A stretch of DNA of 50,288 bases. Source: Lactiplantibacillus plajomi (GTDB taxonomy: Bacteria > Bacillota > Bacilli > Lactobacillales > Lactobacillaceae). The stretch spans positions 1 to 50,288 of the forward strand of contig NZ_BJDZ01000019.1 of the NCBI RefSeq assembly GCF_005405405.1, given 5' to 3'. Shown here piece after piece: positions 1 to 50,288 of this stretch; position 1 is the stretch's first letter, and each line of letters starts with the position of its first letter. The position numbers and the translations under genes are program-made. Below the pieces are notes generated by a model that saw nothing but the letters and a program-made list of their open reading frames with translations, had not been told where the DNA came from and did not search any database.

Positions 1-99
1 CAACTTGAAGATGAGTATCAAACTCAAATTCAAAATTTAGTCGTGGCATAGGACAAAAAAGTCTCTATTTAAATTGTCTATTTTATTGACAGGGGACCA
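1..99 (+). mobile_element. Right end of an insertion sequence (IS3-like), cut by window edge
   Basis: Bases 1-51 read in frame as the last 16 codons of a protein (ending QTQIQNLVVA) followed by TAG, as expected for the C-terminus of an IS transposase. They are followed by AT-rich DNA and the terminus GACAGGGGACCA at 88-99, which ends in CA as IS3-family elements do. Immediately beyond base 99 the sequence becomes the leucine-rich-repeat coding region of the next gene, so the junction is sharp. Family assignment rests on the TG...CA terminus and on the stop-codon-to-end distance; the rest of the element lies outside the window. Confidence 0.5.
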
Positions 100-919
100 G
101 TTCGGTTAGTTTTGTTAGACCCGCTAGTGGTGTTAAGTCGGTGACGTCACCATAGATTCGGCCGCTCGGTGCGTTAAAGCCGTTATTCAGTCCCATGCGG
201 GTGACGTTCTTGGCGTATTGCAGACCTTCCAGTGAGTAGGACGTTTTACCGTCGACGTACGTATCCTCACCGAAAAAGGTTTTCAACAGCAACATGTCTT
301 CCTTGGTAATATCCGCAGCGGAGTTCCAAGTACGATCCTTATTTTGATATCGCAGGTCTGCCAAGACTTCCTGTTGGAGCGCCTTGTTTGGCATCCACTC
401 GTTGATGTCTTCGGTTGCGCGGGCCGCGGCCTTGTAGGCGCTAGCCTTGGCAACGACTGGTTGCGTTTCTGGTCTGGTGGTTGGTTCCGCAGTGTCTTTG
501 GCAGTATCCGCCGGTTTTTCCGCAGCGCTAGCCAGTGTTTTGGTTGCCGGCTGATCACTGACTGGGTTGGCCGTTGTTGAACCCGCTTCCGAGCGACCGC
601 TTACATTTTCCTGACTCGCGGCGGTCCGTGATTCGGGCGTGTCAGCGCTTGTCGGGGCAGGTGTTGCGTCGACCGGGTTGGTTGGCTTACTTTCGGAACT
701 AACGGCTGACTTTAAGGCCACTTGCGACTGCTGCAGGGGACTTTCAGCCGCCGTCTGACTGCTGGTCGTTGTCGGCGCTTGTGATTCGGCCGCGCCACTA
801 TCGGCTTGTGCGACCTGGTTGGTTAGGGCCATGACTCCCAAGATCATGGTGGTTGCGCCGGTCATTAGCCAGCGCGTCTGATATAAATTGGTTGGTTTAA
901 TACGAGTTGTCTTTTTCAA
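83..919 (-). pseudogene. Secreted LRR surface protein, 3' end lost to IS insertion
   Basis: The gene encodes an N-terminal signal region (KKTTRIKPTN..., hydrophobic MTGATTMILGVMAL, cleavage near QADSG) and a Ser/Thr/Ala/Pro-rich linker of about 120 residues. A helical cap (EWMPNKALQQEVL) and the start of a leucine-rich-repeat domain (SYSLEGLQYAKNVT...LTPLAGLTKLTEL) follow. The last four residues (VPCQ) and the stop come from the IS end at 83-99. The complete neighbour at 1649-4639 has the same cap and LRR and continues with more LRRs, MucBP domains and LPQTN, so the lost part probably held these. The start is best placed at TTG 919, behind AAGGAGTGGGG, giving 278 residues. It was probably a cell-wall-anchored adhesin; the remnant lacks any anchor, so if made it would be secreted or non-functional. 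Confidence 0.75.
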
Positions 920-1435
920 AGAACCCCACTCCTTCAAAATTATATTAGGACATTAAATAAAAATCATTTAAACAGTTTAAGTCTAACATTGTTTTTTGGG
1001 AGCGTCTATTGAAACGATAAATTAAATAATGAACAAATATAGAGGAATGGATAAAAAAGGTTGATAAAGTTTATTTTGGCAGGGGTAACGTTAAAATTTA
1101 GCGCAAAGAAGCCCTTAGGTTGATTTAAAATTAATGATTGTCTTAGCAAGCCTGAACGGAGTTATTATATTCTGTTATAACCACGAGTTGTGAATGAATT
1201 ATCATTTTAAAAATCAATCGATAGTTATAATTGAATTTTGGGGGCACGTGATTGGTTGGGTGTGATTTTTAGCAAAGGGTTTAAAATCCTAATAAATGGC
1301 CCTGAAATACGAACTCGCGGAAGGGTCGACTTTTTACGCTTTATATTTAGAACTAAAAAAGGAAGTAACGGTGACGTTCATCACGGTTACCTCCCTTTGT
1401 GGGTGTGGCGGTTAATTTAGTGCGTCCTAGAAATA

Positions 1436-1465
1436 ACGGGCTGTTGAGCAGCAAGCCCGTTTTTT
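1436..1465 (+). terminator. Rho-independent terminator, plus strand
   Basis: ACGGGCT...AGCCCGT stem followed by TTTTTT. No convincing plus-strand gene precedes it, so an unannotated transcript or a bidirectional role is possible. Confidence 0.55.
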
Positions 1466-1490
1466 AATGTGGATAGCTTGTGGACACGAA

Positions 1491-1528
1491 AATGCGCGCT
1501 ACCGTCATGAAACAACGGTAACGCGCAC
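1491..1528 (-). terminator. Terminator of the LPXTG adhesin gene
   Basis: Read on the minus strand: 13-bp stem with arms TGCGCGTTACCGT and ACGGTAGCGCGCA (one mismatch), then ATTTT. It lies 120 bases past the adhesin stop codon, after a structured 3' region. Confidence 0.6.
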
Positions 1529-1530
1529 TG

Positions 1531-1627
1531 TCGGTATGCCGGTCGAAAATTGGGCATTTTAGGGGTGGCCGTCTCGAAAAGCGAGACGAACTGTACAGTT
1601 GACTTGGGGGTGGATGCGGCATACCGA
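1531..1627 (-). other. Structured 3' region of the adhesin mRNA
   Basis: A perfect 11-bp inverted repeat (TCGGTATGCCG at 1531-1541, CGGCATACCGA at 1617-1627) encloses a GTCTCG/CGAGAC hairpin (1571-1587) and the palindrome AACTGTACAGTT (1589-1600). It lies between the stop codon and the terminator. Function unknown; it could be an RNA structure in the 3' UTR or a protein-binding site. Confidence 0.5.
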
Positions 1628-1648
1628 TGCTAAGTGCGTCAGTGCCTT

Positions 1649-4639
1649 TTAATTGCGCTTACGCCGCTTAGCAGTCCCTAGCCAACCAAATGAAATGACT
1701 GCAAGTACCAGACCGAGAATTGCACTGATCCGGCCAGGTGCTTCGTTCGTTTGTGGTAATGCTTGCGCCGCCGCGGTAGCTGGCTTATTAGTTGTCGTAC
1801 TACCTAGACCGGTAGTTGCGTCACCGTTCGTCGTGGCCGTCGCGGAACTACCAGTCTGACTAGTGCCGGTACTTGCAGTACCACTGCCAGTAGTGCTACC
1901 GGTTGTACCGTTTCCAGGTGCCGGACTAGGGCTCGGCTCTGGCGTCGGTGCTGGGCTTGGCGTTGGTGCTGGACTTGGTTCGGGTTCTGGGCTTGGTGCT
2001 GGTGTTGGACTAGGTTCCGGACTTGGCGTCGGCGTTGGTTCAGGAGAAGGCGTTGGCTCCGGTGTCGGCGTTGGTTCTGGTTGAGGCGCCTGTGAATTTT
2101 CCGGACCGTAAACGTAGGTCACTTCCTGGTTACCCAGGGCAAAACTACCAGTGGCGTTTGCCGGATCCTTCGTGACTTCGAGGCCGGCGATGTTGGCCGG
2201 TTTAGTCGTGTAGGACTCACCAATTGTCCCAGTCAACGTTTCATCCGGTGCAACCTGGTTACCGTTTTGATCCACGTGGTGAACAGTAATTGTCCCGGTC
2301 GTGATTGCTTTGTAGTAGTAAGTGACGGTTTTTGCGGTGTCACTAAACGTCCCGGTAGTGTTATCGGAAGCGTGGTCAAAGGTGTAACCGGCGAATTCTA
2401 GTTCGGCGGTGACGTATTCATCGTTGTAAGCGCCGGTTAACGTAATTGGTTCGCGTAAGGCGTTACCATCCTGATCCAAGTATTCCACGGTGACCGGCTG
2501 TACGGTGGAAACGTACGTGTGGGTCACGGTTTGCGCGGTATCGGTAAACGTCCCGCTGGTTGGACCGTCCGTTTTCGAGAGCTTGTAACCCGGAATTTCG
2601 GCGGCTGACGCATAAAACGACTCGCCAACCAAGCCGGTCAAGGTTTTGGCCGGTTGTAGCGGCTTGCCATCGGCGTCGACGTAGTTAACCGTCACGTCCG
2701 CGGCGGCCGAACTGAGAATGTATGGTTGCAGGATGTAAAAAGCAGTGCCCGTACTATCAGTTCCCTTGGCAATCAGGTAGAAGTTGTGTTCCTGAGGCAC
2801 AACGTTTAGGGTCATGCCGCCAATCGTGGCCTGGCCGTTGGCATCCCCGGTGAAGCCGGGAATTTGGGTGACTAACTTGCCAAAGGTGATCCCGCCATCG
2901 GCACTCGGACTGACGTTGGCGTAATCACCCTGAACCGCTCCGGTCGAACCGTTAAAGTACAGCTTGTAGTAGTATTGACCATCCTGAGTGATTTGAATCG
3001 GTTGCGCAACCATGGCACTGGTGGTAAAGGTTGACTTACTACCGTCTGGCAGCAGGTAACCACTATTGGCTAAGGTTGCTTGGGGGTCAGCCTCGTTGAC
3101 GTAAATTGGTGCCTTGTAAATATATTGGTCGGTATATTCTTTGGTCGTCAGGTTTGGTAACTTACCCAAAACGGAAAGGTCGCTAATCTGGTTGAACGAA
3201 ACGTCGATGTCGGTTAAATTCGTTAAGCCCGCTAACGCGGAAATGTCTTGAATCCGGTTATGGGCAATATCCAAGTTCGTTAATTTTGTTAAGCCGGCTA
3301 AAGGCGTGATGTCAGTAACGTCGCCGTTGTAGTAACCGGCTGGCGAATTCATCCCCTGGTTTAACTTCAAGCTCGTCAGGTTGGTCGCGTATTGCAATCC
3401 TTCCAATGAGTAGGACGTTTTGCCATCAATATGGGTATCGGACCCGGTGAAACTGGTTAATAGTTGTAAGTCCGACTTAGTAATGTCACTGACCGAAGTA
3501 AACTGACGGTCGGGTAGGTTGAGTGCTTGTAAATTCGTTAACATGTCGGCCTGTAACAACTTATTCGGCATCCAAGTATCGATTGAATCGGTATCACCCG
3601 CAACCGGGGTAGGGGTCGCGGTTGCCGCACTTCCCGGCGTTGCCGTGGAAGCCGCGTATTCCGCCGCCTCAGCTGAATCTAACGCTTTGTCCGCAGTCAC
3701 TTGTTCATCTAACAAGCGGGCGACGGTACTCGTTAAGTACGGCTCGTCGGGAGTAGCGGGCGAAGCGCTGTCGTCGCTAGTAGTAGGTGCCGAGCTATCA
3801 GCGCTAGAAGCCGGAGTGGTGCTGCCAGCATCGCTGGAAGTAGGAGCCGAGCTATCAGCGCTAGAAGCCGGAACGGTACTGCCGGCATCGCTAGAAGTAG
3901 GAGCCGAGCTATCAGCGCTAGAAGCCGGTGCAGTACTGCCGGCATCGCTAGAAGTAGGAGCCGAGCTATCAGCGCTAGAAGCTGGTGTGGTACTGCCAGC
4001 ATCGCTGGAAGTAGGAGCCGAGCTATCAGCGCTAGAAGCCGGAACGGTACTGCCGGTATCGCTAGAAGTAGGAGCCGAGCTGTCAGCGCTAGAAGCTGGT
4101 GTGGTGCTGCCGGCATCGCTGGAAGTAGGAGCTGAGCTGTCAGCGCTAGTAGCTGGTGTGGTACTGCCGGCATCGCTGGAAGTAGGAGCCGAGCTATCAG
4201 CGCTAGAAGCCGGAGTGGTGCTGCCGGCATCGTTAGAAGTAGGCGCCGAACTGTCAGCGCTAGTAGCTGGTGTGGTACTGCCGGCATCGCTAGAAGTAGG
4301 AGCCGAGCTATCAGCGCTAGAAGTCGGTGCAGTACTGCCAGGATCGCTGGTAGCGGCCGGACTGGTCACACTAGTCGTGGTCGTGGATACGGATGTCGCC
4401 GGTGCTGCGCCCTCAGTGGAACCGGTTCCACTACTTGTCAGCGTTGTACTTGTTGAAGTTGACGTCAAATTGGTTGGCGCGTCGCTGGTCACAGCTGGTG
4501 AGCTGCTTGTGGGCGCGTCACTCGTTGCCGCAAGGGCGGATTGATTAGTTAAAATTAATCCGGCTAAAACGGTTGACGCTAAACCGGTTACGAGCCGGCG
4601 CTTTGTGGATTGTGTTAAACGTAATTGTTTTTTAGTCAA
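1649..4639 (-). CDS. LPXTG-anchored LRR/MucBP surface adhesin
   Basis: About 996 residues. Order from the N-terminus: signal peptide (LASTVLAGLILTNQSALA); Ser/Thr-rich stalk with ten copies of a 19-residue repeat (consensus SADSSAPTSSDAGSTTPAS, residues about 106-293); helical cap (WMPNKLLQADML); leucine-rich repeats (about 410-500); a spacer domain; three MucBP-like domains (about 650-850, each opening like VNYVDADGKPL); a Pro-Glu/Ser-rich wall-spanning region (about 853-913); LPQTN (about 964); hydrophobic helix; KRRKRN tail. This is the classic layout of a sortase-A substrate exposed on the cell wall; MucBP domains point to mucus or glycan binding. TTG at 4639, 11 bases after AAAGGAG, is the likelier start; TTG 4648 is also possible. 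It is paralogous to the truncated gene beside it. The ligand is unknown. Confidence 0.9.
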   Translation of the reverse strand: MTKKQLRLTQSTKRRLVTGLASTVLAGLILTNQSALAATSDAPTSSSPAVTSDAPTNLTSTSTSTTLTSSGTGSTEGAAPATSVSTTTTSVTSPAATSDPGSTAPTSSADSSAPTSSDAGSTTPATSADSSAPTSNDAGSTTPASSADSSAPTSSDAGSTTPATSADSSAPTSSDAGSTTPASSADSSAPTSSDTGSTVPASSADSSAPTSSDAGSTTPASSADSSAPTSSDAGSTAPASSADSSAPTSSDAGSTVPASSADSSAPTSSDAGSTTPASSADSSAPTTSDDSASPATPDEPYLTSTVARLLDEQVTADKALDSAEAAEYAASTATPGSAATATPTPVAGDTDSIDTWMPNKLLQADMLTNLQALNLPDRQFTSVSDITKSDLQLLTSFTGSDTHIDGKTSYSLEGLQYATNLTSLKLNQGMNSPAGYYNGDVTDITPLAGLTKLTNLDIAHNRIQDISALAGLTNLTDIDVSFNQISDLSVLGKLPNLTTKEYTDQYIYKAPIYVNEADPQATLANSGYLLPDGSKSTFTTSAMVAQPIQITQDGQYYYKLYFNGSTGAVQGDYANVSPSADGGITFGKLVTQIPGFTGDANGQATIGGMTLNVVPQEHNFYLIAKGTDSTGTAFYILQPYILSSAAADVTVNYVDADGKPLQPAKTLTGLVGESFYASAAEIPGYKLSKTDGPTSGTFTDTAQTVTHTYVSTVQPVTVEYLDQDGNALREPITLTGAYNDEYVTAELEFAGYTFDHASDNTTGTFSDTAKTVTYYYKAITTGTITVHHVDQNGNQVAPDETLTGTIGESYTTKPANIAGLEVTKDPANATGSFALGNQEVTYVYGPENSQAPQPEPTPTPEPTPSPEPTPTPSPEPSPTPAPSPEPEPSPAPTPSPAPTPEPSPSPAPGNGTTGSTTGSGTASTGTSQTGSSATATTNGDATTGLGSTTTNKPATAAAQALPQTNEAPGRISAILGLVLAVISFGWLGTAKRRKRN
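3777..4330 (-). repeat. Ten 57-bp tandem repeats in the adhesin stalk
   Basis: Period is 57 bp, seen for example between identical GCCGAGCTATCAGCG starts near 3846 and 3903. Each unit encodes 19 residues; variation is mostly at synonymous sites or in T/S, T/A/V and A/T swaps. Because the period is a multiple of three and no unit holds a stop, other frames also stay open here. Such arrays change copy number readily. Confidence 0.9.
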
Positions 4640-4797
4640 TCTAACCAAACTCCTTTATAATAGTAAATTAAACATTCACCCTCCTATGAACAGTTAAAGT
4701 ATATATCGAATTAGTTTATAAGTGGATTAAAAATCTTCATCATTAAATTTTCATTTAAATCTTAAGGATTAAACAACGCGGACTTATTAATCCAAAA

Positions 4798-4852
4798 TAA
4801 AGCAACCCGGCGAGCCGTCAAACTGAACGGTTAACTGGGTTGCTTTATATGA
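4798..4852 (-). terminator. Terminator of asnA
   Basis: Stem AAAGCAACCC/GGGTTGCTTT, with an inner AACCGTTCAG/TTGACGGCTC-side hairpin, ends just past the asnA stop codon and is AT-rich on both sides. It may work in both directions. Confidence 0.7.
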
Positions 4853-4856
4853 CGAT

Positions 4857-5864
4857 TTAAAGTAGGTGAATGTTATTGGCTTCGCACTGGTCGATCATTG
4901 CTTGGGGCCACAGTGAGGCTTGAACTTCGCCAACGTGGGCCTTGCCAAGTAGCAGCATGCATAAGCGTGATTGGCCGATCCCGCCACCGATACTGTAAGG
5001 AACCGAAGCGTTTAAAATCATTTGGTGGTACGGTAACTTCAAGCGGTCTTCGGCGTCGGCGTCCTTTAATTGGGCGCGCATGGCGTCGGCATCGACCCGA
5101 ATCCCCATGCTGGAAATTTCGATTCGTTGGTTCAACGGTTCGTACCAGAAGAGGATGTCGCCGTTTAACTTCCAGTTGTCGTAGTCGGGGGCCCGGCCGT
5201 CATGGCGTTTGCCGTCGCTGAGTTTCCAACCGATTTGCATCAGGAAGACGCAACCGAGTTTCTTACAAATGGCGTTTTCGCGTTCTTCCGGTGTCAAGTC
5301 CGGGTACATATCGGCAAGTTCCTGGGTCGTGATGAAGTGGATTTCGTCCGGTAAGTGGTGGACGGCTTGGGGGAACTTGTACCAAACTTCGTGTTCCATG
5401 TGTTTGATGACTTTAAAAATGGTTTTGACGGTGTTTTCCAAGGTTTCGACGTTGCGTTCGTCCTTGGCGATGACCTTTTCCCAGTCCCACTGATCAACGT
5501 AGGCGGAGTGGTAGTTGTCGAGGTCTTCGTCTTTACGGATGGCGTTCATGTTGGTGTACAGTCCTTCGTGCATGTCGAAACCGTAGCGCTTCAACGCGAC
5601 CCGCTTCCACTTAGCTAGGGAATGGACGATTTCGATCGTATCGTCGCCCATGTCCTGCATGGTAAACGAAACCGGCTTTTCGGTCCCGTTCAGGTTATCG
5701 TTCAAACCGGTTTTTTGTTCAACGAACATTGGTGCGGATAACCGGGATAAGTTGAGTTGTTTACCGAATTCATCCTGGAACGTTTCGCGGATGTAGCGGA
5801 TGGCTTGTTGGGTTTCTTTAACGGATAATTTTGGACTGTAGTCCTTTGGAATAATCAAATGCAT
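4857..5864 (-). CDS. asnA: Aspartate--ammonia ligase (asparagine synthetase A)
   Basis: Makes L-asparagine from aspartate, ammonia and ATP in the cytoplasm. The 335-residue product matches the AsnA family in length and sequence: N-terminal [20 protein letters not shown], the class II aaRS-like core with FMQDMGDDT and VHSLAKWKR, and the C-terminal [31 protein letters not shown] 5864 is chosen because AAGGGAG lies 8 bases upstream; the TTG six bases earlier lacks a site. Expression is probably controlled by the T-box leader upstream (about 5918-6200). The window also encodes the glutamine-dependent AsnB, so this strain has both asparagine routes. Confidence 0.97.
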
Positions 5865-5917
5865 AACCAAATCTCCCTTAGTAGCTTATATTTTTAACAA
5901 CGGTTCAAGATAAAAGA

Positions 5918-6205
5918 AAAGAAGCCTTTCATTCCTTGAAATCTCAAGGGACGAAAGGCTTCTTTCGCGGTACCACCCAAGTTGTCCGCCAAATGCGAAC
6001 CAGCTTAAAACAGAGTACTAACATACTCTACCGATGGTAACGTACCGGTTAACGGCTAATCCTACTTTAACATGGTTATTTCAGTTAGCAACTAAGAAAG
6101 TGTTTTTCGGATTAATCAGGACCTGATCGGGTTTCCACTCGTTCCCGATTCACTGGCAGGCTGGTTAGTCGTACTCCTCTTTCCTCCGTTTTTTATCTTG
6201 TGCCA
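5918..6205 (-). promoter_or_regulatory. T-box riboswitch of asnA
   Basis: On the minus strand the conserved T-box AACTTGGGTGGTACCGCG (5983-5966) is followed by a terminator hairpin with arms GAAGCCTTTC/GAAAGGCTTC and a T-run (5965-5918). The upstream stem I region contains GGAGTACGAC (AG-bulge type) and a distal hairpin. By analogy with the serS leader, an AAT (Asn) triplet at 6113-6111 is a candidate specifier, but I could not fold the loop with certainty. A TTTACA...TAATAT promoter with 16-bp spacing lies just upstream. Uncharged tRNA-Asn is expected to prevent termination. Confidence 0.9.
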
Positions 6206-6293
6206 TTTATATTAGCACTTATTTTAATTTTGTAAACCGTAAAATTAAAATTAAATTAGTTCGCGGTCACAAATCCATGATAATACCGGTGAA

Positions 6294-7700
6294 TTAGTCG
6301 TTCAAATTATAACGTAACTTCATTTTTTCGGAACCAGCAATGACCATGTCACCGAGTAACTTGGTCTGGCGTTGCATGGCTTCGTCCGCCAACTGCTGGT
6401 TGGCAGCTTCCAAGTAAGCGGCAACGTCATCGTGGTTGGCGAGGTCGGCGTCGGTATCGTTTTCGATTTTACGGTAAGCGCTCATGGCAGCTAGTTCGTA
6501 GCTGTTACGCATGTCAACGTAGAAATCGTAGTCGGTATCACCGAGTAGGGCGGTCGTGCAGCTCAACCAGTACATGTCGTTTAGGTTGAACGTGCCGTTG
6601 GCGTTTTTGTAGCTGGCCGGCGTATCGGTAACGTTGGCGTAGAACGGCACGACCGTGTTGAAGGTGTTGGCACCGAAGGCTAACCAGTGAATACCGGCGA
6701 TTTCGGCGGGCACGTTGTTGCGGATTTGCAAAATATGAACGTCGTGGTTCCGGTTGATCCCAATTGGCCGGAATAACTTCTTGTCGGCTTCGGAACCACT
6801 ACCGTAAACGTCGTACTTGGTGTTTTCGTAGTGTGAACTCAAGACGAACTTGACGTCTTCAATACTGATCTTCCGGTTAGCGTGGCAGATGAACGGTAGG
6901 TCCTGTTCCATCGGGTCCTGTTCAACGTCCGGCGTAAAGTAGCGTTGACCGAACCAGGCCCGCGGATTGTTATAAACGGTATCCTTGATTGACGCACTAC
7001 CGAAAATGTGGCGTAAGTTGACCTGATCAAAGTCGGGGTTCAACTGGTATTGGTCAATCAAACCTTCTAAGTCGTCCGAGGCTAGGGTGTCGTCGGCGTT
7101 AAAGTCAAAGTCGTCGATGTTCATCCGGTTCGGCGCAACTACGTAAGCGTCGTCCGGAATCCGTTTAGCGGCCCAGTGGTGGCCACCAATCGTTTCGAGC
7201 CACCAAATTTCGTCCTTATCTGAAAAGGCAATCCCGTTTGGTTCGTAGGTCCCGTATTCTTTTAGGAGGGCACCGAGGCGTTGCACCCCTTCCTTAGCGC
7301 TGTGAATGTATGGTAAAACCAGGGTCACTAAGTCTTCTTCACCGATACCGCCGCTGACGAACGGGTCGACTCCCTGAATCCGGGAGTTGGTGGTGATGGT
7401 TTCGGTGGCGGACATCGCGACATTTTCACTGTTGATGCCGGCGGCCGGCCAAGTCCCGTTGGTTAGGATTGAGTTGGGAATTGAGGTATAACGTAACGGG
7501 TTATCTGGTAATTCCACCTTGACTTTACTAATAACGGATTGATAGTGGCGCGGTTGGTCCGCCGGGTTAACAACGACTAACCGTTCCGGGTCGAGGGCTT
7601 CGTGCCCGTCATCGTTTCGCGAAATAATGGTTGAACCATCGATCGACGCCTTTTTACCAACGAGGATCGTGGTACATGAACCTTTGATACGTTTTTCCAT
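6294..7700 (-). CDS. pepD: C69-family dipeptidase
   Basis: A 468-residue cytoplasmic Ntn-hydrolase of the lactobacillus dipeptidase A type. The signature [21 protein letters not shown] lies at residues 8-28, with Cys9 as the presumed nucleophile exposed after removal of a short N-terminal peptide. RNDDGHEA and the later [14 protein letters not shown] segment also match the family. It hydrolyses a broad range of dipeptides, supplying amino acids from peptides. ATG 7700 has AAGGAGT nearby upstream. It is a single gene transcribed in the same direction as asnA but separated from it by the T-box leader. Which of several pepD paralogues it corresponds to cannot be told from sequence alone. Confidence 0.93.
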
Positions 7701-7745
7701 GAATATGTCACTCCTTATAGATTACTTAATGTTATTATACGCTTT

Positions 7746-8984
7746 CTATAACGGGGTAACACCGGCTTGGGAGTGAAGATTGACCGCTTTCTTCAAAATG
7801 TAGTTAACACTGCTAATACTAATGCCGGTCGCCGCCGCAATTTCACGGTAAGTTTTACCGTGCGCGTGCAGTTTTTTGACCAGCGCGTACTTGGCGTTGC
7901 GCCGTTGGTGACGGGTACGAACCGGGGCCGGCGCCGGTGGTAGTGGGGTGGCTAGCGGAACCGGCTGGGGAGTTTCGGTTGGGGCTTGCTGGTGCAGGCG
8001 GGCTAACTTCTGTAAGACGAGTTCAGTTGTCTGAACATCCCAGAGCGCGTTATGTTGGTTGGGGTTGGTTAGGTTGAAAATGGCGGCTAAGCCGTTCAAC
8101 GGTAAGTTGTGGTAGCCGTTCTTATGGTTACCGAGGTTGATGATCATGTTCGTGTAGGCTTGGGCGTCGAAAATGGTGACCGGTGTCGTTACGGCGTGCT
8201 GTTCACTCGGCGTTAGCTGGTCGTAGTGTTGTGCAATCAGGCGGCGTAAGTACTTGATGTCCTGGGTTTGGTCCCAAAAGACCAAGGGAAGCGCCGGTTG
8301 GAGGACCTGGTTAATAAAGGCCTTGATCACGGTCAACGGGTCGCCCTGGCGTTCGTACTGGGCAAGCGTTAAGCCGGTAGCGGCTAGGCCGGCAAGCTTC
8401 TTTTCTGGTAAGAAGTCGGGGTTATCGAAGTAGCGGTTAAAGAAAACGTTTGTCTGATGATGGCGATTAAAGCCAATCGCACTAAGTTGAAACACATTGG
8501 TTTTAAGTCCAGCGGCTTTCATCACCTGCCAGTTGATCGTATTGGGGGTGTTGGTGCGCCGGAATAAATTGCCAAATTCGCAGTCGATGATGATGTAGGC
8601 CGGTGGAATTGTCGTTGGGGCCGGTGCCGGCGTTAAAATGTTGGGTAGGTTGATCAGCCGTTGTTGGTCGCTGGTGGCCGCGTCTGGCAATATGTAACCG
8701 AATGATTGTAGAAATTCCTCGCAGGACGGTCCGATGGCGGCGTCACTGCAGGTCACCACTTTTTTAGGCGTCAGCACCATTTCGCTGCGACTAGCAAAAC
8801 TAATGTGGAACCGGTCGTGGTTGTCCAGTTCAATTGCGGTCACGTTACCAGCGTCGCCGTAGTGCTCGGCCGGCGTTAGCCGTTTGTCATGGTCAATCTG
8901 GTAGACCGGTCGGTTCAGCAGGTAAAGACAGTTGAGGTTGTTTGAAATTTTACGTTCGAGCATGGTGAAGGTCGTGGCAAACAT
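7746..8984 (-). CDS. DEDDh 3'-5' exonuclease fused to a C-terminal HTH, SOS-controlled
   Basis: 412 residues from ATG 8984 (AGGAG 8 bases upstream; GTG 8993 is unlikely). Residues 1-125 form an unrecognised N-terminal domain. Residues about 130-330 match a DnaQ-type DEDDh exonuclease: exo I IIIDCEF (Asp134, Glu136), exo II around VFQLSAIGF, Asp242 in the FWDQTQDIKYL segment, and exo III H-N-A-L-W-D (His311, Asp316). A Pro-rich linker (about 335-355) leads to a resolvase/sigma-like helix-turn-helix (YREIAAATGISISSVNYILK, about 379-398). The catalytic residues look intact, so 3'-5' nuclease activity on DNA or RNA is expected. It lies 49 bases after the small gene at 9034-9291 in the same transcript, whose promoter carries a LexA box. 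The combination suggests a DNA-damage-inducible nuclease. I do not recognise this domain fusion as a named protein. Confidence 0.8.
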   Translation of the reverse strand: MFATTFTMLERKISNNLNCLYLLNRPVYQIDHDKRLTPAEHYGDAGNVTAIELDNHDRFHISFASRSEMVLTPKKVVTCSDAAIGPSCEEFLQSFGYILPDAATSDQQRLINLPNILTPAPAPTTIPPAYIIIDCEFGNLFRRTNTPNTINWQVMKAAGLKTNVFQLSAIGFNRHHQTNVFFNRYFDNPDFLPEKKLAGLAATGLTLAQYERQGDPLTVIKAFINQVLQPALPLVFWDQTQDIKYLRRLIAQHYDQLTPSEQHAVTTPVTIFDAQAYTNMIINLGNHKNGYHNLPLNGLAAIFNLTNPNQHNALWDVQTTELVLQKLARLHQQAPTETPQPVPLATPLPPAPAPVRTRHQRRNAKYALVKKLHAHGKTYREIAAATGISISSVNYILKKAVNLHSQAGVTPL

Positions 8985-9033
8985 GCAAATCACTCCTCTA
9001 GTCTGGTTAAGTACATTGTAGCGAACTGCGGGG

Positions 9034-9291
9034 TCAACTGGCTAACGTTTGCACCGGCCGTCCAACCATGAATTTAGTAATGATGAATTGGTTGCGCCGA
9101 TTATAGTGACCGTAAAGCGCAAGCCGGGCGTTGGGTTGTAACTGGTATAGCAAGGTCAGCGCGTGACGCGTCACGAGGCAGTGAACGACTTGTTGTTCGG
9201 TAAGCCGTCCGCGGACGTAAACTAGGAGCGGGTCGTAGCTAATGATTTTAAATTGGTTGTTATATTGAACCGTTAGTGGTTGTTGTCGCAT
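9034..9291 (-). CDS. Small OB-like protein, first gene of SOS operon
   Basis: 85 residues from ATG 9291, preceded by GAGGTGATC, an extended match to the 16S rRNA 3' end. The product is basic and beta-strand-rich: alternating strands (LTVQYNNQFKIISYDP, LLVYVRGRL) followed by RLALYGHYNRRNQFIITKFMVG, whose strand-turn-strand with aromatic and basic residues resembles an OB-fold nucleic-acid-binding surface. That fold is an inference. No catalytic motif is visible. It is translated first from the LexA-controlled promoter and precedes the DEDDh/HTH gene, so it may help that nuclease bind nucleic acid. Not recognised as a named family. Confidence 0.7.
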   Translation of the reverse strand: MRQQPLTVQYNNQFKIISYDPLLVYVRGRLTEQQVVHCLVTRHALTLLYQLQPNARLALYGHYNRRNQFIITKFMVGRPVQTLAS

Positions 9292-9309
9292 GGTGATCAC
9301 CTCAAAATC

Positions 9310-9338
9310 ATTACACGAACACTTGTTCGTTTTTGCAA
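9310..9338 (-). promoter_or_regulatory. LexA/DinR (SOS) box inside a sigma-A promoter
   Basis: Reading the minus strand: -35 TTGCAA (9338-9333), a 17-bp spacer, then -10 TGTAAT (9315-9310). The spacer contains the palindrome CGAAC-ACTT-GTTCG (9316-9329), with flanking A and T extending the arms to 6 bp. This fits the Gram-positive SOS consensus CGAAC-N4-GTTCG. A repressor bound here would cover the promoter. The predicted leader is only about 10 bases and runs straight into the GAGGTGATC ribosome binding site of the small gene. Confidence 0.85.
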
Positions 9339-9504
9339 GTCTAAAGCTGCCGTTTTAAATTAAGTGTGGGGCTGGTTTTCGGTGACTGGTGGGGTGATGG
9401 CGCTTAAAAATACGAACAAATCGAAAAACTTACGGGGAAAAAGCTACAAAAAATGGTCTAGACTTGGTATGATAAAATCTGGATAAATGAAAGGAGGCCT
9501 TGCC

Positions 9505-9705
9505 ATGGAGCGTGGACGACGCGCAACGTTAGAAGAACGGATCGCCATCGTGAAGTACACGTTGGCCCATGATAACAATTACCAGCAGGCAGCCGACCGG
9601 TTTAACGTCTCCTACCCGCAAGTATATACTTGGGTTCGCAAGTACCGTCAAAGCGGCATGGAAGGCTTGGTAGATCACCGGGGCCGACCAAAACAGGCTA
9701 AGTGA
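9505..9705 (+). CDS. Stand-alone IS3-OrfA-like helix-turn-helix protein
   Basis: 66 residues from ATG 9505, 7 bases after AAAGGAGG. The sequence RRATLEERIAIVKYTLAHDNNYQQAADRFNVSYPQVYTWVRKYRQSGMEGLVDHRGRPK is a single Tn3/IS3-type HTH as found in IS3 OrfA. There is no OrfB behind it, no inverted repeats, and it has its own ribosome binding site and terminator, so it looks like a domesticated or orphan DNA-binding protein rather than a live transposase. It is divergent from the SOS operon; the two start regions are about 200 bases apart. Its targets are unknown. Confidence 0.7.
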   Translation: MERGRRATLEERIAIVKYTLAHDNNYQQAADRFNVSYPQVYTWVRKYRQSGMEGLVDHRGRPKQAK

Positions 9706-9715
9706 ATTACATATC

Positions 9716-9753
9716 AAACCCGTTTTCACCTCGAGTGGACGCGGGTTTTTTAT
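9716..9753 (+). terminator. Terminator of the small HTH gene
   Basis: AAACCCG...CGGGTTT stem followed by TTTTA, 11 bases after the stop codon. Confidence 0.75.
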
Positions 9754-9834
9754 TTGGTTCGGCACGTGACGCCGAGTTGTAACTCGCAGGATTCCCCGTT
9801 AAAATGGAACTACTATGAAAGAAAAGGTGGACGG

Positions 9835-11631
9835 ATGATGGACTTAGCGGCAGCGCAACAAGTACTGAAAACAACTTTCGGCTACGATGAATTTCGGCCG
9901 GGACAAAAAGCGGTGATCGAACAAGTACTGGCCGGTGAAAACACGTTGGCAATTATGCCGACCGGGGGTGGGAAGTCACTCTGTTACCAAATCCCCGCGC
10001 TCCTGTTCAACGGCGTAACGGTCGTGGTATCGCCACTGATCTCGCTAATGAAGGACCAGGTGGACGCCCTTAACGATAACGGCATCGCGGCGACCTTCAT
10101 TAACAGCGCGTTGACCCAGCAGGAAATCAACCTGCGCTTACAAGAACTGCGCCAGGGCGACTACACTTTACTGTACGTCGCGCCCGAACGGCTGGATTCT
10201 AGCTACTTCATTCAGGCACTCGGCCAGTTGCCGATTAAACTACTGGCAATTGACGAAGCCCACTGTATTTCGCAGTGGGGCCACGATTTTCGTCCGAGTT
10301 ACCTGGCGCTGAGTACGGCTATCGAACAACTGCCGACGCACCCGCAAGTGCTAGCCCTGACCGCCACGGCGACCGAGCAAGTGGCACAGGACATTTGCGC
10401 GCAACTCGCAATTGATCCTAAGCAGGAAGTCAACACCGGCTTTGCCCGCGATAATTTAAACTTAACGGTTGTGAAGGGCCAGGATACCGACCGTTACGTC
10501 CTGGATTACTTGAAGGTCAACCAGGGGGAAGCCGGCATTATTTATGCCAGCACGCGTAAAGAAGTGATGCGGCTGACCGCCCTGTTACAAAAGAAGGACA
10601 TTAAAGCAGCCCCGTACCACGCTGGACTGGACGCGGACGTCCGCCGACAAAACCAGGAAGACTTCCTGTACGACCGGGTCGCGGTCATGGTGGCCACCAA
10701 CGCGTTCGGAATGGGCATTGATAAAAGTAACGTCCGCTTCGTGATCCACGCCCAGGTTCCCGGTACCCTGGAAGCTTATTACCAGGAAGCTGGCCGGGCC
10801 GGCCGGGACGGATTACCGAGTGAGGCAATCCTCCTGTTTCGACCGGCTGACATTCAGTTACAACACTTCTTTATTGATGAATCGGAAATGGACGATGAAC
10901 ACCGCCGGCAAGCCTACCACAAGTTACAGGTGATGACCCAGTACGCCAATACTCAGGGTTGTTTGCAACAGTTCATCCTCAACTATTTCGGTGAGGACTC
11001 CGAACCGTGCGGTCGCTGCAGCAATTGTACTGATCAGCGCGAGGCCCAGGACATTACCACCGACGCGCAAAAGGTGCTGTCGTGCGTGGTGCGGTTGCAT
11101 TCTCGTTTCGGTAAGGGCGTGGTGGCCCAGGTGTTGACCGGTGCTAATAACCAGCGGATTCGTGAATCGAATCTTAGTGAACTATCAACGTACGGACTGA
11201 TGGCCGGTCAGCGCCAGAAAAGCGTCGGCGAATTGATCGACTTCTTAACGGCGGCTGGTTATTTGCAAGCGGTCGGCGGCCAGTACCCTACTTTAACCGT
11301 AACGGCCAGCGGAGCGGCAGTATTGAAGGGAAAACAAACTGTGCACCGCAAAACGGCCCAGACCGTACACCAGTCTGGACCAGAAAACAGCGCGCTATTT
11401 GAACAGTTGCGGACGTTGCGGCGGACGATCGCCGAACAGCAGCAGGTCCCGCCGTTCGTTATTTTTTCCGATAAGACCCTGCATTCGATGTGTGACGTGA
11501 TGCCCGAAACCGACGCGGCCTTCTTAACGGTCCGGGGGGTCGGACAGAGCAAGCTCGACAAGTACGGTGAGCGCTTCATGGCGACGATTCGGGCAGCTGC
11601 CCACGCGGATACCGCAACAAGCGCGGACTAG
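9835..11631 (+). CDS. recQ: ATP-dependent DNA helicase RecQ
   Basis: About 598 residues from ATGATG at 9835/9838, behind AAGGTGG; longer upstream reading lacks RecQ similarity. A superfamily 2, 3'-5' helicase: Walker A MPTGGGKSLCYQ (residues 41-52), DEAH (140-143) followed by CISQWGHDFRPSY, motif VI QEAGRAGRDG, a zinc-binding four-Cys cluster (CLQQF...CGRCSNC, about 377-399), an RQC winged-helix region, and a C-terminal HRDC domain (about 520-590). It unwinds recombination and repair intermediates in the cytoplasm. It is monocistronic and its stop overlaps, tail to tail through a shared CTAG, the stop of the hydrolase pseudogene on the other strand. No LexA box is evident directly upstream. 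Confidence 0.97.
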   Translation: MMDLAAAQQVLKTTFGYDEFRPGQKAVIEQVLAGENTLAIMPTGGGKSLCYQIPALLFNGVTVVVSPLISLMKDQVDALNDNGIAATFINSALTQQEINLRLQELRQGDYTLLYVAPERLDSSYFIQALGQLPIKLLAIDEAHCISQWGHDFRPSYLALSTAIEQLPTHPQVLALTATATEQVAQDICAQLAIDPKQEVNTGFARDNLNLTVVKGQDTDRYVLDYLKVNQGEAGIIYASTRKEVMRLTALLQKKDIKAAPYHAGLDADVRRQNQEDFLYDRVAVMVATNAFGMGIDKSNVRFVIHAQVPGTLEAYYQEAGRAGRDGLPSEAILLFRPADIQLQHFFIDESEMDDEHRRQAYHKLQVMTQYANTQGCLQQFILNYFGEDSEPCGRCSNCTDQREAQDITTDAQKVLSCVVRLHSRFGKGVVAQVLTGANNQRIRESNLSELSTYGLMAGQRQKSVGELIDFLTAAGYLQAVGGQYPTLTVTASGAAVLKGKQTVHRKTAQTVHQSGPENSALFEQLRTLRRTIAEQQQVPPFVIFSDKTLHSMCDVMPETDAAFLTVRGVGQSKLDKYGERFMATIRAAAHADTATSAD

Positions 11632-12764
11632 GCCTTGTCGAGTAGGCCGTATAGGTCGTTGACGACTTTGCCGAACGAGACCGAACTGCGGACGTTCGCC
11701 ATTAAAACGATGGTCGTCCGGCCACTGCGGCTAATACTGTTGATGATGTTGAAGCCGCCCAGCACGCCGTGGTTGCTATAACTACCGGGATTACAGTAAA
11801 AACCCATCCCGTAGGTCGACCAGCTACCGGCCGTTAGCATTTGTTGGCGGGCCGTGCTGGAGATCAGCCGCCCGCTCATCAGGGCCTGGTCGAAGCGCAA
11901 CATGTCGCTAACCGGCATGTAGAGGTCGCCGACGCCGAATAGCTGGCTGAGATTGCCAAGGGGCGCTTCCACGTAGCGACCGTTACGGATGACGTAACTG
12001 GTCGGGTGGTTAGAGAGCTGTTGAAAATGGGGGTACTGCCCGGTCGCGGTCATTTCTGCCGGTTTGAAAATATTAGTGGTCAGGTACGTCATTAACGGCT
12101 GACCACTAATTTTTTCGACTAAGTAGGCGAGAATGGTATAGTTACTATCGAGGTAGCGCTAACGCCCCGGCTGTTCACGAATGCCGGCCTGCGCGATTTG
12201 GGCGACGAGTTCGGTCGGCGTCATCGGCTGCTCGGTAGCGGCGTGGCCGCGGATACCGGACGTATGGTTTAGCAGGTGTTTGAGGGTGATTTGCCCGCCG
12301 TTCGGAAAGTTGGGCAGGTAAGTCGCTAACGCATCGTTGACCCGCAGCTTCCCGCGGTCCTGTAGTTGTAAAATGGCGGTCGCAATCAGTGCCTTTTGGG
12401 TTGACCCCACGTAATAGGGGGTGTCGATTTGATTGGCGAGGTGCCGCTGGCGGTCGCGTTCACCGTACGCTTGGCGCAGGATGGTCCGGCCATTGCGGAC
12501 GATTAGGGCGGTGCCCGAAAAGCGGTGCGCCTTTAAGTACTGGTCAACGCTGGCATTAGCAACGATGGGGTGCAACGGCACGGTTTTAGGTTTTGGCCGC
12601 GACGGTTTGGCTTGCGCCACCACCGTGGTCGGGGTCGGTTTGGGGATCACACCAGTTTGTGACACTGCTTGATTATGTAAGCCGTAGATCAGGCCGATGC
12701 CGCCAAGCAGCGTAAGGCTGAGTAGCGGCATGAAGCGCAATTTTGAGCGGGGTGGGTAGTGCAT
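11628..12764 (-). pseudogene. Beta-lactamase-family serine hydrolase with in-frame amber codon
   Basis: Start ATG 12764 behind TTGGAGGAATTAGG. The N-terminus is a signal anchor (KLRFMPLLSLTLLGGIGLIYGL), then a class C-like serine hydrolase: FSGTALIVRNGRTI, SxxK nucleophile motif STQK in YVGSTQKALIATA, HLLNHTSGI. At 12159-12161 a TAG interrupts the frame after EQPGR; translation would resume in the same frame with RYLDSNYTILAYLVEKISGQPL and run to 11628, ending in GMGFYCNPGSYSNHGVLGGFNIINSISRSG. No indel is needed: a single TGG-to-TAG change would explain it. The intact enzyme would be an extracytoplasmic PBP4-star-like peptidase or esterase of about 378 residues. It could be true gene decay, a strain-specific mutation or a sequencing error. 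Confidence 0.85.
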
Positions 12765-12870
12765 CCTAATTCCTCCAATAACGTCGTGATGAGGATAACT
12801 TACCACGCTAATACCCGCTTTTTTATGTAGAACACGTATAGTTTTGATAAATCCGGAAAAGGGGAGAACG

Positions 12871-13755
12871 ATGGAATTTACTTGGCAGCACGCCGGTACG
12901 GCGGTTTCAATGAAACGTTTTTTGAGCGACCATGGGATCAGCATGCGCCTGATCAAGGCCGTTAAGCACGGGGAGGGCCAGCTGCTGTTAAACGGCGCGG
13001 TCGTCAGCGGTGTGATCACCGTCAATTCAGGCGATCGCGCCGGCATCCGTCTAGCCGATGAAGCGCCCGACGACGCGATTGCCGCTAGCCAACAGTCACT
13101 GGCAGTCTTGTACGAGGACGCCAACTGGTTAGTCGTCAACAAACCGGCCGGTCTCACCAGCGTGCCGGGTCCTAGTGACCGGACCGAAACATTGGTTAAC
13201 CGGGTCAAGGGCTACTTGGAACGGACGCAGGCGCCCAACCAGCGCCCGCACCTCGTCACCCGCTTGGACCGCGACACCAGCGGCATCGTACTAATTGCTA
13301 AGCACCGTGTCGCGCAGGGAATGCTGGCAAACCCGCGCCTGACAGAAACGCTGAAGAAAACGTACACGGCTTGGATTGCCGGTACGCTCACGCCAACCAG
13401 CGGGACCATTGACCAACCGATTGGGCGCGTCGATGATAGTCCGCAGCGGCAAGTCACCGCGGCCGGTCAACGCGCCGTGACCCGTTACCAAGTTGTCGGC
13501 GTGGCAGCTGACCGGCAAGTCAGCCGGTTGAGATTAACGCTGGTGACCGGCCGGACCCACCAGATTCGGGTGCACCTGACCAGTTTGGGCCACCCGCTGT
13601 TAGGCGACCAGCTCTATGGTGGTCAGCAAGACTTAATCACCCGGCAGGCGCTGCACGCGACCAACCTGAGCTTTTTTGACCCCTTCACTCAGACAACGTT
13701 ACAAGTCACCGCGCCGTTACCGGCCGACTTGCAGCGCTTGGCCGAGTTAGCGTAA
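12871..13755 (+). CDS. RluD-family rRNA pseudouridine synthase
   Basis: 294 residues from ATG 12871, behind AAGGGGAG; an upstream in-frame start at 12844 lacks a site. Begins with an S4-like RNA-binding segment (KRFLSDHGISMRLIKAVKHGEGQLLLNG), then the catalytic core: VVNKPAGLTSVPG, the catalytic aspartate motif HLVTRLDRDTSGIVLIAK (Asp in RLDRDTSG), and GRTHQIRVHLTSLGHPLLGDQLYGG. It isomerises uridines in structured RNA, probably 23S rRNA; the exact site is not predictable from this family member. It is divergent from the hydrolase pseudogene. Confidence 0.93.
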   Translation: MEFTWQHAGTAVSMKRFLSDHGISMRLIKAVKHGEGQLLLNGAVVSGVITVNSGDRAGIRLADEAPDDAIAASQQSLAVLYEDANWLVVNKPAGLTSVPGPSDRTETLVNRVKGYLERTQAPNQRPHLVTRLDRDTSGIVLIAKHRVAQGMLANPRLTETLKKTYTAWIAGTLTPTSGTIDQPIGRVDDSPQRQVTAAGQRAVTRYQVVGVAADRQVSRLRLTLVTGRTHQIRVHLTSLGHPLLGDQLYGGQQDLITRQALHATNLSFFDPFTQTTLQVTAPLPADLQRLAELA

Positions 13756-13805
13756 TTTAAACGCCCGCGGTGGCTCAGGGCGGTCCCGTTTTCACTTAAT
13801 AAATA

Positions 13806-13862
13806 TAAAAATCGTGCTCAATTTCTCAAGTAAGGCTACCCGAGAAATTTAGCACGATTATT
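13806..13862 (-). terminator. Terminator of the ArsR-family gene
   Basis: A long stem (AATCGTGCT-AATTTCTC paired with GAGAAATT-AGCACGATT, one bulge each side) is followed on the minus strand by TTTTTATAT. It separates the convergent pseudouridine synthase and ArsR genes and may serve both. Confidence 0.75.
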
Positions 13863-13891
13863 GTTGTTCTAGTTACGATTCGATTTGCCGC

Positions 13892-14218
13892 TTACTTGCC
13901 ACCGGCAGCTTCGGTATCGGCTGCTAACGTGGCGAAGGTTGCTTGCAATTGCTGTAAGGGCGCACTCAACGTTAAGAAATAAATGTGCTCGACACCACTA
14001 CTACGCATGTCGATCACACCGGCTTCACGCATTAAGCGCAGGTGGTGTGAAACGGCTGGTCTGGAAATATCGACCAGCGCAGTAATGTCGGTCACGTTAA
14101 GACCATCATCACTGTTCCCCAGAGCAATGATGATTTGACGCCGAATTTTTTCGGCAAAGATACTGATCAACGTTGCGCTGTTGGTCAGTGCAACTTTTGA
14201 TTGTTGATAATTAGCCAT
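13892..14218 (-). CDS. ArsR-family winged-helix transcriptional regulator
   Basis: 108 residues; ATG 14218 follows AGGAGGAT. A compact winged-helix protein: IFAEKIRRQIIIALGNSDDGLNVTDITALVDISRPAVSHHLRLMREAGVIDMRSSGVEHIYFLT, typical of ArsR/SmtB recognition helix (SRPAVSHHLRLM) and beta-wing. It has no cysteines and no ELCVCDL-type metal box, so metal sensing at the canonical site is unlikely. It is divergent from the flavodoxin-like membrane gene 380 bases away and could regulate it; that is inference from position. Its own leader contains several hairpins. Confidence 0.9.
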   Translation of the reverse strand: MANYQQSKVALTNSATLISIFAEKIRRQIIIALGNSDDGLNVTDITALVDISRPAVSHHLRLMREAGVIDMRSSGVEHIYFLTLSAPLQQLQATFATLAADTEAAGGK

Positions 14219-14600
14219 ATCCTCCTGAGTCCTTTCAATCTCTTTCTAGGTCGCCCAGGCACGTTTCCCCCATAAAGTCATACGCTGAAACGTTACCTGA
14301 GCGCCCCGTGAACAACTACGCCATGCCGGGCGCTTGCCAAAGGCAATGACGCCGGCCCACTTATCCGCGTAAAGGTCGAAGTGGGTCGGCGAATTTTAAG
14401 TCTGCAAGTTGTCGAACGGACTGTACAAACTCGGTAAAGTTGTACTTACGTTTATTAAAGCAAGCGGGGAATTGATTGTCAATCGTTTTTGTCGAAAGTG
14501 ATTATCATTAGCAACTTTAATCGTTTATGTTCGTTTTGTATCCGTATTTGCACGGCAAAGTGCGTTAAAATGGTACTATGACATTCAGGGGGTGGACAAC
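14219..14600. other. Structured 380-bp divergent intergenic region
   Basis: Three hairpins follow one another: AGCGCCC/GGGCGCT (14300-14334), TTGCC/GGCAA (14334-14347) and a 12-bp stem GCCGGCCCACTT/AAGTGGGTCGGC (14351-14390, one G-T pair). A palindrome GATTG-T-CAATC lies near 14475-14486 and TGATTATCATTA near 14501. The hairpins lack strong T-runs in either direction. They could be a structured leader of the ArsR gene, a small RNA, or a barrier between divergent promoters. I recognise no known riboswitch. Confidence 0.5.
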
Positions 14601-15365
14601 GTGAAAGTTTTAGGGTTATTAGGAACCCACAATCCGGACGGGGTGACCAGCCAGATGCTGCAGGCGGTCCTTAAGGGGGCGGCTACCAGCGCGGAGACCG
14701 AGTTAGTGAATCTGAACGATTACGCACTGACCCCGGATAAACCGCAGGCGAAAAATCCGGATCTTGATAAGCTCGAGGCCAAGTTGCTGGCCGCCGACGT
14801 TTGGGTGTTGGCGGCCCCAACTTATATTGGCGGCTTGGCGGGCGTGATGAAGAATTTCATGGACTGTTTTCGCAACCGCATTGCCCGCTATAACGCGGTT
14901 GGCGAGGCGGTTCCGGACCGGTTTAAAAACAAGCACTACGTGACCATTAGTGACTGTTACGCCGGTGGTATTGAAAACTACGTGACCGGGGTGACCGACA
15001 ACGCCTTTAAGTCGATGGACAAGTTCCTAACGATGGGTGGGTTGATCAAGTTGCGCGAAATCGTCGTGACCAACACTTTTGGTATGCAACAACTGCCAGC
15101 TAAAAAACGGGCGGAAGGCGAACGGGTCGGTGCCAAGGCCGCCCAAAAAAAGGAAAAGGATGATAGTACTGTGAAACGTTATATTCAATTATTCTTTATG
15201 ATTGCCGTAATGGCGTTACTGACGATGGGCATTGAAGCGCTGATTGGGCAGGTTGTGCCGTTGGCTAATTTCTGGGCCTACTACGGTATGTTTGTCATTA
15301 TTTTTTACGTCTTACTCGCAAGCATCCTCCACTTTTTCACCGTGGTCAAACACCGGCGCCGCTAA
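14601..15365 (+). CDS. Flavodoxin-like FMN reductase fused to two membrane helices
   Basis: 254 residues from GTG 14601, five bases after AGGGGGTGG; an in-frame GTG at 14592 overlaps the ribosome binding site. Residues 1-175 resemble NADPH-dependent FMN reductases: KVLGLLGTHNPDGVTSQMLQAVLKG (phosphate-binding loop), VWVLAAPTYIGGLAGVMKNFMDCF, and HYVTISDCYAGGIENYV. A Lys/Glu-rich linker (PAKKRAEGERVGAKAAQKKEK) leads to two hydrophobic helices (about 198-218 and 228-248) and a KHRRR tail. The reductase would face the cytoplasm and be tethered to the membrane. The electron acceptor is unknown. The gene is followed closely by tRNA-Arg. Confidence 0.8.
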   Translation: MKVLGLLGTHNPDGVTSQMLQAVLKGAATSAETELVNLNDYALTPDKPQAKNPDLDKLEAKLLAADVWVLAAPTYIGGLAGVMKNFMDCFRNRIARYNAVGEAVPDRFKNKHYVTISDCYAGGIENYVTGVTDNAFKSMDKFLTMGGLIKLREIVVTNTFGMQQLPAKKRAEGERVGAKAAQKKEKDDSTVKRYIQLFFMIAVMALLTMGIEALIGQVVPLANFWAYYGMFVIIFYVLLASILHFFTVVKHRRR

Positions 15366-15388
15366 TTCGTGGTACCATGAAGGTACGG

Positions 15389-15460
15389 GCGTCCTTAGTG
15401 TAACGGAAAGCACGCGAGATTTCGGTCCTTGCGATCTCGGTTCGATTCCGAGGGGACGCA
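15389..15460 (+). tRNA. tRNA-Arg (anticodon read as UCG)
   Basis: 72 bases. Acceptor GCGTCCT/GGGACGC with discriminator A, T-arm CTCGG-TTCGATT-CCGAG, short Arg-type D-arm (TTAGTGTAACGGAAAGCAC). The anticodon loop reads TTTCGGT, giving UCG at 34-36, though the stem has a terminal A-C mismatch (CGAGA/CCTTG). CCA is not encoded. It sits alone, 23 bases after the flavodoxin-like gene. Confidence 0.8.
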
Positions 15461-15513
15461 TTTTCAGTGCTTAGTTGGGATTGTGACGCAACGTAAAGCT
15501 AAAAAAAGGTTAA

Positions 15514-15566
15514 GAGTCAGTCGCTTTGGACGGGAGCCCGTCTTGAAGCGGCTGATTTTGTTATAA
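15514..15566 (+). terminator. Hairpin terminator after tRNA-Arg
   Basis: Stem CAGTCGCTT/AAGCGGCTG enclosing GACGGG-AG-CCCGTC, followed by TTTTG. Confidence 0.6.
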
Positions 15567-15568
15567 TA

Positions 15569-15679
15569 GAGTGTGCCAAAAGTCGGTTAGTTGGCGCGCA
15601 TTAACGGCGTAAGTCGAATAATCCTGGGATTGGATTGTTGGCCTTACGGTGTTAAGCGGGGCCAACTGACTTTTGACAC
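15569..15679 (+). repeat. 111-bp palindromic dispersed repeat, copy A
   Basis: Begins GAGTGTGCCAAAAGTCGG and ends CTGACTTTTGACAC; the ends are imperfect inverted repeats and an inner stem (AACGGCGTAAG/CTTACGGTGTT) brackets AATCC...GGATT. The reverse complement of 20205-20315 aligns over the whole 111 bp without gaps, with about 14 differences. It sits between the tRNA-Arg terminator and the M50-like operon. Confidence 0.9.
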
Positions 15680-15784
15680 CCGTTTTGGTTATCAATATTC
15701 GGAGACATACAAGCGGCTATGATATTAGTCACAGCCTCGTTGGGGATACTTAGAACGAATTCGAAAATCCGTGGAGGGATTGGG

Positions 15785-16816
15785 ATGCAAGTTGCTGGAC
15801 AATTAATTTCTACCATCGGGTGGCTGGGGCTCGCGCTAATTGCTAGTGAGTTGCTCGCCACCCTCATTTATGACGTGGGACAGTGGGTCGGCTTTCGCCT
15901 GACCGGTGCGCGGGTCGTCGCCCTCGTTGGTTTCCGCTACCAACTGAGTCGGGTCGCGGGCCACTGGAAATTTCAGCGACCGTTGACGGCTTACCCGCAC
16001 CTGATTGCGATGCCGGCGGAAGATCCGCGCCGTTTCAACCACGCGTTATACTGCTTTGGCGGACCGCTATTTAACCTGTTAGTGGTCGTGATGAGTTTGG
16101 TCACGATGCTGCAATTTACGCTTGGCTATAGCTTATGGTTGTTCGTGTTCATCATCTGGATCTGGGTAAACACACTTAAAGTGGCGCAATTATTACCGAT
16201 GAACTGGTTTGGCCGCCCAACTGCCGGGCAGGAGTTCCGGGCCGCCCGGGAATCCACCGCCGCGATGACCGCAGCCTACGTCACGGCCTGCGCGCGGGCG
16301 TTAAAAGTTCAGACTGGTCGGGTCGCCGACCTGGATGCCGGGATGATCGTGATGCCGCGCGACGGTGGCAATCGCAACTACTTAGTGGTGCGCCAGGCCA
16401 ACCTGATTTTGGAGTGGGGCCTGCAACACGGTTTGAGTACCTCGGAACTGTTGAGCGGCTTGGCGCGTTTGGAACCGAGTTTTAACACCATTCCGCGTGC
16501 GGACCTCGCGCACTACTTGGACGCGACGATTTACTGGAATCTTTATAGTGACCACCCGGCGCCGCAAGTCACCGGCTGGTATCAGGATGCCGGGGTCGCG
16601 CAATTATTGCGCCGTTACGAACCGCTGGGGAACTTTAAGTTGCGAGCCGTTTACGAATGGCGGGTCAATCAGGCGCCGCAACGGGCGTTAGCGTTAATTA
16701 CGCGCGGCTTAAAGTACGCGCGCCGGAGCAATGACCTGACCGAAATCGACTGGTTAAAGGCGTTGCGTGCTCGGGTCGAGGCCAGCGCTAAAACGAGTGT
16801 TACTAAAGAAGGGTGA
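15785..16816 (+). CDS. Catalytically dead M50/site-2-protease-like membrane protein
   Basis: 343 residues from ATG 15785, behind GTGGAGGG; an earlier start at 15719 is not needed. Residues 1-155 resemble a Firmicutes group of M50 intramembrane metalloproteases in layout: first helix with the motif position, WKFQRP...IAMPAEDPRRFNHALYCFGGPLFNLLV, then helices ending LKVAQLLPMNWFG. But where active members have HExGH the sequence is YDVGQ (YDVGQWVGFRLTG), and the NDG/DG zinc-ligand segment is TAGQEF, so all three zinc ligands appear lost. The C-terminal 190 residues are soluble and Arg/Ala-rich with a helical-repeat look. It is probably the first gene of an operon with two YibE/F genes, and its stop is followed 4 bases later by the next start. 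A non-proteolytic scaffold or chaperone role is inference. Confidence 0.75.
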   Translation: MQVAGQLISTIGWLGLALIASELLATLIYDVGQWVGFRLTGARVVALVGFRYQLSRVAGHWKFQRPLTAYPHLIAMPAEDPRRFNHALYCFGGPLFNLLVVVMSLVTMLQFTLGYSLWLFVFIIWIWVNTLKVAQLLPMNWFGRPTAGQEFRAARESTAAMTAAYVTACARALKVQTGRVADLDAGMIVMPRDGGNRNYLVVRQANLILEWGLQHGLSTSELLSGLARLEPSFNTIPRADLAHYLDATIYWNLYSDHPAPQVTGWYQDAGVAQLLRRYEPLGNFKLRAVYEWRVNQAPQRALALITRGLKYARRSNDLTEIDWLKALRARVEASAKTSVTKEG

Positions 16817-16820
16817 GAAG

Positions 16821-17930
16821 TTGAAACAACGAATTAAGCAACGGCGGGGCTGGTGGCTGACGCTAACCGTCGTGATTTTGGGCCTGTTAGCGGTCGGCCT
16901 GACCCGCGTCAACGCGGGCTGGTACCGCCAAACGGTGGCGGTAGTCACCCACGTGCAACGGGAAAACCGGACCACGACCACCGATGAATTTCGTAATCGT
17001 GACGTCAGCACCACGCAGCGGGTCACGCTGCGGGTGTTGAATCACCGGCAGCGGGGGCGGGTGTACCACGTTAAAAACGTGTATACCGCTTCCGGGGCGA
17101 TGGATCAAGCGTATCGGCGGGGCAACCAGGTGTTTATCCGGATTCCCAGTGACCATCATAGTAGTGTAGCAATTCAGGGACTGAAACGGGATACGGCGTT
17201 GGCCTTCGTGGTCTGGCTAGCCGCGGCGCTGTTACTACTGATCATGCGCTTTAGCGGGTTAATGGCGTTACTGAGTGTCGGCCTCAACGCGGCGCTGTTT
17301 TACGCCGCCATTCAAATTGACTTAATGACCAATGGAAACCACGTTTACCTGCTATTCGGCGTACTGGCGATCGTTTTTGCCGCCCTAACGCTTTGGTTGG
17401 TCCTCGGCTGGGGCCGGCAAATGGCCGTGACTTTCGGCGCAACGATGGCCGGGACGCTGTGTGCGCTGGTGATTAGTCTGACGGTCTTTGCGTTGACCCA
17501 CGAGCGCGGTGTGACTTACGAATCGATGCAGTACGTCACCCAGGTACCGCGGCCGCTATTCTTAGTGGAAACGATTCTCGGTTCGCTGGGAGCGGTGATG
17601 GATGAGTCGACCGACATCGTCGCCTCGCTGTTTCAGTTAAAACGGGAACGGCCAGACATTGAAAACGGGCAGGTTTTTAAGTCCGGTATTCAGATTGGCC
17701 GTTCAATTATGGGACCACTGATCAACGTGTTATTCCTGATTTTTATGGCCGAAACCTTTGCCATGACGCTATTGTATTTGCGTAACGGCAATAATTGGGG
17801 CTACACCTTCACGATGAACATGTCGCTCGGAATGGTTCAGAGCCTGATTTCCGGTATCGGCATCGTGCTCGCCATTCCGGTCGCCAGTTGGCTGGCGAGT
17901 CGGCTGATGCCTAAGGAGGTGGCGGCATGA
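16821..17930 (+). CDS. YibE/F-family membrane protein (with N-terminal extracytoplasmic domain)
   Basis: 369 residues from TTG 16821, eight bases after AAGGG; the earlier GTG 16767 would overlap the preceding gene deeply. A first helix (WWLTLTVVILGLLAVGLT) is followed by an extracytoplasmic beta-rich segment of about 110 residues (TVAVVTHVQRENRTTTTDEF...VRIPSDHHSS) and then seven or so helices. The family signature GSLGAVMDESTDIVASL is at about residues 250-266, followed by KSGIQIGRSIMGPLINVLFLIFMAE. Transport or signalling function of YibE/F proteins is not established. It overlaps the next YibE/F gene by 4 bases (ATGA), so the two are translationally coupled. Confidence 0.88.
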   Translation: MKQRIKQRRGWWLTLTVVILGLLAVGLTRVNAGWYRQTVAVVTHVQRENRTTTTDEFRNRDVSTTQRVTLRVLNHRQRGRVYHVKNVYTASGAMDQAYRRGNQVFIRIPSDHHSSVAIQGLKRDTALAFVVWLAAALLLLIMRFSGLMALLSVGLNAALFYAAIQIDLMTNGNHVYLLFGVLAIVFAALTLWLVLGWGRQMAVTFGATMAGTLCALVISLTVFALTHERGVTYESMQYVTQVPRPLFLVETILGSLGAVMDESTDIVASLFQLKRERPDIENGQVFKSGIQIGRSIMGPLINVLFLIFMAETFAMTLLYLRNGNNWGYTFTMNMSLGMVQSLISGIGIVLAIPVASWLASRLMPKEVAA

Positions 17931-18694
17931 ACACGATTACGGTTTTGGGATTAGTCTTATTTTTACTCATGACCCTAGTCGGTGGTAAGACTGGGGCGAC
18001 CGCCTTTTTAAGCCTGATTTTTAACTTTGGTCTGTTGTTCTTCGCGGTCGTCCTGATTTCGTGGGGCTTTCCACCGATGGGCGTCACGCTGGTTATCGGC
18101 ATGATTATCCTGGCCTTCACGATTTTCTTTGGCGAGGATAACGAGTTAGCCGCTAAGCCGGCTTACATTGCGGCGTTGATCGTGATGGTCGGCTTGATTC
18201 TGGTGATTTTTCCGGTCGAGCACTGGATCATGGCGCAGGGCTTTAGCTTGGAAGACAGTGAAGACCTGGAAGGCATGTCGTTATCGATCGGCGTTTCGTT
18301 CGTCGGTGTGGCGGTGACCGAGGCGGTCCTAAGTACCCTCGGCGCGATTGCCGAGGCCGGGATTGCGATTGCGGCTGGTTTAAGTGAAATCATTGCCCAG
18401 CACCCGCAGGTTACGACCAAGCGGCTGTACATCGACGGCATTAGTATTGGTAAGCAAATTATCGGCACGACTTTCAACACCTTATTTTTTGGTTTCTTTG
18501 GTGGTTTTTTAGCATTGTTCATTTGGTTTGCGAGTTTGCACTACTCCTTCGGTAGCGTCATTAATAACAAGATCTTTGTCGGCGAAGTTCTAATGATCCT
18601 GTTCTCACTGATTGGCGTGATTTTAACGGTGCCGGTGACGACTTGGGTGATGACGCTGGAACACCGCAAGGCCGGAAATGAGCCAAAACGTTGA
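17927..18694 (+). CDS. YibE/F-family membrane protein (short partner)
   Basis: 255 residues; ATG 17927 overlaps the previous stop (ATGA) behind AAGGAGGTGG. No extracytoplasmic domain: about seven membrane helices. The signature STLGAIAEAGIAIAAGLSEI occupies the place of GSLGAVMDESTDIVASL in the partner, and is followed by KRLYIDGISIGKQIIGTTFNTLFFGFFGG. Paired long and short YibE/F proteins are common in lactic acid bacteria and probably form one membrane complex. It probably ends the operon; the GNAT gene starts 53 bases later with its own ribosome binding site. Confidence 0.88.
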   Translation: MNTITVLGLVLFLLMTLVGGKTGATAFLSLIFNFGLLFFAVVLISWGFPPMGVTLVIGMIILAFTIFFGEDNELAAKPAYIAALIVMVGLILVIFPVEHWIMAQGFSLEDSEDLEGMSLSIGVSFVGVAVTEAVLSTLGAIAEAGIAIAAGLSEIIAQHPQVTTKRLYIDGISIGKQIIGTTFNTLFFGFFGGFLALFIWFASLHYSFGSVINNKIFVGEVLMILFSLIGVILTVPVTTWVMTLEHRKAGNEPKR

Positions 18695-18747
18695 CACCCT
18701 CAACGGGACTTGTTAGGGTGGGATGGTAGCTTAATGGAGGAATCTTT

Positions 18748-19311
18748 ATGCAAATTCGAAAAGCACGCTCAACCGACGGCGCGGCAATTGCACCGCTCAT
18801 CGCGGGTATTTATCGCGATATGGAAATGCCGGCGTTGGCTGACGTTAGTGATCAAGATTTATTGGACATGTTGACCCACCTTTACGCACGGCCCGAATAT
18901 TTGGACGACTTAGCCCAGACGTTCGTGGCCGACGATGCCGGCCAGGTCGTCGGGGTAGCGTTCGGGCACCCGGCGGAAAACGAGGAAGCGGTCAACGACT
19001 TGTTGATGCAGGTCTCACAAGCCCACGCCGGGTTCAGCGTCCCGTTAGAACTGGGGGGCGAAACTCAACCGGGCGAATGGTACCTTAGTATGTTGGCGGT
19101 TGATCCGCAGCATCAGGACCACGGCATCGGTAGCCAGCTGTTAGGCGCCCTGCCACAGTTGGTTGGCGACCTCGCCGCCAAGTTGAGCTTAAACGTGGAC
19201 GACGGCAACCCGCGGGCGGCGAAGTTATACCACCGCCAGGGCTTTGCCCGCAACGGACGCTTAATGATTGGTGTCCACCCGTACCAACACATGGTTAAGC
19301 CGATCGCCTAG
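18748..19311 (+). CDS. GNAT-family N-acetyltransferase
   Basis: 187 residues; ATG 18748 is preceded by ATGGAGGAAT. Typical GNAT architecture: N-terminal IRKARSTDGAAIAPLIAGIYRDM, central GEWYLSMLAVDPQHQDHGIGSQLL (acetyl-CoA-binding motif A, Q/HxxGIG), and NVDDGNPRAAKLYHRQGFARNGRLMIG (motif B). The substrate is not predictable. The gene may be read with the YibE/F operon or alone, and ends in a strong terminator. Confidence 0.92.
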   Translation: MQIRKARSTDGAAIAPLIAGIYRDMEMPALADVSDQDLLDMLTHLYARPEYLDDLAQTFVADDAGQVVGVAFGHPAENEEAVNDLLMQVSQAHAGFSVPLELGGETQPGEWYLSMLAVDPQHQDHGIGSQLLGALPQLVGDLAAKLSLNVDDGNPRAAKLYHRQGFARNGRLMIGVHPYQHMVKPIA

Positions 19312-19314
19312 ATG

Positions 19315-19353
19315 CAAAAGGGAACCGCGACCAAAGTCACGGTTCCCTTTTTT
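19315..19353 (+). terminator. Terminator after GNAT gene
   Basis: Stem AAAGGGAACCG/CGGTTCCCTTT followed by TTTTT. Confidence 0.9.
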
Positions 19354-19457
19354 TGGCTCCGTATGATAATAGTCGAAGCGTGCACCTTACTTTGTATCCT
19401 GACGGGATTACGGGTAGAATAGGGAAGATAACTAGACAGAAGGGAACGTTACATTCC

Positions 19458-20129
19458 ATGCAAATTTACTTTGTTCGGCACGGCCGGACCCAATATAACC
19501 TTGAACACCGTTTTCAGGGCGGTGGATCGGATTCACCGCTACTGGCGGATGGCATTGCGGGTGCTAAGGCGGCCGGTCGTTATCTGGCCGACGTGCGCTT
19601 TGCACGGGTCTTCAGTAGCCCACAACAACGGGCACTCGACACGGCCAAGTACGTCGTCGCGGAAAATCGTTGGCAACCAGACGTGCAGTTGGAAGCCGGC
19701 CTCGCGGAGTTTAACTTCGGTACCTGGGACGGTCAGCGCGAAAGCGAAGTCGAACCGCAAGCCTACGCGCAGGTCTTACTCCACGAGCCCGGAAACTACG
19801 ACCCGCAGCGCGCGGGGGGCGGCGATGACTACGCCGGCTTTGTTAAGCGGACGACCAGCGCTGTTAAGCGGCTGGTTGAGCAAAATGATCCGGCCAGTGA
19901 CCAGGCCATTCTGGTCGTATCGCACGGACTGGTCACCACGATGACCGTTAAAACCTTACTGGGTGTACCGGTCGCGGAATTACGTGATCCACTCGACTAC
20001 CAGGGCCAGCGGTTGAAGACTATCGGTAACGGGATTGTTGCTAACGATAGCTTGACGGTCGTTGAGACGCTTGATAACCAACACTTTACGTTAAAGAAAT
20101 GGAATGATACCAGCTTTTTAACGGACTGA
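19458..20129 (+). CDS. Histidine phosphatase family protein (phosphoglycerate-mutase-like)
   Basis: 223 residues from ATG 19458, chosen because the family begins at MQIYFVRHGRTQYN; an AAGGGA lies 12 bases upstream and an in-frame extension to 19353 has no similarity. RHG with the catalytic His is at residues 7-9. VFSSPQQRALDTAKY, GLAEFNFGTWDGQ and VVSHGLVTTMTV carry the second Arg, the acid residue and the second His. The short, variable lid points to a cofactor-independent-of-2,3-BPG phosphatase rather than glycolytic GpmA. Substrate unknown. It converges on murE. Confidence 0.9.
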   Translation: MQIYFVRHGRTQYNLEHRFQGGGSDSPLLADGIAGAKAAGRYLADVRFARVFSSPQQRALDTAKYVVAENRWQPDVQLEAGLAEFNFGTWDGQRESEVEPQAYAQVLLHEPGNYDPQRAGGGDDYAGFVKRTTSAVKRLVEQNDPASDQAILVVSHGLVTTMTVKTLLGVPVAELRDPLDYQGQRLKTIGNGIVANDSLTVVETLDNQHFTLKKWNDTSFLTD

Positions 20130-20139
20130 TTCGAACGTG

Positions 20140-20178
20140 AAACAAGGGGCGGTGACATTAGTCACCACCCCTTGTTTG
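20140..20178 (+). terminator. Terminator between phosphatase gene and murE
   Basis: Near-perfect stem ACAAGGGGCGGTGAC/GTCACCACCCCTTGT followed by TTGT; could act in both directions. Confidence 0.85.
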
Positions 20179-20204
20179 TCTCCGAATATTAATAGCCAAA
20201 ACGT

Positions 20205-20315
20205 GCGCTAAAAGTCAGTTGGCTCCGCTTAACGGCGTAGGTCCAACAATCCAAGCCCAGGATTATTCGCCCTACGCCGTTAATGCTCACCAACTAACCG
20301 ACTTTTTGCACACTC
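20205..20315 (-). repeat. 111-bp palindromic dispersed repeat, copy B (inverted)
   Basis: Reverse complement of the family member at 15569-15679, same length, about 87% identical. Here the inner stem is a perfect 13 bp (TTAACGGCGTAGG/CCTACGCCGTTAA), and AATCC/GGATT lies inside it. The copy fills the gap between two convergent genes, next to a conventional terminator. Confidence 0.9.
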
Positions 20316-20333
20316 TCTTTGTGTTGGAACGGC

Positions 20334-21815
20334 TTAATCAAGCGTTGGTTTTAAGGCTAAGGCCTTGGACGCTTCTTCGCTATCGTCGAAGTGGTGCTTG
20401 GTACGGCCGATAATCTGATAATCTTCGTGACCCTTACCGGCGATTAAAACAACGTCACCGGGTTGGGCTTGTTCGATCGCCTTGGCAATCGCTTCGTGAC
20501 GGTCTTCGTAAACTGGTACGCCGGCGTCCGGCACCCCCGCGACCATGTCTTGCAAAATGGCGGTCGGGTCTTCAGTTCGCGGGTTATCCGAGGTGAAGAT
20601 TGGCTTACTGCTATGTTCGACCGCAATTTTGGCCATCTTCGGGCGTTTACCCTTATCCCGGTCACCGCCACAACCGACAACGCAGTAAATGTCTTTTTGG
20701 GCGAAGTCCTGAATGGTTTCGAGGGCGTTCAACAATCCGTCCGGCGTGTGGGAGTAGTCCACAATGACGCTGACCCCGGTATGTGACGGGACTGCTTGGA
20801 AGCGGCCCTTAACGCCGGTGACTTTTTCCAGTGAGGCAATGATCTGGGCTTCCGGAATCCCACTGGCATAGGCGGCGGCAAAGGCGGCCAACATGTTATA
20901 AACGTTGAACTCACCGATCAACTTCATGGTCACGTGGGTGACGTGGCCGAAGACCGATAAGTCGAACTCGGTACCGTGGCTATGAATGTGCACGTTTTGG
21001 GCGTTGATCATCGCGTCCGGATTGAGCCCGAAGGTTAAGACGTGCGCCGCGGTGTACTGTTCGAATTCGCGGCCGACCGGGTCGTCGGTGTTCAGAACGG
21101 CAACTTTGTGGGTGCCGTTTTGGTCGTACTTATTGCCGAGTTGGGCAAAGAGCATTGCTTTAGCTTCGGCGTACTTGGCCATCGTTTTATGGAAGTCGAG
21201 GTGGTCCTGGGTCAAGTTGGTGAAGACTGCGATGTCATAGTCGATGCCCCAAACCCGTCCGAGCACTAACGCAATCGAAGAAACTTCCATCGCAACGGTT
21301 TGGACCCCGGTGTCCCGCATAGCGGCTAACGTCCGCTGGGTGGTAATGGCGTCCGGCGTCGTGTTGGCCGTCGGGTATTTTTGATCCTTAATCTTACGGT
21401 ACATTGTGCCAATCAGACCGGTTACCTGTTGTTGGTCGCGGTAGATTTGTTCGATCAGGTGGGTGACGGTCGTTTTACCATTCGTCCCGGTTACACCGAT
21501 CATCCGCATTTTTTGACTCGGTGCGTCATAAAAGACGTCGGCTAACATCGCCATTGCGCGTTCGGTGTTGGCCACGTAAACAACCGGCACCGCAACGTCG
21601 ATTGGCTTTTGGGCAACAATCAGTTGGGCGCCTTTTTCAACTGCTTGGCCAGCCAGGTCGTGACCGTCGACGTGGTAGCCGTCGACGCAGATGAAGACGG
21701 CCCCCGGCTTAACTTCCCGGGTGTCCTGCGTTAACAGGGTCACGTCAAAATCCGTGGTGAGTGCGGGTTCGACCCGTTTGAACTTTAAACTATTAATTAA
21801 TTCGCTTGCTTTCAT
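20334..21815 (-). CDS. murE: UDP-MurNAc-tripeptide synthetase (probably meso-DAP-adding)
   Basis: 493 residues from ATG 21815 (AAGGA 11 bases upstream), a standard MurE length. It adds the third amino acid to UDP-MurNAc-L-Ala-D-Glu in the cytoplasm, using ATP. Visible motifs: ATP loop GVTGTNGKTT (about 108-117), TTPDAITTQ, MEVSSIALVLGR, FTNLTQDHLDFHKTM (carbamylated-Lys region), HTPDGL, and C-terminal FTSDNPRTEDP (about 406-416). The DNPR tetrapeptide is the meso-DAP recognition signature of E. coli MurE; lysine-adding lactobacilli usually differ there. This suggests a DAP-type wall. It is monocistronic. Confidence 0.95.
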   Translation of the reverse strand: MKASELINSLKFKRVEPALTTDFDVTLLTQDTREVKPGAVFICVDGYHVDGHDLAGQAVEKGAQLIVAQKPIDVAVPVVYVANTERAMAMLADVFYDAPSQKMRMIGVTGTNGKTTVTHLIEQIYRDQQQVTGLIGTMYRKIKDQKYPTANTTPDAITTQRTLAAMRDTGVQTVAMEVSSIALVLGRVWGIDYDIAVFTNLTQDHLDFHKTMAKYAEAKAMLFAQLGNKYDQNGTHKVAVLNTDDPVGREFEQYTAAHVLTFGLNPDAMINAQNVHIHSHGTEFDLSVFGHVTHVTMKLIGEFNVYNMLAAFAAAYASGIPEAQIIASLEKVTGVKGRFQAVPSHTGVSVIVDYSHTPDGLLNALETIQDFAQKDIYCVVGCGGDRDKGKRPKMAKIAVEHSSKPIFTSDNPRTEDPTAILQDMVAGVPDAGVPVYEDRHEAIAKAIEQAQPGDVVLIAGKGHEDYQIIGRTKHHFDDSEEASKALALKPTLD

Positions 21816-21994
21816 AATTAGTGACGTCCTTTTCCTTAGAATCCGTATTTGACTGTTTCTAGGATACATGCAAATCGGGCAATTGTCGAGGTGGGCCGGT
21901 CTGCTTGGTTGATTTCAGTGTACGCTTTATTTGGGTGACGCGAGTAGTGGCGACGTCCCGCTGATTAAGCAACTGAACTTGCTAAGGGTGGCAA

Positions 21995-22034
21995 CAAAAA
22001 CGACCCGCACGCTCAGGGGCGTGCGGGTCGTTAT
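21995..22034 (-). terminator. Terminator of asnB-lysC
   Basis: 14-bp stem AACGACCCGCACGC/GCGTGCGGGTCGTT with a TTTTTG run on the minus strand, 5 bases after the lysC stop. Confidence 0.92.
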
Positions 22035-22038
22035 CGGG

Positions 22039-23241
22039 CTATTTAATGCCTAAAAATTCATCGTGCAGGGCGTTCATGGCAGCCTTTAAATCGGCTTCCT
22101 TAACTAATACCCAGATGGTCGTGTAACTATCGGTTGATTGTAAAATATCGATGTGCTGGGCACTCAGCGCCGTCACGATGCGGGCGGTCACGCCGGGCGT
22201 CCCGGTAATACCGGCGCCGACGACCGAAACCTTCGCACAGTGACTGATTGCTTGGCAGTCAACGTGGGCATCGGTCAACAATTGCTTCGCCACCGCCGCA
22301 TCGCCGTCGATTAAGTTGAAGACGACTTGGTGTTGGGTGATGTTGATGAAATCGACGCTCAGACCGTGTTGGGCCATTAATTGGAAGATTTCGCTGGAAC
22401 TCAGCGTGTCGGTCGGAACCGTGAACTGGGTCAGGTCCGCCTGGTGGGCGATCCCGGTCACCGTTCGGTAGTGTTCAATTTTGGTGGTCGTCCGGTCAGT
22501 AACCAACGTGCCGAGCGCGTCGGTAGCCTCGTAGGTCGAGCGAATCCGCATCGGAACGTGGGCCTGTTCAGCAATTTCGACGGCCCGGGGGTGAATCACC
22601 TTGGCGCCTTCGTGAGCCATGTTAGCCAGTTCTTCGTAGCTGATGGCTTCGATGAAGCGCGCGTGGGTGACCAGCCGCGGGTCGGCCGTCATCATGCCGT
22701 TAACGTCGGTAAAAATATCGACCCGTTTGGCATGTAACGCCGCCCCGAGAATTGCGGCCGACGTATCGGAACCACCGCGACCGATCGTTGTAATGCGACC
22801 GTCCTTGGTAGCACCTTGAAAACCAGTTACAACCACCACGTCGGCGTCTTTGAACGCCTCGGTAATCGGTTGCGGGTCGACCCGTAGAATCTTAGCGTTT
22901 TGGAACTCGTCGTCGGTGACAATGCCGGCGTCGTGGCCGGTCATGGCGGTGACGTTCAGACCTTGTTCACGCGCCAGTTCGGTAAAGACGGCCGTTGAAA
23001 TGGTTTCACCAACTGAAACCAGCATGTCGAGCTCGCGGTTAGTTAAGCGCGATTGGTCGGCGCCAACTAAACCGAGCAACGAGTCGGTCGCGTAGGGCGC
23101 GCCCTTGCGACCAATCGCGGAGACCACGACGATGACTTTATCGCCCTGATCCACGGCGTACTGCACGTGCTTTAAAGCTTGTTTGCGGGCGGCGACGTCC
23201 TTAACGGAAGTGCCGCCGAATTTTTGAACGATTATATCCAT
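22039..23241 (-). CDS. lysC: Aspartate kinase
   Basis: 400 residues. Phosphorylates aspartate, the first step toward Asp-semialdehyde, DAP, lysine, threonine and methionine. VQKFGGTSVKD (residues 5-15), VVVVSAIGRKGAPYATDSL, GRGGSDTSAAILGAAL and DIFTDVNGMMTADPRLV are kinase motifs. The C-terminal 140 residues hold two ACT domains (from about 260; AKVSVVGAGITGTPGVTARIVTALS), as in feedback-sensitive monofunctional enzymes. It starts 6 bases after asnB, so it is the second gene of an operon in which two aspartate-consuming enzymes are co-expressed. There is no lysine riboswitch in front of it, unlike lysP. Confidence 0.96.
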   Translation of the reverse strand: MDIIVQKFGGTSVKDVAARKQALKHVQYAVDQGDKVIVVVSAIGRKGAPYATDSLLGLVGADQSRLTNRELDMLVSVGETISTAVFTELAREQGLNVTAMTGHDAGIVTDDEFQNAKILRVDPQPITEAFKDADVVVVTGFQGATKDGRITTIGRGGSDTSAAILGAALHAKRVDIFTDVNGMMTADPRLVTHARFIEAISYEELANMAHEGAKVIHPRAVEIAEQAHVPMRIRSTYEATDALGTLVTDRTTTKIEHYRTVTGIAHQADLTQFTVPTDTLSSSEIFQLMAQHGLSVDFINITQHQVVFNLIDGDAAVAKQLLTDAHVDCQAISHCAKVSVVGAGITGTPGVTARIVTALSAQHIDILQSTDSYTTIWVLVKEADLKAAMNALHDEFLGIK

Positions 23242-23247
23242 CGGTGA

Positions 23248-25146
23248 TTACTCCTCGATTTTGGCCGCATGGGCGTTAGCTTCGGGACTGTCCATCAAGT
23301 GGTCACTTTCAACGTAGATCTTGTGCCACATCATGAAGGTCAATACGGTCCACAGTTTCCGTGAGTTATCACGAACGCCGGCCTTGTGATCATCCAATAG
23401 TTTCAAGAAGTAGGCCTTGTTGAAGTATTGGTCGGTTTGCGAGTCGTTAATAATCTGCTTAGCCCAGTCGTACATTTCTTCTTTAAGCCAGAAGCGAATT
23501 GGAACCGGGAAGCCCAGCTTCTTACGGTGAAGCACGTGGGCCGGCACAATGTCTTCGACGGCCTTACGTAAGATGTACTTGGTGGTCCCGTGGCTAATCC
23601 GCAGGTTGGCTGGGATTTCGGCGGCTAAGTTGTAAACTTCGCGGTCAACAAACGGAGTCCGGAGTTCCAAGCTGTGGGCCATCGTGGTCCGGTCAGCGTT
23701 GTGTAATAGGTCACCGTTCAACCAGGTGTGCATGTCGATAAACTGCATCCGGCTGATCGGGTCGTAGTCGACCGATTCGTCGTAAAACGGTTGGGTGATC
23801 GACTGGAACGGGTGGTTGCGGTTGTAGTCCTTGAAGAAGGCCTGCTTTTCCTGTTCGCCGAAGATAAAGGCGTTCCCAACGTAGCGGTTTTCTAGTGGCG
23901 TGGTTCCCCGTAGTAGGAAGGAACGGCCGCGCATTCCTTCGGGCATCATCATCGCAATCCGCTTCAACGCGCCGTTGATTGGCTTCGTGTAACGGAACGG
24001 CTTGAGTGATTCCGGTTCGTGGTAAATCGTGTAGCCACCGAATAGTTCGTCGGCGCCTTCACCGGTCAGGGCGACCTTCACGTGCTTAACGGCTTCCTTA
24101 GCCAGAAAGTACTGCGGCACGGCGGCCGGGTCGGCCAGTGGATCATCCATACTCCAGACAAAGTGGGGGAAGGCCTTCATGAAGGCTTCCGGTGTGATCG
24201 TCATGCTGAAGTTTTCAACGCCGAGCTTTTCGGCCGTTTCCTGCGCCACGTCTAATTCACTGTAGCCCTCACGTTCGAAACCAACCGAAATCGTCTGGAG
24301 GTTCGGGTTAAAGTTCTTCGCAATGGCCACGACGATCGACGAATCAATCCCGCCAGACAGGAAGGAGCCGACCGGAACGTCGGAGCGCATGTGAATCTTA
24401 ACCGAATCAATCAGGGCGTCCTTGATTTTCTGGGCGTATTCGTCTTCGCTGCGTTGTACCGGATGAAATTCGCGGTGGTAGTAGCGTTCGATTCGGGGGG
24501 CGGCCCCCAGCTTTTTGGTTAATGAACAGCCGGGTTCCAACATTTTGATCTGCTTCGTCAAGGTTTCCGGTTCGGGAACGAATTGGAAGGTCATGTAATC
24601 TTGAAGGGCGTTCTTATCGAAAGTTTTATCCTTTAAAATCTTGTAAATGGCTTTACTTTCGGAGGCGTAGTAAAAATCGTCGCCGGAAATCGCGTAGTAG
24701 AACGGTTTGATCCCGAATTGATCCCGTGCCGCAAACAACGTCTTTTCCTGTTTGTCCCAAATCACGAAGGCAAACATGCCGCGTAAATACTTCGTCGCAT
24801 TTTCTTTATATTTGGCATACATGCCAAGAATAACTTCTGAGTCGGAGTTGGTTTTAAATTCATAACCTTCTTGTTTCAATTGCGCGCGCAATTCAACGTA
24901 GTTATAAATTTCCCCATTAAATGTCATCCAGTAACGTTCATTATCGTATGACAGTGGCTGGTGTCCACCGGCCAAGTCAATGATACTTAAACGCCGAAAC
25001 CCCATGGTAATGTTGTCATCGGCAAAGTACCCGTCGTCGTCGGGCCCCCGGTGAACAATCATTTTTGTCATTTCGTGGATGGTCTGATCGTAAGCGGCGT
25101 TATCCGTCTTTGTCCGATCAGTTAAGCAACCAGCAAAACCGCACAT
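23248..25146 (-). CDS. asnB: Asparagine synthase, glutamine-hydrolysing
   Basis: 632 residues. MCGFAGC puts the glutaminase nucleophile at Cys2. The N-terminal Ntn domain has IVHRGPDDDGYF, GFRRLSIIDLAGGHQP and FNGEIYNYVELR. The C-terminal synthetase domain has the PP-loop SFLSGGIDSSIVVAIAK (about 262-278), ALTGEGADELFGGYTIYH and HSLELRTPFVDREV. It makes Asn from Asp and Gln with ATP. Length and sequence fit AsnB/AsnO-type enzymes of Firmicutes; some such proteins amidate peptidoglycan DAP instead, and the neighbouring lysC and nearby murE make that alternative worth noting. Promoter and operator candidate lie 180 bases upstream. Confidence 0.94.
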   Translation of the reverse strand: MCGFAGCLTDRTKTDNAAYDQTIHEMTKMIVHRGPDDDGYFADDNITMGFRRLSIIDLAGGHQPLSYDNERYWMTFNGEIYNYVELRAQLKQEGYEFKTNSDSEVILGMYAKYKENATKYLRGMFAFVIWDKQEKTLFAARDQFGIKPFYYAISGDDFYYASESKAIYKILKDKTFDKNALQDYMTFQFVPEPETLTKQIKMLEPGCSLTKKLGAAPRIERYYHREFHPVQRSEDEYAQKIKDALIDSVKIHMRSDVPVGSFLSGGIDSSIVVAIAKNFNPNLQTISVGFEREGYSELDVAQETAEKLGVENFSMTITPEAFMKAFPHFVWSMDDPLADPAAVPQYFLAKEAVKHVKVALTGEGADELFGGYTIYHEPESLKPFRYTKPINGALKRIAMMMPEGMRGRSFLLRGTTPLENRYVGNAFIFGEQEKQAFFKDYNRNHPFQSITQPFYDESVDYDPISRMQFIDMHTWLNGDLLHNADRTTMAHSLELRTPFVDREVYNLAAEIPANLRISHGTTKYILRKAVEDIVPAHVLHRKKLGFPVPIRFWLKEEMYDWAKQIINDSQTDQYFNKAYFLKLLDDHKAGVRDNSRKLWTVLTFMMWHKIYVESDHLMDSPEANAHAAKIEE

Positions 25147-25323
25147 GTATGTTCATCTCTCAATCTTTTAATTATATAGGTAGTTTTATACTCGTGGTTC
25201 GCTGTTAATTTACCCGATTAGGGCTGCCAAGTAAAGCAATTCAGCTAATTGTAACGGATTCTTACCGAAGTCCGGTACTTCAGTTGACAAGTATCAACGC
25301 CCACCTGTGAGTACACTCCAATC

Positions 25324-25354
25324 ATTATACTTGCTTTATCCCGTAAGATAAAGC
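25324..25354 (-). promoter_or_regulatory. asnB-lysC promoter with overlapping 8-bp inverted repeat
   Basis: The minus strand has -10 TATAAT (25329-25324). Directly upstream, where the -35 should be, is a perfect inverted repeat with arms GCTTTATC (25333-25340) and GATAAAGC (25347-25354) and a 6-base spacer. A factor bound there would compete with, or replace, -35 contacts; the -35 itself is poor. Confidence 0.55.
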
Positions 25355-25446
25355 TGTCTACGCTTTTGGAGAACGGTTTCATGCAGAAAAAGCGGGGCTG
25401 TGGGCGCTATGTTGAGGATGATTGACCCAACAAATTCCGGCAGTTA

Positions 25447-25546
25447 TATTACAAAATATTACGAAACCGCCCAAATATTACAAAAATGGGGACAAATAGT
25501 AATCCGGTTGCTATTGAGCTGTTACATTCAGCCGTTATACTAAGTC
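25447..25546 (+). promoter_or_regulatory. apf promoter region with three ATTAC repeats
   Basis: ATATTAC occurs at about 25446, 25456 and 25475, spaced 10 and 19 bases. Downstream, -35 TTGAGC and -10 TATACT with 16-bp spacing (about 25515-25545) precede a leader of about 85 bases. The repeats resemble WalR half-sites (TGTAAT read on the other strand) but not the exact 11-base period. Confidence 0.4.
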
Positions 25547-25629
25547 CTGTTGTTAAGCACTGCAACCCACGTGGTTCGGTGCTAGGAAAGTTACTTTAGA
25601 TAAAACTACAGGAGTGAAGAATTTAAATT

Positions 25630-26241
25630 ATGAAGATCAAGAGTTTATTATTATCAACTGCCGCCGCAGCAAGTCTGCTTGTTTTTGGGGCAACCGCTGC
25701 AAATGCCGACACCATCACGGTTAAAGCTGGCGACACGGTAAGTGCCCTTGCTGAAACTCATAACACGACGATTTCTGCAATTGAATCAGCGAACGCATTA
25801 GAAGACGTTAACTTAATCTTCGTTGGCCAAGAGTTGGAAATTAACGTCGCAACTTCAACGACTACTGTTCAAAGCCAAGCACCACAATCAGCTGCTGCTT
25901 CACAAGCACCGGTTCAAAGCCAAGCACCACAATCAGCTGCTGCTTCACAAGCCCCAGTTCAAAGCCAAGCACCACAATCAGCTGCGCCTGCTAGCCAAGC
26001 TGCAAGCACGACCAGCTCAAGTGACAGTGCTGCTAAGGCCTGGATTGCGAACAAGGAATCCGGTGGTTCGTACAGTGCCCGTAACGGTCAGTACATCGGT
26101 AAGTACCAATTAAGCGCGTCCTACTTGAACGGCGACCACTCTGCCGCTAACCAGGAACGGGTTGCTGAAAACTACGTGGCTTCACGTTACGGTTCATGGA
26201 CCGCAGCCCAAAGCTTCTGGCAAGCAAACGGCTGGTACTAA
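25630..26241 (+). CDS. apf: Aggregation-promoting factor, LysM protein with Apf C-terminal domain
   Basis: 203 residues, secreted. Signal peptide KIKSLLLSTAAAASLLVFGATAANA (1-26), LysM domain ITVKAGDTVSALAETHNTTISAIESANAL...IFVGQELEI (28-73) for peptidoglycan binding, a repeat linker (about 80-125) and a C-terminal domain AWIANKESGGSYSARNGQYIGKYQLSASYLNGDHS...YGSWTAAQSFWQANGWY. The C-terminal domain resembles transglycosylase-like domains of Apf/IsaA-type proteins, with Glu in NKESGGSY as a possible catalytic residue. Apf proteins of lactobacilli affect cell shape and aggregation. AGGAGTGA lies 12 bases before ATG. Monocistronic with its own terminator. Confidence 0.93.
   Translation: MKIKSLLLSTAAAASLLVFGATAANADTITVKAGDTVSALAETHNTTISAIESANALEDVNLIFVGQELEINVATSTTTVQSQAPQSAAASQAPVQSQAPQSAAASQAPVQSQAPQSAAPASQAASTTSSSDSAAKAWIANKESGGSYSARNGQYIGKYQLSASYLNGDHSAANQERVAENYVASRYGSWTAAQSFWQANGWY
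25867..25992 (+). repeat. 45-bp tandem repeats in apf linker
   Basis: Two full units (starting 25867 and 25912) and a partial third (25957), each encoding VQSQAPQSAAASQAP. Near-identical nucleotides imply recent duplication. Confidence 0.92.
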
Positions 26242-26288
26242 GATTTAATTAAATGATAATTAACGGACTAATTTAGGTTAGTCACGAA

Positions 26289-26338
26289 ATAAAAGCTGAC
26301 CCGCGGAAATCTTGTGATTTTTGCGGGTCAGTTTTTTA
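26289..26338 (+). terminator. Terminator of apf
   Basis: Stem CTGACCCGC/GCGGGTCAG followed by TTTTTT. Confidence 0.9.
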
Positions 26339-26405
26339 ATAGTTAGGGGCAATCATAGCAGTTAATTGCAACTTTCTGGGTGTTTTGTCCTGTTCAATGT
26401 GATAG

Positions 26406-26585
26406 TTAGTCCCACTTTTTAGCCAGTGAAAAAACAATCAATATTCCGCCAATTGCCAAGCCGGTACTGATAATACCAGTTAGCCGCGAGGGCAGCTGGG
26501 CGGTTTCGCCAAGTACGGTTCCAGTGTAGCCAAGCATCCCGCCAATAATCCCGGCGGTTAAGCGGGCTTTCAAACGGCGTGTCAA
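26406..26585 (-). CDS. Small two-helix membrane protein
   Basis: About 59 residues from TTG 26585, six bases after GGAGGGGGG; the upstream in-frame start at 26633 lacks a site. Sequence LTRRLKARLTAGIIGGMLGYTGTVLGETAQLPSRLTGIISTGLAIGGILIVFSLAKKWD predicts two membrane helices with a short polar loop and a positively charged N-terminus. Family not recognised. It stands alone between apf and azlD. Confidence 0.6.
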   Translation of the reverse strand: MTRRLKARLTAGIIGGMLGYTGTVLGETAQLPSRLTGIISTGLAIGGILIVFSLAKKWD

Positions 26586-26707
26586 CCGGATTCCCCCCTC
26601 CGTTGTAAGTTGAATGTGGGTTAAGCTTAGCACGGCGAATGGCTGGTAACATCAATTTTAAGCAAAGAATGCGTTACGGGATTGTAAACCAGTCAGTAAA
26701 TACCTGA

Positions 26708-27034
26708 CTAGCCAAGCCCAACGAAACGTAGGAGGGCCATGGCTGCCACGCCGGTTATAACCACGGCAAGCAGACTTTTAGTTAAGACGCCGGCTAAAAT
26801 TGCTGGCAGTGATGCGTAAATGTTTGGTAAATTGAACGTCGGCCAGTGTCCGGCGTGGTAAACCAGTAAGTTTTCCACGAAAATGGCGGTCATGATGGCG
26901 ACCGGCACGAACGATAAGAAGTTGATCAGCCAGCCGGGCACCGTCATGTTTTTAATCACGGCAAACGGGATGACCCGCGATAGCCAGGTGACCAGGCCGC
27001 AAAGCAGAATGGTTATCAATATGTAGGCGTTCAT
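26708..27034 (-). CDS. azlD: AzlD-family branched-chain amino acid transport subunit
   Basis: 108 residues with about four membrane helices: YILITILLCGLVTWLSRVIPFAV, PGWLINFLSFVPVAIMTAIFVENLL, IYASLPAILAGVLTKSLLAVVITGVAAMALLRFVG. Small partner of AzlC in an exporter for branched-chain or related amino acids. Its start overlaps the azlC stop by 4 bases (ATGA), the usual arrangement. Confidence 0.92.
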   Translation of the reverse strand: MNAYILITILLCGLVTWLSRVIPFAVIKNMTVPGWLINFLSFVPVAIMTAIFVENLLVYHAGHWPTFNLPNIYASLPAILAGVLTKSLLAVVITGVAAMALLRFVGLG

Positions 27035-27732
27035 TTAGGACTCACCACCATTCCAAAACCGCAACCGAGTAACGTTGCGATTAATAGGGCGATGTTGCCT
27101 GGGAAAAAGCGCATCAGAAAGAACATGCACACGGCTACAAACAGGACAACTTCGGCCTGGGTGGCTAACGGTTTACTGCGATCGGTGATTATTTGTAAGT
27201 ATAGTAACCCAATAAACATACCGACGACCGCAAAGTCGAGGCCGAACTGGTCAGGGTCGGCAATTAGGTTCCCTAGCAAGCAACCAACGACCGTGGCGGC
27301 TGCCCAGACTAAGTAAGCGACCACGTTAGCGGCGTGTAACCAGGTCGGTCGTAGTTTTTGATCAGTCACGTTTAGCTTATTCATGCTTAGGGCGAAGGTC
27401 TCGTCGGTCAACAGGGTCCCCAGACCGATATTTTGTAAGAGGGAATCCCGCTTGAAATAGCGGGCGACCGTCATACTCATGAGAATCATCCGGGAGTTAA
27501 TTAGAAAAGTGGATAACACGATTGCCGACACCGGGCTCCCGGCAAGTAACATACTAATTATGATGAACTGGGCCGAACCGGCGTAGACGATGAGCGACAT
27601 CAATAACACCGCCAGCACGGAAAGGTGACTGGTATTGGCCACAATGCCCATTGCGAGCCCGACGCCAACGTAACCGAAGACGGTTGGTAGGACGTCGCGG
27701 AGCCCGCTTTTAAAGCTTAAACTTGAATCCAT
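27031..27732 (-). CDS. azlC: AzlC-family branched-chain amino acid exporter subunit
   Basis: 233 residues from ATG 27732, behind TTAGGAGGCAG; a longer reading to 27810 has no site. Begins SFKSGLRDVLPTVFGYVGVGLAMGIVA and has the family segments MSLIVYAGSAQFIIISMLL and INSRMILMSMTVARYFK, and DETFALSMNK. About seven membrane helices. With AzlD it probably exports branched-chain amino acids or analogues. The small MerR-like gene is divergent 170 bases away and could regulate the pair. Confidence 0.92.
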   Translation of the reverse strand: MDSSLSFKSGLRDVLPTVFGYVGVGLAMGIVANTSHLSVLAVLLMSLIVYAGSAQFIIISMLLAGSPVSAIVLSTFLINSRMILMSMTVARYFKRDSLLQNIGLGTLLTDETFALSMNKLNVTDQKLRPTWLHAANVVAYLVWAAATVVGCLLGNLIADPDQFGLDFAVVGMFIGLLYLQIITDRSKPLATQAEVVLFVAVCMFFLMRFFPGNIALLIATLLGCGFGMVVSPK

Positions 27733-27902
27733 TTGGCTGCCTCCTAACAACGCGTTAATGATAAAGATTAGTGTACACTTTTTAGTGAAAATAATGAAGA
27801 TTTTTATCATTCGATTTTAATGTAAAAATTAGGTAATTGTTGCTTGCATTTGATTAGTGGCGGGCGTACGATAGTCTCATTGATTTTTTGAAAGGACAAA
27901 TG

Positions 27903-28133
27903 GTGAGCGAAATGACTCTGGAACAATTAGCAGCCCGTAGTGGGGTCGCTGCTGATAAAATCATCACTTACACCGAGGCCGGGTTGCTCCCTTGTAAGGA
28001 CGCGCACGCAACTTTTAGTGCGGACGATCAATATTGGCTGGATATGGTCAATTGCTTCTTAGAAAATGGCTCCTCCGTTGAGGACTTGAAGGATTTAATG
28101 CCACTGTGCGAACAGTGCGCAACGACTTATTAA
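27903..28133 (+). CDS. Small MerR-like HTH protein
   Basis: About 77 residues. GTG 27903 is favoured, 6 bases after AAAGGA; ATG 27900 and 27912 are alternatives. MTLEQLAARSGVAADKIITYTEAGLLPCKDAHATFSADDQYWLDMVNCFLENGSSVEDLKDLMPLC matches the DNA-binding half of MerR regulators (HTH, then the Y-x-E-x-GLL wing and the DLxxL helix). It stops before any dimerisation coiled coil or effector domain. The end LCEQCATTY has a Cys-x-x-Cys pair, with another Cys in LPCKDA, which might bind a metal or respond to thiols. It is divergent from azlCD. Confidence 0.7.
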   Translation: MSEMTLEQLAARSGVAADKIITYTEAGLLPCKDAHATFSADDQYWLDMVNCFLENGSSVEDLKDLMPLCEQCATTY

Positions 28134-28145
28134 TGTGAACCTGAA

Positions 28146-28185
28146 TGCGGGATTTCTAGCTTAAGCTGGGAGCCCGTTTTTTATT
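28146..28185 (+). terminator. Terminator of the small MerR-like gene
   Basis: GCGGG...CCCGT stem with inner AGCTTAAGCT, then TTTTTTA. Confidence 0.75.
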
Positions 28186-28194
28186 TGGTAATTA

Positions 28195-28242
28195 AAAGGC
28201 ACACCTACCCGTAATTCCATGCGGATAGGTGCGCCTTTAATT
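28195..28242 (-). terminator. Terminator of the exporter operon
   Basis: Stem AAAGGC-CACCTA/TAGGTG-GCCTTT (single mismatched base) just after the DUF4811 stop codon; AT-rich on the minus-strand exit. Confidence 0.75.
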
Positions 28243-28253
28243 AGCCAAGCCGA

Positions 28254-28976
28254 TCAATCGTTAGCTTTAACTTGTTGTAATAAACTTTTGACTGCGTTTT
28301 GCTGGTACTGAGCCGCAGCGGCCTTGCTGACTTTCGTAATTTCCGCCTGACTCATGGTCGGGTCCTTGGTCATGGCAGTCTTGACCTGATTTTGCACGTA
28401 AACCTTCGCCCGTGCTTTTAAAGTCGGTTGTTGCTGCTTCATGAGTTTACTGAAAGCTTTTGCCTGACTACTGCTAAGTACCGCCCAGTCCGCGTTCACG
28501 TAGAAGGTGTTGTTGGTACTGATCAGTTCGTGATCGTTACCGGCAATTCCGAACCAGAACTTCATCGCGTTACTCTTGTAAGTCCAGCGGGTCGTCTTTG
28601 TGACTAATTTCGGTGTATTCTGGCTAGTTTTGACGTGATTAGTGACTTTGACGCTAGCCTTAGTGTGTTGCGTCTTTTTTTGACTCGCCGTCTGTTTGTA
28701 AACGTAAACCCGGTGTTTGTCCGCCGAACCGACACTTTGGTAAAGCAACAGGTTCAGCTGCTTATTTGCACTCACCGAGGCGAGCTTGCTCGTTTTTGCC
28801 GTGGTGGTCTTGACCATCCCGTAATGTTGATTATCATTTTTAGAAATGAAGACGACTGATCCAACGAGCAACAGGCCAAACACGATGGTTAGTGGCAGCC
28901 GGACGCTGTTGCGACTGGTGTAAACAAACGATATTAACAGGGCAATCGCACTAATTACTAAAATAATAAGAATCAT
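28254..28976 (-). CDS. DUF4811-type membrane protein
   Basis: 240 residues with two N-terminal helices (LIILVISAIALLISFVYTS and LPLTIVFGLLLVGSVVFIS) and an extracytoplasmic region rich in Lys/Thr (KTTTAKTSKLASVSANKQLN...). Segments NLLLYQSVGSADKHRVYVYK and TTRWTYKSNAMKFWFGIAGNDHELISTNNTFYVNADWAVLS fit the DUF4811 proteins found next to DHA2 exporters in lactobacilli. It starts at the base that ends the exporter stop (overlap of one base), so it is co-translated. Function unknown; probably an accessory of the exporter. Confidence 0.85.
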   Translation of the reverse strand: MILIILVISAIALLISFVYTSRNSVRLPLTIVFGLLLVGSVVFISKNDNQHYGMVKTTTAKTSKLASVSANKQLNLLLYQSVGSADKHRVYVYKQTASQKKTQHTKASVKVTNHVKTSQNTPKLVTKTTRWTYKSNAMKFWFGIAGNDHELISTNNTFYVNADWAVLSSSQAKAFSKLMKQQQPTLKARAKVYVQNQVKTAMTKDPTMSQAEITKVSKAAAAQYQQNAVKSLLQQVKAND

Positions 28977-30448
28977 TAGTCACGCACCTCCTGGTTATCT
29001 GGCTTGACCGAGTGCTGCTTGTCCTTCATAAAGAAGGCAACGAACAGGCCGACAACGCTAAAGCCAACTGCAACCCAAAACGCTGCGTGGTAGCCGTTCA
29101 AAGTGGCGTTATAGTAACTATCCTGATAACCGAGCGGGTTACGCTTCAACAGACTGTGGGCCGGTTGGGCGGCGCTCGTCACGTTGGAAAGTACCGAGGT
29201 TAGGATGGCGGTCCCAATCGAGCTGGCAATTTGCCGGGTCGTATTGTTGACGGCGGTTCCGTGCCCCATCAAGTGAACGGGCAGGGCGTTCATCCCGGCG
29301 GTCGTGGCCGGCATCATCACCATCGCAATCCCGAACATCCGTAAGGCGTACAGGAAGACGATGTAGATCGTGGCGGTCGTCCGCGTGATGAAGGCGAACG
29401 GTAACGTCCCAACCGTTAGTAGGAACATCCCGAGGATTGATAAGCGCCGAGCACCGAAGCGGTCAAAGGCCCGCCCGGTAATTGGACTCATGATCCCCAT
29501 CATTAATGCCCCGGCCAATAAGGATAGGCCGGATTCGAACGCCGAAAAGCCGTGAATGATTTGCAAGTACAATGGAATGACCATTTCGGCCCCGACCATT
29601 GCCATGTTGGCTACTGAACTTAAAACGGCGGCGACCGTAAATTCAGTGTGGGTGAAGACCCGTAATTGTAAGAACGGCTTTTCCATGGTTAATTGGCGCC
29701 AGATGAACAGGGCGATAAAAATCACACCGAGGATCAGGGTGGTCAGCACGACGGTGGAAGTCCAGCCGTTGTCACCCACGGAAGAGAACCCGTAGAGGAG
29801 GCTACCGAACCCGATTGTGGATAACACTAGTGACCAGAAGTCCAACTTGGGCTTGGACGTCTCCAAAACGTCGGCCATGAAGAAGAATCCTAAGATTAAG
29901 ACCAACGCGACTATTGGCACGATCAGGCCGAACAAGTCCCGCCATGATAAGTTATCGATGACCCACCCGGATAAGGTTGGCCCAATCGCTGGGGCGAGGC
30001 CGACCACGATACCGGCCATCCCCATGGCGGCGCCCCGTTTGTCAGCGGGGAAGATGGTCAACATGATGGTTTGCAGTAGCGGCATCGTGACGCCGACACC
30101 GACCGCTTGAATCAGGCGGCCAGCTAATAACGCGGCGAAACTTGGTGCGGTCCAGGCAATCACGGTCCCAACTTCAAAAATAGTCATTGCGGATAAGTAC
30201 AACCACTTCGTTGAGAACCGCGAGCTGAGCCAGGCACTGACTGGAATCATGATCCCGTTGACCAGCATGAAACCGGTCGTTAACCATTGGACGGTCGACG
30301 TCGTAATGTCGAATTCCTTCATTAAGGTTGGAAAAGCCGTCGTTAGAATGGTTTGGTTAAGGACGGTACAAAACGTCCCGATTAATAAAATGGCAATCAG
30401 TAAACCGCGCTTATACGGCTTGCCGTTCGTATCTAAGGTTGCTGACAA
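28976..30448 (-). CDS. DHA2-family multidrug exporter (EmrB/QacA type)
   Basis: 490 residues with 14 predicted helices. Motif D1-like LNQTILTTAFPTLMKEFDI, motif C-like segment MAGIVVGLAPAIGPTLSGWVID and motif A-like WLSSRFSTKWLYL are visible. Proton-driven efflux of hydrophobic drugs or toxic metabolites across the cytoplasmic membrane; the substrate is unknown. Divergent from a MerR regulator (30578-31030) with mirrored promoters, and followed by the DUF4811 gene. Confidence 0.92.
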   Translation of the reverse strand: MSATLDTNGKPYKRGLLIAILLIGTFCTVLNQTILTTAFPTLMKEFDITTSTVQWLTTGFMLVNGIMIPVSAWLSSRFSTKWLYLSAMTIFEVGTVIAWTAPSFAALLAGRLIQAVGVGVTMPLLQTIMLTIFPADKRGAAMGMAGIVVGLAPAIGPTLSGWVIDNLSWRDLFGLIVPIVALVLILGFFFMADVLETSKPKLDFWSLVLSTIGFGSLLYGFSSVGDNGWTSTVVLTTLILGVIFIALFIWRQLTMEKPFLQLRVFTHTEFTVAAVLSSVANMAMVGAEMVIPLYLQIIHGFSAFESGLSLLAGALMMGIMSPITGRAFDRFGARRLSILGMFLLTVGTLPFAFITRTTATIYIVFLYALRMFGIAMVMMPATTAGMNALPVHLMGHGTAVNNTTRQIASSIGTAILTSVLSNVTSAAQPAHSLLKRNPLGYQDSYYNATLNGYHAAFWVAVGFSVVGLFVAFFMKDKQHSVKPDNQEVRD

Positions 30449-30482
30449 TCAAATTCCTTCTCTCTAAAAAAGTACGCTTACT

Positions 30483-30544
30483 AATATAAGCGGATTTAAT
30501 TTCTTTGTCAACAAACTTGACATTGATGTTGAAAAATATATACT
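30483..30544. promoter_or_regulatory. Mirror-image divergent promoters of exporter and MerR genes
   Basis: Inverted repeat TGTCAA-CAAAC-TTGACA (30506-30522) supplies both -35 boxes. Rightward: TTGACA (30517-30522), 16-bp spacer, TATACT (30539-30544). Leftward: TTGACA (30511-30506), 17-bp spacer, TATATT (30488-30483). A larger CAACA/TGTTG repeat surrounds the rightward -35. Confidence 0.8.
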
Positions 30545-30577
30545 AAATATTGAAATTGTAAGAAAAGGGGTCGGATT

Positions 30578-31030
30578 TTGAATAATCAGGACAAGGCGCT
30601 GATTGAAAAGTTGAAGCGCCAGATTGATAAGCACCAGTTCACAATTGGAATTAGTGACCTAGCGAAGATGACGGGGGTCTCACAGACGCAATTGCGTTAT
30701 TGGGAACAAAAAGATTATATTCACCGTTCCAAGGCGGGGGAAAAGAACGTGGCGCACCGGTATTCATACGGGACGTTGATGCGGGTTCATTTCATTAAAA
30801 CGTTGTTGGATGAAGGTTTTACGTTGGCGGCGGCCGCCGCGCGTGCCGATGCGCACAGTAACCAAATCGAAATGATGCGGATTTTCATGATGACGGCGTT
30901 TCAGGGGGTTGAGGAGCGCGACGGTCATCACATGATTGACTTGGGTTACTTCGACGAGGCGCACGAACAGAAGCTTTACTGCTTCATTCAGGACGAACAG
31001 GTCCACTACCGGGTCTATCCCGTGAAATAA
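30578..31030 (+). CDS. MerR-family transcriptional regulator
   Basis: 150 residues from TTG 30578, behind AAAAGGGG. The N-terminal HTH (FTIGISDLAKMTGVSQTQLRYWEQKDYIHRSKAGEKNVAHRYSYGTLMRVHFIKTLLDEGFTLAAAAARA) lies at about residues 20-88. It is followed by a short effector region (EMMRIFMMTAFQGVEERDGHHMIDLGYFDEAHEQKLYCFIQDEQVHYRVYPV). YSYGTLMRVHFIK and EGFTL match MerR regulators of DHA2 efflux pumps. It probably controls the divergent exporter. It has no metal-binding Cys cluster. Confidence 0.92.
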   Translation: MNNQDKALIEKLKRQIDKHQFTIGISDLAKMTGVSQTQLRYWEQKDYIHRSKAGEKNVAHRYSYGTLMRVHFIKTLLDEGFTLAAAAARADAHSNQIEMMRIFMMTAFQGVEERDGHHMIDLGYFDEAHEQKLYCFIQDEQVHYRVYPVK

Positions 31031-31416
31031 GTTGGGCTCGCCTAGCTTTTAGCTTGTGAAAACGGTTAAACAATGGTAAATTTAAGGCGGTAGGTGTCGG
31101 TCAGTCATTTGGGCATTCAAGTTTCCCGCTCGTCAATCGATCTTATGGCTGGATTGACTGTTGTCATGTTGGTCGTGTTTTGAAGTCTAGCTTTGTAAAA
31201 GGATATACAACGGAGCGCGAAGGAGCGCTGAAAGAAGCCCGGTTTAACCGGGTAGAAATCGTGCATAAAACAACGTGTAATTGAAACGAATCTTTCAATC
31301 GCCCGGTGATGATGCCTACCATGGGCCCCAAGTGATGCGGGAAAGCTTGGGGCTTTTGTGTAGAGTGTGGGCCGGAGCGGGTAGGTTCCGAGCATAGCCT
31401 AGCTACTGACCTTATT

Positions 31417-31662
31417 AGCGGGCTGTGCTAATGGGGGCAGTAGCGTAGCTAAGCGCAGGAAGCTGCTCCGGTTCACACGTTTCGGCTATGTCGCCAAGAG
31501 CGGGTGGTTTTCCAACGGGGCCATAGCGTAGCAGGCGCAGAAAGCTGCTCATAACCACACGTTTCGGCTATATTGCCAAAAGCGGGCTGTGCTAATGGGG
31601 GCCATAGCGTAGCAGGCGCAAGAAACAGTCCTGGTTCACACGTTTCGCCCAATTTGTGTCGC
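31417..31662. repeat. Three 82-bp tandem repeats, non-coding
   Basis: Units 31417-31498, 31499-31580 and 31581-31662. Each begins AGCGGG, has the core ATAGCGTAGC (AGTAGCGTAGC in unit 1) and GCGCA, and ends with CACACGTTTCG plus a variable tail. Period 82 is not a multiple of three, so it is not a protein repeat. There are no spacers between units. Confidence 0.9.
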
Positions 31663-31698
31663 AACTAAAAAAAGCTTCGGCACTTGCCGAGGCTCAAT
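31663..31698 (-). terminator. Terminator of the 114-residue hypothetical gene
   Basis: Minus strand: GCCTCGGCA/TGCCGAAGC stem followed by TTTTTTT. Confidence 0.88.
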
Positions 31699-31720
31699 TA
31701 ATCAATAGAATACGATGCGA

Positions 31721-32065
31721 TTACGAATTCGAAATTTGCATGAAGTTGGTGGCGTACCATTCGTTCCACGCAAGCGCCGGTCGACCGCTTTCAAAGTATT
31801 TTTGGTCGAGGTGGTCGATCAGGTTGACGTAGTCGCCATACGAGAATTGAACGCTGTCATCCAACCGCTGCTGGGTCGTCATGTAACGGCCATAGGTCAG
31901 GTGTTCGTTAATGTCCGTCATGTAATTGGCAACGTCGTAGTTAGACATCAGTTCCAAGTTATTGGCGTCAAATAACGGTAGGTAAAAAGCGGCAAATTCT
32001 TCAACGGCTTTCCGTTGTAAGTTGTCGTCGAGTTCGGTAATTGATAATTGAGCATCATTAGTCAC
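31721..32065 (-). CDS. Hypothetical protein, 114 residues
   Basis: GTG 32065 is chosen because AGGAGG lies 10 bases upstream; an in-frame extension to 32125 lacks a site. The protein is acidic, soluble and rich in aromatic residues: LDDNLQRKAVEEFAAFYLPLFDANNLELMSNYDVANYMTDINEHLTYGRYMTTQQRLDDSVQFSYGDYVNLIDHLDQKYF. Helical throughout by appearance, no signal peptide or membrane helix. I do not recognise the family. It is monocistronic with its own terminator and divergent from the Mn regulator. Confidence 0.75.
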   Translation of the reverse strand: MTNDAQLSITELDDNLQRKAVEEFAAFYLPLFDANNLELMSNYDVANYMTDINEHLTYGRYMTTQQRLDDSVQFSYGDYVNLIDHLDQKYFESGRPALAWNEWYATNFMQISNS

Positions 32066-32248
32066 GATGCGGTTCCTCCTTAGTATTAAGCACGGCCCCA
32101 AAATAATTGTGGTAAGTGTAACCAAAATTATTGGTTTGCGCTACAATTTAATTATGGCACGATTGGAACCGTTTTTCAAAGTTGTCGTGTCCTAGCAGTT
32201 CGTTAGTGGCGACAATGACTTAATTGTAGTAAGATAGTGGAATTAACG

Positions 32249-32264
32249 TTTAGGCAACTCAAAA
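32249..32264 (+). promoter_or_regulatory. Possible MntR operator
   Basis: TTTAGGCAACTCAAA just upstream of the DtxR-family gene resembles half of the inverted TTTAGGCAA-type sites bound by MntR/ScaR regulators; the second half is poor. Autoregulation is inferred only. Confidence 0.3.
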
Positions 32265-32296
32265 TGTCAAATTTTATGTTGAGGTGAAGGATATTC

Positions 32297-32944
32297 ATGA
32301 CCCCCATGAAGGAAGATTACTTAAAAATTATTTTCGAACTTGGTGGTACGAAGAAAAAGGTGTCAAACAAGCAGATTGCATTGAGCTTAGACATCGCGGC
32401 CGGTTCCGTGACGGAAATGGTCGGTAAATTAGTGCAGGAAGGCTTGGCTAAGCACACCCCGTATGCCGGGATCTCGCTGACTAAAAAGGGTATTCGCTAC
32501 GCGGAGACCCTGGTTCGTAAGCACCGTATTTGGGAAGATTTCTTAGTGGACAAGCTCCATTACGGTTTACCGGATGTTCATTCGGAAGCCGAAGTTTTGG
32601 AGCACGTCACGAGTGAACGCTTGGTGGACTCACTAGAAGCGTTCTTAGGTAATCCGACCCATTGTCCCCACGGTGGGGCGATTCCCGACAAGGAAGGGCA
32701 CTACCAGGAAGATAGTCATACCAGCTTGGCGGATAGCCAGGATGGTGATGAGGTGGCAATCGAGCGCTTTATCGATAACCACGATCTATTGATGTACCTC
32801 CACGACATTGATTTACAAATCGGCCAGGACGTAACCGTGATGAAGCACGATCCGTTCGAAGGACCGGTCACCATTGAGGTTAAAGCGACCGGACAAAAGA
32901 TTCCGGTCAGTTATAAGGCCGCTCATAATGTTTTTGTTAAGTAA
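32297..32944 (+). CDS. mntR: DtxR-family manganese-dependent regulator (ScaR/MntR-like)
   Basis: 215 residues; ATG 32297 with AGGTGAAGG upstream. MTPMKEDYLKIIFELG and the winged helix SNKQIALSLDIAAGSVTEMVGKLVQEGLAKHTPYAGISLTKKG form the DNA-binding domain. EAEVLEHVTS and PTHCPHGGAIP are metal-binding and linker motifs as in streptococcal ScaR. A C-terminal SH3/FeoA-like domain follows (from about 150). Asp at position 7, where DtxR has Met, favours Mn over Fe. It would repress Mn uptake genes when Mn is plentiful; none of those targets lies in this window. Confidence 0.92.
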   Translation: MTPMKEDYLKIIFELGGTKKKVSNKQIALSLDIAAGSVTEMVGKLVQEGLAKHTPYAGISLTKKGIRYAETLVRKHRIWEDFLVDKLHYGLPDVHSEAEVLEHVTSERLVDSLEAFLGNPTHCPHGGAIPDKEGHYQEDSHTSLADSQDGDEVAIERFIDNHDLLMYLHDIDLQIGQDVTVMKHDPFEGPVTIEVKATGQKIPVSYKAAHNVFVK

Positions 32945-33196
32945 ACAATAATTTTCAGGACGTCCCGAACGAATTTGCCAGTCGCGGGTTAGTTATTCTG
33001 TTTTAATTATCACGGTATAAAGAATTTTGCGAAAAGCTCGGGATTGGCTACCCTTTTTAAAATCAGTATGCTACAATGACTCATGTAGCTTGGTTAGGTA
33101 ATTTTGGTCAGATCGTTTCAATAAACTATCCCCAATTTGCACCGAATCATGTACATTATTTTAATTGTGCAGTACGCACTAGGAGGATTTTTTATT

Positions 33197-33397
33197 ATGG
33201 AACACGGAACAGTTAAATGGTTCAACGCCGACAAAGGCTTCGGTTTTATCACTCGCGAAAACGGTAGCGATGTATTCGTACATTTCTCAGCTATCCAAGA
33301 AGACGGCTTCAAGACTCTTGAAGAAGGCCAAGCTGTAACTTTCGACGTTGAAGAAAGCGATCGTGGCCCGCAAGCAGTTAACGTTACTAAAGACTAA
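33197..33397 (+). CDS. csp: Cold shock protein, CspA family
   Basis: 66 residues from ATG 33197, behind CTAGGAGGA. Single-OB-fold nucleic-acid chaperone with RNP1 KGFGFI and RNP2 [53 protein letters not shown] are standard. Preceded by an AT-rich leader of over 100 bases, as is usual for csp genes, and followed by a strong terminator. Confidence 0.97.
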
Positions 33398-33418
33398 TTA
33401 ACGGCTTAAATGGCTAAA

Positions 33419-33457
33419 TAACCGGTGTTGGGGAATCCCGACACCGGTTTTTTGTTG
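33419..33457 (+). terminator. Terminator of csp
   Basis: Stem ACCGGTGT(T)GGGGA/(T)CCCGACACCGGT followed by TTTTTT. Confidence 0.92.
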
Positions 33458-33527
33458 GAAAGTTTTCCTTTACGAAGGCCCTTCCATGGCTTAAAGTAGG
33501 ACTTATCAGAAGGTAGGGGGTGACCGC

Positions 33528-34271
33528 ATGACCACGGATGAGCTCATCATTGCGACCTGTTTAAAAGCGGGCAAGATAATGGTAGAAAACGGTTCGGAAA
33601 TTTCACGGGTGGACGACACAATGATGCGGATTGCGCAAAACGCCGGCGTGATTTCGGCGAACACTTACGTGACAATCACCGGGGTAATGATGTCGATTCA
33701 GGGGCGCAACGCGACGCAAATTGCGGCAATCACCCAGCGGACGATCGATTTGGAAAAGGTGGCGCAGGTCAACCAGCTGTCGCGCGAATTTGCGGCCCAA
33801 AAAATCGATTTACCGACGTTGCAGCGGCGCTTAAACTCGTTAGACCAAGCCTCGCGCTCGTTTCCGCTTTGGTTGCAGTTAGTCGGGGCGGCGCTGGTTA
33901 GCGGCCCGTTAATGATTATGTTTCGCCAGGAAACCATTAATACCTGGCCAACGGTGGTGATTGGGACCCTCGGCTTCCTAGTTTATTACCTATTGAACCG
34001 GTACCTGAAAATTAAATTTTTGAGTGAACTAGCCGCAGCCCTATTTATCGGTTTCGGCGCGGAGTGGGCGTTGCAAATCGGTTGGGGAACCAACGTTAAT
34101 GATATTATTATCGGTAGCCTGATGCCGTTAGTTCCGGGCGTCCCACTGACGAACGCCGTCCGCGATACCTTGGCCGGCAACTTCATTAGTGGCCCGGCCC
34201 GCGGCGTCGAAGCGTTACTCAGTGCGGCGGCGCTTGGTTTCGGGATTGCCGTTGTGATCACGTTAGCGTAG
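33528..34271 (+). CDS. ThrE-family threonine/serine exporter, large half
   Basis: 247 residues; ATG 33528 with GGGGGTGA upstream. A soluble N-terminal domain (TTDELIIATCLKAGKIMVENGSEISRVDDTMMRIAQNAG) is followed by five or so helices. PLVPGVPLTNAVRDTLAGNFISGPARGVEAL is the ThrE/DUF1212 signature. In lactobacilli this protein is split; the second half (DUF3815) is the next gene. Together they export threonine or serine across the membrane. Substrate assigned by family only. Confidence 0.9.
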   Translation: MTTDELIIATCLKAGKIMVENGSEISRVDDTMMRIAQNAGVISANTYVTITGVMMSIQGRNATQIAAITQRTIDLEKVAQVNQLSREFAAQKIDLPTLQRRLNSLDQASRSFPLWLQLVGAALVSGPLMIMFRQETINTWPTVVIGTLGFLVYYLLNRYLKIKFLSELAAALFIGFGAEWALQIGWGTNVNDIIIGSLMPLVPGVPLTNAVRDTLAGNFISGPARGVEALLSAAALGFGIAVVITLA

Positions 34272-34280
34272 GGGGCAGTT

Positions 34281-34742
34281 ATGGCAATTATTGGACAATT
34301 GATTTTAGCGTACCTGGCCGTGCTTGGGTTCGGCTTAATTATCAACATCCCGCACCAGGCGTTGAACGTCGCCGGCTGGATTGGAACGATTACCTGGGGA
34401 GCTTACTTGATCGTGCAGGCCTTCGACGGTGGGGTGGTGCTGGGCAGCCTGATTGGTTCAATTGGCATCGGCGTGTTAAGTAGTATTGCCGCCCGTGATA
34501 AAAAAATGCCGGCAATCATTTTTAACATTCCGAGTCTGGTTTCCTTTGTGCCAGGAAGTCAGGCCTACCAAATGGTCCGCAACTTTGCGTTGGGACAGTA
34601 TCGCCAAGCGGTCAGCTTCATGTTGCAAGTGATCATGATCACCGGCGCGATTGCGCTGGGTTTCCTGTTGGCGGAACTATTGAACCGCTTAATCGCGTTC
34701 GGGCGTTTACAGTGGCGCCGGCACCAAATTAAACAATCCTAA
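34281..34742 (+). CDS. ThrE-family exporter, small half
   Basis: 153 residues, about four or five helices: IIGQLILAYLAVLGFGLIINIP, LNVAGWIGTITWGAYLIVQAF, VLGSLIGSIGIGVLSSIAAR, and MPAIIFNIPSLVSFVPGSQAYQMV, the DUF3815 signature. It starts 10 bases after the large half, behind GGGGGCAG, and probably forms the complete transporter with it. Confidence 0.9.
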   Translation: MAIIGQLILAYLAVLGFGLIINIPHQALNVAGWIGTITWGAYLIVQAFDGGVVLGSLIGSIGIGVLSSIAARDKKMPAIIFNIPSLVSFVPGSQAYQMVRNFALGQYRQAVSFMLQVIMITGAIALGFLLAELLNRLIAFGRLQWRRHQIKQS

Positions 34743-34743
34743 A

Positions 34744-34788
34744 GAAAACCGGTCGTCGAAAGTAGAATTCGACGACCGGTTTTAAATT
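34744..34788. terminator. Terminator between exporter and LCP gene
   Basis: Stem AAAACCGGTCGTCGAA/TTCGACGACCGGTTTT; symmetrical, so it can serve the convergent genes on both sides. Confidence 0.9.
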
Positions 34789-34793
34789 TTAAT

Positions 34794-35813
34794 TTAATTA
34801 CGATTTGCGTATTTTTCACCAGTAGTTGCGGCCTTTAAATTCAAGGATTTCCGCAATACGTTGGTGACCCGTTGCTTTTCGCTTTGGGAAACCACTTCGA
34901 AGGCTTGACCATTGATTGACTGGCCGGTCCCCTGAGCGTGGTCGGAAACGATGTTCTTAGTTGCCGAACGGTAGTTGCTAAATAACGTGGTTAGGTTACC
35001 GAACGTTAAGTCCGTCCGGGTTTGCTTGGCAATTGATTGTAAGAAGTCTTGCTTAAGCAGGTTCGAGGCGCTGGTACTTTCGCTCAGAATAGCGGTGATC
35101 AGCTGGCGTTGCCGTTGCTGGCGACCATAGTCCCCAAGCGGATCTTGGTACCGCATCCGTGAATATTGCAAGGCCTTATCGCCATCCATGTGGGTCTTAA
35201 CGCCCTTAGTGTAATGGTAGCCTTCGTAAGTAAAGGTCCGAATCGGGGTAATGTCGACCCCGCCGATTTCGTTAACGACCTTTTTCATACCACCCATGTT
35301 GATCAATGCGTAGTAGTCAATTGGAACGTTCAACCAGTTTTGGACCGTTTTGATCGTGGTCCCAGCACTACCATAGGCGTAAGCGGCGTTCAGCTTAGTT
35401 GGGAAGTCCTGTTCGAAGCCCGAGACGGCTACTTCCGAATCCCGTGGTAGACTCATCAGGGTCGTTGTCTTGGTCTTAGGGTTAACCGTCGCAATGATCA
35501 GCGTGTCGGTCCGCCCCTTATAGTCGCGGCCCAGTGCCCCGGTATCGGTTCCGAGTAAGAGAATCGAAATTGGCTTTTTTGAATTTAACACGGCGTTGGT
35601 GTTCCGGGACTTTTTAATACCACTACTCTTATAGACGGTATTAGCAGCCGTGCGGGCATTGTGGTAAGTCCGCCAAGCGAAAGCACCGGTCCCAACGAGT
35701 AAGACGGCAATGATAATTAAGATGACGTTTCGTACGGGATGGCGCTTTTTCGGTCCTTTTCCACGTGGCTTCTTGTCGCGATGTAATTCTGAACGACTTG
35801 GCATTTCTTCCAT
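34794..35813 (-). CDS. LytR-CpsA-Psr family cell-wall glycopolymer ligase
   Basis: 339 residues from ATG 35813, 8 bases after GGAGG; TTG 35828 is not favoured. Cytoplasmic basic N-terminus (HRDKKPRGKGPKKRHPVR), one membrane anchor (NVILIIIAVLLVGTGAFAW), then the extracytoplasmic LCP domain: ISILLLGTDTG, GRTDTLIIATVNPKTKTTTLMSLPRDS (conserved Arg/Asp motifs), NAAYAYGS and YSRMRYQDPLGDYGRQQRQRQL. Such enzymes attach teichoic acids or polysaccharides to peptidoglycan. Monocistronic. Confidence 0.93.
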   Translation of the reverse strand: MEEMPSRSELHRDKKPRGKGPKKRHPVRNVILIIIAVLLVGTGAFAWRTYHNARTAANTVYKSSGIKKSRNTNAVLNSKKPISILLLGTDTGALGRDYKGRTDTLIIATVNPKTKTTTLMSLPRDSEVAVSGFEQDFPTKLNAAYAYGSAGTTIKTVQNWLNVPIDYYALINMGGMKKVVNEIGGVDITPIRTFTYEGYHYTKGVKTHMDGDKALQYSRMRYQDPLGDYGRQQRQRQLITAILSESTSASNLLKQDFLQSIAKQTRTDLTFGNLTTLFSNYRSATKNIVSDHAQGTGQSINGQAFEVVSQSEKQRVTNVLRKSLNLKAATTGEKYANRN

Positions 35814-36074
35814 GAATTCTTCCTCCAATGGTAATGTAGAAAAACTATACTTCAGTTTAGCATTTTTTGTTCATTACGGAAACAAAATCTAAGTGAAGTT
35901 TCTTCCCCGAATCTTCACACTTGCACCTAATCATAACGGTTTTAATAAGAAAATGTGGTGGATTCAATTTTCTTTGAGCTTTTTTAAGGTTCCAATGCGG
36001 CTTACAACGGTTCAGGCCGTCAATTGATTATGGTATAATTTTAGTAATAAATATTGATGGGGGTTCTTGTCTTG

Positions 36075-36737
36075 ATGATCGATAAGTCGCGTAGTCGGTC
36101 GATCAAATTTGTTATCAGTTTGGTTTTATTTGCATACTTGACGTACTTTGTGAGTTCCGGGGCGGTTGGGATTGATTTAGCGGACGCCGCGGTGATCACC
36201 TTAGTTCAGGTCAGCCATAGCCATTTCTGGGTTGTTTTTTATAAAATAATCAGTTGGGTGGCGTCACCCAGCCGTGACGTGTATTGGGTCTTGATCGCGG
36301 CGTTTTTCGGCTACGGCTTCAAGTATAAAATCCAAGCCATCTGGTCGTTAGGCTACATGGCCGGGGCGATGAGCCTCGGGTTACTGGTGAAACACTTGGT
36401 TGGTCGGATGCGGCCAATCGGACACTTAGCGCAGGATACCGGCTACAGTTATCCGAGTGGTCACGTCCTCGGGACCTTTATTCTAGTCAGTGCCATTTTG
36501 ATATTCGTCGTTCCGGAATTACCAACTTACCGGATGGGCCAAATTGTTGAATGGGTCAGCGTGATTTGGTTGCTGCTCGTAATCTTTGCGCGCATCTACC
36601 TGAACGCCCACTATCCGACCGACACGCTCGGGGCCGTCCTGCTAGGATGGTGTTGGACGCAGGTGATGGCCTGGGTTTACGTCCGTTGGGCCCGTAGCTG
36701 GCTCAAGTACAAATTGTTTTATCGTTCCTATTTATAG
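36075..36737 (+). CDS. PAP2-family membrane phosphatase
   Basis: 220 residues from ATG 36075 (GGGGGT 11 bases upstream; TTG 36072 is equally possible). About five helices and the three PAP2 motifs: KHLVGRMRP (KxxxxxxRP), SYPSGH, and ARIYLNAHYPTD (SRxxxxxHxxxD type). Acts outside the membrane on lipid phosphates; family members dephosphorylate undecaprenyl pyrophosphate or phosphatidylglycerophosphate. Exact substrate unknown. Converges on the esterase gene. Confidence 0.92.
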   Translation: MIDKSRSRSIKFVISLVLFAYLTYFVSSGAVGIDLADAAVITLVQVSHSHFWVVFYKIISWVASPSRDVYWVLIAAFFGYGFKYKIQAIWSLGYMAGAMSLGLLVKHLVGRMRPIGHLAQDTGYSYPSGHVLGTFILVSAILIFVVPELPTYRMGQIVEWVSVIWLLLVIFARIYLNAHYPTDTLGAVLLGWCWTQVMAWVYVRWARSWLKYKLFYRSYL

Positions 36738-36743
36738 CAAGTT

Positions 36744-36782
36744 AAAGGGCGTCATCACAATTGTGGTGACGCCCTTATTATT
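36744..36782. terminator. Terminator between PAP2 and esterase genes
   Basis: Stem AAGGGCGTCACCACA-type arms (AAGGGCGTCA/TGACGCCCTT) followed by ATTATT. Confidence 0.85.
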
Positions 36783-36787
36783 AGCGA

Positions 36788-37585
36788 TTATTTTTGATTA
36801 TCGGCGAGCCATTCCAAGGCTAATTCTAACCAGTGGGCCGCGTGCGGTTGAACCGCATCGGTTTTCCAAGCCGTCTGGTGGTTGGCGAGTGCCAAACCGT
36901 GGGGGCCGTGTTTAAATACGTGCAGCTCGTACGGTACGTTGGCTTGGGCTAGGGCGGTCGCGTAGGCCAAGCTGTTCGTGGCCGGGACGATTGGATCGTC
37001 GGCGGTCACCCAAATAAAGGTCGGCCGGTTGGTTGCGCTGACGTGCTGGTCAGCCGCCAGCTTGGTCGGCGTCGCGGACCACTTTGCGAGCGTCGCGGCG
37101 TCCTTTGGAAAGCCGAGTAGCGGGCTGATTACCGGGTAGCTTAAGATGACTTGTTGTGGCTTAAGTACCGCGGCGTCGACGTGCAACGTTTGCGGTAACG
37201 CGCTGGCCCAGTAGTCGTTATACAAAGCGACGATGTGGCCGCCGACGCTGAAACCGACTGGCGTCAACTGATCAGCGTCAACGTGCCAGTCCGCGGCCCG
37301 TTGGCGAATCAGTTGGATGGCCCACGCTAGGTCGAGGACCGGCGCGAGTTCCAGGGGTGCTTGGTTACTTAATAAGGTGTATTCCAAGAAAAAGGCCTGG
37401 TAACCGTGACCGGCAAACGCCATCGCGAGACTTTCGGCCTGGCCGACCGGAATCGAGGTGTACGATCCGCCGGGGACGATGATAATGGCCGGCAACGCCG
37501 TTTGATGCGCGTTTTGGTCCGGCTGGTGTAAGAAACCGGTGAGTTGGGCGTGACCACCCGATAATTTTTGTTGAATAACTTGCAT
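36788..37585 (-). CDS. Alpha/beta hydrolase (esterase/lipase, BD-FAE-like)
   Basis: 265 residues from ATG 37585, behind AGAGGTGTC. ALPAIIIVPGGSYTSIPVGQAE gives the HGGG-like oxyanion region (here PGGSY). TPVGFSVGGHIVALY contains the nucleophile Ser in GxSxGG. DDPIVPATNSLAYATAL and HGPHGLALA supply the Asp and His of the triad. Cytoplasmic; the substrate is probably an acetylated sugar or small ester. Longer upstream reading has no support. Divergent from GNAT. Confidence 0.88.
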   Translation of the reverse strand: MQVIQQKLSGGHAQLTGFLHQPDQNAHQTALPAIIIVPGGSYTSIPVGQAESLAMAFAGHGYQAFFLEYTLLSNQAPLELAPVLDLAWAIQLIRQRAADWHVDADQLTPVGFSVGGHIVALYNDYWASALPQTLHVDAAVLKPQQVILSYPVISPLLGFPKDAATLAKWSATPTKLAADQHVSATNRPTFIWVTADDPIVPATNSLAYATALAQANVPYELHVFKHGPHGLALANHQTAWKTDAVQPHAAHWLELALEWLADNQK

Positions 37586-37645
37586 GCAGACACCTCTCTT
37601 GATATGGTTAACATAACTATTATAACGCAAGTCAGGTGGTAGACA

Positions 37646-38221
37646 ATGGGAATGGTCACGGTTACAGAACGGGGAGAACGGGTGTTGCTCCGGCCGTTTA
37701 CGACAACCGACGTGACGGATTATTACGAACTGGTCGCTAACCGAGCCATTGCCCGGCCAGCCGGTTTTACGCCCGCGCACAGCGTGGTTGAGGCCCAGTA
37801 CTTACTGGCCCAACAGTTAAAGCTGCCCCAAGTTTTTGCGTTGGTCGACGGTGCCACGATGAAGGTGATTGGTAGTGTTGGTCTGTACGAACGGATGAAC
37901 CGCTACGGCGAACCAGCGCCCCGTCAAATGGATCTGGGGTACATGTTGAACGCGGATTATTGGCACAAGGGGGTGATGTCGGCGGCGGTTGGGTTGATTT
38001 TACGGTACGCCTTTACCGATCTTCGGCTCACCCGGGTGACGGCCAGCTGCTTGGCGGATAACGCGGCCTCCAAGCTAATTTTGGAGCACGCCGGTTTTCG
38101 GCAGTACGACGCCGTCAAGCACCCGGACTACGCGCCGTTTGGGGCGGGGGAAACCGAATTGTTTTATGAATGCGTGGCGTTAGCGACCACGCCGGGAGAT
38201 GATCAGAATGCAACTCGCTAA
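37646..38221 (+). CDS. GNAT acetyltransferase, RimJ/RimL type
   Basis: 191 residues; ATG 37646 is preceded by AGGTGG. TERGERVLLRPFTTTDVTDYYELV, MDLGYMLNADYWHKGVMSAAVGLILRYAF (acetyl-CoA site) and TRVTASCLADNAASKLILEHAGFRQ fit Rim-like acetyltransferases that modify protein N-termini or small amines. Substrate unknown. The Rrf2 gene starts inside its last codons (14-base overlap), so the two are co-translated. Confidence 0.92.
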   Translation: MGMVTVTERGERVLLRPFTTTDVTDYYELVANRAIARPAGFTPAHSVVEAQYLLAQQLKLPQVFALVDGATMKVIGSVGLYERMNRYGEPAPRQMDLGYMLNADYWHKGVMSAAVGLILRYAFTDLRLTRVTASCLADNAASKLILEHAGFRQYDAVKHPDYAPFGAGETELFYECVALATTPGDDQNATR

Positions 38222-38732
38222 ATCTTTTGAACAGGCGGCCTGCGTCCTCGTGCTACTGGCAACCCAGCAGCCGGAAGTGCCGTTAACGGCCGACGTGTTA
38301 CACGAACGGATCGGGGGCTCGGCCAGCTATATTCGAAAAATCATTCGAAAGTTGGTTGTTGCCGGTCTGGTCACGTCTAGTAGTGGTAATAACGGGGGCG
38401 TCTACTTAGCTAAGTCGCCCGATGATATTTCAATCAAGGACGTGGTCAGCGCCATCGAGGGCACGCTCCACACGTTCCCGAACCGCGGCTACTTTGACCG
38501 CGTCTTTAAGGACGTTGAGCCGGTGGCCGATGAGGGGACTAAAATCGTTAACGCGATTTTTTCACAAGCCGACCAGTTATGGCTGGACTTTTTGGCTGAA
38601 AAGAAGATTGCGGCGTTAATTAAGCAGTTACTTGCCGTCAAGCAGATTCCGGTCCTGGACTGGACCAACCAATCTGAAGATAAAATGGCGCAACTCAACG
38701 CCATCTTAGTCCGTTTACGGGCCAATAAGTGA
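38208..38732 (+). CDS. Rrf2-family transcriptional regulator
   Basis: 174 residues from ATG 38208 (GGGAG 9 bases upstream; ATG 38199 is too close to the site). QLAKSFEQAACVLVLLATQ, a winged helix GGSASYIRKIIRKLVVAGLVTSSSGNNGGVYLAKSPDDISIKDVVSAIEG typical of Rrf2, then a dimerisation helix. Only one Cys (in AACVL), so no IscR-type iron-sulfur cluster. Overlaps the GNAT gene. alsS follows 186 bases later; regulation of it is possible but untested. Confidence 0.9.
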   Translation: MQLAKSFEQAACVLVLLATQQPEVPLTADVLHERIGGSASYIRKIIRKLVVAGLVTSSSGNNGGVYLAKSPDDISIKDVVSAIEGTLHTFPNRGYFDRVFKDVEPVADEGTKIVNAIFSQADQLWLDFLAEKKIAALIKQLLAVKQIPVLDWTNQSEDKMAQLNAILVRLRANK

Positions 38733-38918
38733 TTTGGATTACAAGCACGTCGATTTTTGTATGCGGTTTCGCCAACAAATAGCGGTAAATCGCTGGTTTA
38801 GCTTTAAAAGTGAGCAACGAGAATTAGCGGACCTTTTTCACAAGGCTGAAAATCCTATGATTCCGGCGTTAATTGTGTTATTCTAACATTACTTTTCACA
38901 AAGATAGAGGAGACGAAC

Positions 38919-40601
38919 ATGGCAGATAAAAAATATTATGGCGCGGATGCGATTGTTGACAGCTTGATTAACCATGACGTGAAGTACGTTTTTGGGATTC
39001 CAGGTGCCAAGATCGACCGTGTTTTTGAACGACTAGATCATCCGGTCAACCCGAAGACGCCGAAAATGATCGTGACCCGGCACGAAGCCAACGCGGCCTT
39101 CATTGCCGCGGGAATCGGACGGATCACCGGTAAACCGGGGGTCGTTTTAACGACGTCGGGTCCCGGCGCCAGTAATTTAGCCACCGGCTTAGTGACTGCG
39201 ACCGCTGAAGGCGATCCGGTCCTGGCCATTTCCGGACAGGTACAACGGGCGGACTTACTTCGTTTGACCCACCAAAGCATGAATAACGCGGCGCTGTTTA
39301 AGCCGATTACGAAGTACACCGCCGAAGTGCAGGAACCGGAAAATATTTCTGAAGTGCTTGCCAACGCCTACCAGGAAGCGACCGCTGCTAAGCAGGGGGC
39401 CAGCTTTGTCAGCGTGCCGCAAGACGTGACCGATTCGGTCGTGTCGACGCCGGTAATCCCACCGTTGCAAGCGCCTAAATTGGGACCAGCCAGTCCGGTT
39501 GAAACCACGTTGTTGGCACAAAAAATCAAAGCGGCGAAGTTACCAGTACTATTAGTTGGGATGCGGGCTTCCTCACCAGAAGTGACCGAAGCCATCCGTA
39601 ACCTAGTGACCGCCGCCAACTTGCCAGTTGTGGAAACGTTCCAAGCTGCCGGGGTGATTTCCCGGGAATTGGAAGCTAACCACTTCTTCGGCCGGGTCGG
39701 GTTATTCCGTAACCAACCGGGTGACATGTTATTGAAGAAATCCGACTTGGTGATTGCCGTAGGGTACGATCCAATCGAATACGAACCGCGAAACTGGAAC
39801 GCCGAAGGTAAGGCGCGCATCGTTGTTATCGACGACATGCGGGCTGAAATCGACCATAACTTCCAACCGGAAACCGAATTGGTCGGGGACATTGCCCAAA
39901 CGTTGGACTTCTTGTTGCCTTACATGAAGGGCTACGATATTAGTGCCGACGCTAAGCAGTACCTGGCTGAATTACAAGAACGTCTCCAAACACGCGACTT
40001 CGTGCCGAACATCGACGAAAAGTCGAACCTGATCCACCCGTTGTCATTTATCGCCGCCCTGCAAAAGCGGGTCACTGATGACATGACGGTCACGGTCGAC
40101 GTTGGTAGCCATTATATCTGGATGGCCCGGCACTTCCGTAGCTACGAACCCCGGCACCTGTTATTCAGTAACGGGATGCAGACGTTGGGCGTTGCCTTAC
40201 CATGGGCGATTGCGGCGGCGTTAGTGCGGCCAAACACCCAGATTATTTCAATTTCCGGTGACGGTGGGTTCCTCTTCTCCGCGCAGGAATTGGAAACGGC
40301 AGTGCGGTTGAACCTGAACATCGTCCATATTATTTGGAACGATGGGACTTACGACATGGTCAAGTTCCAAGAAGAAATGAAGTACGGCGAAGACGCCGCG
40401 GTCAAGTTCGGCCCGGTCGACTTCGTGAAGTACGCAGAAAGTTTTGGCGCAACCGGCTTGCGGGCAAACAGTCCGGCCGAGTTGGGTGACGTCTTGGACC
40501 AAGCGCTTAAGGCGGATGGTCCGGTCGTTATCGACGTGCCAATCGACTATTCGGATAACAAGGCACTGGGTAAGACCATGTTGCCTGACCAATTTTATTA
40601 A
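38919..40601 (+). CDS. alsS: Catabolic acetolactate synthase
   Basis: 560 residues; ATG 38919 behind AGAGGAGA. Thiamine-diphosphate enzyme that condenses two pyruvates to acetolactate, the first step to acetoin and diacetyl. N-terminal pyrimidine-binding part with the conserved Glu in [21 protein letters not shown] and [10 protein letters not shown]; central domain; C-terminal [38 protein letters not shown] carries the TPP/Mg GDG...N motif. The lack of an FAD-type RxPxG clan signature and of a nearby IlvN subunit favours the catabolic AlsS over anabolic IlvB. No alsD lies beside it here. Confidence 0.94.
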
Positions 40602-40611
40602 AAGAATGTTG

Positions 40612-40648
40612 AACCGCGGTTGTCAAAGCAACCGCGGTTTTGTATAAT
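40612..40648 (+). promoter_or_regulatory. alsS terminator overlapping the lysP promoter
   Basis: The alsS terminator stem is a perfect 11 bp (AACCGCGGTTG/CAACCGCGGTT, 40612-40639). The -35 TTGTCA (40620-40625) of the next promoter straddles its loop, and -10 TATAAT (40643-40648) follows the stem at 17-bp spacing. Confidence 0.8.
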
Positions 40649-40654
40649 GATTGA

Positions 40655-40910
40655 GTATATCGAAAGAAGAGGATGCGGTTAACAAGAGTAACTTGCGCGA
40701 GACGGGTCATCGTCAGTGAACGCAAGTGAAAGGGGCAACCGCCGAAATCAACGGGGTGTGACCACGCCAATGGTTGGGACTTGGTTTAAGAGGCCAAGAA
40801 CTGTCGCAACTAGAATAGTTGCGGGGCGCTATCGACGATGAAATCAGCATTTGTAGACCATTCTGATTAAAGTCTTTTTGCGCAGTTTGCAAAGGGACTT
40901 TTTATTTTGG
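40655..40910 (+). promoter_or_regulatory. Lysine riboswitch (L-box) of lysP
   Basis: Matches the L-box core in order: AGAGGATGCGGTTAACAAGAGTAA (40668 on, split: AGAGGATGCGG and AACAAGAGTAA), GTGAACGCAAGTGAAAGGGGC, CCGCCGAAATC, and GAACTGTCGCAAC...GGGGCGCTATCGACG. A terminator hairpin (AAAGTC...GGACTTT with T-run) ends at about 40905. Lysine binding should favour this terminator and switch off the permease behind it. Confidence 0.92.
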
Positions 40911-40974
40911 TCGGGCTTACCTGAATCGGTGTGAACACTTTTAGATATAAATCGATTTTTTGGAGGGTTCTGCA

Positions 40975-42423
40975 ATGGCAGAAGAACAACATCAGGAAGT
41001 GCACCGATCGTTAAAGACGCGGCACTTATCCATGATTGCATTAGGTGGTAGTATCGGGACCGGGCTGTTCGTGGCTTCGGGTTCCGCAATTTCAACGGCC
41101 GGACCGGGCGGCGCGCTTCTCGCGTACGCTGGTATCGGGATTATGGTTTATTTTTTAATGACTAGTTTGGGTGAAATGGCGACTTACTTGCCGGTATCGG
41201 GATCGTTTTCCACCTACGCCACCAAGTTTGTCGACCCGGCGCTCGGGTTTGCGATGGGCTGGAATTACTGGTTCAACTGGGCGATTACCCTGGCGGTCGA
41301 CATTAGTACCGCGGCGATCGTTATGCAGTTCTGGCTGCCGGAAGTTCCGGGCTGGGTCTTTAGTTTGATTGCGCTAGTTCTGATTTTTATGATCAACGCA
41401 TTGTCGGTTCGGTCCTTCGGGGAAACCGAGTACTGGTTATCACTGATCAAGGTCGTGACCGTGTTGATTTTCCTAGTTGTCGGTGTGCTGACGATTTTTG
41501 GAATTATGGGCGGTCACGCGACCGGACTAGAGAACTTCGCGTATAAGAAGGCGCCGTTTGTCGGTGGGATTCCAACGATTCTAAGCGTCTTCGTTGTCGC
41601 CGGCTTTTCGTTTCAGGGAACTGAATTGATCGGGATTACGGCTGGTGAATCGGCAACGCCGGAAAAGAGTATCCCGGCGGCCATTAAGCAGGTTTTCTGG
41701 CGAATCATCCTGTTTTACATTTTAGCGATTTTCGTTATCGCGGCGATCATTCCGTACACGTCCAAGGACCTGTTGGGTTCGTCCGCAACCGACATTGCCA
41801 TCAGTCCGTTTACGTTGGTCTTCAAACGCGCCGGCTTGGCCGCCGCGGCCAGCGTGATGAACGCGGTCATCCTGACGTCCGTTTTATCAGCGGCCAACTC
41901 GGGGATGTACGCGTCGACGCGGATGCTTTACTCGCTGTCCTTACAAGGTTACGCACCTAAGACCTTTGGCCGTGTTAACCGCCGCGGAATTCCAATCATG
42001 GCCCTGCTGGGGACGACCGTGATCGGGTTATTGACCTTCTTGTCCAGCATGTTTGGTGAACGGATCTACATCTTCCTGGTTTCTGCCAGCGGGTTGACCG
42101 GCTTCATTGCCTGGTTAGGAATCGCTATTTCACACTTACGGTTCCGGCGGGCCTTCATTAAGCAGGGCCACAGCCTCAGCGAGTTACGTTACCATGCTAA
42201 GTGGTTCCCGTTTGGTCCCTGGTTTGCGTTCCTGCTCTGCATGATCGTCATTATTGGCCAGGATATTCATTCGTTTGCGACCTTGGATTGGCAAGCCATT
42301 GGTGTGACCTACATGAGCATTCCGTTGTTCATCGTGCTGTACGTTTATTACAAGATTCGGTATAAGACGAAGATGATTCCGCTAGATAAGGTGGATTTGA
42401 GCCAATCACACCACGATGATTAG
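40975..42423 (+). CDS. lysP: Lysine-type amino acid permease (APC family)
   Basis: 482 residues from ATG 40975, behind TTGGAGGG; reading from 40960 is not supported. RSLKTRHLSMIALGGSIGTGLFVASGSAISTAGPGGALLAYAGIG is the APC signature; 12 helices are predicted. GETEYWLSLIKVVTVLIFLVVG and FQGTELIGITAGESATPEKSIPAAIKQVFWRI match LysP-type amino acid transporters. Lysine as substrate follows from the L-box leader. Single gene with its own terminator. Confidence 0.95.
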   Translation: MAEEQHQEVHRSLKTRHLSMIALGGSIGTGLFVASGSAISTAGPGGALLAYAGIGIMVYFLMTSLGEMATYLPVSGSFSTYATKFVDPALGFAMGWNYWFNWAITLAVDISTAAIVMQFWLPEVPGWVFSLIALVLIFMINALSVRSFGETEYWLSLIKVVTVLIFLVVGVLTIFGIMGGHATGLENFAYKKAPFVGGIPTILSVFVVAGFSFQGTELIGITAGESATPEKSIPAAIKQVFWRIILFYILAIFVIAAIIPYTSKDLLGSSATDIAISPFTLVFKRAGLAAAASVMNAVILTSVLSAANSGMYASTRMLYSLSLQGYAPKTFGRVNRRGIPIMALLGTTVIGLLTFLSSMFGERIYIFLVSASGLTGFIAWLGIAISHLRFRRAFIKQGHSLSELRYHAKWFPFGPWFAFLLCMIVIIGQDIHSFATLDWQAIGVTYMSIPLFIVLYVYYKIRYKTKMIPLDKVDLSQSHHDD

Positions 42424-42434
42424 TTAATTAAATT

Positions 42435-42471
42435 CAAGGGATGACCGCTGTTTGGCGGTCATTCCTTTTTG
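42435..42471 (+). terminator. Terminator of lysP
   Basis: AAGGGATGACCGC/GCGGTCATTCCTT (one mismatch) then TTT. Confidence 0.88.
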
Positions 42472-42591
42472 AATTCTCGTGGTTTTGGTGGTGTTATCTA
42501 ACAAATTCGTTAAAATTAATTGAAGAAGTGCCTTAATAATTAAAAAGAATGCTAAAGTGAAATTACCAAAAAGCTGAAAGGCAGCGAGAGA

Positions 42592-43359
42592 ATGCGAAAG
42601 CACATTGTTTTAAAGAGTTTATTATTAGTCAGTTTGGCCGCGGGTTTGAGTGGGTGTCAGTCCCAGGCGGGGTCGTCGAAGCAAACGGCGTCCACTCAGA
42701 AGACGACCCAGACCAAAACCAAGCGCCAACGCTTGATTGCGGCGCTACCCAAGGGCGTGAAATCAACGGATACTAACCTATTAGTTGTTAATAAGTGGCA
42801 TAAGCGTGGTGAAATGACCTTTGAAAAGGGTAGTGTTAACGGCATTGCGGTTCGTAAATCAATCCAACAGCCGTTAACGACCTTTGTCGACGCCGCCAAA
42901 AAAGCCGGGTACCCAGCCACGGTGGTTTCCGGCTACCGGTCGGTTGCTTACCAACAACAGGTTTGGGACCAGTCGATCCAATCCTATGAGAACCAGGGAA
43001 AGTCGGCTAAGCAGGCGTTGAAGTTAACCAAGGAATTTGTTGCGGTCCCGCGGGGAAGCGAGCACCAAACCGGGTTAGCGGCCGACGTGATGTACACCAA
43101 GTGGTATAACGCCCACGGCAACCAACTTTTGTCTTCATCGGACAAGAGTAAGGGCCAGCGGTGGTTGATCAACCACGCGGCCGATTACGGTTTTGTCCTG
43201 CGCTTTCCGAAGAGCGGGGCCGACTCGACCGGGATCGAGTATGAATCCTGGCACTTCCGTTACGTTGGTAAGAAGAACGCCGCCTTTATGACTAAGCACA
43301 ACTTAACGTTGGAACAGTACGTCAGTCTGCTTAAGGCGCGTGAACAAGCGGCTAAATAA
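42592..43359 (+). CDS. D,D- or L,D-carboxypeptidase lipoprotein, VanY/M15B family
   Basis: 255 residues. Lipoprotein signal MRKHIVLKSLLLVSLAAGLSGC with lipobox LSGC (Cys22), so it is anchored outside the membrane. Catalytic domain: VVSGYRSVAYQQQVWDQ, the zinc motif SEHQTGLAADV (SxHxxGxAxD, His and Asp ligands) and YESWHFRYVG (ExWHxR). Trims peptidoglycan stem peptides. Vancomycin-resistance VanY proteins share the fold, but nothing nearby suggests a resistance cluster. Monocistronic. Confidence 0.93.
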   Translation: MRKHIVLKSLLLVSLAAGLSGCQSQAGSSKQTASTQKTTQTKTKRQRLIAALPKGVKSTDTNLLVVNKWHKRGEMTFEKGSVNGIAVRKSIQQPLTTFVDAAKKAGYPATVVSGYRSVAYQQQVWDQSIQSYENQGKSAKQALKLTKEFVAVPRGSEHQTGLAADVMYTKWYNAHGNQLLSSSDKSKGQRWLINHAADYGFVLRFPKSGADSTGIEYESWHFRYVGKKNAAFMTKHNLTLEQYVSLLKAREQAAK

Positions 43360-43593
43360 GGTCGGGGAGCGTGGGTCCAATGCTAGCCGACTGTTAGCGC
43401 ACGTTTCAACTATTATCGTACAGAAATTTAAATGAAACTCAGATAAAAGTCACGGGGGCGTATTGAGGGCGGCATAAATTCCGTCAACATTACTTGCCCC
43501 AGATATTGCATTTTAGGCGTGAGGTGCGTACAATATGTAGTGTTGCTTTGAAGAATGATTGAAATTGTAGACACACTAAAGGAGAGACGCCCC

Positions 43594-44229
43594 ATGCTTG
43601 TAATGTCAGGAACGATCGGTGCCGGCAAGACGAGTTTAACGCAGTTGGTTGCGCAGCACTTTGGCTCCCGAGCGTTTTACGAATCCGTTGACGACAACCC
43701 CATTTTGCCTTTATTTTATAAGGATCCTAAAAAGTACGCCTTTTTACTCCAAATTTATTTTTTGAACAAGCGCTTGGACAGTATTAAGTCCGCGTTCGCC
43801 AATGATTTGGACGTACTGGACCGTTCGATTTTTGAAGATTCACTGTTATTCCATTTGAACAGTGACCTTGGACGGGCTACCAGTACCGAAGTCGATATTT
43901 ACGATTCCTTATTGAATAACATGATGCAGGAATTGCCGGAAGCCGCTCACCAGAAGAATCCCGGCTTACTGATCCACATCAACATTTCGTTTGATACGAT
44001 GTTGGAACGGATCAAAAAGCGGGGTCGCTCGTACGAACAGATCGACCAGGATCCGGACTTGTATAACTACTACAAGACGCTCAATGCGCGTTACGACGAC
44101 TGGTACAAAAATTATGACCAGAGCCCGAAGATGCAAATTGACGGTGACCAGCTTGATTTCGTCGCTGATCCGGCCGCTCGCCAAGAAGTTATTAAGTTAA
44201 TTGATGAAAAAGTTGCCAGCTTAGGCTAG
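43594..44229 (+). CDS. Deoxynucleoside kinase (dAdo/dGuo type)
   Basis: 211 residues from ATG 43594, behind AAAGGAGAG. Phosphorylates purine deoxynucleosides in the salvage pathway. P-loop LVMSGTIGAGKTSLTQ (2-17), FYESVDDNPILPLFYKDPKKYAFLLQIYFLNKR, the DRS signature LDRSIFEDSLLFH and LID KKRGRSYEQ match lactobacillus dAK/dGK. Lactobacilli often carry two such genes in tandem; only one is here. It is followed by the serS T-box leader. Confidence 0.94.
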   Translation: MLVMSGTIGAGKTSLTQLVAQHFGSRAFYESVDDNPILPLFYKDPKKYAFLLQIYFLNKRLDSIKSAFANDLDVLDRSIFEDSLLFHLNSDLGRATSTEVDIYDSLLNNMMQELPEAAHQKNPGLLIHINISFDTMLERIKKRGRSYEQIDQDPDLYNYYKTLNARYDDWYKNYDQSPKMQIDGDQLDFVADPAARQEVIKLIDEKVASLG

Positions 44230-44274
44230 TTGCCTTTTAAGGGAACCTGCCTTATAGTAGATGGTGAATATAAA

Positions 44275-44480
44275 ACACGGCGCGTTTTAAGTAGATGCTC
44301 AGAGAACCGGTGGGTGGTGTGAACCGGTCGTCGAAACTCCGACGCGACAATGTGGGCAGGTAATTCTGCACGGTAATGGCCGTTATCCAGTTAAGGGTGG
44401 AGTCAGTTTGACTCTGAACTTGGGTGGTACCGCGAATCGCAGTCTCTTCGTCCCAATTTTGGGCGGGAGACTGTTTTTTA
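44275..44480 (+). promoter_or_regulatory. T-box riboswitch of serS
   Basis: GTAGATGCTCAGAGAACCGG begins stem I. The specifier loop reads GAAACTCCGACG with serine codon TCC at 44338-44340. T-box GAACTTGGGTGGTACCGCG lies at 44416-44434, followed by the terminator AGTCTC/GGAGACT with a T-run (44440-44478). Uncharged tRNA-Ser should relieve termination. Confidence 0.95.
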
Positions 44481-44513
44481 TTAGCTAAAAAATAACTAAG
44501 AGGACGTGTGAAG

Positions 44514-45791
44514 ATGTTAGACGTTAAAATGATTCGGCAGAAACCGGATTTTGTAAAGGAACAGTTAGGCCACCGGAACGTACCGGCTAGCCAAATCGAC
44601 GACTTACTCGCTGAAGATGAAAACCGGCGTGATTTAATTGCCAAGAGCGAACAGTTGAAGGCGACCCGGAACCAGGTTTCGAGCGAAATTTCAACTAAAA
44701 AGCGTAATAAAGAAGACGCCAGTGGCGAAATTGCTGAAATGCAAAAGGTCAGTGCTGAAATCAAGGCGTTGGATGAACAACGCCGTAATTCCGAAGCGCA
44801 GGTGCACGACATGGCCGCGCACTTGCCAAACATTCCGCACCCGGACGTGCCGATCAGCGCGACGGAAGACGGTTCGGTTGAACTTCGCCGGATCGGCACG
44901 CCGCGTGAATTTGATTTTGAACCGAAAGCCCACTGGACGCTGGGTGAAGACCTCGGCATTTTAGACTTCGAACGGGGGGCCAAGGTTTCGGGGAGTCGCT
45001 TCTTGTACTACGTCGGCGACGGCGCTAAGTTGGAACGGGCCGTTTACAACTTCTTCCTGGACCAACATGAAGCGGAAGGTTACACCGAAGTCTTACCGCC
45101 ATACATGGTCACGGACGAATCAATGTACGGTACCGGCCAATTTCCTAAGTTTAAGGACGACGCTTTCCGAATCACCACGCAGGATCTGAGCTTGATCCCA
45201 ACCGCCGAAGTGCCGTTGGTCAACTATTACCGTGATGAAGTCATCCCGGCTGAAAAGCTACCGGTATACTTCACCGCCTTGTCACCAGCCTTCCGTGAAG
45301 AAGCGGGGAGTGCCGGTCGTGATACTAAGGGCTTAATTCGTTTACACCAGTTCAATAAGGTTGAAATGGTCAAGTTTACTAAGCCTGAAGAGTCGTGGGA
45401 TGAATTGGAAAAGCTGACTAATAACGCCGAATCGTTATTGAAAAAGCTGGGCTTGCCATACCACGTTATTACGTTGACGACTAGTGACATGAGCTTTACG
45501 GCCGCAATGACGCACGACTTGGAAGTTTGGTTCCCAGAGCAAAACAAGTACCGTGAAATTTCGAGTTGCTCGAACTGTACCGATTTCCAAGCACGGCGGG
45601 CACACATTCAGTACCGTGACGATGACGGTAAGCTGCAATACGTGCATACCTTGAACGGGAGTGGCTTAGCCGTTGGTCGGACGGTTGCCGCAATTATGGA
45701 AAACTACCAAAACGAAGACGGGAGCATCACGATTCCGGACGTCTTGGTTCCTTACATGCATGGCAAGACCAAGATTGAAAAACAAAAGTAA
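44514..45791 (+). CDS. serS: Seryl-tRNA synthetase
   Basis: 425 residues from ATG 44514 (AAGAGGAC 7 bases upstream; GTG 44508 is not needed). Class II synthetase: N-terminal coiled-coil arm ([38 protein letters not shown]..., about 25-100), motif 2 [28 protein letters not shown] and motif 3 [20 protein letters not shown]. Charges tRNA-Ser. Controlled by the T-box leader. Followed by a terminator. Confidence 0.97.
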
Positions 45792-45802
45792 TGGGTTCAT
45801 TA

Positions 45803-45836
45803 AAATCGTCACCGCTTGCGGTGGCGATTTTTTTGC
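45803..45836 (+). terminator. Terminator of serS
   Basis: Stem AAATCG(T)CACCGC/GCGGTGGCGATTT then TTTTT. Confidence 0.9.
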
Positions 45837-46253
45837 TTAATCCGCATCATGAATAATTAATGACGAGATTTTGCAACTTGAAGCGCTCAAGCGGGGGAAT
45901 CAACCGGGAGTGGTTTCGATGGAAACTGATGATTTTACGCTTTTTATCGATTAGCACGTAAAAAATACGTGGGTTTTAAGGCGTGAGTAACCGCGCCGTG
46001 GCGGTACTTTTGAAAAATGTTGCAAAAAAACGTCATTTTTTTTGAAAATAGGGTTTGCTATTTGGTTACTGCGTGCTATAATGTTTCTTGTCGGAAAAAT
46101 GTGTTTGTTTTATTCATTAGCAAGCATATTTATCCAAAAGAAATTTAAAAATATGTTGACAACGTCTTAACGAAATGATAAAGTTAAATAGTTGTCAAAA
46201 GGCATACGAGTAAGACCTGTTAGAACGGCAACGGGCATGGTGATTAACATCAT
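45837..46253 (+). promoter_or_regulatory. Gene-free region with tandem promoters of the tRNA cluster
   Basis: No coding region was found. P1: TTGCTA (46055-46060), 16-bp spacer, TATAAT (46077-46082). P2: consensus TTGACA (46156-46161), 17-bp spacer, TAAAGT (46179-46184), about 70 bases before the first tRNA. The rest is AT-rich with no clear structure. Confidence 0.75.
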
Positions 46254-46335
46254 GCGGGTGTGGCGGAACTGGCAGACGCGCTAGATTTAGGTTCTAGTGT
46301 CTTACGACGTGGGGGTTCGAGTCCCTTCACCCGCA
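46254..46335 (+). tRNA. tRNA-Leu (UAG)
   Basis: 82 bases with the long variable arm of class II tRNAs; acceptor GCGGGTG/CACCCGC; loop TTTAGGT gives anticodon UAG. First of seven tRNAs. Confidence 0.95.
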
Positions 46336-46338
46336 CAT

Positions 46339-46411
46339 GCCGACTTAGCTCAGTTGGCAGAGCATCTCACTAGTAATGAGGAGGTCGGAGGTTCGAATCC
46401 TCTAGTCGGCA
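46339..46411 (+). tRNA. tRNA-Thr (AGU)
   Basis: Acceptor GCCGACT/AGTCGGC, stem CTCAC-type loop CTAGTAA giving anticodon AGU; T-arm GGAGG-TTCGAAT-CCTCT. Confidence 0.9.
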
Positions 46412-46435
46412 TTTACAACTTAATAGCTTTATTAT

Positions 46436-46507
46436 GCGGAAGTAGTTCAGTGGTAGAACATCACCTTGCCATGGTGGGGGTCGCGGGTTCGAATCCCGTC
46501 TTCCGCT
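46436..46507 (+). tRNA. tRNA-Gly (GCC)
   Basis: Acceptor GCGGAAG/CTTCCGC, loop TTGCCAT giving anticodon GCC; T-arm GCGGG-TTCGAAT-CCCGT. Confidence 0.95.
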
Positions 46508-46515
46508 TTTAATTT

Positions 46516-46601
46516 GCCGGGGTGGCGGAATTGGCAGACGCACAGGACTTAAAATCCTGCGGTTAGTGATAACCGTACCGGTTCGATCCCGGTCCTCGGC
46601 A
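46516..46601 (+). tRNA. tRNA-Leu (UAA)
   Basis: 86 bases, long variable arm, acceptor GCCGGGG/CCTCGGC, loop CTTAAAA giving anticodon UAA. Confidence 0.95.
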
Positions 46602-46610
46602 TTTTAATAA

Positions 46611-46684
46611 GCACCCATAGCGCAATTGGATAGAGTGTCTGACTACGAATCAGAAGGTTGTAGGTTCGACTCCTACTGGGTGCA
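46611..46684 (+). tRNA. tRNA-Arg (ACG)
   Basis: Acceptor GCACCCA/TGGGTGC, loop CTACGAA giving anticodon ACG (inosine expected at position 34). Confidence 0.95.
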
Positions 46685-46690
46685 TTGTAT

Positions 46691-46764
46691 CGGGAAATAG
46701 CTCAGCTTGGTAGAGCACCTGGTTTGGGACCAGGGGGTCGCAGGTTCGAATCCTGTTTTCCCGA
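46691..46764 (+). tRNA. tRNA-Pro (UGG)
   Basis: Acceptor CGGGAAA/TTTCCCG, loop TTTGGGA giving anticodon UGG. Confidence 0.95.
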
Positions 46765-46817
46765 TCGATTTTAACAGTCTTAGTCTTCGGCACTAGGGCT
46801 TTTTGTTTAATCTTTAA

Positions 46818-46891
46818 CGGGAAGTAGCTCAGCTTGGTAGAGCACTACGTTCGGGACGTAGGGGTCGCAGGTTCAAATCCTGTTTTCCCGA
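46818..46891 (+). tRNA. tRNA-Pro (CGG)
   Basis: Nearly the same body as the preceding tRNA-Pro but loop TTCGGGA gives anticodon CGG; T-loop TTCAAAT. Likely a duplicated gene that changed anticodon. Confidence 0.93.
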
Positions 46892-46905
46892 TTTCGGCTA
46901 AACCA

Positions 46906-46940
46906 TTGGGTCGGTCAACTTGTTGACCGGCTTTTTTTGT
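46906..46940 (+). terminator. Terminator of the tRNA cluster
   Basis: GTCGGTCAA-CTTG-TTGACCGGC stem then TTTTTTT. Confidence 0.9.
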
Positions 46941-47115
46941 CGCCAAAATGCCGGTTGGGGGTGTAGTATTAGGGTAATCGGAGCGTTAGCTGTTTCTACC
47001 ATAATATTAGGGTGATTCGCGAAACCGTGTTCGAATCGATTGAAAGCCGGTGGTGGGCGTGCTATGCTGAAACAACTGCAGATGGTGCGGACACCAAGGC
47101 GTTAGGTGAAATTCT

Positions 47116-47163
47116 TTGCTTTTTTCGATTATCCTCGTATAATAATAGTCAATATTAGTCAAA
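47116..47163 (+). promoter_or_regulatory. ctsR-clpC promoter with CtsR operator
   Basis: -35 TTGCTT (47116-47121), 16-bp spacer, -10 TATAAT (47138-47143). The heptad direct repeat AGTCAAT-ATT-AGTCAAA (47147-47163) just downstream matches the CtsR consensus (A/GGTCAAA-N3-A/GGTCAAA), so CtsR represses its own operon and heat relieves it. Confidence 0.92.
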
Positions 47164-47185
47164 GATATCGAAAAGGGTGAAACAC

Positions 47186-47653
47186 ATGCAAAGTCAAAAT
47201 ATCTCAGATATTATTGAAAAGTATTTAAAAAGTATTTTGGCGGACGCAGAACACGTTGAAATTCGGCGTTCTGAAATAGCCGATCTATTCAACGTGGTAC
47301 CTTCCCAAATCAACTACGTCATTAAGACCCGCTTTACGATTCAAAATGGGTACCTTGTTGAGAGTAAGCGTGGTGGCGGTGGTTATATTCGCATTGAAAA
47401 GGTCAACCTGTTGGACGACGCCGACGTGTTGGATACCCTGATTCAAGTGATTGGGGATTCGATCACGCAGCGCGATGCGTACGCGGTCGTCCAGAGCTTA
47501 TACGAGGACGGTGTTTTGAACCGCCGGGAGGCCCAATTAATTTTAGTGGCCACTGATCGCAACACGTTAGCCGTTAACGACCGTGATTTGGAGAACAGTT
47601 TGCGAGCCCGCATCATTATTGGGATTTTGAATCATCTGCGTTACGAAAGCTAG
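47186..47653 (+). CDS. ctsR: Heat-shock repressor CtsR
   Basis: 155 residues from ATG 47186, behind AAAAGGGTG. ISDIIEKYLKSILADAEHVEIRRSEIADLFNVVPSQINYVIKTRFT is the winged helix, and RGGGGYIRI the wing that senses heat. The C-terminal half (ITQRDAYAVVQSLYEDGVLNRREAQLIL) binds partners. Represses class III heat-shock genes. No mcsA or mcsB lies between it and clpC, the usual lactobacillus arrangement. Confidence 0.97.
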   Translation: MQSQNISDIIEKYLKSILADAEHVEIRRSEIADLFNVVPSQINYVIKTRFTIQNGYLVESKRGGGGYIRIEKVNLLDDADVLDTLIQVIGDSITQRDAYAVVQSLYEDGVLNRREAQLILVATDRNTLAVNDRDLENSLRARIIIGILNHLRYES

Positions 47654-47671
47654 AGAAAGCGAGGAATCGCA

Positions 47672-50176
47672 ATGGATAACTTATTTACCCCGAGTGCCAA
47701 AAGTGTTTTAGTTTTAGCCCAGGAGCAGGCCAAATATTTTAAGCACCAGGCCGTTGGTACGGAACATTTATTATTAGCATTAGCCATTGAAAAGAACGGA
47801 ATTGCTAACAAGGTGCTGCAACAGTATGCGGTTAGCGAGGACGATATTCGTGAAGAAATTGAACGTTTTACGGGCTACGGGACGTTAAGCAACGTGGGTA
47901 AGGACACCTACCTGCCGTATTCACCGAAGGCCAAGGAAATTTTATCGGTTGCCGGTGATGAGGCCAAGCGTTTGGGTGCCAACAAGATTGGGACCGAACA
48001 CTTGCTGTTGGCGATGTTATCCGACGATACCATTCTCTCGTCAAGAATTTTAATGAACTTAAACTTAGACTTGGGACAGACCCGCAAGGTTGTTTTACGT
48101 AAGTTAGGCGTTAGTGATGCCATGACTAAGCGTAAGGGGAACGACCAAAACCGGGGCGGCAAAAAGGCTGAGGGGACCCCAACCTTGGATTCACTCGCCC
48201 GCGATTTGACCCAGTTAGCCAGTGAAAAGGCGATGGATCCGGTGGTTGGCCGTTCGAAGGAAGTTAAGCGGGTCATCCAGATCTTATCACGACGGACTAA
48301 GAACAACCCGGTTCTCATTGGGGAACCGGGGGTCGGCAAAACGGCGATTGCTGAAGGTTTAGCACAAAAGATCGTTGCCGGTGACGTTCCGAGCGACATG
48401 GCCGATAAGCGGTTAATGATGCTCGATATGGGCTCACTGGTTGCCGGCACCAAGTACCGTGGTGAATTTGAAGACCGGTTGAAGAAGGTTATCGATGAAA
48501 TTTATAACGACGGTCACGTCATTCTATTTATCGATGAATTGCATACCTTGATCGGTGCCGGTGGTGCGGAAGGCGCAATCGACGCCTCCAACATTTTGAA
48601 GCCGGCACTCGCCCGTGGTGAATTACAAACTATCGGGGCGACGACCTTAAACGAATACCAGAAGTACATTGAATCGGACGCGGCCTTAGAACGGCGGTTT
48701 GCGACCGTCATGGTCAACGAACCGACCGAAGACGAAGCCGTTGAGATTTTGAAAGGCTTACGGCCACGCTATGAAGACCACCACCACGTTAACATTACCG
48801 ATGACGCGGTCAACCAGGCGGTCAAGTTATCGAGTCGTTACATCAGCGACCGTTTCTTGCCAGATAAGGCGATTGATTTGATGGACGAAGCGGCTGCCAA
48901 GGTGCGGATCGATCAAATGGACCGGCCAACTAAGCTGACGAAAAATCAGGATAAACTGACCAAGCTGCGCGCGGATAAGGAAACGGCGATTGAAGCACAA
49001 GACTTTGAAAAGGCCGCCGATATTCGTAAGCAGGAAATGCAGTTGAAACAGCGGGTCGAAAAGATCGAAGCAACCGCGGCTGAAAAGGCCGAGACCGGTG
49101 ATAGTCCGCGTTACGCACTCAGCGTTAATGGTGAAGACATTGCGCAGGTCGTTGCAGAATGGACCGGGGTACCGCTGACCCAGTTGCAAAAATCTGAAAG
49201 TGAACGCTTAGTGAACTTGGAAAAGATTTTGCACGAACGGGTCGTTGGTCAGCCGGAGGCCGTATCAGCGGTGGCCCGTGCGATTCGACGGGCTCGCAGT
49301 GGTCTGAAAGATCCGAGTCGGCCAATTGGTTCCTTCATGTTCCTCGGACCGACCGGGGTCGGGAAGACCGAGTTAGCTAAGGCGTTAGCTGCGGCAATGT
49401 TTGGTTCCGAAGACAACATGATTCGGATTGATATGTCCGAATACATGGAACGTTACTCGACCAGCCGGTTAATCGGTTCGGCACCGGGCTACGTGGGTTA
49501 CGACGAAGGGGGCCAATTAACCGAAAAGGTTCGCCAGAAGCCGTACTCAGTCGTGCTCTTTGATGAAGTTGAAAAGGCCCATCCCGACGTCTTCAACATC
49601 TTGTTGCAAGTCTTGGATGACGGTTACCTGACCGATTCGAAGGGACGCAAAGTGGACTTCCGCAACACGATTCTGATCATGACTTCCAACCTGGGGGCAA
49701 CCACCTTACGGGACGAGAAGTCGGTTGGTTTCGGTGCCACCGACCGTGCGAACGACTACAACGCGGTGGCCGCGACGATTCGGGCCACCTTGAAGCAGAC
49801 GTTCCGGCCGGAATTCCTCAACCGAATTGACGAAACCATCGTCTTCCATTCACTGAATAAGGAACAACTCCACGAAATCGTGAAGTTGATGGCTAAGGAA
49901 ATCATTACGCGGGTTGGTCAACAATCGATCAATTTGAAGATTACGCCGGCGGCCATTGACGTGGTTGCTAAGGCCGGTTTTGATCCGGAATACGGCGCGC
50001 GGCCAATTCGGCGGGCGTTGCAGACCGAAATTGAAGACCGCTTGAGCGAAGCGTTGTTGTCGGGTGAGATTAAGGCGAATGACACCGTCACGATTGGCGC
50101 TACCAAGGGTAACATCAAGATTAGTGTTAAAGAGCAGCCTAAAAAGGACGGTCGTTCAACCGTTTCTGCTAAATAA
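47672..50176 (+). CDS. clpC: ClpC AAA+ chaperone / ClpCP unfoldase subunit
   Basis: 834 residues; ATG 47672 behind CGAGGAAT, 18 bases after ctsR. Order: two ClpN repeats (1-145, [33 protein letters not shown]), AAA+ 1 with Walker A GEPGVGKT (217-224), UVR-type linker ([25 protein letters not shown], about 433-463), AAA+ 2 with Walker A GPTGVGKT (559-566), and a C-terminal D2 small domain ending [18 protein letters not shown]. It unfolds proteins for the ClpP protease during heat and other stress. Complete; an IS end follows 14 bases after the stop. Confidence 0.97.
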
Positions 50177-50189
50177 CGAATGAAATTGT

Positions 50190-50288
50190 GGCTCTTTGTC
50201 AACCGGTGTTGATGAGGACTAATTTGAGAATCCAATTCATTTACGAATTGGGTTCTTTTTTGTGATTTTGATTTTAAATGAGACTTGA
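50190..50288. mobile_element. Probable left end of an ISL3-family insertion sequence, cut by window edge
   Basis: GGCTCTTTGTCAACCGGTGT at 50190-50209 resembles the terminal inverted repeat of ISL3-type elements. It is followed by a hairpin CCAATTC/GAATTGG with a T-run (50232-50264), which such elements often carry at their left end. The transposase lies outside the window. The hairpin may also terminate clpC. Confidence 0.5.

Follow-up and report, generated by a model that had tools for sequence, protein, structure and literature searches.

Which role can be assigned to a two-gene operon of Lactiplantibacillus plajomi whose promoter appears to be built around an SOS operator, and which of its two genes carries the conserved function? 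We addressed this question in the contig on which the operon lies (hereafter the window, i.e., the whole stretch of 50,288 nucleotides that was analyzed). Its operon layout and promoter geometry were computed from the sequence and comprise the following features:

9310..9338, minus strand: promoter, with a -35 hexamer TTGCAA (9338-9333), a 17-nt spacer and a -10 hexamer TGTAAT (9315-9310)
9316..9329, minus strand: predicted LexA (SOS) operator CGAACAAGTGTTCG, a perfect CGAAC-N4-GTTCG that occupies most of the promoter spacer
9034..9291, minus strand: gene A, 85 aa, basic, predicted OB fold, signature GHYNRRNQ
7746..8984, minus strand: gene B, 412 aa, with an unrecognised N-terminal domain, a DEDDh-type exonuclease core, a Pro-rich linker and a C-terminal HTH

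The order of two genes behind one boxed promoter, as given in the original prediction, was borne out, with the starts corrected to ATG 9291 for gene A (SD GAGGTG at 9303-9298) and to ATG 8984 for gene B (SD AGAGGAG at 8999-8993); the latter replaces a GTG ORF start at 8993. The genes are separated by 49 nt, and no terminator-like site was found between them. A promoter scan of the region returned 2 sites versus 1.8 in shuffles, and from one promoter-like site just upstream of gene B (9044-9015, 9 of 12 matches) gene B may also be transcribed by itself. The gene A promoter was unlisted in the generic promoter scan, which accepts a second hexamer only if its second letter is A.

Exactly one perfect LexA-box match occurs in the window, ahead of gene A. 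Across the whole genome we found 4 exact sites versus 6 for a reversed control pattern, and since the reversed pattern is the commoner one, the raw genome count proves nothing by itself and was rejected as evidence. Two positive controls were available in the same genome: the recA promoter is one of the 4 exact sites, and the lexA gene, which is present, has a box-like site near its start with 1 mismatch. The gene A operator is of the same type as these recA and lexA boxes, as expected of the Gram-positive LexA regulon. Two further exact sites (L002, L003) are not located at recognised SOS genes. Box-like sites were also observed near the starts of two Y-family polymerase genes (dinB-like and umuC-like in our own reading), with 1 and 2 mismatches, the 2-mismatch site being weak because two further such matches occur at the same locus.

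What settles the reality of the box is its conservation across homologous gene A loci. In the own genus, every one of the 15 sampled genomes has one gene A locus with [AC]GAACNNNNGTTCG directly before the -10 hexamer, which reads TATAAT in 11 of the 15 loci; a second gene A copy in one genome (G287) carries the box CGAACGTATGTTTG. At the level of the family (301 sampled genomes, 47 gene A places), a box deviating at no more than 1 position was present at 43 of the 47 places versus 3 of 678 control windows. These data confirmed the LexA palindrome originally proposed between TTGCAA and TGTAAT. More broadly, the gene A family is present in 33 of 74 sampled Lactobacillales genera, and a box of 1 mismatch or fewer was seen at 29 of the 84 places that we examined beyond the family (out of 128 listed there and 134 in all); prophages may harbour some of the copies that were scored as chromosomal. 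Relatives of gene A were also returned by 3 of 7 viral scans, and none by the other 4, one of which used the gene A of the window as the query. Among viral loci whose upstream sequence spans 100 nt or more, many of them near relatives, 30 of 31 carry a box when 2 mismatches are allowed and 26 still do when only 1 is allowed, the boxes lying at distances of, e.g., -33, -44 and -54. Viral loci whose sequence starts 15 nt or less from gene A were left out of the counts, as were the partial matches L116, L117 and L125; L123 and L124 are a pair of copies from a single contig. LexA itself was matched at E <= 1e-30 in 241 of 295 genomes of the order sample, including 90 of the 91 that have gene A (in G479, the one that is missing, LexA is partial and located at the end of a contig). 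It was likewise matched in 151 of the 204 gene A-negative genomes, and the link between gene A and LexA at the genome level is thus weak evidence, because LexA is common anyway. Taken from operator, promoter and conserved loci, the operon is very likely SOS-inducible and LexA-controlled, and we infer that LexA binds the box and that DNA damage induces both genes.

To the product of gene A, the original prediction had ascribed a small, basic, beta-rich and OB-like character, and this description held up. The protein has a pI of 10.4, and its AF2 model (pLDDT 81.7) is beta-rich, with a strand order b1-b2-b3-a-b4-b5, i.e., OB topology. The 50 PDB matches listed by Foldseek for this model include Rim1, SSB, SsbA/B, PriB, RPA and Stn1 (TMq 0.53-0.73, best E 6e-3), as well as OB domains in archaeal PolD, TiaS, RecO and tRNA synthetases, none of the PDB matches being better than E 0.001; phage SSBs occur among the BFVD structure matches. 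A sequence search of the PDB with gene A gave no match, nor did Pfam SSB (PF00436) match the gene A of the window. The same model was matched at E <= 1 by 8 of 35 gene A relatives (best E 6e-5), and the five relatives with SSB scores given all lie under the 26-bit cut-off of PF00436. Profile comparison of the gene A family with SSB reached a probability of 67 (E 5e-5), versus 0.2 for a control comparison with gene B; a narrower gene A alignment of 23 rows reached only 14.5%. Gene A thus looks distantly related to bacterial SSB, with a predicted OB fold. It resembles the SSB family, PriB and mitochondrial Rim1 in this predicted topology and in its Foldseek neighbourhood, but differs from SSBs in its length of 85 aa, its SOS box and the absence of the acidic C-terminal tip, its tail being GRPVQTLAS. 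A regular SSB was ruled out on the missing tip and the scores under the cut-offs, and gene A exists besides the two regular SSB matches of the genome.

Conservation within gene A is concentrated on a short motif. In an alignment of 129 of the 131 places (two broken copies were dropped and near-identical rows remain), N64 is invariant (129/129), Q68 is kept in 99% and R66 in 86% of the rows, and the model places all three in the beta4-beta5 loop. This N-x-R-x-Q loop was not seen in 10 aligned SSBs. Based on the modelled fold and the conserved loop, gene A probably binds ssDNA through these residues. No family in Pfam or NCBIfam names gene A; it matches phrog_15227 (E 1.3e-9, residues 13-78), whose PHROG record describes a phage protein cluster of unknown function and is silent on chromosomal copies, LexA boxes and operon partners. 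PrgE of the Enterococcus plasmid pCF10 is an OB-fold protein within a conjugation operon (PMC11137577), and gene A, likened to it by description only, is also a small Lactobacillales OB protein unlike prototypical SSB.

The neighbours of gene A vary among lineages; unless a Pfam match is named, UmuC, YolD and UvrC neighbours were assigned by short patterns or, for L198, L087 and L088, by visual inspection. UmuC lies directly downstream of gene A at one locus (L056), and at another (L156) a boxed gene A is directly followed by YolD, with a umuC-like ORF also there; YolD-like ORFs follow gene A in the phages L087 and L088. A boxed gene A therefore precedes elsewhere the genes known from SOS polymerase operons of the yolD-umuC (yqjW/uvrX) type, but its partner in the window is a predicted exonuclease rather than a polymerase. 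Gene A itself is not YolD, a protein predicted to be SH3-like (PMC6511836): YolD was absent from the 10 families listed by Pfam for 35 gene A members, and a separate YolD stands beside gene A at L156. UvrC-pattern ORFs come directly after gene A at 9 of 84 order loci, and none of these 9 copies has a box even when 2 mismatches are allowed; together with the 29 of 84 boxed places outside the family, this indicates that LexA control is not universal. At L192, gene A is followed by a DEDDh exonuclease (Pfam RNase_T) unrelated to gene B, and at L193 by a near-identical ORF; this second pairing with a DEDDh exonuclease is confined to one genus and may be chance.

The repeated place directly before repair enzymes suggests that gene A works with enzymes. 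On the other hand, a boxed gene A without gene B behind it was found in many genomes (e.g., L036, L040, L042-L054), so gene A is able to work without gene B. Together with its SSB-like fold, these solitary copies would fit a gene A that, instead of bringing in an enzyme, modulates RecA or SSB, restraining or shaping RecA filaments and damping SOS or recombination, gene B being merely co-transcribed. We regard this account as rather unlikely, given the recurrent position ahead of repair enzymes and a Pfam survey of 35 members that listed no RecA-modulator family.

For gene B, the proposed architecture of an unrecognised N-terminal domain, an intact DEDDh core and a C-terminal HTH was upheld by conservation and by HTH matches. 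The alignment comprises 21 of 23 rows (L025 and L027 come from genomes already represented by L006 and L009; L026 closely resembles L006 but is a record in its own right). All 21 rows have the computed catalytic residues D134, E136, D242 and H311, and only L013 departs from D316 (with G), such that all five DEDDh positions are intact in 20 of 21 rows, across 5 genera and at identities to the window down to 25%. Pfam RNase_T gave no match at E <= 1 and none of the exonuclease profiles in Pfam or NCBIfam reached its cut-off; gene B did match a generic CRISPR-associated DEDDh model in PADLOC (E 2.4e-5, with otherwise weak matches) and the phrog_192 exonuclease subunit (E 1.3e-4). An hhalign comparison with known DEDDh domains gave 17.6% (E 0.0014) and was collinear, including exo III. 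As in the DEDDh 3'-5' exonucleases (DnaQ/epsilon, DinG and PolC exo domains), the motifs DxE, D and HxAxxD are in order, but gene B has an insert after exo I, an extra N-terminal domain and a C-terminal HTH. The AF2 model (pLDDT 49.6, from 4 sequences) was too poor for use. These motifs lead us to predict that gene B is a metal-dependent 3'-5' exonuclease that has a DNA-binding HTH of its own.

An opposing account would see gene B mainly as a regulator that binds DNA, or as an RNA 3' exonuclease, with a nuclease core that is unused on DNA in the SOS response. The HTH (at about 365-400) is indeed its best-supported domain, L013 lacks the last catalytic Asp, and a PDB search returned, besides the HTH and weak unrelated matches, a single weak exonuclease neighbour, QIP (4wbq, E 0.022), which acts in RNA silencing. 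Nevertheless, retention of the five catalytic positions in all other rows despite such low identity speaks for a working nuclease, and we consider the account improbable.

The distribution of gene B is far narrower than that of gene A. Of the 15 genomes sampled in the own genus, 11 have gene B, in each case with gene A and a box directly upstream; within the genus the proposed pairing is thus real. Gene B is missing from the other 4, two of which keep gene A intact. At 9 loci of other genera, gene B has no gene A upstream, and 8 of the 9 have no box; only L021 is boxed at <=1 mismatch. L021 and L024 lie at contig ends, but neither of the corresponding genomes (G111, G151) gave any match to gene A. 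Phage records searched with gene B gave no match. This distribution led us to reject gene B as the system's conserved core, and the idea of a nuclease at the heart of a conserved two-gene system found no support. The original prediction had named, as the outcome speaking against it, homologues that are never found side by side or have no box, and this is largely what we see for gene B outside the genus; it does not apply to gene A, whose box is retained nearly everywhere in the family and in phages, whether or not gene B accompanies it. From sequence comparison, gene A is the conserved predicted SOS gene here and gene B its partner within one genus.

This patchiness of gene B is also what a fast-evolving, damage-triggered cassette for defence or prophage conflict would show, in which gene B would, upon SOS induction, degrade DNA (invading or the cell's own) and gene A would guard host ssDNA or steer the nuclease. 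Both genes diverge more within the genus (gene A, 53-66% identity to the window in 12 other intact copies; gene B, 41-68% in 10 others) than N-terminal fragments of the neighbours recQ (88-95%) and pepD (89-96%), and gene A occurs on phages, once, in an Enterococcus phage, ahead of a TIR protein. Yet by pattern TIR follows gene A at just 1 of 42 viral loci, PADLOC offered gene B nothing more specific than the matches above, and the neighbours are stable in the genus rather than island-like. Moreover, gene A is under purifying selection (dN 0.005, dS 0.33) in a closely related pair, the only one highlighted that combines close kinship with unsaturated silent sites. We therefore hold a defence cassette to be quite improbable.

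Overall, we lean, by a little, towards gene A as an SOS-induced, SSB-like mini OB protein, probably ssDNA-binding, that cooperates with interchangeable repair enzymes, in this operon with a predicted 3'-5' exonuclease. LexA seated in the promoter spacer would block transcription until RecA on ssDNA brings about LexA cleavage, upon which gene A and gene B would both be made. Gene A would then sit on ssDNA via its N-x-R-x-Q loop as an accessory factor, aiding its partner enzyme at damaged DNA or ssDNA-containing forks. Which enzyme fills the partner role would depend on the lineage: UvrC in some, a DEDDh exonuclease in others, and a Y-family polymerase together with YolD in yet others. Lactiplantibacillus would use gene B, trimming 3' ends or ssDNA, in a partnership that may be physical or functional. 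Only tentatively do we extend this to a family, so far undescribed, of SSB-like miniature proteins induced in the SOS response, each a plug-in ssDNA adaptor for lineage-specific damage enzymes (a Pol V-type polymerase, UvrC and two unrelated DEDDh exonucleases), with which SOS cells and induced prophages would coat or mark damaged ssDNA instead of using ordinary SSB.

The claim that the module stands outside the classical SOS genes was supported. A study of Lactobacillaceae reported 13 LexA operons and named parEC, addBA and nrnA as novel functions (PMC3616900); our literature search recognised no description of gene A or gene B, and a prior listing of gene A in the tables of that study is possible. 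Although SOS regulons are considered well charted, a LexA-boxed gene without a curated family name recurs with its box in phages, in a large share of the sampled family and in some parts of the order. As a non-classical SOS nuclease, gene B would add an exonuclease partner. If gene A binds ssDNA and serves exchangeable enzymes, it would be a new component of damage tolerance, mutagenesis and prophage induction. Our results point to gene A as an overlooked damage-response gene that, in this genus, shares its switch with a predicted exonuclease.

The SOS-type operon studied here comes from a 2.76-Mb genome in 77 contigs. The minus strand carries, in order, the LexA box, gene A, gene B and the dipeptidase gene pepD, with an HTH gene and recQ on the opposite strand beyond the box. 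The features of the window discussed below are as follows.

9329-9316 (-): LexA (SOS) operator of the Gram-positive form CGAAC-N4-GTTCG
9291-9034 (-): gene A, an 85-aa basic protein with a predicted OB fold, first gene behind the box
9044-9015 (-): promoter-like site between genes A and B (TAGCCA, 18 nt, TACAAT), as frequent in the scan as expected by chance
8984-7746 (-): gene B, a 412-aa protein with DEDDh residues and a C-terminal HTH
9487-9705 (+): 72-aa stand-alone HTH_28 protein, a transposase-type HTH lacking any catalytic part and oriented away from the operon
1649-4648 (-): large ORF for a surface protein rich in Ser, Thr and Pro, with leucine-rich repeats, an LPQTN-type anchor at its end and repeat modules resembling MucBP by eye

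Direct reading of the sequence bore out the claim that the box sits within the promoter spacer: TTGCAA and TGTAAT are separated by 17 nt that include CGAACAAGTGTTCG. The exact pattern CGAACN4GTTCG has its sole match in the window at this box. Genome-wide, the exact count (4 sites) is not above that of the reversed control pattern (6 sites), so chance needed testing by other means. As positive controls, the same genome has boxes at recA (CGAACTTTTGTTCG, on the recA coding strand; L001), at lexA (CGAACATTTGTTTG) and at two Y-family polymerase genes (AGAACACATGTTCG and CGAACGTACGTTTC), the last site having 2 mismatches and sharing its locus with two more 2-mismatch matches. Each of the 15 Lactiplantibacillus genomes includes a gene-A locus at which [AC]GAACNNNNGTTCG runs straight into the -10 element, TATAAT in 11.

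Of the two genes, it is A that is conserved as an SOS gene. It was found in 44 of 301 sampled Lactobacillaceae genomes, at 47 places; these genomes include all 15 of Lactiplantibacillus, two copies (G038 and G211) being broken. Within 160 nt upstream, 43 of the 47 places show a box with no more than 1 mismatch, versus 3 of 678 control windows taken from other parts of these loci, and one further place has a box with 2 mismatches; since the loci are related, the counts are not independent events. No box was found upstream of gene A at the other three places (L056, L066, L068); at L056 there is one ahead of the ORF preceding gene A. Across Lactobacillales, a family-profile search detected gene A in 91 of 295 genomes and 33 of 74 genera. 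Outside the family, 84 of the 128 listed places were examined, and the box was present with at most 1 mismatch at 29 and with at most 2 at 36 (control windows, at most 1 mismatch: 16 of 1706). A class-level search reached E ≤ 1e-5 in 5 of 378 genomes, four of them within Lactobacillales. At nine family loci of one genus (g21; L042, L043, L045-L050, L054), gene A and its box are divergent to a dnaG-pattern ORF.

Strong LexA matches occur in 241 of the 295 order genomes, including 90 of the 91 with gene A; the remaining one, G479, has an assembly of 89% completeness in which LexA is matched only in part, at the end of a contig. Because LexA is also common in genomes lacking gene A (151 of 204), and a single family (f4) accounts for 15 of the 20 listed LexA-negative genomes, the association is weak, with ancestry as a confounder.

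Gene A is also carried by phages. A tblastn search located it in 12 records of Latilactobacillus and Enterococcus phages, of which 10 call it a hypothetical protein and 2 leave it unannotated, and scans of viral contigs gave 10, 27 and 8 loci. At the 31 viral loci that extend 100 nt or more upstream of gene A, the box was present with at most 2 mismatches in 30 and with at most 1 in 26. Four of five records examined closely place gene A near an integrase gene; the other, a plasmid of L. plantarum, does not. In an Enterococcus phage, gene A is followed by a TIR-domain protein (L091:2041-2883; phage EFC-1, L060); among 42 viral loci, pattern matching gave this arrangement once. Another small ORF, marked by a YYY[NT]R motif, lies beside gene A in a umuC operon of genus g26 (L056:1077-1451) and in phages (L085:4300-4581; also L081, L083, L084, L086, L089, L090); the two sets are alike by eye and have no family.

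The prediction of an OB-like first protein held up: the AlphaFold2 model (23 sequences; pLDDT 81.7) has the strand order b1-b2-b3-a-b4-b5, i.e., OB topology. The 50 Foldseek PDB matches shown include Rim1, SSB, SsbA, SsbB, PriB, RPA and Stn1 (TMq 0.53-0.73), as well as OB domains of PolD, TiaS, RecO and tRNA synthetases, none at E ≤ 0.001; phage SSBs are among the BFVD matches. Pfam SSB was matched by 8 of 35 gene-A relatives (best 6e-5) and the tRNA_anti-codon OB family by three, all matches printed in full being below Pfam cut-offs. With HHalign, the 35-row family aligned to SSB at probability 67 (E 5e-5), versus 0.2 for the control against gene B; a narrower 23-row alignment gave only 14.5 against SSB. 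Over 129 rows, N64 is invariant, and Q68 (99%), G61 (88%) and R66 (86%) are conserved; N64, R66 and Q68 are located in the b4-b5 loop of the model, a loop that commonly contacts nucleic acid in OB proteins. Family members have a median pI of 9.5. We conclude with fair confidence that gene A has an SSB-like OB fold, and it is predicted to bind ssDNA.

For gene B, the DEDDh nuclease assignment agrees with its residues: D134, E136, D242 and H311 are kept in 21 of 21 rows and D316 in 20. At L013, Gly replaces the last catalytic Asp (HNALWG), and judging by this residue that copy is possibly an inactive version. Profile matches are weak (2.4e-5 for PADLOC DEDDh, 1.3e-4 for phrog_192 and, at best, 0.015 for DEDDh_C, which 4 of 18 members match), and hhalign against PolC/DinG/DnaQ-like domains gave 17.6% (E 0.0014) with the HxAxxD motifs aligned, versus 0.1 for the SSB control. 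The C-terminal HTH is well supported (residues ~365-400). For the N-terminal ~115 residues there was no convincing match; this part may be duplicated in L023 and L024, as read from open frames. The AF2 model of gene B was too poor for use.

The proposed conserved pairing of the two genes stands within Lactiplantibacillus and is not supported outside it. Of the 301 family genomes, 20 carry gene B: 11 of the 15 Lactiplantibacillus, six from g16, and single genomes from g3, g21 and g34. In the order sample it is present in 4 of 295 genomes, all within the family. Gene A and the box precede it in 11 of 11 Lactiplantibacillus cases; none of the 9 loci from other genera has gene A upstream, and of these only L021 shows a box with no more than 1 mismatch. 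Two of these loci (L021, L024) are cut by contig ends, in genomes without a gene A match in the family search, and in five of the nine genomes gene A occurs at another place. The gene B copy at L021 (G111, g16) carries a LexA-like box of its own (CGAATGTATGTTCG), and the C-terminal HTH region is absent from the open frame. Within Lactiplantibacillus, pepD directly follows gene A in G273 and lies just downstream of the broken copies in G038 and G211, and a different gene is downstream in G172. These layouts, together with the distribution of gene B, indicate that the SOS gene was there first and that gene B was either added to it or lost from it.

Elsewhere, other genes follow gene A: UmuC at L056 (Pfam-confirmed), UmuC-pattern ORFs at L156, L185 and L187, YolD at L156 and in phages L087 and L088 (by reading) and at L150, L161 and L188 (by pattern), and UvrC-pattern ORFs at 9 of 84 order loci, none of these nine having a box with at most 2 mismatches. 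In one genus, g54 (L192, L193), gene A precedes a 187-aa RNase_T exonuclease behind the box GGAACGTTTGTTCG, a second case of gene A with a DEDDh exonuclease, here of a different family; this pairing may be coincidence.

Judged by sequence identity, both proteins are diverging faster than their neighbours. Relative to the window, identity is 53-66% for gene A (12 other intact Lactiplantibacillus copies) and 41-68% for gene B (10 other copies), versus 76-96% for the HTH gene, 88-95% for the recQ fragment and 89-96% for the pepD fragment; all-pairs medians are 65% (gene A, 78 pairs) and 45% (gene B, 55 pairs). The nearest named relatives found, both Lactiplantibacillus, have gene B at 68% (L. xiangfangensis, L026) and 55% (L027, labelled L. 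plantarum EGD-AQ4). In the closest pair (G172/G193), gene A has dN 0.005 and dS 0.33, i.e., purifying selection; the remaining pairs printed are at or close to saturation at silent sites. Within ~1.5 kb on each side of the 15 Lactiplantibacillus loci, the HTH gene is present at 15, pepD at 14 (absent in G172) and recQ at 12. The HTH_28 protein, found at every locus and with its 76-96% range covering the other 14, is possibly a regulator or a domesticated transposase fragment.

Gene A matched no Pfam or NCBIfam family at cut-off in the scans with printed scores, the 35-member tallies giving weak best E-values only, and its PHROG cluster has no assigned function. The LexA regulon of Lactobacillaceae has been reconstructed, with 13 operons (PMC3616900), a source available in part that may list gene A regulation; our literature search found no description.

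LexA bound in the promoter spacer would block RNA polymerase; upon damage, RecA filaments would trigger LexA self-cleavage, and genes A and B would be made from one promoter, their 49-nt gap being free of terminator-like sites. This control step follows from established SOS biology and the conserved box, and the later steps are inferred. From the site at 9044-9015, gene B might in addition be transcribed by itself, though such sites are no commoner than in shuffles. The probable role of gene A is to coat or mark short ssDNA and to assist an enzyme, and gene B would shorten DNA from its 3' ends. We rate the operon as an SSB-like OB protein plus a DEDDh nuclease, known kinds of protein in an unusual SOS setting.
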